Assembly: GCA_902612125.1 (NCBI GenBank)
Contig: CACMBV010000019.1
Location: 1 to 41,817, forward strand
DNA from: an uncultured Verrucomicrobiota bacterium
GTDB lineage: Bacteria > Verrucomicrobiota > Verrucomicrobiia > Opitutales > Seribacteraceae
Length of the DNA: 41,817 bases
Direction: 5' to 3'
Part shown: piece by piece, positions 1 through 41,817 of the stretch
Layout of the letters: every line of letters starts with the position of its first letter
How positions within the stretch are numbered: the stretch's first letter is position 1
Position numbers and translations under genes: made by a program
The notes under the pieces: generated by a model
Seen by the model: only the letters and a program-made list of their open reading frames with translations
Told to the model about the DNA's origin: nothing
Database searches by the model: none

Positions 1-99
1 TTAGTGTTTAAACAAGGCCTGTCCGCAAGCTAAAACTCATTCGCATGAGTATACGAGCCAAAATTGATTAGTGTTTAAACAAGGCTTGTCCGCAAGCTA
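1..99. repeat. Two direct copies of a 32-bp repeat with internal dyads
   Basis: Bases 1-32 and 68-99 are the same sequence except for one base (C at 19 in copy one, T in copy two), giving a period of 67 bp. Each copy holds the perfect palindrome GTTTAAAC. The second copy also holds a perfect small hairpin, GCTTG-TCCG-CAAGC; the base change in copy one weakens it. Between the copies lies another short hairpin, ACTCAT-TCGC-ATGAGT (about 35-50). The array may continue to the left of the window. Function is unknown; a dispersed palindromic element or a recombination/attachment repeat are both possible. Confidence 0.75.
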
Positions 100-264
100 T
101 ATTTATAATTATTTTATTACCCCAAATTGTTAACCCGGCGTGAAAAAATGGGATGTTTTGAGATGACTCGGGATAACAAGTATATTTTCGTAAACTACTA
201 CCTTTCAGTTATTTGCTAAACCAAGAGGACATAGGATAATTCGAGATAAAACATCCATTTGGCG

Positions 265-302
<38 letters not shown>

Positions 303-420
303 GTTAGTTGATAAATACTGCTCTACAGCCCTTTTTCTTGCAACCTCAAAAGAGAGCGATCGGTTCCCTAAGTCTCTGATTGTCTCATGCGTTAAAAAAT
401 AAATAATAACATTACCGACA

Positions 421-816
421 CTAATTTTCCCAATAGTCATCGCCATAATTGTAGAAGATTTCCTCTCCAGGTGAAATTGATTTTATGGCTTCTAAACGAG
501 CCGTTTTCCATCGAGTGGAAGTTATTAAGAATGCATTGGGTTTTTTTGAAGAATGATTAATGTAACGAGTGTAATTAGCCAGAGGTCCTTCGCCTAGAAT
601 TATATGATTATCACAAAGATAGAGAAAATAATTGGAAGATGGACATTTTGGATCGTGAAAATCATTATTATCTAAAATTTTCCCGGTGTAATAGCCAATG
701 GTATCCTCGAGATTAATGTGTGCCAAAGAAAAAAGTCCATTCCCAGCCTTGGAAATAGTTGAGGGCCGAACTTCAAAAGCTTCTGCAGTCCATGTTTTAG
801 GCATGCAAAAACTCAC
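421..816 (-). CDS. Small SET-domain protein (putative protein-lysine methyltransferase)
   Basis: This 131-residue protein is almost only a SET domain. The N-terminal SAM-binding glycine motif KAGNGLF is at about 23-29, the pseudoknot motif RYINHSSKKPNA at 84-95 (eukaryotic-type consensus RFxNHSCxPN, here Ser for Cys) and GEEIFYNYG with the catalytic-region tyrosines at 117-125. SET enzymes transfer a methyl group from S-adenosylmethionine to lysine. There is no pre-SET or post-SET cysteine cluster, as is usual for short bacterial members. An alternative start is Met5. It stands alone between a tRNA fragment and the atp operon, with about 300 bp of non-coding DNA on its atp side, so context gives no substrate. 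Family assignment is good; substrate is unknown. Confidence 0.8.
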   Translation of the reverse strand: MSFCMPKTWTAEAFEVRPSTISKAGNGLFSLAHINLEDTIGYYTGKILDNNDFHDPKCPSSNYFLYLCDNHIILGEGPLANYTRYINHSSKKPNAFLITSTRWKTARLEAIKSISPGEEIFYNYGDDYWEN

Positions 817-1114
817 TTAATTTCAGGCTAGGAAAGCAAATAAAAAATATCTTGCTTTTCAAATTACCATAATCTTAAGATCTGCAACATTAAAATTGAT
901 GAATTAAGGAACAATATTCCGATCAAGAGACATTTACACATTATTTGATGGTCAATAATGACCCATTGCTTGTGGCCAGCATTGCAGGTAATTCGAGGTT
1001 GTTCAATTTAATGGACATAGCTTAAAACGATCATTTTGTCTGGTTGAATGAACTTCTTTTGTTCTCATTCAACTGACCTTGAACTGAAGATAAAAAATCA
1101 AATATTTTTAAAAA
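817..1114. other. Non-coding gap between atpC and the SET gene
   Basis: About 300 bp with no credible reading frame on either strand. It would hold the 3' untranslated region of the atp operon (including the hairpin at 1042-1078) and, at its left side, the promoter of the SET gene. I could not identify a convincing -35/-10 pair. Confidence 0.5.
1042..1078 (-). terminator. Possible terminator hairpin after atpC
   Basis: Arms GTTGAATGA-AC and GTTC-TCATTCAAC form a stem of about 9-12 bp around a seven-base loop, 37 bp beyond the atpC stop codon. The minus-strand transcript lacks a strong U-run after the stem, so it may be only a 3'-end stabilising hairpin. Confidence 0.4.
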
Positions 1115-1537
1115 CTAACGGGCTTTTCCCTTGGCGAGCTTTCGGGCTTGTTCGAATTTAGCACTGGCTTCCAATAGTTGGAGTTGCTCTTCATCGAAAT
1201 TACTACTTTTCCCATCCTCAAGTGCTTTCTCAGCCCGTTTAATTGCTGCCTCGATTTCCTGGTCATCATCATCGTCAACCAAAATAGCCTGATCCGTAAT
1301 AATACAAATTTTTTCAGCGTAAACTTCAATAAATCCTCCCCCTACAGCGAGATAATTTACTTGTCCGTCCTTGACCACTTTTACATCAGCAGGTTCGAGC
1401 CTGTCGATTAAAGGGGCATGGTGCTGAAGTATGTCAATCTTCCCGTTAGCTGTAGGAATAACGGCATGATCAACATTCTCGGAGTAAACTACTCCTCCTG
1501 GAGTTACAATTTCCAGTCTGATAATGGACTGAGCCAT
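1115..1537 (-). CDS. atpC: ATP synthase F1 subunit epsilon
   Basis: The epsilon subunit is part of the F1 central stalk; it couples rotation to the c-ring and can inhibit ATP hydrolysis. The 140-residue product has the typical N-terminal beta-sandwich (IRLEIVTPGGVVY, then the HAVIPTANGKIDILQHHAPLI region with the usual G-x-x-GILPxHAPL-like pattern) and a C-terminal helical hairpin rich in Glu, Ala and Lys. Length is normal for the family. It is the last gene of the atp operon, 1 bp after atpD. The acidic run DDDDDQE at about 88-94 precedes the helices. Confidence 0.95.
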   Translation of the reverse strand: MAQSIIRLEIVTPGGVVYSENVDHAVIPTANGKIDILQHHAPLIDRLEPADVKVVKDGQVNYLAVGGGFIEVYAEKICIITDQAILVDDDDDQEIEAAIKRAEKALEDGKSSNFDEEQLQLLEASAKFEQARKLAKGKAR

Positions 1538-1538
1538 A

Positions 1539-3886
<2,348 letters not shown>

Positions 3887-3914
3887 ATATCAAATTTAAA
3901 TATTCCGGAAGGTA

Positions 3915-5447
3915 TTAGGCGAAGGTCCTTTTCCAGTCTTCAAGAGCAGAACTTAGGTTCTGCTCTGTGCTTTCTTCTAATTTACCGCTTTGGTAAATTT
4001 CGTCACATACTTCCTTTCCTTGAGTTAGAAGATAATCCTTTAAACTGGCAACGGCTTCAGAAATCTTATCAACCGCAATGGCATCGAAGAAGTCGTTTTG
4101 CATGCCCCACATAATTGCCGTTTGAACTTCAACCGGAATGGGATTAAACGCGGTCTGCTTGAACATTTCAACAATTCTGGCTCCACGATCAAGACGAGCT
4201 TTCGTAGCTGCATCTAAGTCAGATTCGAACTGAGAAAATGCTGCAAGCTCACGAAACTGAGCGAGCTCTAGCTTTACCTTACCAGCCACTTTTTTATAAG
4301 CTTTGATCTGAGCAGCTGAACCAACGCGAGAAACAGAGAGCCCTACCGAAACTGCAGGGCGGATGCCTTTATTAAAAAGGTCCGTCTCAAGAAAGATTTG
4401 CCCATCCGTTATGGAAATTACATTCGTCGGGATGTAGCCGGAAACATCTCCCATTTGCGTTTCAATGATAGGCAGTGCCGTCAACGAACCGTTTCCATTA
4501 TCTTCATTGAGACGGGCGGACCTTTCAAGAAGCCGGGAGTGAAGATAGAAGACATCACCAGGATACGCCTCTCGCCCAGATGGGCGTTTTAAGATGAGAG
4601 AAATTTGGCGATATGCAACGGCATGTTTTGACAAATCGTCATAAACGATCAATGCGTCAAGACCATTCTCCATGAACCACTCACCCATCGCACATCCCGC
4701 GTATGGAGCTAAATATTGGTTGGCAGGATTATCAGCTGCTGGAGCTGAAACGATAGTCACATACTCCATAGCTCCTGTATCTTCTAATACTTTTATGGTC
4801 CTAGCTACATTAGAATTCTTTTGACCGACAGCCACATAGATACAATAGACAGGCCGGTGGTCCTTTTTGCCAGACTGCTCACCTTGTTTATTAATTTTTG
4901 CTTGGTTAATAATGGTATCGATGGCAATTGTAGTCTTACCGGTAGAACGGTCACCAATGATCAATTCCCTCTGACCACGTCCAATAGGTATCATGGAATC
5001 AACAGCCATAATGCCGGTTTGTAATGGTTGATCCACAGATTTGCGGGGAATAATCCCGGGAGCAATTCTCTCTACAAAATACTCTTCATCCGATTGAATT
5101 GGACCTTTACCATCAATTGGGCGGCTAACAGCATCGACGACCCTGCCAAGCAAGCCCATGCCAACTGGGACTGAAAGAAGTTTACCAGTGGTTTTAGCAT
5201 CATCCCCTTCCTTGAGTGAACTGGTATCACCAAGAAGAACACACCCCACGGAATCTTCTTCCAAGTTAAGGGCTATTCCCAAAACATCATTTGGAAACTC
5301 AACCATTTCGTTGTACATGACTTTCGACAATCCCTCAACGCGGGCTACCCCATCTGCGAGCATTGTGACTTTGCCCACATTAGTTCGACTCGCATCGATA
5401 GAGAGGTTTTCTATTTCCTTACGGATAAGATCAGTAATTGAATTCAT
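3915..5447 (-). CDS. atpA: ATP synthase F1 subunit alpha
   Basis: This is the non-catalytic nucleotide-binding subunit of F1. I start it at ATG 5447 ([14 protein letters not shown]), giving 510 residues, the normal family size. A longer reading frame back to 5522 would run through the end of atpH and adds non-conserved sequence. Walker A is [15 protein letters not shown]; Ser replaces the more usual Gln in GDRQTGKT. Other hallmarks are [35 protein letters not shown] and the [18 protein letters not shown] segment. It begins 4 bp after atpH and precedes atpG. Confidence 0.98.
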
Positions 5448-5451
5448 AAAA

Positions 5452-5856
5452 TTAAGATTGCTGTAAAAGTACTTTGCGAAGGTTATTGAGACGATTTGCG
5501 ACTGAGTCTTCATAGACATCATCCCCGACTTTCAACTTAAAACCAGCGATCAAGGAAGAAGATTCAGCAGGCTTGATTTCAGTGTTTTTATCTTTGATAA
5601 AATCTTTATTACTAATTCGCTTTGCTATTTCCAAACCATTGCCTCCTCTGTATTCGAGAATACTTTGATATGTAATGAGATGTCTTTTAACAAGAAAAGC
5701 ATAGCGTTTGAGAATTTCTAGGTGTTGTAAAGGTGGATTTAACCTAAGTTCCTCCAAAATATTAGAAACCTTTTTCTCTTCCACTCGATCATCCTCATCA
5801 AGTGATTGAGTCAATAAAATTTGGGCAATTTTCAGAGCTCTGTTACTAGTTGACAT
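5452..5856 (-). CDS. atpH: ATP synthase F1 subunit delta
   Basis: Delta (OSCP-like) ties the peripheral stalk to the top of F1. I choose ATG 5856 ([15 protein letters not shown]), 134 residues, which overlaps the atpF end by 11 bp; a start at 5898 would overlap atpF much more. Family similarity is weak in the middle, as usual, but the C-terminal [19 protein letters not shown] pattern (I/V-G-G-x-x-x-x-x-G-D-x-x-x-D-x-S) is clear. It is shorter than the typical 175-180 residues: the N-terminal helical domain appears reduced. Gene order F-H-A supports the call. Confidence 0.88.
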
Positions 5857-6373
5857 AACTTTCAGCTTGCTCAGAGAAGCGTTTTCGCTCGTCTTCACTC
5901 AATTCCTTGTCCAATACTTTTGAAGTTGTTAAAATTACCAAGGAAGCAATTTCTTCGCGGGCGTCGTTAAGAATTTTCTGCCTCTCCAACTCCATTGCGG
6001 ATTTAGCTTTGACAATAATTGATTCGGCTTCGACTCTGGCTTCCTCTTTTTGGGCTTCTAACATGGCCTTAGCCTGCCCTTGTGCAACGCTCAATGTCTT
6101 CTTAGCTTCAAGTGAGGCTTCGTTAAGCGTTTCTTTTTGTTTTAACTGTGTTTCCTCAAGCTCAAGTTTAATTTTGTCCGCATTTTTCAGGGAATCGGAA
6201 ATCTGTTTTTCACGTTCCTTGATAGTGGATAAGATTTTCTTAAATGCACCAAACCAAATTACCAGTGCCACTATTGTGAAATTTATCGATTGAGCAATAA
6301 ACATGGGCCAATCAATGCCAAAAGTTGTGACAATACTGTCTGCTGTTTCAGCAATACTGGCAATTGCAATCAT
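5846..6373 (-). CDS. atpF: ATP synthase Fo subunit b
   Basis: Subunit b forms the peripheral stalk that holds F1 against the membrane motor. The 175 residues show one N-terminal membrane segment (about 20-44, containing WPMFIAQSINFTIVALVIW) followed by a long charged helix rich in Glu, Lys and Ala, as in the family. It lies 15 bp after atpE, and its end overlaps the atpH start. Only one b-type gene is present, so the stalk is probably a homodimer. Confidence 0.96.
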   Translation of the reverse strand: MIAIASIAETADSIVTTFGIDWPMFIAQSINFTIVALVIWFGAFKKILSTIKEREKQISDSLKNADKIKLELEETQLKQKETLNEASLEAKKTLSVAQGQAKAMLEAQKEEARVEAESIIVKAKSAMELERQKILNDAREEIASLVILTTSKVLDKELSEDERKRFSEQAESYVN

Positions 6374-6388
6374 GACTTAAGACTATTG

Positions 6389-6637
6389 TTATCCCAAAAA
6401 TAATGAGTAGAAAGCAACAGCCTCTGCTAAAGCCATTCCAATAATGGACTGAACAAGAATGGCTGTAGATGCATCGGGATTACGTCCCACTGCTTCCGCA
6501 CCTTTCATTCCTACTATCCCAACCCCAATGGCGGCTCCGAGGCAACCAAGTCCACCTTGGATACTTCCTGTTATTCCGCCGGGTTGTGCAGCGATTTGCG
6601 TTACTTGATCAGTTGCTTGTGCGAGTATTTCTATCAT
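6389..6637 (-). CDS. atpE: ATP synthase Fo subunit c
   Basis: This is the proteolipid of the rotor ring. The 82 residues form two membrane helices joined by the polar loop GRNPDA. The ion-binding glutamate is Glu72 in GMALAEAVAFYSL. The residue after it is Ala, not Ser/Thr, and there is no obvious Na+ ligand set in the first helix, so proton coupling is the better guess. There is an N-terminal extension of about 20 residues (MIEILAQATDQV...) before the glycine-rich first helix. It lies between atpB and atpF. Confidence 0.97.
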   Translation of the reverse strand: MIEILAQATDQVTQIAAQPGGITGSIQGGLGCLGAAIGVGIVGMKGAEAVGRNPDASTAILVQSIIGMALAEAVAFYSLFLG

Positions 6638-6701
6638 AATAATTTGGTTTAATGTTTTGGTTGAGAACGCCTACATATTTATATAGTCCCGTTCCAAAAG
6701 T

Positions 6702-7568
6702 TTAATGATGTTCATCTCCATGATTACACATCAGACCGATATAAACAGCGATGAGAAGCATGAATACTAAGGCTTGAACCAAGCCTATAAGTACTTCCAT
6801 GAAATAAAAGGGCAATGGAAGAATCCAAGCTAGCTCAGGAACTAAGTAAAACATACTATGCAAAAGGCTTTCACCGCCGAACACATTACCGAAAAGTCGA
6901 AATGTAAGGGAAACGGGACGAAATACAATAGAAACAATTTCTATTACCCCGACAGCAAGGAAGAGAGGAAAGAGACCAAAAAAAACAACTACACCTACTT
7001 CCTTCTTGTCTGCCTTGTTACCGAATAAATGAATTACTATGTTTTTAAATCCTTCGAACTTGAAAATAAAATAAAGCCAACAAACATTGGCTACGGCTGC
7101 CAAGGCTAAGGTCATGTTTAAATCAGCATTTCCAGGTCTAATTAGGGAATTAACCATAACAAATTGACCATTTTCATTGTAATAACCATCTCCTAAAGTG
7201 CCGACTCCGGGTAACAAACCACTCCAATTATTTATAAGAATAAAAATAAATAACCCGCTAAGAAGCCAAAAAGAAGCATAGAAAACTTTTTTGCCAACAA
7301 TTGGTTCAACTACACCACGCATACCTCCTACAATTGATTCTACAAATAACTGTCCTCTCGAAGGTACTGTTGTTGGCTCGCCGACTAGTAACCTTACAAC
7401 AAAAATAATAATTAAAGAAATGATCCAACTGGTTATCATCGAATTAGTAACTGGCAAAGATCCAATCATGAAAGCTTTTTCAGCAGTTAAACTTACACCA
7501 CCTGCTCCAGCACCAAAGAGACTGGAAGAAATGATAAAAAGAGGTAAATATAGACCGAACTTAATCAT
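6702..7568 (-). CDS. atpB: ATP synthase Fo subunit a
   Basis: Subunit a supplies the ion half-channels at the c-ring. The 288-residue protein is strongly hydrophobic with five or six membrane segments. The essential arginine lies in RPVSLTFRLFGNVFGGE, and the last helix shows the usual GLVQALVFMLLIAVYIGL pattern with the conserved Gln. A signal-like N-terminus (MIKFGLYLPLFIISSSLFGAGA) precedes the first conserved helix. It is the first gene of the atp set; no atpI-like gene lies upstream, where the broken trmB ends 22 bp away. Confidence 0.96.
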   Translation of the reverse strand: MIKFGLYLPLFIISSSLFGAGAGGVSLTAEKAFMIGSLPVTNSMITSWIISLIIIFVVRLLVGEPTTVPSRGQLFVESIVGGMRGVVEPIVGKKVFYASFWLLSGLFIFILINNWSGLLPGVGTLGDGYYNENGQFVMVNSLIRPGNADLNMTLALAAVANVCWLYFIFKFEGFKNIVIHLFGNKADKKEVGVVVFFGLFPLFLAVGVIEIVSIVFRPVSLTFRLFGNVFGGESLLHSMFYLVPELAWILPLPFYFMEVLIGLVQALVFMLLIAVYIGLMCNHGDEHH

Positions 7569-7590
7569 TAGAATATTTCATAATTGAATA

Positions 7591-8280
7591 TTAAAATAGG
7601 TCAACAAACAACAAACAAAAAGAAATATGCAAATTACAGTAGCTAAAAAATAGATGAACATTACTACTAATATTAATTGTACTTATATTCTCTACACAAA
7701 AAAACTGATTACATGGTAGAATTTTGCTTATGAAACTTGATTCATTGTGAAGCCATTCTTTTTCGGATAGATTCCAAGGCTCAGAATAGAATATCATTTT
7801 CGTCGATCAGTCAAAATAATGAGTGTGGTCAGTCATAAAGTATAGTTTTCCGCCTCACTCAGTTTTATATGCGAGAATTTCAAAAAAAGGAGATTGGAGT
7901 AACCTTTTATTATGATGTCTGTGCTTGGGCCGCGGGTCAGGATACATAACGAAGCTGTCGGTTATTTTACGATCGCAAGGTTCAAGAAATTCCTTGGGTT
8001 CTGCTTTAAAAAAAAGGTTTTTTAAGTTACGATTAATTACCTTTGCAACAGCCTTTTCAATTCTTTCAGTAATTAGGTCAATTCCCACAAGATCTCATGG
8101 ACATTCTTTTGCTGCAAAGAAAGAAAGCCAGTGTCCGTGCCCCCGGCCAATTTCTAGATTAATCTTATTTTTACCAGCTGCTTGAAGACCAGGAACCATT
8201 GCTTTGGAAACCCTTCGCCCTACCCTATCTGACCGGTCATTTCTATCACTATTGAGTTTTACCAAAGAAATTTCAATCAC
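7591..8280 (-). pseudogene. trmB: trmB, tRNA (guanine-46-N7)-methyltransferase, with three in-frame TGA codons
   Basis: The frame opens with GTG at 8280, overlapping the mnmG stop, and reaches its first non-TGA stop (TAA) at 7591: 229 codons, a normal TrmB length. Recognisable parts are the SAM motif NLEIGRGHGHW, LVGIDLITERIEKA, LKNLFFKAEPKEFLE, the YPDPRPKHRHHNKRLLQ signature, and GGKLYFMTDHTHYFD. Three TGA codons interrupt it in the same frame: before DLVGID (8095-8097), after LAYKTE (7855-7857) and after HYFD (about 7810-7812). There is no frameshift and no TAA or TAG. The near-invariant Trp of the PDPWPK motif is Arg (CGG). Neighbouring genes end with TGA, so TGA is a stop here. Most likely a decaying gene; programmed readthrough or sequence error remain possible. 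It occupies the place rsmG holds between mnmG and atp genes in many bacteria. Confidence 0.8.
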
Positions 8281-10154
8281 CTATGATAAGACTTTTTTTG
8301 AATCATAATCATGAGTATTTCGATATCTGAAGGATTTACGCCAGGTATTCTGGAAGCATGACCCAAAGTGTCGGGAGCAATAGAATTGAGTTTTTCGATC
8401 GATTCTTTACGAAGACCAGGAATTCCGTCATAAGAAAATTCTTTAGGTATGATAATTTTTTCTGAATGCTTGAACTTCTCTATATTTTGGAGTTCTCTCT
8501 TTAAGTATCCCTCATATTGAACACGATATATAACCTCCTCTTTTATTCCAGTTGAAAGCGAGGAGAATTCAGATGGGTAATCAAATTTTTGATTGGATCG
8601 GAGTAAATCGCCATAAGTTTTGTTTAGAGATATCCGTGAATTATTTAAAAGCTTAATCCATTTATTAATCAATTCAATTTTGTATGTTATTTTATTTTTT
8701 CTATGAGCTGAAATTAGGTTGGCGAGGTCATGGACATGCAAGTACCTAATTTCCGAGCTTCCATGATTGAAAAGTAATCTAAATTCTGCCCGGCTGGTAA
8801 ACATACGAAATGGTTCCGTAACACCCTTAGAGGTTAAATCATCAATAAGGACGCCAATGTATCCAATTTCCCGACCAATAATGACTGCAGGTTTATTAAG
8901 AACTTTATGGGACGCATTGATGCCGGCAATAAGACCTTGTGCTGCAGCTTCTTCATAACCAGAAGTCCCATTTATTTGTCCTGCGAAGAAGAGTGAAGCA
9001 ATCTTTTTAGACTCAAGCGATAAAGAAAGTTGGGTTGGACAAGCATAGTCATATTCAACGGCATAAGCGGGACGAATAATTTGAGCGTTTTCAAGCCCAG
9101 GTATTGTCTTCAGCGCACTGGCTTGAATATCCAAGGGTAAACTCGTAGAAAAGCCGTTAATATACCATTCATCGGTGCCAAGTCCCTCGGGCTCAAGGTA
9201 GATCCTGTGACCATCTCTTTCTCCGAATTTAACTATCTTATCTTCAATACTAGGACAATAACGGGGACCGGTTCCACTTATGTTTCCTCTATACAAGGGT
9301 GATTTATGGAGGTTATTACTAATGATGTTTGCAGTTGCAGTGGTCGTTTTGGTTAGTTCGCATGGAATTTGACTTATTTTTTCATAATTATGTTCTACAT
9401 GGAACATACTTTTACGTTCCACATGGAACATTTCTTCATCAGTGCGAGTATCATAGAAAGCAAACTTAACAGGGTTTTCGTCACCGTATTGCTTTTGAGT
9501 TTTCCTGAAATCAATCGAGCTCCCAAGGATTCGGGGTGGCGTACCCGTTTTAAATCTTCCGAGTTTGATACCGTACTTTTGAAAGTCTGTAGATAGTCCT
9601 TTGGCGGTATGATCCCCAAGCCTTCCACCTTCAGATTTATTTTCACCCACATGCATCAGAGAACGAAGAAATGTCCCCGTCGTTACTATAACAGCCTTTC
9701 CATAGATGTTTACATCTAAAGATGTCTTAACACCAATACACTCCCCTTTTTTTACCAAAAGGCCAGTGACAAGAATTTGTAAGATATCAAGATTTGACGA
9801 CTGTTCTAAGACATGTTTCATTCTTAGCTGATATTTTTTCTTGTCACATTGAGCACGAGGTGCTTGGACTGCTGGACCTTTTGATGTATTAAGAAGTTTA
9901 TATTGAATTGCGGAAAAGTCGGTATTTAGAGCCATCTCACCGCCTAATGCGTCGATCTCACGTACAATTTGTCCTTTTGCTTGTCCTCCAATTGCCGGAT
10001 TACAACTCATCTGGGCGATTGTATCTAAGTTGCCGGTAAGAATCAGGGTTTTGGCTCCGGTGCGTGCTGCGGCTAATGCAGCTTCGCACCCTGCGTGTCC
10101 AGCTCCACAGACTACTACATCATAAGGGTTTTTTTTCGAATTTCTTATGTTCAT
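8277..10154 (-). CDS. mnmG: MnmG (GidA), tRNA uridine-34 carboxymethylaminomethyl-modifying FAD enzyme
   Basis: MnmG works with MnmE to build the carboxymethylaminomethyl group on the wobble uridine of several tRNAs. The 625-residue protein has the N-terminal FAD motif [35 protein letters not shown], the [15 protein letters not shown] block, [21 protein letters not shown], and ATG start overlapping the mnmE stop (ATGA). Its odd feature is an insert at about residues 242-256 reading MFHVE twice ([15 protein letters not shown]), encoded by two parS-like palindromes, lying before the conserved QIPC segment. The GTG of trmB overlaps its TGA stop. Confidence 0.97.
9391..9430. promoter_or_regulatory. 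Two tandem parS-like palindromes inside mnmG
   Basis: Bases 9391-9406 (TGTTCTACATGGAACA) and 9415-9430 (CGTTCCACATGGAACA) resemble the ParB-binding parS consensus TGTTTCACGTGAAACA, with GTTCCA/TGGAAC arms. Both copies have CA instead of CG at the centre, which departs from the usual CACGTG core. Centres are 24 bp apart. parS sites commonly lie near the replication origin, often near mnmG. Binding is inferred only from sequence. Confidence 0.5.
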
Positions 10155-11506
10155 TTACCGATACAAAAGCTTGAAAAAAGTAAATCTAGCATATCCTCAT
10201 TGTCCTTTGTATCTACTATGCTATTGAGACAGGATATTGCTTCTTTTAAATCAGGAACCGAAAACTCATTTGCATTTCCAACTTCAAGGGTCTCTAAGCT
10301 TTTTTGGATGGCATTTTGAGCTTTGAGCAAAGCAGATGATTGTCTAAGATTTACTGACAAATTGAATTCATTTTCAGTTTTATATTCCTCAAGAAGAAGA
10401 TTCTGAATTAGGCCAGTTAAAGAGGATATAGATTCTTTTTCGTTAGTTGATACCACTGTCGTTCTTAAGTGTCGAAAATTGCTTTCTGACATGTCTATAT
10501 TTTTGGGTAAATCAGATTTATTGAGTACTAAAATACTTTTTTTGTTTTTAATATCTAAGGCAATTTCCAGATCCACGCCAGAGGGATAGGGTAGTGATCT
10601 GTCTAATATGATTAAGACTAGGTCAGCATCTTGAATCAAGAGGTGTGTTTTCTTTATTCCTTCTTCTTCGATTTGCTGTTCTGCTTTTCTTATGCCAGCA
10701 GTATCATATAATCGAACTGTTACCATCCCTAGATTTATCTTGTAGTCTATAAAGTCTCTGGTAGTTCCTGCTTCATGATTAACTATAGATCTATCCATCC
10801 CAATAATCCTATTGAAAATGGAACTTTTGCCTACATTAGGTGGGCCTATCAGTACAACCTTTAGATCTCGATTGAAAACATTTATTTTCTTTCCGAATTC
10901 AATGAGACCAGTCAATTCGGAGGAAATATCGCACAACGAGGTAATCACTTGTCTGTTTTTTTCATCACCTAAATCATCTTCAGGAAAGTCAATAAACGCT
11001 TCTATGTTAGATTGTTGAACAAGAATTTGAGATTGAATTTGACGAATTTTATTTGTTAGGTTTCCGTCCAGATTTTTGTTTGCAAGCATTAGAGCCTGTT
11101 TGCTTTTGGCTCCGATCAAATCAGCTATTGCCTCAGCTTGTGTTAAATCTATCTTACCATTAGTGAATGCACGGTAAGTAAATTCACCAGGATTCGCAAG
11201 CCTGCATCCCCTTTTTAAAAGATCATTTAAAATTTCCTTAATCAATACGGGATTGCCATGGCAGGTAAGTTCCAGGCAGTTTTCTGATGTAAAGGATTTC
11301 CCTTTTTCATAATAAACCATTATGATTTGATCCAATGTTTCATTTTGAGCGGACTTATATTTTGTAAGATGCACATACCTAGGGGGGGGGGCGGGGTTAC
11401 CACAAGCCTTTTCACTAATTTCTAAAGCCTTTTTCCCACTGATTCGAATGACTCCCAATGCTGATTGAGAATCGGGTGTCGCGAGGGCGACGATAGTATC
11501 AGTCAT
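10151..11506 (-). CDS. mnmE: MnmE (TrmE), tRNA-modification GTPase
   Basis: MnmE is the GTPase partner of MnmG in wobble-uridine modification. The 451 residues show the N-terminal formyl-THF-binding domain ([29 protein letters not shown]), a G domain with G1 [30 protein letters not shown] and NKSD, and the diagnostic C-terminal end FCIGK. Length is normal. An unusual run of ten C on the coding strand (11382-11391) encodes part of PAPPPRY near residue 40. It lies 20 bp after recA and overlaps mnmG by 4 bp. Confidence 0.97.
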
Positions 11507-11526
11507 TTTAATAGAGCGGATTTTAT

Positions 11527-12588
11527 TCAGTCAGAATCTTCATCTTTGGTTTGTGCCAATACATCACCTACAGTTACTTCCACCTTTTCCAAGATAGCGG
11601 TTGTGATTTTATTCATGAGTTCCTCATCTTCCGCTATAGCCTGCTTAGCTGCTTCGCGTCCCTGACCAACTAAATCACCTTCAAGTGAAATCCAGGCTCC
11701 TTTCTTCGTAAGAATTTTATGCTCAATTCCCAAGTCAATAATTGAGCCTGTACGGGAAATGCCTTCACTATACATAATGTCAAATTCGCAAGCAGTAAAT
11801 GGAGGAGCAATTTTATTTTTAACAACTTTCAACCTTGTTCTTGAACCAGTCACTGTTCCGTTAGCCTCCTTGATCTGACCTATCCTTCTGATATCCATAC
11901 GAATAGAGCAGAAGAACTTTAGTGCCCTGCCGCCAGGCGTGGTCTCTGGACTTCCAAACATCACCCCAATTTTCTCACGAATTTGATTTGTAAAAATACA
12001 TACGCAGTTTGTCTTAGCTATGGCAGCCGTGAGCCTTCTCATAGCTTGGCTCATCATTCGTGCTTGTAATCCTACGGTTGTATCTCCCATTTGACCATCC
12101 AACTCTTGACGAGAAACCAATGCAGCAACTGAATCTACCACAATCACATCGATCGCACCTGATCTGATTAGTGTTTCTGTAATATTAAGAGCATCTTCCC
12201 CACTTTCCGGTTGAGAAACCATTAAATTGTCTAAATCTACACCAACGATTTTTGCATAGCGCGGATCAAGAGCGTGTTCTACATCTACGAAAACTGCGTT
12301 ACCGCCGTTTCGTTGAGCTTCTGCGATCACGCTTAAGCAAAAAGTAGTTTTTCCAGATGATTCTGGACCGTAAATTTCAACAATTCTGCCTCTTGGCAGT
12401 CCTCCCGCACCCAGAGCGAGGTCTATGGCGAGGGAACCTGTCGATATCACAGAAACATTCATCTTTTTGGCATCCCCTAGTCTCATAAGGGCACCTTCCC
12501 CAAATTTTTTATTGATACCTTGTACTGCCAGATCTAAATCTGCGTTCGTGTCTGTAGTTGTAGAATTATTTTTACTTTGTTTAGCCAT
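11527..12588 (-). CDS. recA: RecA recombinase
   Basis: RecA forms filaments on single-stranded DNA for homologous recombination and triggers SOS repressor cleavage. The 353-residue protein has Walker A GPESSGKT (74-81), the VDSVAALV Walker B region, [19 protein letters not shown] (L2 side) and an acidic tail ending in KDEDSD. The N-terminal extension ([20 protein letters not shown]) is low-complexity and not conserved. It is the first gene of the long minus-strand series that goes on to mnmE, and has a palindrome-rich upstream region shared with the divergent HAD gene. Confidence 0.98.
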
Positions 12589-12609
12589 TATTCAAATATC
12601 TTCGAGGAT

Positions 12610-12636
12610 GAGTGTAATACACTCTACACTAAGTGT
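12610..12636. promoter_or_regulatory. Adjacent palindromes in the recA / HAD divergent promoter region
   Basis: GAGTGTA-A-TACACTC (12610-12624) is a perfect 15-bp dyad and ACACT-A-AGTGT (12626-12636) is a second, 1 bp away; both share the AGTGT/ACACT half-site. They lie 22-48 bp before the recA start. A TTACAA/TATTAC pair with an 18-bp spacer on the minus strand would place them within the recA promoter, as expected of a repressor operator such as LexA. The regulator is not identified. Confidence 0.5.
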
Positions 12637-12690
12637 TTTGTAATTTTTTTACCAACATAACAATTTTAATCTATCTCTAATCATAACTTC

Positions 12691-13332
12691 TTGAAAATTA
12701 AGGAAATTGTCTGGGATTGGAATGGAACCCTTGTAGATGATGCATTTTTGTGTGTTGAGATACTGAATGACATTCTAGTCAATTTTGATCAGTCTCCAAT
12801 CTCGATCGAATATTACCGAAATAATTTTAGCTTTCCAGTTTCTGATTTTTATCAGAGAATTTCATTACCCTACGATGGAAATGAATTTGAAGAAGTTTCC
12901 CTAAATTTTATTTCTAATTACAGAAAACAATGGAAAAGATGCAAACTGCAACCAAGTGCAAGACAAGTATTAAAAATGGTACATGGCCGCGGTTTGGACC
13001 AAACGATTCTTTCGGCGGCAAAACAATCCGATGTTGAAATATATACGGATCATTTTGAATTAACATCGTTTTTTTCAAAAGTAATTGGTACAGACAATAT
13101 CAAAGCGGAGGGCAAAATTGACCTTGGAAAAAATTTTCTTCTTGATTCTAATTTACAGCCAGAGGAAATACTTCTTATTGGAGACACTTTTCATGACCTT
13201 GAGGTAGCCAATGAAATCGGTTGCTCTGCACTCTTATACTCCCGTGGTCATAATTCCAAGATACAATTGTCACGCTGTAAATGTGGAAAAATTGATGATT
13301 TGAAGGAAGTGGTTCAATACCTTCACCGTTGA
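12691..13332 (+). CDS. HAD-superfamily phosphatase (phosphoglycolate phosphatase-like)
   Basis: The 213-residue protein has HAD motif I DWNGTLVDD (nucleophile Asp9), motif II around LSAAKQSD, a motif III lysine in KAEGKIDLGKNF, and motif IV GDTFHDLEVA. Motif I is DxN rather than the classic phosphatase DxD, so the usual general-acid aspartate is replaced. A helical cap lies between motifs I and II. The start is TTG at 12691; the frame opens only 21 bp earlier and offers no ATG near motif I. It is divergent from recA and 33 bp ahead of miaB. Substrate is unknown; phosphoglycolate or another small phosphoester is likely. Confidence 0.8.
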   Translation: MKIKEIVWDWNGTLVDDAFLCVEILNDILVNFDQSPISIEYYRNNFSFPVSDFYQRISLPYDGNEFEEVSLNFISNYRKQWKRCKLQPSARQVLKMVHGRGLDQTILSAAKQSDVEIYTDHFELTSFFSKVIGTDNIKAEGKIDLGKNFLLDSNLQPEEILLIGDTFHDLEVANEIGCSALLYSRGHNSKIQLSRCKCGKIDDLKEVVQYLHR

Positions 13333-13365
13333 CCAGCCTAAGCAATACTTTAGAAATATTTGATC

Positions 13366-14709
13366 ATGAAGAGGGTGTTTATTAAAACCTATGGTTGTCA
13401 AATGAATGAAAGAGACTCAGAACTGGTCGCCCATGATCTTATGCAAAATGGATATGACCTGGTAAACAACGAGTCGGACGCTGATGTCGTATTGTTAAAT
13501 ACCTGTAGTGTGAGAGAAAAGGCTGAGAAAAAAGCAATTGGAAAGGCAAATAATTTACTATCAAAAAGAAAGAAGAAGAAACAGATAACTCTTGGTATCC
13601 TTGGTTGTATGGCCCAGAATCTAGGTACCAATCTTGTTGATGAAGTTAAAGGAGTTAATTTAATTGTTGGGACTCAGAAATTTCACAGGATTTCCCAATA
13701 CCTGAAGAAAATTTCAACCGGGCATTTAGCTAATTATCAATCTAGAGTAATTGATTTAGAGGAAGAGGAAGGTTCTCATCATACGATTAATCAACATCTA
13801 AGTTCTAGTGCTGAGCAGGTTTCTGCTTTCGTTTCTATTATGCAGGGGTGTAACATGAATTGTTCATTTTGCATTGTGCCTAAAACAAGAGGAAATGAGA
13901 GATACCGTGAAATGAGTGAAATATGCGATGAGATCAAAATACTACGTGACCGCGGTATCAAGGAAGTTACCCTGCTTGGACAAATTGTAAATGCATATGG
14001 CAGGGGAGTTTTTCCACGATTAAGGGGGGAATCACCCTTCGTACAGCTCGTGAAGAAAATTCATGGTATTGAAGGTATAGAGCGAATAAGGTTCACTTCC
14101 CCGCATCCCACTTCTTTTGGTCCAGATTTAATCGAGGCATTTGCTGCTTTGCCTAAGCTTGGTGACTATACCCATCTTCCTTTGCAAAGTGGTTCAAACA
14201 AAATGCTTAAATCCATGAATAGACCTTATAAAAGAGAAAAATTCCTAGAATTGGTGACAGCATTGCGTAGTGTAAATCAAAACATGAGAATTAGCACGGA
14301 TATAATTGTTGGCTACCCGGGAGAAACGGAAGCTGAATTTGAAGAAACGGTTTCCGCATTCAAGGAAGCAGCCTTTGAAATGGCGTTTATCTTTAAATAC
14401 AGTGAAAGGTCTGGAACGCCGGCAGCACAATTTCCTGACAAAATTCCAAAGAAAATTAAAGAGGAGAGAAACCAAATTATGCTAAAGATTTTAGAGAGAC
14501 AATCAGAGGCATCGAATTTGAAGAAGGTAGATAAGATCATGGAAGTTTTAGTAGAATCAAAAGCACGGAAGGGGAGGGGTGAACTTATGGGGAGAACTAG
14601 GTGTTTCCGAAAAGTAATTTTTGAAGCAGGACGGGAATTGATCGGGCAAATCGTGCCTGTTCGAATCAAGGTAGCTTCCAGTACTCTGTTAAAAGGTTCT
14701 GTAGCTTAA
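13366..14709 (+). CDS. miaB: MiaB, tRNA-2-methylthio-N6-dimethylallyladenosine synthase
   Basis: MiaB is a radical-SAM enzyme that methylthiolates i6A37 in tRNA. From ATG 13366 it has 447 residues: the N-terminal MTTase domain with cysteines in FIKTYGCQMNERDSE, LLNTCSVREKA and LGCMAQ (second Fe-S cluster), the radical-SAM motif CNMNCSFC (about 162-169), and a C-terminal TRAM domain (GRTRCFRKVIFE...). FIKTYGCQMNERDSE separates MiaB from the related RimO and MtaB. One family-conserved spot, LLGQNVNAYG, reads LLGQIVNAYG here. It is followed by a membrane-protein gene 9 bp later. Confidence 0.95.
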   Translation: MKRVFIKTYGCQMNERDSELVAHDLMQNGYDLVNNESDADVVLLNTCSVREKAEKKAIGKANNLLSKRKKKKQITLGILGCMAQNLGTNLVDEVKGVNLIVGTQKFHRISQYLKKISTGHLANYQSRVIDLEEEEGSHHTINQHLSSSAEQVSAFVSIMQGCNMNCSFCIVPKTRGNERYREMSEICDEIKILRDRGIKEVTLLGQIVNAYGRGVFPRLRGESPFVQLVKKIHGIEGIERIRFTSPHPTSFGPDLIEAFAALPKLGDYTHLPLQSGSNKMLKSMNRPYKREKFLELVTALRSVNQNMRISTDIIVGYPGETEAEFEETVSAFKEAAFEMAFIFKYSERSGTPAAQFPDKIPKKIKEERNQIMLKILERQSEASNLKKVDKIMEVLVESKARKGRGELMGRTRCFRKVIFEAGRELIGQIVPVRIKVASSTLLKGSVA

Positions 14710-14718
14710 GTTTTGATT

Positions 14719-15258
14719 ATGAATTTATTTCTGTTTTCAATTTTAACATCCCTTTTGCTCAGCACAGTCGGCTTAATCAGCTGGATTAAAAAGCCAAAGG
14801 TATGTGCAAGTATGCTTATTTTTGCTAGATCTAATAAAGCCGCAGTCATTTTACTTTCTGCTTCCCTAATCTGGTTTATTTTTCGCTATGTGCAAAATTT
14901 GTCGGAAGCAGATTTTGGTAATTATAAGCTGATTATTGGTCTTGTGGCTGTGCTTATATATATTGGCTCTTTTACTTTGGTTAATGATTTTTTGGCAGTT
15001 CGGTCATTATCAATTATTTGCATGTTCTATTCGCGAGAGGTCTTGGATTCTGCTTGGCTGCAAGATTCTCCAAGTAGACTGTATTTAGTTTCAATTACTT
15101 ATATAATAATTGTTGCAGCACTGTACTTCGGAGCATGGCCTTTTAGGTTTAGGGATTTTTTCGTTTGGCTGGACAAAAAAGAGCATGGAGTAAAATTATT
15201 GTCGCTTAGTTTTTCCATGATTGGTCTCTCTATGCTAGGCGTATCCTTTACACTTTAA
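14719..15258 (+). CDS. Unrecognised multi-pass membrane protein
   Basis: This 179-residue protein (ATG at 14719) is hydrophobic throughout, with about five likely membrane helices: near the N-terminus (FLFSILTSLLLSTVGLI), then SNKAAVILLSASLIWFI, LIIGLVAVLIYIGSFTLV, YLVSITYIIIVAALYF and a last one ending in MLGVSFTL. I do not recognise a family. Its position between miaB and gmk (1 bp before the gmk ATG) makes it part of that operon, but context does not reveal a role. Confidence 0.75.
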   Translation: MNLFLFSILTSLLLSTVGLISWIKKPKVCASMLIFARSNKAAVILLSASLIWFIFRYVQNLSEADFGNYKLIIGLVAVLIYIGSFTLVNDFLAVRSLSIICMFYSREVLDSAWLQDSPSRLYLVSITYIIIVAALYFGAWPFRFRDFFVWLDKKEHGVKLLSLSFSMIGLSMLGVSFTL

Positions 15259-15259
15259 A

Positions 15260-15847
15260 ATGAACTTGATTCTGGTTATTTGTGGACCAGCTGGGATAGG
15301 TAAAACAACGGTTTGCGATCGGTTGCTACAAGATTTCGATGATAGTTTGTCCCGTGTAATTACGACAACAACAAGGAAACCTAGATCTGGTGAAGAGGCA
15401 GGGAAGGATTACTTTTTTATTACGGTAAAAAAATTCAAGAATCTAATAGAAAAAAACTCTTTTTTGGAACATGAACTGATTCATGGGAACTACTACGGAA
15501 CCCGTAAAGAAAGTGTGTTTGGTGAGATTAAAAAGTCACAAAACATTCTTATTAATATTGATGTAAAAGGGGCAAGGAATCTGTCGAAAGCAATTAGTAA
15601 AAGTAGTGATTTCAACGGGAAAATGGTATCCATCTTTTTAAAACCCAGTAGTTTGGAAGTTCTTAAAGAAAGGCTAAACCAAAGGGCAAGCGATTCCAAA
15701 GCTGATATCGAGGCCAGGCTACAAACGGCAAAAAAGGAATTATCTTTTACTGATGATTTTGATCACATTGTTCTATCGAAGGATAAGGAAAATGACTACA
15801 AATTAGTCAAAAAAATATATCTTAACTACTTAAAATCAGTAGGTTAG
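15260..15847 (+). CDS. gmk: Guanylate kinase
   Basis: Guanylate kinase phosphorylates GMP to GDP. The 195-residue product has the P-loop GPAGIGKTT near the N-terminus (family form GPSGAGKST), the GMP-binding TTTRKPRSGEEAGKDYFFI stretch, FLEHELIHGNYYGTRKE, and ILINIDVKGARNL. Length fits the family. It closes the plus-strand HAD-miaB-gmk run; the convergent gnd gene ends only 3 bp later, leaving no room for a separate terminator. Confidence 0.95.
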   Translation: MNLILVICGPAGIGKTTVCDRLLQDFDDSLSRVITTTTRKPRSGEEAGKDYFFITVKKFKNLIEKNSFLEHELIHGNYYGTRKESVFGEIKKSQNILINIDVKGARNLSKAISKSSDFNGKMVSIFLKPSSLEVLKERLNQRASDSKADIEARLQTAKKELSFTDDFDHIVLSKDKENDYKLVKKIYLNYLKSVG

Positions 15848-15850
15848 CAA

Positions 15851-17359
15851 CTATACCTGATGTTCGGGACGATTCGAATGTAGCCAATCCAAGTGATAAA
15901 ATTTACCTCTTTCAGAATCAATCCTTTCATAGGTGTGAGCGCCAAAGTAATCACGCTGAGCTTGCAAAAGATTTTGAGGTAAACGCTCCCTACGATATCC
16001 GTCAAAATATGATAATGCAGATGAAAAAGTTGGGATTGGAATACCGTTTGTAGTTGCGAGACAAACGATTTTTCTCCAATTGGATTGATATTTCTCAATA
16101 CAATCAACAAAATAACTGTCCAATAATAAATTGGCTAGGTTTGGATCTCGCTCATAGGCTTCGGTTATTTTTTGTAAAAATGCAGCACGAATAATACACC
16201 CGCCCCTCCATATCTGAGCAATCTCTCCAAAATTTAATGTCCAATTATATTCCTTTTCAGCTTCCCTCATTAATTGAAAGCCCTGGGCATATGAGCAGAT
16301 TTTAGAGCAATACAAAGCGTCACGTACTGCATCGATCAATTCCAAAGGATTTTCCAGTGAAATTTGCTTTTGATTGGAAGGAATAGATTTAGCAGCATGG
16401 ACCCTTTCTTCCTTTGCTGCACTTAGGCAACGGGCAAAAACCGCCTCTGCTACGGTAGGGGCAGGTATTCCCATATCAAGCGCATTCACTGATGTCCATT
16501 TTCCAGTGCCCTTTTGACCAGCTGCATCCAGAACAATGTCAACAAAAGGTTTACCTGTAACGGGGTCCTTTTGTTTCAGAATATCGGCTGTAATTTCAAT
16601 CAAAAAAGAGTCAAGGATTCCATGATTCCATTTTTCAAAGCTTTCTCCTATTTCGAATGGTGCCATGCCTACAATTTCGACAAGAATATGGTAAGCCTCG
16701 CATATCATCTGCATATCACCATATTCAATCCCATTATGTACCATTTTGACATAATGACCGGCACCATTAGCCCCAATATAAGATGCACATGGCAAACCTC
16801 CGGAAATTGGGTTTCCTGGGGTTGCCCCAGTGATAGGTTTTCCAGTCTTAGGATCGACTTTTGCCGATATAGCAAGCCATATGTTCTTGATTGCTCCCCA
16901 AGCCTCCTTCGAACATCCAGGCATAAGCGAAGGGCCAAATCTGGCACCTTCTTCACCACCACTTACTCCTGATCCAACAAAAAGTAAGTTTAGCTGATTA
17001 AGTTTTTTCTCACGTATGATGGTGTCAGTCCATTTTGCATTTCCTCCATCTATAATTATGTCACCTTGATCAAGCAGCGGAATGAGAGACTCTATCACTG
17101 AATCAGTGGCATTCCCAGCTTGCACCATAATGATGATTTTCCGAGGTTTTTGGAGTGATTCCACGAAGTCTTTCAAAACGCTAAAACCGAAAAGATTTAC
17201 TACTTCAGAATTAGTCTTAAGAAACTTTGAAGTCTTCTCATATGTCCTGTTGTAAACGGAAATCTTGAAACCGTGATCGGCAATATTGAGGGCAAGGTTT
17301 TGACCCATTACAGCAAGTCCGATTAGACCAATATTAGAATTCTCTGTTCTGTCTAACAT
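15851..17359 (-). CDS. gnd: 6-phosphogluconate dehydrogenase (decarboxylating)
   Basis: This enzyme oxidises 6-phosphogluconate to ribulose 5-phosphate and CO2 with NADP+ in the pentose phosphate pathway. I start at ATG 17359 (502 residues); a TTG at 17386, overlapping the previous stop, is the alternative. The dinucleotide motif is [15 protein letters not shown], the substrate and catalytic region is [19 protein letters not shown], and the C-terminal tail has [12 protein letters not shown] and the FYHLDWL end. It follows a secreted repeat protein in the same direction, so may share its transcript. Confidence 0.96.
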
Positions 17360-17382
17360 AGATAAAATATCTTTTATTCTTC

Positions 17383-19503
17383 TCAAATAGGGGAAGCTGC
17401 CCGAAAATTTTCTTTTATTGGAAATTCAGATTCTATGTTTGTGTCAGACTTGTTTTTCTGGAAGATTCGAGATGGGTTGGTTGTGCGGGGGCTAATATTG
17501 AATTTCCTCATCAGCATGATCATGTTTTTGGAGTTTGTGCGAATTGTCTTGGTAGCCCTGCTTGTATTTGCGGAAAGAGCCGCATTGCTAGTGGATTCGC
17601 CTACAACTTTAATAATATTCATTTTGGAATTTAACTCCGCATCAATGTAAGATCGACCATCTGCGTTAAAAAAGTCCTCGTCGTGTTTTGTTCCCAACCC
17701 TGCTCCGATAAGAGCACCTTCTATGGAACCTTGCTTGGATGCTTGTTTAATTACAACGGTGTCAGGCACTCCGTTGTTTATGGCTCCTATTATAGCTCCA
17801 TAGGAGGAACCAAATGACGCTGATTCAACGGCTGCTATTGTCTTTCTGTCGTAAGAAAGGGTGTCAGGTCTGGCATTATCGAGAGCAGCCATCCCAAAAG
17901 TAGCAGCAAGTGCAGAGCCGTGAGCAGAAGCTCTTGCAATTTGAACTACCACATCTTCAGTTGCCCCTTGGGATTTATCAACATTATTGAGGGCAAGGAC
18001 ATTGGTCGAACCTTCTGCCGAACCCTGAGCTGCATTGTTGATAATTGAAAGAAGTTCTTTTGGTGCTGGGTTGTAGATAGCGAGAGTTGTTGCACCAAAG
18101 ACTGACCCTTTAGATAGACGACTCGCGATCTCACTTACAAACATGTCCGGTGCTTTTTGGGTAATTGCGACATAATTATCAATATTGCTTGAGATGGATT
18201 CAATAGTACCCTGAGCTAGTCCTCTGGAGGAAAATTTAGCGAATTTATCACGGTTTACCCCGGCAAATGCACTGTCCAAGTTACTTTCGTTGTTAAGTAT
18301 GGTGGATAACTGAGTACCAAGTGCATTTCCTGTCGCACAAGCTTCCATTAAATTTAAAATTGATATGTTTGGCGAATTCAAGGAATTAACAGAGACGGCT
18401 TTACTAATCTGAGACGAGGCAAATTCAATAAAATCGTCAGTCGAGAAGTTTTCGCTCTTTCTACTATTTTCTAAGGCTGATGTTAAAGCGGCTTGCGTTG
18501 CACCCAAAGCAAAAGATTTGGTCAAATCATAGGTAAATAAAGAATGATCACCGTCTAAATTATTAGTAAACTTAAAGTAGGATTGAGTGATTGAATCAAT
18601 AGTATCCGTAAAAAGTTTCTCGGAAGTTGCTCGATCAACATTTGAACCGGTTAACGACTCGGCAGATGCAACTTTAATAATTCCTGCAACGCTTAATGCA
18701 AATATTTTTGTTTTTAGAGGGTTAAACTTATAATATCCCTCGGAATCTCCGCCAAAAAGCATGATTTTGCTGGCTACACTTGGGTCATTAGAGACTGGTT
18801 CTATACCTGGGTAGAGGTTAGTTGCACTAAAATTTATATTATTGGAATCAAGATTATAAAGATTGAGAACCGAATCTGTAAATACCTCTGCTAAAATTGG
18901 TAAAATTGTTTTTTGCTCATTATTTTGACTGGCACTCAGCGATGATGTGGCGATTATTTCTGCTAATATTTCAAGCCACTCGGGGGTAGAATCTGACCAG
19001 TTGGCGATAGCCTTTTGGTTGACAACAAAATTTTCAATTGTTCTTGAGGATATATTTTCCGCTATTGTGCGTGGATTTATATTTAAAGCTAAAGCTTTTT
19101 TAACGCAGACTTCTGTAGCAATTTCTAAATTGTTCTTAATAATCTGTGTTGAAGACTTGTAATTTCCATACGATCCATTGTTTTTTAAATCAATAGAATA
19201 ACTGATTGTGTGATCAAAAGCATCAAACAAAGAATTTTCATCTAGCGTGTTAAATATTGTTTCTAATGAAGATAAAAGATCGGGATTTGGTGAGGTAGAA
19301 TCCAAATCTAATTGATTAGTAATCAAGTTTTCTTGCCCGAATTGTTGGAATGAATTAGAATACCTACGATTTGGGTTTTCTAGCGAACTATCAAGGTTTA
19401 CAAGTAGTGAAGTTTCAATCAAAGTGCTATATTCATTTGCTTTTGTGAAATGTGAAAGCAAGAAGCAAAATATTAATGAAACTATGGATTTAGTTATGGG
19501 CAT
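17383..19503 (-). CDS. Unrecognised large secreted repeat protein
   Basis: From ATG 19503 the protein has 706 residues. It begins with a signal peptide ([22 protein letters not shown]) and has no later membrane segment. The N-terminal third is rich in Asn and Ser; the C-terminal half is rich in Ala, Gly and Ser and carries an irregularly spaced motif like GSxxGA ([35 protein letters not shown]) at 27-36-residue intervals, with weaker upstream copies (TGNALGT, RGLAQGT). This suggests a repetitive helical or fibrous extracellular or periplasmic protein. I know no family for it. It lies between an O-antigen ligase-like gene and gnd; a structural partner of the polysaccharide is conceivable but unproven. 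Confidence 0.75.
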
Positions 19504-19550
19504 CTTTACACCATAATTCCTCAAAAAATATGTTTCTGCAAGGTGAATCC

Positions 19551-21065
19551 TTACATTTTATAAGCCTTTCTACGATTTTGTGACAATAGATTGATGGAAA
19601 GTAAAAAGACAAACAACGCTGAGACAGCAATATTTCTAAATGGAAAATCAACTATTGAATAAAATATAACAATACTTAAAGCTAATGTAAGAAATTTATT
19701 TCTAGAACTTGAACTTATAAAAAAAATTCTAGCAAGTGCAAAAAAAAGAGGAAATATAAAAATGCAGGTACCTGTAAACCCAATTTCTGATATTGTTTGC
19801 AGAAAATCAGAATGTGCGTGAACAGTTAAGGGTATGTATTGCTGATGTGCCCCTTGTAGATTGATTAGTCTCGCGTTAGTAATTTCAGTAGATTGATAAA
19901 TACCATTGATAGTTTTATATGAGTTAATCCCATATCCCCAAAATGTCTTGAGTTGAATTTGAGTATATAAATCTTTCCATAAAAAAAATCTAAATGAATC
20001 TCCCGAAATTAAGCTTTTTAATCGTTCAATTAGTGTTGTGTTAGTAATTATTAATAATGCACAAGCTACACTGAGCGAAATAACTATGATAAATAATTTT
20101 GTTTTTTTCATAATTAATAGCGTTGATAAAATGAGAAATAGAAAGATAAAAATCAGCCCAGAATTCGAAGAAGAATACAAGATTGAGAAGATTAATACTA
20201 TTAGAATAGCAAAAATAAGACTTGATCTTTTACTCCTGAAAACGATAAAGTCGTATGAACATAAAATGTTGTGGAGCAGATAAAGTAATACAGACATAAC
20301 AAGTATTACATAAGCACTCCAGTGATTTTTATAAGCAAAGCTCGCAAAAGAAATTCTTGGTTCGGGAGCAGGCCAAATTCCAAGAATTTCCTTACCTGCT
20401 TCCGTATGACCTTGTAGGTATAAGAACCGATAATAGCAACCAATTATCGCAAGTAAACCAACGAAAATTATTAAAACCCAATACAATTGATATACTATTT
20501 TGTATTTGTAAATGATAAATGACAAAACGACAGGGAAAAATATCACAAAGAAATTCTTCTTTACAAAGTCATAAAAGTTTACTCCGAAGTTTACCGAGCA
20601 AAAAATAAATGGATTCGAATAAGAATGCATTGAGTAATTTATTATTCTTGAAGTTAACATTTCTGTTTCACTTAACATTCTGTCAATTTCTACCATCATT
20701 GAAAAACTAGTGTGAGGTTCATTCAGGAAACTAGCACTTATTTCTCTTTGAATTTCTTTGTAGTAGGCACTTTTTGTATTATCGTTTAGGTACGATAATC
20801 TTTCATTATTCAACAATGAAATCATTGTATGAATTCTTTTGTCCAGGTAAGAATTATTAGAGAAAGTAAAATATAAGCTAAGAACAGGTAAAACTATTAG
20901 TAATATTTTCGATATATCAGTTTTTGTAAGGCCATAATATAAACTTAATATAATAACTATTCCTATTATAAAGATTATATCATCATATTGCGTCATGAAT
21001 TGATTGTTACAGATCCAACCAAATAAACAAAAATAACCTATTGAAATAACAATCCTCCAATTCAT
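19551..21065 (-). CDS. O-antigen ligase / polysaccharide polymerase-like membrane protein (Wzy_C type)
   Basis: The 504-residue protein (ATG at 21065, MNWRIVISIGYFCL) has about ten or more membrane helices and a large periplasmic loop. The Wzy_C/WaaL hallmark HAHSDFLQTISEIGFTG is followed by further helices, and the RFFLWKDLYTQIQLKTFWGYG segment before it is also typical. Such proteins polymerise or ligate lipid-linked glycans on the periplasmic side. A longer frame to 21164 would overlap the divergent barrel gene and is rejected. It faces the polysaccharide-export genes across a 47-bp gap. Ligase versus polymerase cannot be told from sequence alone. Confidence 0.85.
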   Translation of the reverse strand: MNWRIVISIGYFCLFGWICNNQFMTQYDDIIFIIGIVIILSLYYGLTKTDISKILLIVLPVLSLYFTFSNNSYLDKRIHTMISLLNNERLSYLNDNTKSAYYKEIQREISASFLNEPHTSFSMMVEIDRMLSETEMLTSRIINYSMHSYSNPFIFCSVNFGVNFYDFVKKNFFVIFFPVVLSFIIYKYKIVYQLYWVLIIFVGLLAIIGCYYRFLYLQGHTEAGKEILGIWPAPEPRISFASFAYKNHWSAYVILVMSVLLYLLHNILCSYDFIVFRSKRSSLIFAILIVLIFSILYSSSNSGLIFIFLFLILSTLLIMKKTKLFIIVISLSVACALLIITNTTLIERLKSLISGDSFRFFLWKDLYTQIQLKTFWGYGINSYKTINGIYQSTEITNARLINLQGAHQQYIPLTVHAHSDFLQTISEIGFTGTCIFIFPLFFALARIFFISSSSRNKFLTLALSIVIFYSIVDFPFRNIAVSALFVFLLSINLLSQNRRKAYKM

Positions 21066-21112
21066 ACTCAAATTGCTATTGACATAAAAAAAGTCTTCTT
21101 TGCAATGAAAAC

Positions 21113-22324
21113 ATGCTGATATTGTATAAAACAAAACTATTTTTTGTAAGTATGCTCCTTTCAATAAGTGTTTTTTCTAACCCTTTAGAAATCATTAGTG
21201 AATTAGATGTTGGAGCTCGGACAAGTATTTTGTATGATTCAAACTTATTCGGTATTTCTAAGGAGGTGTATCAACAGGCGCGTGTTTCTGCTCCTTCTAA
21301 CGAAGAGATTGAAAGCCGTGATGATTTCGTCATTAATTTTTCTCCATCCCTTCATTTTTCAAGAAAGATTTATTTGCTCAACATTTCAGGATCTGCCGGT
21401 ATATCAATGACTCGTTATATAAAAAATACTGACAAGAGCTTTATTGTGCCTGTGACTACACTTAGTCTTGATTTTGACGAGTCTCTAAAGAAAAGATTAT
21501 CGACGAATGCAAAAATTCGATTTGATGCAACTTTTGACTTAGGTCAGCATGTTGATACAAGCATAATGGAACAGGATTTGGTTTCGTACACATATTTTAC
21601 AACTAATCTAAATGTCCGGTACAATCATAGTGCCAAGTTCGGGATTGGTGCAGGAACGAGCTATTCTTTCAAGGATTATCAAAGCGGAGCTGTCAATGAT
21701 TCGTATAGTGATTTGACAATCTTGCCATTGTCCGCTCAAGCCTTCTATATCTATTCAGAAAAACTTGATATTTTTACTGATTATTCAACGACAATTTCTA
21801 TATCAGACGCCTCTAAGACCAATGCTGCTGACTCGCAGATTCATGCAATTAGTCTCGGATTGAATGGAGAATATTCTACTAAGCTATCTGGAAAGATGAG
21901 TCTTGGATACTCGTGGAATGACTATGACAGTCCCGTGCTCTCTACTACTGATAATTTAGTCTCTATATTTGATCTTAATTGGAATCATAATTCAAAAACT
22001 ACATCTTCTTATTTTATTAACAGGCAATTCTCTCCATCAGCCCAAGGTAGTTCTACATTTACCACTAATCTCGGGCTTCGCTTGAATCATAAACTGACCG
22101 ATAGATTCAGAGGATTTGCAACTACTAGTTATTCAATCATTGATTATACTTTAACAAATGGTGAAAGCTCGAAGCTTGATCAAGTAGGTTTAGGAATTGG
22201 TCTAGACTATAATTGGAGCGATTCAATTATGATCGGATCTGTCTATAATTTTTCGATTATTAACAACAAGGATGAGAATTACGATCGGCATACCTTCGAA
22301 ATTTATGCATCTGGTAGATTCTAA
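21113..22324 (+). CDS. Outer-membrane beta-barrel protein of the polysaccharide locus
   Basis: The 403-residue protein starts with a signal peptide (about 1-22, LFFVSMLLSISVFS) and then consists of alternating amphipathic strands with many Tyr, Ser, Asn and Asp, ending in the terminal aromatic residue expected for barrel assembly (FEIYASGRF). It resembles the putative beta-barrel porin group found beside exopolysaccharide export genes. Likely role: passage or anchoring of polysaccharide in the outer membrane. Its end overlaps the start of the Wza-like gene by 20 bp, so the two are translated together. Confidence 0.75.
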   Translation: MLILYKTKLFFVSMLLSISVFSNPLEIISELDVGARTSILYDSNLFGISKEVYQQARVSAPSNEEIESRDDFVINFSPSLHFSRKIYLLNISGSAGISMTRYIKNTDKSFIVPVTTLSLDFDESLKKRLSTNAKIRFDATFDLGQHVDTSIMEQDLVSYTYFTTNLNVRYNHSAKFGIGAGTSYSFKDYQSGAVNDSYSDLTILPLSAQAFYIYSEKLDIFTDYSTTISISDASKTNAADSQIHAISLGLNGEYSTKLSGKMSLGYSWNDYDSPVLSTTDNLVSIFDLNWNHNSKTTSSYFINRQFSPSAQGSSTFTTNLGLRLNHKLTDRFRGFATTSYSIIDYTLTNGESSKLDQVGLGIGLDYNWSDSIMIGSVYNFSIINNKDENYDRHTFEIYASGRF

Positions 22325-22955
22325 CATTTTGAAATTACTATTTCCATTTTTTCTAATAACAAGCTTCTCATTTCTACAAGGGCAAAAGTTAATTCAGGCT
22401 ACTCCTGCGACACTTAAGGAGGAAAACGGGTATCGTATTAGACCAGGAGATCAACTGAGTGTATCAGTGCTTAATGAGCCTGATTGCACTGTAAGTCAGA
22501 CAATTCCAAATGATGGAGTGATTCGACTATCCTACATCGGAGACTACAAAGCTGTAGATATGTCTGTAAAGAACTTAGAAGTTTTAATAAAACAGGAATA
22601 TATTTTGAAAGGTATTTTCTTGAGACCAATTGTAAATGTCTCGATAACAGAATATTCAAAACGTTTTGTTTATTTATCTGGTTCGGTGAACAACAAAGGA
22701 CCTTTTGCACTTCCTCCTGAGGTCGAAGCAATGAATATTGTTGAACTTATTTCAATGTCCGGTGGTTTTACTGACATAGCCAGAAAAAATAAAGTTTTCG
22801 TAACTAGGACTTATTACGCTCAAGGAGTAAAAACGGAACTAAAGACATTTGAGGTTGATGTCGAATCACTTTCTCGAGGATCGATGCAAAATCGAAACAA
22901 TAAATTTTGGATCTATCCTGAAGATCAAATTAATGTACCAGAAAGGCTTTTTTAG
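22305..22955 (+). CDS. Wza-like polysaccharide export protein
   Basis: With the start at ATG 22305 it has 216 residues: a signal peptide (LLFPFFLITSFSFLQG), a Poly_export domain beginning at YRIRPGDQLSVSVLNEPD, and one SLBB domain (VYLSGSVNNKGPFALP ... IVELISMSGGF). No lipobox cysteine is visible and there is no long C-terminal helix as in Wza, so it is a minimal periplasmic/outer-membrane export component, perhaps working with the barrel encoded just upstream. It shares one base with the next gene (stop TAG, start GTG). Confidence 0.9.
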   Translation: MHLVDSNILKLLFPFFLITSFSFLQGQKLIQATPATLKEENGYRIRPGDQLSVSVLNEPDCTVSQTIPNDGVIRLSYIGDYKAVDMSVKNLEVLIKQEYILKGIFLRPIVNVSITEYSKRFVYLSGSVNNKGPFALPPEVEAMNIVELISMSGGFTDIARKNKVFVTRTYYAQGVKTELKTFEVDVESLSRGSMQNRNNKFWIYPEDQINVPERLF

Positions 22956-25213
22956 TGGACCTAGAAGAAAACAATAATTTTGAAAAATTAACTACTAAGT
23001 CTAAAAAAAATAAAACGTTTAGTGAATTTTTGCTTATTTTACGAGATAGATGGCTGTTGTCCGTTACTCTCGCTCTACCTTTTTCTTTAGCATATGTCTA
23101 CAATGAACTACAAGTTCCGGAGATGTTTCAGAGTAGTTCTTCATTCGTTTTAATTCCACCCCCCCAAATTCTAAACTTACAAAAAGTTGATCGTGACCAA
23201 CAGGTAAATGGCTTAATATCAAAGCATCTTGATGGTCTTAATAGTCAGGAATTACGAATGAATGTAATCGCTAGGATTAATGAAAATACTGATTACAAGA
23301 CAGAATTGCTCGCACCTTATTTAAGTGATGGAACGCCGATGAAGATACAAAGCATTGTTACCTACAATATTTCTGTATCTTCTCCTTCCGAAGGTAGACC
23401 TAGATTCAAGATTAATACTCAAAGTCGTACAGGAAAGGGTGCCATGATCATTGCTGATCTTGTTCAAAAAGAATATGACAAATTTAATAGTGTAAAAAAG
23501 ACTGAACAGGTGCAAACTGCCAAAGATATCCTTGAGCTACTCTTAGATAAGAGCTTGATGGAAGAGGATAGGATTCTTAAAGAAATATCTGATATTAAAG
23601 AATCTAACGATATTCCTTTCATAGAAGATGAAAAAAAAGTTAATTCTTCGAAAAAAAATCAATATCAGCAGAAAATAACTGCATCAAAGCTTGATCAAAT
23701 ACAAATCAATTCAATTCTTAGGCAGATTCTGGACATTCGTAAACGTATTTCATCCAATAATGAAATAATGACTAAAAGTTCTACAAATTCAAGTGTAGAT
23801 GTCGAATCCAACATAGCTCAGATCAAACAATATTTTGAAATCGATGTGATTGAAGGTTTTGGCAGCATTCCTTCCTTGAGAAAAAAGTTACTTGATCTGG
23901 AGTTAGAAAGAAAAAGTTTTGTCGAAACTGGTACAGGATATGGCATCAATCACCCAAAAATGTTCGAAAATACTCGCCAAGTGCAAGAAGTACAAGAATT
24001 ACTAGGAAAAGAAGTGACCTTTGCAATAGAGGATTTGCGGGATCGGCATATCCAGTTGGACGCACAAGAAAGAGAGTTCGAGGGTGCAATGGATAAAGTA
24101 CAGTCGGAATCAAGAAGGCTCGGCCTGATCGAGGAGGCTATATCTAAAGCTGAAAGAACTCTGACGGTCGTTCGTTCAAGTACTGATATTATTCGGAAGC
24201 GCTTAGATGATGTTCGTATAGAAGCAGCTCTGCCCTCTGAACAAGACGATCCTTTGCAGAAAGACCAGTTAGCCTTTGAAGGAATTCGGTTCAGCCCGGA
24301 TTACAACAAAATAAAGCAACAAGGTTTTTTAATATTCGTGGGTATTTTCTTAATTGTGCCAATCGCACTTGAAGTCATTGATAATCGAGTTAAATCTCCC
24401 TGGGATATTGAAACTTTTGTTGGAGAAGATTTATTAACCGGAATTCAGAAAATCTCTGAGATTGATGAGTTTCGCAGACCTAAAATTGTTGGAGATGATT
24501 TGGATGACAGCCTGACTGAATCTTTTAGATCTATGTATGGAAAAATACAGATGAATTCTCGTGTTTCAGGATCAAGATCGATCCTAGTAACTTCAGCGAT
24601 TCCAAGTGAGGGGAAAAGTTTAATCTCTGCAAATTTTGCCCACACCTGTGCGAACCATGGAAGTAAAACTATTTTAATCGACTTTGATTTACGTAGGCCA
24701 GGGCTCCATAATTTTTGTGACGAAAGCAACGATGCAGGTGTCATGACAATTCTTAACACTCCAAACGCCACAGAAAAGGAAATTATTGAAAAACTTGAAA
24801 AAGCACTCTGCAATATTCATCCAAATTTATATCTATTACCGTCGGGTGGCAAAACCAGGGCTGCCACTGAAATTATCGAGAAAAAAGAATTCGAACTGTT
24901 ACTTTCTTCCCTCAAGAAGTTAGCGGATGTGGTTATTTTCGATAGCCCGCCCGCTGGGTTATTTCCCGACTCGATTGCCCTAGCCCGTAAAACTGACGAG
25001 GTTCTCTTCGTGACAAGATACGGGAAAGTTTCCAGGCATGTGGTAAAAAGACTGATTGGAGATATAAGAGTCACTGGGGCGAATATACTAGGAATTATCC
25101 TCAACGATTTACCATCTAAAAAAGCCACAGGCTATTATTATTCTGGTTACTACGGATATGGGTATTACAGATACAAATATTACTCAAAATACTATTCTCA
25201 AACTGATACTTAA
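22955..25213 (+). CDS. Wzc-like chain-length regulator fused to BY-type tyrosine autokinase
   Basis: The 752-residue protein combines an N-terminal Wzz/PCP part (first membrane helix about 34-50, long coiled-coil periplasmic region, second helix about 450-470) with a cytoplasmic bacterial tyrosine kinase. Kinase motifs are Walker A SAIPSEGKS (about 547-555), Walker A' ILIDFDLRRPG (about 573-583) and Walker B VVIFDSPPAG (about 659-668). The tail is a tyrosine cluster (GYYYSGYYGYGYYRYKYY), the expected autophosphorylation site. Such proteins control polysaccharide chain length and export through phosphorylation cycles. The start is GTG. No partner phosphatase is visible in the window. Confidence 0.95.
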   Translation: MDLEENNNFEKLTTKSKKNKTFSEFLLILRDRWLLSVTLALPFSLAYVYNELQVPEMFQSSSSFVLIPPPQILNLQKVDRDQQVNGLISKHLDGLNSQELRMNVIARINENTDYKTELLAPYLSDGTPMKIQSIVTYNISVSSPSEGRPRFKINTQSRTGKGAMIIADLVQKEYDKFNSVKKTEQVQTAKDILELLLDKSLMEEDRILKEISDIKESNDIPFIEDEKKVNSSKKNQYQQKITASKLDQIQINSILRQILDIRKRISSNNEIMTKSSTNSSVDVESNIAQIKQYFEIDVIEGFGSIPSLRKKLLDLELERKSFVETGTGYGINHPKMFENTRQVQEVQELLGKEVTFAIEDLRDRHIQLDAQEREFEGAMDKVQSESRRLGLIEEAISKAERTLTVVRSSTDIIRKRLDDVRIEAALPSEQDDPLQKDQLAFEGIRFSPDYNKIKQQGFLIFVGIFLIVPIALEVIDNRVKSPWDIETFVGEDLLTGIQKISEIDEFRRPKIVGDDLDDSLTESFRSMYGKIQMNSRVSGSRSILVTSAIPSEGKSLISANFAHTCANHGSKTILIDFDLRRPGLHNFCDESNDAGVMTILNTPNATEKEIIEKLEKALCNIHPNLYLLPSGGKTRAATEIIEKKEFELLLSSLKKLADVVIFDSPPAGLFPDSIALARKTDEVLFVTRYGKVSRHVVKRLIGDIRVTGANILGIILNDLPSKKATGYYYSGYYGYGYYRYKYYSKYYSQTDT

Positions 25214-25235
25214 CTTCTACGATTTTTTTATTTGG

Positions 25236-25448
25236 ATGTCAGCAACCTACAGGTCGATTATCGTCAAAGTCCCTGGACTGAAAGTAAAAGGTGATGATAC
25301 ATCTGCAAAGATGAGTGAAATGATAGAGGAAGCCGCAAATTTTGAATCATCCAAAGGATGGAAATTAATACAAATAACTCCTGCATTAGTAAGGGATGGT
25401 TCATTGCAAAAAGTAATTCTTACAATGGAAAGATATAAAGTTAATTAA
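25236..25448 (+). CDS. Small DUF4177-like protein
   Basis: From ATG 25236 this encodes about 70 residues; an in-frame start at 25158 would overlap the kinase gene's tyrosine tail. The pattern GWKLIQITPALVRDG followed by VILTMERYK resembles the short DUF4177 fold (GWELV... ending in a strand with an ER motif). No signal peptide or membrane helix. It follows the kinase gene by 22 bp and seems part of the polysaccharide-export operon. Function unknown. Its end overlaps the convergent gene by 8 bp. Confidence 0.6.
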   Translation: MSATYRSIIVKVPGLKVKGDDTSAKMSEMIEEAANFESSKGWKLIQITPALVRDGSLQKVILTMERYKVN

Positions 25449-25869
25449 TGTGCGGATTTATAATCCTAGTACCGTTGGTGATGATACTCAGACTATTTGG
25501 ATACTTATTTTTTCTATAATACCTTGAAATTTCACTTTCGAATCCATATCTGGCATGGATCAAGTTTTCGAATTCATACTCCCGAGTTTCCCAGTTCTCT
25601 TGGTTTAAGGTTGCGACTGCGGTAATTTTAAAAGAAATATCATTTTTTTTGGACCAATTTAGAAAATCCCCATTGTTCATAGTTTGCCTACTTAGATATT
25701 GGACGAAATTGTTGATCTCTTCTTGTTTCGCTATGTTTGACTGTTCTTCTTGTACAGCTAGGACTTGCTTTTGTGATATAATATCATTTTCGAATTGGAC
25801 ATTCGGGTCCCATTTTTTACATGAATAAAACCATGTTGATGAAAAAACCAATACATGCAATATTCTCAT
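25441..25869 (-). CDS. Small secreted protein of unknown function, possible lipoprotein
   Basis: The 142-residue product has a short N-terminal hydrophobic signal (MRILHVLVFSSTWFYSC) with a cysteine that could be a lipidation site, though the preceding residues fit the lipobox poorly. The rest is hydrophilic, with a helical stretch rich in Gln and Glu (residues 33-60) and a C-terminal part rich in Tyr and Asn. No family recognised. It is a single gene, convergent with the DUF4177-like gene and divergent from pssA (27 bp). Confidence 0.6.
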   Translation of the reverse strand: MRILHVLVFSSTWFYSCKKWDPNVQFENDIISQKQVLAVQEEQSNIAKQEEINNFVQYLSRQTMNNGDFLNWSKKNDISFKITAVATLNQENWETREYEFENLIHARYGFESEISRYYRKNKYPNSLSIITNGTRIINPHIN

Positions 25870-25896
25870 TCGAACATTTTGTATGATTAATCCTTT

Positions 25897-26676
25897 GTGA
25901 GCAATAATAACATAAGTTCAGTTGTAAAACTTCTTCCTAATATTTTAACGACGATTAGCATTTGCTCCGGTCTTACAGCAATAAGACTAAGTGTAGAAGG
26001 AAATTATCAGATGGCTATAATTGCAGTATTGCTGTCGTGTTGCCTTGATGGTCTCGATGGACTGCTTGCCAGGCTTCTGGATGCCTCATCAAACTTTGGG
26101 GCACATCTGGACAGCCTTTCAGATGCAGTAACCTTTGGGGTTGCACCTTCATTAATGGTATATCTTTGGCTGATTGAGATGGCTGGGGAATATCTGACTC
26201 CAAATGGCAGAGGGTGGTTGTGGGTTCCTTTTTTAACATTTGCTGTTTGTAATATTTTTCGTCTAGCCCGTTTTAATGTTAGCCTACTAAAAAAGAGTGA
26301 CTTTCAAGGTAAAGGAACCTTTTTTTATGGTGTACCTGCACCTGCCGGAGCTTACCTGCTCCTAATGCCATTAGGTATTGATATGCTTGGTCAGCGATTT
26401 GGATTCACAATCAGTACGCAACTCCTGATAGGGTTTGTTCTTTGCTGGGTTTTATTTATTTCAATTTTGATGATTTCAACTATCCCGACACCAAGTTTAA
26501 AATCCATTAAATTCAACTTATCTAAGACTAGGAGAGTAATGATTCTAATTAGTGTATGTATTGCAGTTTCTGTGCTCCTGCGTGAAACTTGTATTTCTCT
26601 TCTTACGCTTGGAGTGCTTTATGTCGGTTCCCTGCCGTTGTTTTCAATCCGGATTAGAAAAAACCAACTTATTTAA
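25897..26676 (+). CDS. pssA: CDP-diacylglycerol-serine O-phosphatidyltransferase
   Basis: This membrane enzyme makes phosphatidylserine, the precursor of phosphatidylethanolamine. The 259-residue sequence has the CDP-alcohol phosphotransferase signature D-G-x2-A-R-x8-G-x3-D-x3-D, seen as DGLLARLLDASSNFGAHLD followed by SLSD, and about seven membrane helices. FYGVPAPAGAYLLL after the signature is typical of the PssA branch. The start is GTG at 25897. The end overlaps the convergent TPR gene by 33 bp. No psd (decarboxylase) gene is in the window. Confidence 0.92.
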   Translation: MSNNNISSVVKLLPNILTTISICSGLTAIRLSVEGNYQMAIIAVLLSCCLDGLDGLLARLLDASSNFGAHLDSLSDAVTFGVAPSLMVYLWLIEMAGEYLTPNGRGWLWVPFLTFAVCNIFRLARFNVSLLKKSDFQGKGTFFYGVPAPAGAYLLLMPLGIDMLGQRFGFTISTQLLIGFVLCWVLFISILMISTIPTPSLKSIKFNLSKTRRVMILISVCIAVSVLLRETCISLLTLGVLYVGSLPLFSIRIRKNQLI

Positions 26677-28005
26677 ATAAATCCTAGCTTCATTATGATC
26701 AGGATTACACTCCAAGATGGTCTGTAAGTGGGATATGACTTCTTCCCGTGTCATTTCTTTTTCAGTAAGTTTTAGATAATGCCATCTTGCTTCCCAATGA
26801 TTCCATTCATTTTCTATACAGGTTTTAAAGTAGGCAATGCATTTAGTTGATTCATTATTTAGTAGAATACCCTTGCGAAAGTTAGCCTTAACATTTTGTG
26901 GATTGAAAGCAATAGAACGGTCAATGCAAAGTGTTATGGATCTTTTTGATTTAACGATTCGAGAACATTGAAAATAAACTTCAGAAACTTCTTCATATGT
27001 TGTACTAATCTCTTTAGTAATTCTTTTCGACTCAACAAAATTATTTGCTGCGATTTGGTATTTCAAATTCTTTTGTAGAACCCTAATAGTTCTCCGCAAA
27101 GATACCAGTGCTTTATAGCCTATCAATAATACCTTTTCTCTTTTTTCACCCTTGGATTTAAGTTTAAAAAGCTCAGTAAGTGCCTTGCCTTCTATTTTCG
27201 GATCTAAAGTGGCTTCCACTAAAATCTTTTCTTGAATTTTAGTTTGGGATAAGTGCCCAGCTATTTCCGCTAATTTGAGAAGAAAACTGCACTTATTAAA
27301 ATTTCTATCATAGCACGCAGTAAAGTATTCTCTGGCTTTTATAAAGTTTTTCTCTCTAAAATAAACTTCGCCGAGCAAAAATAAAGCATCATCCATATCC
27401 TGCTTAATAGCAAGAACTGCAAACAAAAGATCTTTTGATTTGGTATAATCTGCTTTTGATTCAACCGAACCATCTGTACATTCTTTTTTTGCAAAAAGGT
27501 GAAACCTGGCAAAAGCCACCAAAACATTTACTTCATTCGGTTGCAAATCTCTGGCCAGTTGAAAATAATACAAGGCCTTATCGTATTGATTTGGTTGATC
27601 GAGGGATTTGGCTAATTCAAGATATTTATCATAATCGACATCGTGATGTAAGATCCAGTTTTCTAGGATCATTACTTTATCCTTATTATTATTTTGAATC
27701 GATGCTAGGGATAATGCCAAATGAAGAATTTCTTCAGTGTAAAATTTCTTTGCCAAGCAGAGGTCAATAAATCTTTTAGCTTCGATGTAATCCTCTTTTT
27801 TAAATGCGGTCTTGGACTTAAGAAACCAAAGTTTCGCATGTTTACTATCAATGGTTTCAATTTTTTCTAGATTTAATTCAGCTAGTTCGTATTGCCCGTT
27901 ATCAATATAAAATTCAGTTAATAAAAATAAGGAAGGGAGATATTCAGAATTTATCTCTAATGACTGGTTAAGGTGTTCAATAGCTTTCTTATCTATTTTA
28001 TTCAC
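26644..28005 (-). CDS. TPR-repeat protein (second of a pair)
   Basis: The 453-residue protein (GTG start at 28005) is built of tetratricopeptide repeats, seen as repeated A-x-x-x-L-x-x-x-Y/F patterns (AIEHLNQSLEINSEYLPSLF, AELNLEKIETID, KAREYFTACYDRN and others). It has no signal peptide, no membrane helix and no catalytic domain. One repeat carries an insert near residue 175-190 (KKECTDGSVESKADYTKSK) very like the two inserts in the upstream TPR protein, so the two genes share ancestry. TPR proteins bind other proteins; the partner here is probably encoded in the same gene series. Confidence 0.8.
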   Translation of the reverse strand: MNKIDKKAIEHLNQSLEINSEYLPSLFLLTEFYIDNGQYELAELNLEKIETIDSKHAKLWFLKSKTAFKKEDYIEAKRFIDLCLAKKFYTEEILHLALSLASIQNNNKDKVMILENWILHHDVDYDKYLELAKSLDQPNQYDKALYYFQLARDLQPNEVNVLVAFARFHLFAKKECTDGSVESKADYTKSKDLLFAVLAIKQDMDDALFLLGEVYFREKNFIKAREYFTACYDRNFNKCSFLLKLAEIAGHLSQTKIQEKILVEATLDPKIEGKALTELFKLKSKGEKREKVLLIGYKALVSLRRTIRVLQKNLKYQIAANNFVESKRITKEISTTYEEVSEVYFQCSRIVKSKRSITLCIDRSIAFNPQNVKANFRKGILLNNESTKCIAYFKTCIENEWNHWEARWHYLKLTEKEMTREEVISHLQTILECNPDHNEARIYLNKLVFSNPD

Positions 28006-28027
28006 CTTAATTAAAAGTAGTTGCTGT

Positions 28028-29581
28028 TTACTTGAGACTTTTACCTTTTTTCGGCTTTGTTGTTGGAGGTGATAGGGATTTTAATACATTTTCATCCATT
28101 AGTAACAAAGCTATCTGGTAGTGAGCTTCAGCAAAATCTTTATTATAGGTGATGGCGGATTTGAAGTTTTTCATTGCTTCGCGGTATTCCTTATCCTTCA
28201 CCATGAGTAAGCCTAACTTAAAGTATGCTTTTGAAAATTCCTTGTTTATTGATATGGCTTTGCGCAAATGGTCTTTTGCTCGGCTTATTTCTGGTTCTTT
28301 GATTAATGAGCCATCTGTTTTCAATTTTTCACCGCCGGCTAGCAATTTAGCAAACCAGTAATGACAATCTGAAAGATCAGGTTTTATTTCCAATGCGGTC
28401 TCATAATTTCGATATGCCTGATCATATTCTGATGGATTTGTCAGAATTTTAGCTAAATGAAAATAAGCGAGAACAAAGTTTTGATCCAGATCAGAAGCTT
28501 TTTGAAAGTGTAGTTTAGCCTCATTTAGATCGCCATTGGCCACTGAATGGTTTCCAAGTTCGAAATATGCTTCGGAATATTCAGGGTTTAGTTCGAGGGC
28601 TTTGTAGAAATGCTTTTTTGCAAGTGAAGCATCTTCATCACTCCTTAATATCATTGCGATAAAAAAGTTTGATTCAGCATGTTGCGGATTTATTTCCGCC
28701 GACTTTTTTAGATGACTAAGGGATTTATCGAATTCACTATCCTGATATTTCATAACTCCCAACCTGTAATGCGCAATCGCGTTTTCCCTAAAAAACTTTA
28801 TGGACAAGACGAAATGTTTTTCAGCTAGGGACTTTCTTTTAGTACCTTCAAATACATGTGCGATTAGAAAGTGTGCTTTTGAGTATTCTTGATCAAGAGA
28901 AATTGCCTTTTTAAGTAGAGATTCGGCATCCTTCGTTTTGTTGATATCAGATTTTATTTTTGCGAGATTATAAAAGGCTCTGGGATGTGAGTCATCAATC
29001 TCGATAACCTTAAGAAAATGGTATTCGGCCTTGGTCAGATCCTTACAATCTATGATTGTCCCTTCCTTATCGGTGGCTATCCCGCCTAAATATAATTTAC
29101 CAAGATAATAATGTGCGTCCACATATTGTTCATCGATATCGAGTGCGGTTTCGTAATTTTTTTTGGCATCCTCGAAGTCATCGGGACTTGTAAGAAGCTT
29201 TGCCTTATGAAAATAAGCAGGGGCATAATTTTGATTAATCTCGGTTACTTTATCAAAATTGTTTTTGGCTTCCTCAATATCATCCAACTCAATAAGTAGG
29301 AGTCCATAATGAAAATAAGCGTTGGCATAGTTGGGGTTAATTTCGAGGGAATTAAGAAAATGATTCCTAGAAGATTCTAAGTCTTTGGTAAATTGTAGCA
29401 TGATAGCCAATTCACACTCAGCTTCCGCGAAGTTATTTCTAAGGGATACGGCTTTTTGAAAATGTTCGAGTGCTTGGTTAGAATCTCCATCCTTCTTTAG
29501 GAGAAGTCCTAATTCGTAATAAGCTTCTGAATAATCTGGGTTTAGCTCAATTGCTTTTCTGAGATGTGCTTTAGCATCCAT
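28028..29581 (-). CDS. TPR-repeat protein made of a duplicated 250-residue block
   Basis: From ATG 29581 it has 517 residues, nearly all tetratricopeptide repeats (about 14). The two halves align at an exact offset of 250 residues: for example AYFHKAKLLTSPDDF at 122-136 matches AYFHLAKILTNPSEY at 372-386, and NYETALDID at 142 matches NYETALEIK at 392. Each block has the same odd insert after a GG pair (166-183 and 416-433) with a TDxxG/TDG core. A basic Pro/Lys tail (PPTTKPKKGKSLK) ends the protein. It lies 13 bp after the cyclase gene and 22 bp before the second TPR gene, so the three are probably co-expressed. Confidence 0.85.
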   Translation of the reverse strand: MDAKAHLRKAIELNPDYSEAYYELGLLLKKDGDSNQALEHFQKAVSLRNNFAEAECELAIMLQFTKDLESSRNHFLNSLEINPNYANAYFHYGLLLIELDDIEEAKNNFDKVTEINQNYAPAYFHKAKLLTSPDDFEDAKKNYETALDIDEQYVDAHYYLGKLYLGGIATDKEGTIIDCKDLTKAEYHFLKVIEIDDSHPRAFYNLAKIKSDINKTKDAESLLKKAISLDQEYSKAHFLIAHVFEGTKRKSLAEKHFVLSIKFFRENAIAHYRLGVMKYQDSEFDKSLSHLKKSAEINPQHAESNFFIAMILRSDEDASLAKKHFYKALELNPEYSEAYFELGNHSVANGDLNEAKLHFQKASDLDQNFVLAYFHLAKILTNPSEYDQAYRNYETALEIKPDLSDCHYWFAKLLAGGEKLKTDGSLIKEPEISRAKDHLRKAISINKEFSKAYFKLGLLMVKDKEYREAMKNFKSAITYNKDFAEAHYQIALLLMDENVLKSLSPPTTKPKKGKSLK

Positions 29582-29594
29582 TATCAAACAGAAT

Positions 29595-31880
29595 TTATTT
29601 GGTTGTCATTACCCAGACACCATCCCATTTACCTTTGGGTGGATTTTTCTTCATATGGTCACAGCGATCTAAATAGAGCTGGGCTGCTTTATCATCCGGG
29701 TTTATTTTCTTTACATCCTTGAAAAGCTTAATCGCCTGATCCCATTTTGCTTCATTCCATGAGCGGTAACCATCATTAAAAATACCTAGAGCTTCTACGA
29801 GGTTTGGATAGCTTGAATCATCGTGAAAATCGAGCACCTCGTAAACGCCAACCGGTTCTGTCTTTCCCTTAACAATAACATAGTCAACTTGGCGGGTTCG
29901 ATAGGTAGCCTTGACAGCTTTGTATGTAAATTCGCTTATTAGAATGTGGGCTCCATACTGTTTACAGGCACTTTCAATTCTTGCCGCAAGATTTACTCCA
30001 TCGCCGATAACCGTATAATCCATCCTTTTGGGCGAACCAATATTTCCTGAAACAATTGAATCGGTATTAATTCCCATACCATGATCAATTGCCATCTTGC
30101 CTTCAGTCGATCTTTTATCATTGAAGACCTTCAAGTCGGTCATCATCCGGATGGCAGCTCTGACAGCCCGGTCCGGATCGTCATCATGAGGAACCGGTGT
30201 TCCAAAAATACACATCATTGCATCCCCGATAAATTTATCAAGCATTCCCCCTTCGTCTGTGATACAGTCTACCATGATAGTAAAATATTCATTGAGTAAT
30301 TTTACCGTACCTTGAGCCCCAAGTTCTTCCGTTATGGTTGTAAAACTCCTCACATCAGAGAATAACACGGTTCCAACGCTTTGCTTTCCACCCATTATAT
30401 CATCGCTGTCTCCAGCATTCATAAGCTGATCGGCCAGTTCCGGGTCCATGTATCTTGACATGGTGGATTTCATTCTTTTTTCAGAACTAATATCTTCGAT
30501 CATGAGCATAGTTCCAAGATTTTCCTTCTTTTGACCTAAAAGCGGGAGGAGTGAAACATTTACCGAAAGTTTTTCGCCTTCCAAGACAATCTCTGCATCC
30601 AGAAAATCCTCGTCTTCTTCAACACTACCGAGTTTGTTAAGTAGCCAATCGTTATTGTCGCTCAAAATATCTTTTATCGGGTGCTCTAAAATTTCAGAAA
30701 TTATGGGAATTTTTAGAATTCTCAGGCCGGCAGTGTTACAAGTTTTAACAATTCCATTTTCGTCTATCGTGAGAACAGCGTCGTGCATACTCGAGAGAAT
30801 ACTTTCAGAATAGTTTTTCTGATTTTGGACATCATCAAACAACTTGGCATTTTCGATTCCCATTGATATTTGGGAAGTGAACGCAGCCAGTCTTTTTTCG
30901 TCCTCAGAATTAAATGAGCCACCCCTTTTGTTTAATACCTGACTAACGCCAATTGTTTTTCCTTCCTTATTTAGTACGGGCATACAGAGGATGGATCGAG
31001 TAAAAAATCCGGTTTGTTTATCAAAGCTTGGATTAAATCTCAAATCTGCGTAAGCGTGAGGAATATTAACCGGCTTACCGGAGGTAAAGACAGTACCTGC
31101 GATTCCTAAGTGGTTCGGAAAGCGAATGACAGATTTTTCATCAAGTCCTTCCCCAACCTCAGTGTAAAGCTCATTACTTTTTTCATCATTAATGAAAAGA
31201 GTTGCTCTTTCACAATCTAGCATGGTTGAGATTGTGGTAATAATTTTCTGGAGTAGGGGAGTGAGCTCCAGCTCAGAGGAGACTTGAGATACAACATCGA
31301 GAAATTCGAGTTCCTGTTTTCTTGCGGCTTCAATTTGCTCTACAATAATATTCCCTTGTATGGCTATAGCCGCTTGTTCCGTCATTGCTTCCAATAGTTC
31401 TAAATCTTCCTGCTCAAACTCACCATCGATCTTGTTGAGAATTTGAGATACGCCAATTTCTTCTCCTGCTATGGTTCTCAGAGGTGCACAAAGAATACTT
31501 TTTGTTCTGAACCCTGTGCGTACATCAACTGCTTTGTTGAATCGCTCATCTTTGTAAGCATCATGAATGATTACGCCTTGGTTTTTGGTAAAAACCCATC
31601 CGGCAACTCCCTTGGAATTAAGGATTCGGATTTCACGGCGAAAGTTACCCTGCGCTATTCGTGAATAGAGTTCCCCCGTCGATGAATCATTCAGAAAAAT
31701 CGTGCCTCTCTCAGCACCTATTGTGCTCGTGGTTATTTTCACAAGTGTTTCGAGTGCTTCATCTAAGGTTTTGGTTTTGGCTAAGTCAGTGGTGACTTGA
31801 AGCAACATATCAGAAAAGCGCTCCGTTCTCTTTGATTTAGCATTTTTAAAGGTCTTATTTTTTTTGTCTTCGGGTGTCAT
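29595..31880 (-). CDS. Class III adenylate cyclase with two GAF domains and a PAS domain
   Basis: The 761-residue soluble protein (ATG at 31880) carries GAF1 (about 25-180), GAF2 (about 195-350), a PAS-like domain (about 365-480), a class III cyclase catalytic domain (about 500-690) and a short TPR-like tail. In the catalytic domain both metal aspartates are present (FSDVRSFT and GDAMMCIFG), the lysine in LDKFIGD and the Asp in YTVIGDGVNLAARIES fit ATP as substrate, and the transition-state Asn/Arg are in NLAARIES. GAF domains often bind cyclic nucleotides or other small ligands, so feedback is likely. It overlaps the upstream coiled-coil gene by 26 bp, so translation is coupled. Confidence 0.93.
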   Translation of the reverse strand: MTPEDKKNKTFKNAKSKRTERFSDMLLQVTTDLAKTKTLDEALETLVKITTSTIGAERGTIFLNDSSTGELYSRIAQGNFRREIRILNSKGVAGWVFTKNQGVIIHDAYKDERFNKAVDVRTGFRTKSILCAPLRTIAGEEIGVSQILNKIDGEFEQEDLELLEAMTEQAAIAIQGNIIVEQIEAARKQELEFLDVVSQVSSELELTPLLQKIITTISTMLDCERATLFINDEKSNELYTEVGEGLDEKSVIRFPNHLGIAGTVFTSGKPVNIPHAYADLRFNPSFDKQTGFFTRSILCMPVLNKEGKTIGVSQVLNKRGGSFNSEDEKRLAAFTSQISMGIENAKLFDDVQNQKNYSESILSSMHDAVLTIDENGIVKTCNTAGLRILKIPIISEILEHPIKDILSDNNDWLLNKLGSVEEDEDFLDAEIVLEGEKLSVNVSLLPLLGQKKENLGTMLMIEDISSEKRMKSTMSRYMDPELADQLMNAGDSDDIMGGKQSVGTVLFSDVRSFTTITEELGAQGTVKLLNEYFTIMVDCITDEGGMLDKFIGDAMMCIFGTPVPHDDDPDRAVRAAIRMMTDLKVFNDKRSTEGKMAIDHGMGINTDSIVSGNIGSPKRMDYTVIGDGVNLAARIESACKQYGAHILISEFTYKAVKATYRTRQVDYVIVKGKTEPVGVYEVLDFHDDSSYPNLVEALGIFNDGYRSWNEAKWDQAIKLFKDVKKINPDDKAAQLYLDRCDHMKKNPPKGKWDGVWVMTTK

Positions 31881-34458
31881 TTTCAATTTTGGAACGAAGT
31901 TCAATTATGGTTTCTTGCAACTGCTTAAACTCCATTGTTTTTTGTTGCTTTTCTTTTTGTAAATTTTGTTGATGAAGACTTCCTTTTTGATCTATCTCGT
32001 CCCGAAGTGCTCGTACCATTGTTTTAAAATGATTGAGTTCGTGACTTTGAGAAGACATAACATTTTGGACGGCATCTTGTTTTGCAATTTCAAGTAATTC
32101 AAGTTCATTACGCAAAGACGCAACCGTACTACGAAGAGCATTGAGTTCAAGCGAAGATTTTGAAAGAGATCGTTGTACTTCAGACTGTATTTTATGCTGA
32201 CTTTGTTCAAGTTTTTCACGCAAATCTGAGATTGTCCTTCTTAAAACTTCATTTTCAGTAGCAACTCTCGAGACAGCTAGCTGGACCGCGTTAGACTTTT
32301 CTATATTTGCTTGATCAAGACTCTCTCGGGTTTGGCTAATATTGGTCTTGAGATTGGTAATTTCTTTTTGAAATCTGGCGGTAACGGATTGGGATATGTC
32401 TTCCTTTTCAATAATTAATTGTTCGCACTTTTCTCTTGCCTGTACCAGGGAGGATTGAAGTGACTTGATTTCTTGTGCATATCGGGATGATATTTTTCCT
32501 TCCAGTTCAGCTTTGTCCAATTCTGATTTCTCTAGCTCAGCCCGAAGATCTTCGATGGTTCTTTTGAAATCCTTTACTTCCATCTGACTGGCTGCAGTAA
32601 TTTGTTGAATTTTTTGCTCAGATCGACCTTGTTCTCGGTCCAGTTTTTCGCGAAGCGAAGACAAAGAAGATCTCAAATGATTGATTTCGACTTGAGAGTT
32701 TGAAAGAGCTGCCTGCACCTTGATTTCCTGCTCGTTTTGGCTATTTTCCAGTTCGGCTCTAAGATTGGAGGCAGTCTCTCGAAGACTCTTAATTTCGTTC
32801 TCGGATCTAGCTTCCACAGCTTGAACTTTGTCCTCTACTTTTACTTTTTCCTGATCAAATCTCTCTCTTACAGTAGCTAATGTATTTTTTAATTGAATTA
32901 TTTCTTGATTGGAACGGGAAGCTGCTTTTTCAATCTCATCTTGTTTTTCCAAGTCTTTGCTCTCGAGTTGTAAACGAAGATTTGAAATAGTTTTTTTAAA
33001 TTGTTCCAGTTTCTGATTACCTTCAGATAATGCCTTCTGCAACTGATCTTCTACCTTTGATTGGTTGATGTCCAGTTTCTCCCGCAAGATACCAAGCGAC
33101 TTTTTAAGCTGCGCAATCTCATTCTGTGATTTTGCTGATGCTTTTTGTACAGCGTCGTCTTTTTCAGCCTTAGCTTGTTCGAGCTCAGCCCTAATCTCCG
33201 AAATGGTGTTTTTTAAAGATCGAATCTCAACTTGACTGGACGCATGTATTTTTTGAATGGATGACTCATGTCGAACCTTAACATCCTCAATGCCTGTCCG
33301 GAGAGTTGAAATAGTATCTTTTAGCTGTTTTATCTCATTCTGACCCTCCGACCTTGCGTTTTGTACTTGCTCTTCTTTGTCTAGCTTAGATTTTTCTAGC
33401 TCATCTCTTAATTCTGCGGTGGACTCTTGTAGTGATTTAATTTCCGAGTTGGCAGCGGAAATGGCTCGCTGTACTGCATCTGCCTCATGATCTTTTGCGA
33501 CATCTAGTTTATTGCGGGTTTGCAATAAGGAATTTTTGAGATGTTTGATTTCCGTAGATGAACTTCTTAGTGCCTGTTGAACCGCATCCTGTTTAGAAGA
33601 GTCTGCTTTGTCTAACTCATCCCTTAGCGTTTCAATTGACTTTTTTAGGCTTTGCACTTCAGATTGATTTTGACTGACAAGTTTCTGAATACGGTCATCC
33701 TCGCGAGCTTTTAAAAATTCAAGCTTGTCTCTGGATTTTGAAAGTGCCGTTTGTAGCGACTTAATTTCGGCGGAGCTTGATGAAATTGCAGCTTGTACAG
33801 CAGTAGAGGTATTGTTTTCAGATTCCTCAAGTTCTGTCCTTAGGGTGGAAATAGTTTCATGAAGGGAATTGGTCTCAATTTGTGATGATGCCTGAATTTT
33901 CTGAATCTTATCTTCATGCTGAAGAGATAATCGATCAATGCTTTCCCTTAATCTTAGCGATGAATTTCTAAGTTGGGTAATTTCATGATTTGATTCTTTG
34001 CGAACGAGTTGTGCCACTTCTTCCTTTTCTTGCTCGGCTAAATCAAGCCTTTGTCTCAAGGTGAAAATGTTTTTTTTAAGATCATCAATTTCTAGTTTAG
34101 ATGAACTTTTTTCCCTCTGGATATTTTCTTCAACCTGTAACTTTTGTTCCTCAAGCTTAGCTCTCAAATCATTAATGGTCTTCTTGTATTGATCCTGAGA
34201 CTTGGTGGCAGCAATTTCAATTTTTTGTTTTTCGTCGCTAAATTCATGTATCTTCAAGTCTATCGAAGATCTAAGCTCGTTTATGGAATGCCTGAGGAGC
34301 GTTTTTTCATCTTCAGACTTTCGATAAGCCTCTTGAACTTCTGAGTCGTGATTAAGTTCAGATTGCTCAAATTCCTCCCGTAATGAAACGATTGTTTGCT
34401 TTAGAAACCGATTCTCATGTTCCAACAAATCAGTCTCTTTTAGGGGTAATTGAGACAT
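31855..34458 (-). CDS. Giant coiled-coil protein of 23 exact 36-residue repeats
   Basis: From ATG 34458 the protein has 867 residues: a 22-residue lead, then 23 repeats of exactly 36 residues with no insertion or deletion, then a 17-residue end. The repeat consensus is roughly I-S-x-L-R-x-E/K-L-E-x at positions 1-10, V-Q-x-A near 19-22, and E-I-x-x-L-K-x-T/S at 29-36. From repeat 6 on, units largely alternate between R-x-E-L and R-x-K-L forms, giving a 72-residue super-repeat. No signal peptide or membrane helix, almost no Pro or Cys. It should form a very long helical rod, perhaps a cytoskeletal filament or scaffold. It is translationally coupled to the adenylate cyclase gene. I know no family for it. 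Confidence 0.88.
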   Translation of the reverse strand: MSQLPLKETDLLEHENRFLKQTIVSLREEFEQSELNHDSEVQEAYRKSEDEKTLLRHSINELRSSIDLKIHEFSDEKQKIEIAATKSQDQYKKTINDLRAKLEEQKLQVEENIQREKSSSKLEIDDLKKNIFTLRQRLDLAEQEKEEVAQLVRKESNHEITQLRNSSLRLRESIDRLSLQHEDKIQKIQASSQIETNSLHETISTLRTELEESENNTSTAVQAAISSSSAEIKSLQTALSKSRDKLEFLKAREDDRIQKLVSQNQSEVQSLKKSIETLRDELDKADSSKQDAVQQALRSSSTEIKHLKNSLLQTRNKLDVAKDHEADAVQRAISAANSEIKSLQESTAELRDELEKSKLDKEEQVQNARSEGQNEIKQLKDTISTLRTGIEDVKVRHESSIQKIHASSQVEIRSLKNTISEIRAELEQAKAEKDDAVQKASAKSQNEIAQLKKSLGILREKLDINQSKVEDQLQKALSEGNQKLEQFKKTISNLRLQLESKDLEKQDEIEKAASRSNQEIIQLKNTLATVRERFDQEKVKVEDKVQAVEARSENEIKSLRETASNLRAELENSQNEQEIKVQAALSNSQVEINHLRSSLSSLREKLDREQGRSEQKIQQITAASQMEVKDFKRTIEDLRAELEKSELDKAELEGKISSRYAQEIKSLQSSLVQAREKCEQLIIEKEDISQSVTARFQKEITNLKTNISQTRESLDQANIEKSNAVQLAVSRVATENEVLRRTISDLREKLEQSQHKIQSEVQRSLSKSSLELNALRSTVASLRNELELLEIAKQDAVQNVMSSQSHELNHFKTMVRALRDEIDQKGSLHQQNLQKEKQQKTMEFKQLQETIIELRSKIENDTRRQKK

Positions 34459-34530
34459 GCTTTTAATTAATATAGTTAAAATAAAATTGTAAATACAAAG
34501 TTGCACTCGCTTGATACAACCTGATAGATA

Positions 34531-35730
34531 ATGTTCATTCCCATGAAGCATTTTTTTCTCTGTTTAAATACTACTCTGTTATTAATATATTTCATGGGCT
34601 GTGTTGAAAACTCATCATCTGATTTACATTCGAAAGAATCATCTATGAAAAGTGATCCTGAAGATATCGTAGATTTGTTATTTTCTCCAAGTAATTTATC
34701 CGACCTTAGTGTCCTTTTATCTGACTCTGAATCCAATCTTACGGTCCCTGATGAAAAGGCACTTTCGGAATTTTATGAGGGTACAGACCAGAATTTGAAT
34801 ATTGATTTAAGTCAAATAACTAAAATGGAAGAGCCTCCTATCGATGAGAATGTAACTCCTTTTGAAGTTCTTCCCTCGATTACAACCAAGGATATTGAAT
34901 CAGAAACAATGTTATTTCTTGACAAGCTTGAAAATGAAAATGTGATTAAAGATGCAACCATCGCCAGCCTTCAGGAATTAAACAAAAAGTTATTGGAAGA
35001 GATTACATTTCTGAGGGAGAACCAAAAAGAGAAATCCAAAGGTTCATTTCCGGTTGATAAAACCGAAGACTCATTAAATTCGCAAAGTGACCTGTACAAT
35101 GATCTTAAAAATAAACTCAACATTCAACAAACCCAAATAAATGAGCTACTTAGTCAAAATGAAAGTCTGGAAAAAAAGGTTCTTGAATTGACCAAAAACC
35201 CCTATGCCAAAGTCAGATTATCTGCACCTTCATCAACCCCAGAAGGTGAATATACGAAAAAAATACTGCCTAAATCCTCTACATCTAAATCCTCCGACCT
35301 TCATTTTGACGCAGTGGTTACTTCAATTAACGGAAAAAATAAGGAGGCCTTCTACACAGAATTTTTTCTTATCAAAGAAGATTTAGAGTCGCTGCTAATT
35401 AAGAGTGAAATTATTCTTTCAGATTATCCCAAAATAGATTCATACAGCGAATTGTGGGCACGTTCTCGAAAGAATCCTTTTTTATACCCGGGCATTCAAA
35501 AAAAAATCAGAACCTTGTTGCTTAACGAAGTAAATCTTGGTGAAGGGAAAAGAGTGCGTACAGACATCGACGGTGCTGGATCGATAAGTCAAATTGAAAG
35601 CGGAAATTATTTTTTGGTGGGCAGTGCAGCTCTGGGCAAGATTGGTGTAACTTGGAATGCACCAATTAACATTTCTTCCGGTCTTAATAAATTATCTTTA
35701 ACGCTTGCCAACACCTCATGGAGTTTGTGA
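34531..35730 (+). CDS. Putative lipoprotein with coiled-coil middle and unknown C-terminal domain
   Basis: The product is 399 residues from ATG 34531, or 395 from ATG 34543 (MKHFFLCL), the better-looking signal start. The signal peptide ends in a lipobox-like YFMGC, so lipid anchoring is likely. Residues 115-215 include an acidic, Leu/Glu-rich coiled coil (KLENENVIKDATIASLQEL, QTQINELLSQNESLEKK). The last 140 residues form a compact domain (DLHFDAVVTSINGKNKEAFY to LTLANTSWSL) I cannot assign. It is divergent from the giant coiled-coil gene (72 bp) and 58 bp before the DUF1538 gene. Confidence 0.72.
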   Translation: MFIPMKHFFLCLNTTLLLIYFMGCVENSSSDLHSKESSMKSDPEDIVDLLFSPSNLSDLSVLLSDSESNLTVPDEKALSEFYEGTDQNLNIDLSQITKMEEPPIDENVTPFEVLPSITTKDIESETMLFLDKLENENVIKDATIASLQELNKKLLEEITFLRENQKEKSKGSFPVDKTEDSLNSQSDLYNDLKNKLNIQQTQINELLSQNESLEKKVLELTKNPYAKVRLSAPSSTPEGEYTKKILPKSSTSKSSDLHFDAVVTSINGKNKEAFYTEFFLIKEDLESLLIKSEIILSDYPKIDSYSELWARSRKNPFLYPGIQKKIRTLLLNEVNLGEGKRVRTDIDGAGSISQIESGNYFLVGSAALGKIGVTWNAPINISSGLNKLSLTLANTSWSL

Positions 35731-35754
35731 TAAGACTTATTAACAAACACTTTT
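35723..35754 (+). terminator. Possible weak terminator after the lipoprotein gene
   Basis: GTTTGT (35723-35728) and ACAAAC (35743-35748) form a stem extended by ATA/TAT, followed by ACTTTT. The stem starts inside the stop-codon region of the lipoprotein gene. It is AT-rich and would be leaky, so the DUF1538 gene could still be partly co-transcribed. Confidence 0.35.
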
Positions 35755-35788
35755 AAGGGAACATGTTTCTAATTACCTATAAGAAAAT

Positions 35789-37960
35789 ATGAGCACTGAA
35801 CAATCATCAGATTCCAAAAAGTTGCAACTCACCGCACAGCAAAAACTATCTATTCTTTTCTCATTTGCGAAGGATAAAGTGTTAGAACAGATACAGTGCG
35901 TATGGTTCATCATATTATATCTCATTGTCTTCCAAGTACTTGTTTTAGGTCTGCCGATCGTTTACTCATTAATGATTGCCGTTGGAATTATCATTGTAAT
36001 CATCGGACTAGCCTTCTTCATGGAAGGCTTAAGATTAGGTCTTATGCCACTTGGAGAAACTCTAGGATCAAGCCTTCCAAGGAAAAAAATACTTGGTTTG
36101 CCCTGTCTGCCTACAAGTCTTGCATTCGGTTTTATTTTGGGAGCTTTTGCAACTTTTGCTGAACCTGCAATTGGAGTTTTAAGGGCAGCTGGATCAGGGG
36201 TAGACCCCACCGCAGCCCCCTTGCTCTGGACAATCCTGAATACAGGAGCCGGTATGCTGGTTAATTGTGTGGGTGTAGGTGTTGGGATAGCCGTATTATT
36301 GGGGGTTTTGCGCTTCTACAAAGGATGGTCCCTTAAGCCTTTTATCTACACTGGGGTAATCGTCTTGTCCTGCATCACTTTATACATGCAATTTTCCGAC
36401 GATCGTTTAAAGCATGTCCTCGGTTTGGCATGGGACTGCGGTGCTGTCACGACCGGACCGGTCACAGTGCCACTTGTGCTTGCTTTAGGAATAGGAGTTT
36501 GCCGGATTGTCTCAACTGGCGGTTCCAGTAACACGGGGTTTGGAGTGGTTACTTTAGCCTCTCTTTTTCCTATCCTCGCTGTTATGTGCTATGCACTTTA
36601 TTTGTTTAACGGAGATAATTATTACAAGGCTACGCTTTCAAAAGCTGAATGGCATACAAATGCCGGAGATTATGGAACCAATTATCCCAAGGATTACCAA
36701 ACTTTTGGAGATCTCGTTGCCAAGGATAGACAGGCAGCTTCCCAAGGAGTGGATGAAACTGAATTGTTTTGGTCTATTTCCGCAGATGAGAGAAAGACAG
36801 TTGATGAGTTTTTAAAGAACAATCAGAAGTTACCTGAAGGCTATGCTCTAAAAACCAGGATAACTGAAGGCAAAATTGTCCCTTCAGCCATCTCATCTGT
36901 TGAAGAGAATTCCCGAGAAAATGTGGAGGTTCAAGGTGCAAAAACTTATGTCGTGAGGGAAGGATTCAAGGCTCCTGACACAGTCTGGAATGAAGATGCT
37001 GACATCGCCACTGCCTTTACAAACAAGTTCGACTTTTTCCCTAACACTTTCAAACCTCAGGAGGATAAGAACGGAAACGGCATTCTCGATCAGGGCGAAG
37101 ACTTTTACAGCATTAATGAGGAGACGGGAGCGATTGACTACAGCAAAGGTAATGGTGTTTTGGACGGGCCTGATCAGGATAGAGGTGCATTGGAAGGTGC
37201 TATTTGGGCGATCGTGCCTTTATGTTCAATTCTTCTTATTGTTCTCATGGCGGGATTGAGACAAAAGCCAAAATATATAGACGAACTTTTCATCGGTATA
37301 TCCTGTGCAGTCATAGGAATGTGTTTATTCAATCTCGGTATTTCACTGGGTTTGACCCCGTTAGGTGAACAACTTGGTGGAAATGTTGTTTCGAGTTTCG
37401 CATCGATTCAACCATGGCAAAGCGAAGGATTTGTAGAGCCAATATTCAGGTCTTCAACCGCAGGAAAATGCCTCGCCATTCTTTTTGGCTTTATCCTTGG
37501 ATATGGAGCTACCTTGGCTGAGCCCGCCTTGAATGCATTGGGTTCAACCGTTGAAAAAATTACTGTAGGTGCTTTTAAGAAAAACTTACTCATGCAGGCG
37601 GTTGCCACGGGAGTTGCCTTGGGTATAGCCACCGGAGTGGCTAAGATCGCGTTTAACCTCGAATTATGGTACTTATTAATTCCACCTTATGCCATGCTTT
37701 TGATCCTCACCTTTATATCGAGTGAAGATTTTGTGAATTTTGGTTGGGACAGTGCAGGAGTTACTACCGGACCTATTACCGTTCCTTTGGTTTTGGCGAT
37801 GGGACTAGGGATTGGAGCCAAAACCGGAGCAATTGATGGATTCGGAGTACTTTCTCTTGCTTCAGTTGGCCCGATCATAACCGTTTTGACCGTGGGCTTA
37901 CTCGTTAGGAAAAAGCCGAGTGCAGCTAATGACTCTACCGAAGAAATGGAGACTGCCTAA
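35789..37960 (+). CDS. DUF1538 two-repeat membrane protein with EF-hand-like insert
   Basis: The 723-residue protein has two homologous membrane halves (about 30-275 and 470-710). Each half repeats GLxLGLxPLGExLG, then FGFILGxxATxAEPA, then the signature AVTTGPVTVPLVLALGIG (first, about 217) or GVTTGPITVPLVLAMGLG (second, about 657), which identify DUF1538. Inverted-repeat-like duplication suggests a transporter; the substrate is unknown. Between the halves is a soluble region of about 190 residues with a near-perfect EF-hand loop DKNGNGILDQGE (about 425-436) and a second Asp/Gly-rich loop (NGVLDGPDQD), so Ca2+ binding is likely. It ends 1 bp before the PII-like gene, its probable regulator. 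Confidence 0.88.
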   Translation: MSTEQSSDSKKLQLTAQQKLSILFSFAKDKVLEQIQCVWFIILYLIVFQVLVLGLPIVYSLMIAVGIIIVIIGLAFFMEGLRLGLMPLGETLGSSLPRKKILGLPCLPTSLAFGFILGAFATFAEPAIGVLRAAGSGVDPTAAPLLWTILNTGAGMLVNCVGVGVGIAVLLGVLRFYKGWSLKPFIYTGVIVLSCITLYMQFSDDRLKHVLGLAWDCGAVTTGPVTVPLVLALGIGVCRIVSTGGSSNTGFGVVTLASLFPILAVMCYALYLFNGDNYYKATLSKAEWHTNAGDYGTNYPKDYQTFGDLVAKDRQAASQGVDETELFWSISADERKTVDEFLKNNQKLPEGYALKTRITEGKIVPSAISSVEENSRENVEVQGAKTYVVREGFKAPDTVWNEDADIATAFTNKFDFFPNTFKPQEDKNGNGILDQGEDFYSINEETGAIDYSKGNGVLDGPDQDRGALEGAIWAIVPLCSILLIVLMAGLRQKPKYIDELFIGISCAVIGMCLFNLGISLGLTPLGEQLGGNVVSSFASIQPWQSEGFVEPIFRSSTAGKCLAILFGFILGYGATLAEPALNALGSTVEKITVGAFKKNLLMQAVATGVALGIATGVAKIAFNLELWYLLIPPYAMLLILTFISSEDFVNFGWDSAGVTTGPITVPLVLAMGLGIGAKTGAIDGFGVLSLASVGPIITVLTVGLLVRKKPSAANDSTEEMETA

Positions 37961-37961
37961 A

Positions 37962-39080
37962 ATGACTACCTTGCAAAATTCTAAATCTGTCTCACTGCTT
38001 AATTTAATTCTTCCAAAAGAATCTGTCGTAAAGGTATCGCAAGCTCTGCAGGATACTGGTGCGAAAGGGATCTTTCAAATATCCGCAAGAGGTTCTATTC
38101 TAAACGATGGTGGTTTTTTGCAGAAAATGTTTCCACCGCCGGCACCTGAGCAAATTCTCTTACAGGCATTAGTGCCAAATAGTATGATTGAAGAGGTTAT
38201 CGACTCTTCAGTTAGTGCGGGGAATCTTGAGAAGGTTGGTGCAGGAGCAGTTTTTACAATAGAATGCAATGACGCACATTTTGCCTCCAAATTCCCAACT
38301 GAGACTCTTAGTGAGGATGATGTTGCTTCAGACGGAAAAGCTGAGATGGAAGCTATATGTTGCATCTGCGAAAAGGGAATTGCTGATGATATTGCCAAGG
38401 CAGCCTTGGAAAATGGGGCACCTGGACCAACTGTTACTTTCGGTGAGGGAGGTGGAGTGAGGGATAAAATACCTATTCTTAGAATCACCAAGGGTCCAGA
38501 GAAAGAATTTGTTTGGTGTGTGGTTGATAAATCCGAGGCAGATGATGTTTTCGCTGAAATGGCACGTGCAGGAAGAATTACAGAACCGGGTCGTGGATTC
38601 ATGTACTCCATTCCCGTTTCTTCTGGATTAATTAATGTAAGTAGCACAATTTCCTCTTCCGCACATGGTGCAAATATGGAGCAGATAATCTCAGCTATTG
38701 ACGAAATAAAGGGCGGAAAAGACTGGAGAACATCTGCTGACGATCCCAAGTCAAAAGCACTCAAAACAACTTTTCTTGAAAACCTTGTTGGGCTTTATTG
38801 CATAGTACCCAGAGACCAGTATTCGACGGTTTATGATGCTATTCTTGAAGCCGGAGCACCTGGAGTAAGCACGAATTTTGGCGTCATGATTGACGCCGAG
38901 GATTCCGAAGAGGGACAGCATCAAAATGAAGAATGGGCTCTTGTGTATACATCAGTTGGACCCAGCAATGTTGACTCAGTTAGAGACTCTGTGCAGAAGG
39001 ATATTGAAAAACTTGGTATCGATCGATTTGCTTTTTATACTTTACCTATACCAAGGGCTTTAACATACCTTGGAGGTTAA
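37962..39080 (+). CDS. Protein of three fused PII-like domains
   Basis: From ATG 37962 the protein has 372 residues. Three segments each follow the PII layout (beta-alpha-beta, T-loop, beta-alpha-beta): 8-104 (LLNLILPKESVVKVSQAL ... LEKVGAGAVFTIE, with a B-loop-like turn), 127-221 (MEAICCICEKGIADDIAKAA ... GRITEPGRGFMYSI) and 275-372 (LVGLYCIVPRDQYSTVYDAI ... IDRFAFYTLPI). A helical linker (about 236-256) with HGANMEQIISAIDEIKGG separates the last two. PII proteins are homotrimers that sense nucleotides and control transporters and enzymes. Here one chain could form a pseudo-trimer. The basic nucleotide-binding residues of classic PII are not obvious. Adjacency to the DUF1538 gene (1 bp) suggests it regulates that protein. 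Confidence 0.85.
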   Translation: MTTLQNSKSVSLLNLILPKESVVKVSQALQDTGAKGIFQISARGSILNDGGFLQKMFPPPAPEQILLQALVPNSMIEEVIDSSVSAGNLEKVGAGAVFTIECNDAHFASKFPTETLSEDDVASDGKAEMEAICCICEKGIADDIAKAALENGAPGPTVTFGEGGGVRDKIPILRITKGPEKEFVWCVVDKSEADDVFAEMARAGRITEPGRGFMYSIPVSSGLINVSSTISSSAHGANMEQIISAIDEIKGGKDWRTSADDPKSKALKTTFLENLVGLYCIVPRDQYSTVYDAILEAGAPGVSTNFGVMIDAEDSEEGQHQNEEWALVYTSVGPSNVDSVRDSVQKDIEKLGIDRFAFYTLPIPRALTYLGG

Positions 39081-39134
39081 ATTTCCTTCTTCGTTTACGG
39101 GTAGGTTATATCTTAATTGCTGTTTTTTGTTATC

Positions 39135-40004
39135 TCAAAGTAACTTAATCAAAAGAGCACACCAATCACTTTTCTTACGGGTGTACATTTCAGCTTCCAA
39201 GTGGTCAGTCCGAAGTTGCTTTTGGAAAGTCTTGTGCACGACTTCAACTTCATAGTCCAATATTCCGGATAGAATCAAATTTCCTCTCTTTTGAAGTGCT
39301 CGAGTGAATTTAGTACAATAAGTCATCAGTACATCTGATTGTATGTTTGCCACAACACAATTATATAAATTCGAATCAATTGAACTGATATTTTTTTTCG
39401 AAAAATTAATTTTGGGAGATTTAAAATTAATAGAAGCATTGCTCTTGGCGTTTGCTATCGCACATTCGTCATTATCGATCCCCGTAATAGTACGAAAACC
39501 AAGGATTTGGGCAAATATACTCAATATTCCCGAACCACACCCTACATCTAGAAAGGAGTTTTTAGGTATTGCTTGTTGGTAATAAAGATCTGTTAGCAAT
39601 TCGATGCATAATCTAGTTGTTTCATGGTTACCGGTACCGAACGCCATTCCTGGATCAATATAAACGCAACTATCACCAAGATGATTAGCATTATTTAATC
39701 TCTCCCATTCGGGAATAAAGTTAATACCTTTGTAAGACCATGTCTTGAAGTGGTTTTTATAGGCTTCCTTCCAACATTCGTCGAGTTTTTCAATTTTAAT
39801 TTGATTCAGATTTTTGGATAATGACTCATTGAGATGCTGAATTTTCTCTTGGGAGTCTTGTTTGCTTTTGAATATTCCCTCGAGAAGTAAAACCTTTGTC
39901 TTTCGGTTTAGGACTATCGACCAAGGACTCGGAGCGGATTCAAAAAGAAAACTTTCTATTTCAAGAACTAGATTCTGATTTACGGGTGCTGAAACCTTAA
40001 TCAT
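39135..40004 (-). CDS. prmA: Ribosomal protein L11 methyltransferase
   Basis: PrmA methylates ribosomal protein L11 with S-adenosylmethionine. The 289-residue protein has the family marker FGTGNHETT before the SAM motif FLDVGCGSGILSIFA, TGIDNDECAIANAKSNASIN, and VVANIQSDVL (the (D/N)PPY-like position reads ANIQ, normal for PrmA). The N-terminal substrate-recognition domain is present but diverged. It lies 20 bp after purN and ends the minus-strand dnaJ-rfaE2-purN-prmA series; the PII gene converges on it. Confidence 0.92.
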   Translation of the reverse strand: MIKVSAPVNQNLVLEIESFLFESAPSPWSIVLNRKTKVLLLEGIFKSKQDSQEKIQHLNESLSKNLNQIKIEKLDECWKEAYKNHFKTWSYKGINFIPEWERLNNANHLGDSCVYIDPGMAFGTGNHETTRLCIELLTDLYYQQAIPKNSFLDVGCGSGILSIFAQILGFRTITGIDNDECAIANAKSNASINFKSPKINFSKKNISSIDSNLYNCVVANIQSDVLMTYCTKFTRALQKRGNLILSGILDYEVEVVHKTFQKQLRTDHLEAEMYTRKKSDWCALLIKLL

Positions 40005-40024
40005 GAAAGTAAGGACTTATAGAT

Positions 40025-40612
40025 TCATGGACTAAACTCATTGGAATTAGAAAGTTCTGCGATGACTGTGGGCAATAAATAATGCTCAGCCGCATGGATT
40101 TTTTGGGTGAAACTTTCTAAGGTGTCAGTATCCAAGATCCTCACCGGTGATTGTGCAATAATTTTTCCTTCATCAATACCTTCGGAAACCCAATGTACAG
40201 TACATCCAGAAATTTTTACGCCTCGTTCGTAGGCTCTTTTAATCGCGTGTAATCCCTTGAAACTTGGAAGAAGACTTGGGTGGATATTGACAATTCTACC
40301 TTGAAAAAATTCGATAAAGTTTATGGGCAGAATTTTCATAAAACCAGCCAGGACAACGATGGTGGCATTAAATTCACTGATTATTTCAATTAATTGCTTA
40401 GCATCATCAGATGATATTTTACTATTGTTTGTGCTTAAACCCATCAGTTTAGTAGGCACTGAAAATGATTCCGCAATTTTAAGAATAGGTGCATCTGAAA
40501 TATCTGATAAAACAGCTTTGACTGTAGCTTTCCCAAGCTTTCCCTTTTTTGAAGCATCAAGAATTGCGTGTGCATTCGTACCTCTACCTGATCCTAATAT
40601 TACTATATTCAC
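40025..40612 (-). CDS. purN: Phosphoribosylglycinamide formyltransferase
   Basis: PurN transfers a formyl group from 10-formyl-THF to GAR in purine synthesis. The 195-residue sequence has the N-terminal GSGRGTN motif, LAGFMKILP, the catalytic Asn-His segment NIHPSLLPSFKG and the downstream aspartate in SEGIDEGKIIAQ. The start is GTG at 40612. It lies 22 bp after rfaE2. Confidence 0.94.
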   Translation of the reverse strand: MNIVILGSGRGTNAHAILDASKKGKLGKATVKAVLSDISDAPILKIAESFSVPTKLMGLSTNNSKISSDDAKQLIEIISEFNATIVVLAGFMKILPINFIEFFQGRIVNIHPSLLPSFKGLHAIKRAYERGVKISGCTVHWVSEGIDEGKIIAQSPVRILDTDTLESFTQKIHAAEHYLLPTVIAELSNSNEFSP

Positions 40613-40634
40613 CTGATGGCTAAATTCGCATCGA

Positions 40635-41105
40635 TTATTTTATTTCCTTTTCGATAATTGCAGAGGACGATAGGTCTTTAAGCAAAGGAACAAAATCAAC
40701 CTTGGCACCAACTTGGTTGAGTGCTTCTCGTTCTTCAGGATTTAGCGTGTTATATTTATAGTCATCTGATTTAATGTAAAAGTCAGGCTTTAATAGCAGG
40801 ATTTCGGCTGCTATGTTTTGTTTATCAAATAAAAACACACCATCTACCGCCCGCAGTGAACTTAGTAGGTATGCCCGGTTTTCTTGTGAATTGATAGGCC
40901 TTTGACTGCCTTTAAGTTGCTTCACGCTTTGGTCAGAATTCAGACCAACAAAAAGTAAGTCACCAAATTCTGAGGCTTTGTTTAAGCTTGATGCATGTCC
41001 AGCATGCATAACATCAAAACAACCATTAGTGAGAACAAAAACCTCCTTTTTTTCCCGGGCTCTACGGCGAACCTCTATAGCATTTTGCAAGGAGAAATCA
41101 TTCAT
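40635..41105 (-). CDS. rfaE2: RfaE2-type heptose 1-phosphate nucleotidylyltransferase
   Basis: This enzyme joins a nucleotide to D-glycero-D-manno-heptose 1-phosphate to give an activated heptose for LPS core. From ATG 41105 it has 156 residues: NGCFDVMHAGH (the HxGH nucleotidyltransferase motif), GLNSDQSVKQLKG, FYIKSDDYKYNTLNPEE and the SSSAII end motif. Only this domain is present; the kinase half found fused in E. coli HldE is absent. A start at 41207 would overlap dnaJ and adds unrelated sequence. It follows dnaJ by 19 bp. Confidence 0.9.
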   Translation of the reverse strand: MNDFSLQNAIEVRRRAREKKEVFVLTNGCFDVMHAGHASSLNKASEFGDLLFVGLNSDQSVKQLKGSQRPINSQENRAYLLSSLRAVDGVFLFDKQNIAAEILLLKPDFYIKSDDYKYNTLNPEEREALNQVGAKVDFVPLLKDLSSSAIIEKEIK

Positions 41106-41124
41106 TTTGGCGAAAAATGAAAAC

Positions 41125-41817
41125 CTAATCGTTTTCGAAAAACTTCTTTGCCTTGCCAAAAAAGCCATCGTCTTCGGAAAAATTTTCCTCTCCACAAGAT
41201 TTTGCAAAATGAATGAGGGCGTCTTTTTGTTCTTTGGTCAACTTTGTGGGGACTTGAATTGAAATTCTGACATACAAATCTCCTTTCCTTGACGAATATC
41301 TCAGGTTAGGCATCCCATGATTTTTGAGCCTGAATGTTTTATTGGATTGAGTGCCGGTTGGAATTTTTAAGGAAATCTTACCATCAAGTGTGGGAACCTC
41401 TATGGTTCCTCCTAGCGCAGCTAGTGCGTAGGGAATTTGTACATCATAAAAAAGATCATCTTCATCTCTTTCAAACAGTTGATGATCCTTTATATTAACA
41501 TCCACATATAGATCACCTGAAGGACCTCCTCTTGAACCAGCATCCCCTCTACCCCTTGAACATAGCCTGTTTCCGTGACTGACACCGGCCGGAATTTTGA
41601 CTTTAACTTTTCCCTGTTTTCTCAGTCTCCCTTCACCGCCACATTGTTGGCATGGCTTTTCTATCATCACGCCAGTGCCACTGCAAGAAGGGCAGGTTCG
41701 CCTTATGCTTATAAAACCCTGATTGGATGCAACTTGGCCAATTCCTCCACAAGTTGAGCACATGACTTTACCGGAACCAGCTGCCGCACCACTTCCATTA
41801 CAGATAGTGCATTCAGC
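41125..41817 (-). CDS. dnaJ: Chaperone DnaJ (partial; N-terminus beyond the window)
   Basis: DnaJ (Hsp40) delivers unfolded proteins to DnaK. The window holds the C-terminal part. All four zinc motifs are visible: CTICNGSG (running to the window end), CSTCGGIG, CPSCSGTG and CQQCGGEG. After them come the substrate-binding beta domains (KVKVKIPAGVSHGNRLC, GDLYVDVNIKDHQLFERD, GTIEVPTLDGKISLKIP). The J domain and Gly/Phe region lie outside the window. The acidic tail ends FFGKAKKFFEND. It heads the series that includes rfaE2, purN and prmA. Confidence 0.95.
   Translation of the reverse strand, partial: AECTICNGSGAAAGSGKVMCSTCGGIGQVASNQGFISIRRTCPSCSGTGVMIEKPCQQCGGEGRLRKQGKVKVKIPAGVSHGNRLCSRGRGDAGSRGGPSGDLYVDVNIKDHQLFERDEDDLFYDVQIPYALAALGGTIEVPTLDGKISLKIPTGTQSNKTFRLKNHGMPNLRYSSRKGDLYVRISIQVPTKLTKEQKDALIHFAKSCGEENFSEDDGFFGKAKKFFEND

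Follow-up and report, generated by a model that had tools for sequence, protein, structure and literature searches.

PII proteins are widespread signal proteins that have been described as homotrimers, with Tyr51 as the uridylylation site (PMC6243067). According to one review, they gate AmtB, NrtABCD, UrtABCDE and SbtA, and their control of transporters appears to be restricted to those able to function as trimers (PMC10710835). The DUF1538 family has a described pair in Halomonas UmpAB, two 7-TM proteins that co-precipitate and that behaved as an Na+(Li+,K+)/H+ antiporter when tested in E. coli; the active clone carried four described ORFs, with no PII gene among them (PMC5484666). Activity without a cloned PII gene fits a PII protein that acts as a regulator and not as an essential subunit. 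A machine-learning study of growth pH also lists DUF1538 in a table of features, within its section devoted to the main genes of pH adaptation (PMC13255231), which is in line with cation/H+ exchange.

The window analyzed here is the whole 41,817-nucleotide stretch of contig CACMBV010000019.1 (assembly GCA_902612125.1), from an uncultured Verrucomicrobiota bacterium of the order Opitutales. The features of the locus are as follows.

34531-35730, + strand: lipoprotein-like coiled-coil protein upstream of the transporter (lipoprotein from a reading of the N-terminus)
35789-37960, + strand: fused UmpA-UmpB-like DUF1538 protein, 723 aa (PF07556, E = 6.2e-107)
35909-36598 and 37226-37900, + strand: the two DUF1538 domains, halves of the fused transporter
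37064-37099, + strand: EF-hand-like loop DKNGNGILDQGE, residues 426-437, within the insert that separates the DUF1538 halves (pattern match)
37962-39080, + strand: three-domain PII-type protein, 372 aa plus stop (ORF translation, Pfam, AlphaFold2, profile comparison)
37989-38282, + strand: PII-type domain 1, residues 10-107, with an invariant G93 in its GxG B-loop across 17 divergent triples (AlphaFold2, conservation)
38346-38636, + strand: PII-type domain 2, residues 129-225, the closest to PII and most strongly conserved of the three (Pfam, AlphaFold2, profile scores, conservation)
38448-38507, + strand: T-loop region of domain 2, residues 163-182 (G165, R167, L173, R174, K181 and E182 invariant in 17 divergent triples)
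38583-38600, + strand: B-loop of domain 2, residues 208-213, EPGRGF, with GxG kept and F at the K90 equivalent (conservation, alignment)
38670-38729, + strand: conserved linker between domains 2 and 3, A...Q.....D.......WR, residues 237-256 (motif counts)
38775-39065, + strand: PII-type domain 3, residues 272-368, divergent and without a GxG B-loop (AlphaFold2, conservation)

We consider it probable that the three-domain protein (the triple) acts as a PII-type signal subunit dedicated to a fused UmpAB antiporter, and that its single chain forms an asymmetric pseudo-trimer in which one T-loop works. The DUF1538 gene ends in TAA, followed by one A and the ATG of the PII gene at 37962, so the original prediction that the PII gene starts 1 bp past a duplicated DUF1538 gene was correct. 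The same prediction had called the transporter uncharacterised, and here it erred, since Na+(Li+,K+)/H+ antiport by UmpAB has been published (PMC5484666). The two DUF1538 halves score far below the NCBIfam equivalog cut-offs (197.4 against 490 bits for UmpA and 158.9 against 500 bits for UmpB), so cation/H+ antiport is assigned from the family, and the neighbor is a probable Na+/K+ antiporter. The AlphaFold2 model of the transporter was poor (pLDDT 62), and Foldseek with this low-confidence model found no match at E ≤ 0.001. The transporter alignment (A4) comprised 25 of 33 loci and the window protein. The loop DKNGNGILDQGE resembles the EF-hand consensus; among DUF1538 ORFs, the pattern was found in 29 of 33 from close relatives and in none of the 44 others. 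From this pattern, the insert may bind calcium if it lies outside the membrane. The lipoprotein-like gene at 34531-35730 possibly belongs to the operon as a third gene: tblastn matched its protein in 35 of 95 loci, including two duplicates, in close relatives and two further families, and no Pfam family matched it at its cut-off. Upstream of the operon on the opposite strand (31855-34551) lies an 898-aa coiled-coil-like ORF of repeating segments.

The linkage of PII and DUF1538 genes was surveyed in 49 loci, 42 around DUF1538 matches and seven plasmid records with a DUF1538 match. Four of them have no more than two bases of contig beyond the DUF1538 frame. In all 45 loci with downstream sequence, a PII gene lies directly downstream on the same strand, which strongly supports the claim that the PII gene is a dedicated partner of the DUF1538 transporter. 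This count includes plasmid loci L106-L109, reached through PII matches in records that the DUF1538 search also found. Standing outside it are the loci found through PII (L033-L042 and L043-L078), which hold most DUF1538-positive genomes of the window's order, as well as G413, with a DUF1538 match below the cut-off, and plasmid matches H5 and H7. The PII gene starts between -20 and +33 nt from the DUF1538 stop in 43 of 45 loci; in L103 and L104 it starts about 26 and 43 nt after the stop.

The neighbor survey of fused versus single PII genes that had been suggested gave 11 loci with a single PII gene, three with two separate PII genes (L118, L119 and L124), nine with a two-domain PII and 21 with a three-domain PII; one further PII gene (L122) is cut after 104 aa by the contig end. 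L088, counted as a triple, is also cut by a contig end and has the linker motif. All nine non-fused DUF1538 loci have one single PII gene. The nine two-domain PIIs and the three-domain PIIs of the 45 stand beside a fused DUF1538 gene wherever that gene is complete. The DUF1538 gene is incomplete in L124 and L095. The singles of L100 and L120 adjoin fused DUF1538 genes. In L048, outside the 45, the DUF1538 gene next to a triple has a broken frame and is split into two ORFs, an exception to the fusion. Plasmids of Methylocystis and Chelativorans carry split DUF1538 genes with a single PII, those of Paraclostridium, Peptoclostridium and Vescimonas a fused DUF1538 gene with a PII of 222-224 aa, and unannotated plasmids of Subdoligranulum and Acetoanaerobium likewise a fused gene with a PII of two-domain size. 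A scan of viral_contigs with a plasmid DUF1538 protein found no relative.

Some observations were made in passing at these loci. In L118, L119 and L124, the second gene of the tandem has diverged far more than the first, and the pair may form a hetero-oligomeric PII that occurs in nature. Two genomes in which one DUF1538 gene stands with one PII gene carry an amidohydrolase-like gene, two genes upstream in one (L103:2336-3637, Pfam match) and directly upstream in the other (L104:5752-7185). In G029 (L042:4504-5328 and L073), the three-domain PII gene is interrupted by an in-frame TGA near a contig end, and another contig of this genome holds the N-terminal part of the same kind of protein.

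The triple, which is carried by some marine bacteria, was matched at E ≤ 1e-90 in 36 of 92 related genomes, with the match in G029 interrupted, and is thus neither chance nor an assembly artefact. A looser tally of 42 of 92 genomes at E ≤ 0.001 takes in weak matches to ordinary PII. A scan of genome_contigs gave 36 triple loci, all in records titled Opitutales, Opitutia, Opitutae or Verrucomicrobia/Verrucomicrobiota; both scan patterns lie within the domain 2 T-loop and, therefore, the scan misses divergent triples. An assembly fusion of three genes was rejected, as the protein recurs across 36 of 92 genomes and 36 named loci. DUF1538 itself was found in 27 of 387 genomes across the phylum (26 above the cut-off), in 48 of 372 of the order and in eight of 384 of the class.

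The presence of three PII units in one chain was confirmed by Pfam, structure prediction and domain profiles. Against Pfam P-II (PF00543), the 372-aa protein scored 33.3 bits (E = 6.3e-8, cut-off 25) with its best stretch at 129-220; in a genome-wide PF00543 scan, two places of the triple gene scored 18.7 and 16.2 bits, below the cut-off. A profile was cut for each domain from an alignment of 35 sequences, and all three matched a profile of seven DUF1538-linked single PIIs, domain 2 best (1.1e-25) and domains 1 (2.8e-11) and 3 (3e-8) more weakly. The AlphaFold2 model was built from 35 sequences (alignment A3, 34 of the 36 genome_contigs loci and the window protein, with L046 and the interrupted L073 left out) and reached pLDDT 79.3 and pTM 0.79. 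It has three β-α-β-β-α-β units at about 10-107, 129-225 and 272-368, the double β-α-β fold of PF00543, and low-confidence stretches at 229-243, 257-265 and 315-319. The boundaries first proposed (8-104, 127-221 and 275-372) were right to within a few residues. Among the best 50 of 1283 Foldseek matches of the model were PII chains at TM 0.59-0.74 by target, each spanning about 90-110 columns or one domain; within these 50, some low-TM matches to other folds outrank PII by E-value. The protein departs from a homotrimer of ~112-residue chains in being one 372-residue chain with three units. The T-loops of the domains differ in the alignment, as had been predicted. The accompanying idea of three ligand clefts found no support in domain 3, which has no GxG B-loop.

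Conservation was measured in 17 divergent triples out of 27 aligned. In the triples, domain 2 stays PII-like while domains 1 and 3 drift: mean pairwise identity is 43.5% in domain 2, 25.6% in domain 1 and 23.0% in domain 3. Residues 230-260, mostly unordered in the AlphaFold2 model, reach 40.8%. Seventeen positions are invariant (G93; G152, G165, R167, L173, R174, K181, E182, G210 and G212; A237, Q241, D247, W255 and R256; G298 and E324). Nine of these fall in domain 2, six of them in its T-loop and two in its B-loop, and five fall in the linker between domains 2 and 3. The linker motif A...Q.....D.......WR was present in 56 of 56 triples, 16 of which were also among the 17 that defined the pattern, and was absent from nine doubles and 19 single or tandem genes. 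Over 5622 ORFs, the pattern had 63 matches; besides the 56 triples these were one triple cut short, four records that duplicate others and an interrupted triple present twice, and none lay outside three-domain PII proteins. A stricter version matched 25 of 64 PII-match ORFs of at least 330 aa, not all of them triples, and the counts given here come from the looser one. The T-loop pattern was found in 51 of 56 triples, in none of nine doubles and in five of 19 single or tandem genes.

As a rough expectation, pTM would be 0.33 for one rigid domain, 0.55 for two and 0.78 for three. The observed 0.79 exceeds the value expected of loosely tethered domains, and the model thus points to units that pack within one chain. 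The three units most likely form a pseudo-trimeric ring, a geometry that we infer from this packing. Ring closure as the sole driver of the triple is counted against by the nine two-domain versions, and a two-domain PII (nine loci) alone does not close a three-ring. Another possible arrangement is that triple chains oligomerise, with three copies of domain 2 forming a classic PII-like ring, domains 1 and 3 adding extra layers or arms, and the nine-domain three-fold complex sitting on a trimeric UmpAB. The retention of strong PII character by domain 2 only and the existence of two-domain chains would suit this arrangement. However, the monomer pTM points to rigid packing of all three domains inside one chain, and UmpAB is described as a hetero-dimer (PMC5484666), from co-immunoprecipitation that leaves the stoichiometry unfixed. 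We therefore regard such a complex as unlikely, though a serious contender to the single-chain pseudo-trimer.

The origin of the triple was followed in a quick tree of 94 domain rows and 104 columns, with SH-aLRT support only and 30 of 91 inner branches left open. The rows came from 17 of the 27 aligned triples, all nine doubles, 13 singles, three pairs of tandem genes (3+3), three cut genes and three of six classic PIIs. The second domains of the 17 triples form one clade (SH-aLRT 98) and so do the third domains (93), which makes a single origin of the triple likely; the first domains are broken up on long branches and do not form one clade. The units of two-domain proteins group with 11 singles of non-fused loci (98), with two singles of fused loci outside. 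Doubles and triples look like independent expansions, and the relatives with fewer units hint at how the triple came about. Median scores against the single-PII profile were 73 bits for the second, 25 for the first and 13 for the third domain of triples, 85 and 43 for the C-terminal and N-terminal units of doubles, and 126 and 28 for the first and second tandem genes, with classic PII at 47. That the first and third domains of triples fall below classic PII counts against the preferred reading. Because six of the 13 singles, as well as a close duplicate of the first tandem genes, are among the seven rows behind this profile, the scores of these two groups are raised. By these sequence comparisons, one unit keeps its PII character in each expansion and the others drift.

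Classic PII proteins contact ATP and 2-OG through Q39, K58, K90, R101 and R103. These positions were compared between classic GlnB-type genes of six related genomes, used as the reference, and 23 DUF1538-linked rows (domain 2 and 22 single or tandem PIIs, some cut short). Equivalents of K90, R101 and Y51 are absent from all 23 linked rows where covered, three rows being cut before R101, and the Y51 column is a gap in all 23. None of the linked rows that cover the R103 column, which lies outside the domain 2 row as cut, has R there. Seventeen of 23 rows, domain 2 included, have K at the K58 position, the only one of the five that domain 2 keeps; G87 and G89 are each kept in 12 of 13 singles. 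The early impression that the usual basic nucleotide-binding residues are not obvious was therefore well founded, with K90 and R101 unmatched in domain 2 and the 22 other linked rows. The canonical ATP/2-OG residues are mostly lost and the ligand may still be a nucleotide. C-di-AMP was rejected as the ligand for want of support, with no DAC family gene in the window's genome (64% complete).

The loss of these residues could mean that sensing itself was lost and that the PII chain serves the antiporter in structure or assembly and does not regulate it through a ligand, and the near-fixed DUF1538-PII operon is consistent with this. We think it improbable: the T-loop and B-loop of domain 2 hold eight of the 17 invariant positions, which suggests working loops, and the Halomonas UmpAB clone described as active in E. 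coli has no PII gene (PMC5484666). It is far less credible that the triple is a general nitrogen/carbon PII that replaces GlnB and lies beside the transporter by operon history only. This reading fits the window's genome (64% complete), with no other PF00543 match at E ≤ 0.1, but it was rejected since a separate classic GlnB-type gene (GDGK and RIRTG motifs) is carried by six of six related genomes whose weak PII match was inspected, and DUF1538 adjacency holds in 45 of 45 counted loci.

Under the preferred reading of a dedicated signal subunit, the three PII units of one chain would pack on each other, probably as a pseudo-trimeric ring. Since the three units lie in one chain, the sensor would be asymmetric by construction. 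Unit 2 alone would keep the ancestral face, and units 1 and 3 would serve mainly as scaffold. The T-loop of domain 2 (G-x-R-D...L-R...K-E) is the probable plug or docking loop on the cytoplasmic side of UmpAB, its GxG B-loop is the probable site of a small ligand at the boundary with a neighboring unit, and the poorly ordered linker between domains 2 and 3 is a probable docking element for the transporter. When the ligand binds or leaves, the T-loop would move and thereby inhibit or release antiport, in the manner of GlnK on AmtB and SbtB on SbtA; docking, ligand and the sign of control are what we infer here. With separate PII units, the gate would be a trimer, and with the fused transporter it would have become one asymmetric chain. 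There is close to an even chance that the pseudo-trimeric sensor evolved in step with the antiporter fusion, so that the symmetry of both was broken together, leaving one working T-loop, one main ligand cleft and a 1:1 complex with fused UmpAB. If true, this would be a PII-gated family of monovalent cation/H+ antiporters and a PII serving a non-trimeric transporter.

These loci predict a regulator for the UmpAB antiporter family. In the literature searched, as far as its accessible text goes, no regulator of UmpAB/DUF1538 was found reported, and the sole co-mention of DUF1538 and PII concerned an unrelated sequence motif. Nothing relevant was found on fused, tandem or three-unit PII in a search whose reach excluded most subscription journals. 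The PII proteins beside DUF1538, which range from a single unit through a tandem pair and a two-unit chain to three units, are a natural series in which to test the three-foldness of PII and the adaptation of a sensor to a partner of other symmetry.

Compared to known systems, the triple is like classic PII (GlnB/GlnK, PF00543; GlnK-AmtB) in its fold, order of elements, T-loop and GxG B-loop positions and linkage to a transporter. It differs in having three units per chain, a T-loop about five residues shorter without Y51, and replacements at K90 and R101, and a DUF1538 protein takes the place of the ammonium channel as its partner. SbtB is likewise a PII-type protein with a secondary transporter as partner (SbtA, for bicarbonate), and control of UmpAB by the triple would be the counterpart. 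SbtB is described as trimeric on trimeric SbtA (PMC10710835), and it is likened to the triple by description and not by sequence; the transporter gene adjacent to the triple is DUF1538, not sbtA. The UmpAB pair of Halomonas zhaodongensis resembles the window's transporter in its two homologous 7-TM proteins, which in the window are joined as one chain with an insert bearing the EF-hand-like loop; the main text of that paper (PMC5484666) contains no mention of P-II or nitrogen regulatory. Genes annotated as 'P-II family nitrogen regulator' beside DUF1538 on plasmids of Alphaproteobacteria and Clostridia share the operon position of the triple, but they are single-domain (112-122 aa) or two-domain (217-238 aa) proteins and lack the linker motif found between domains 2 and 3 of the triple.
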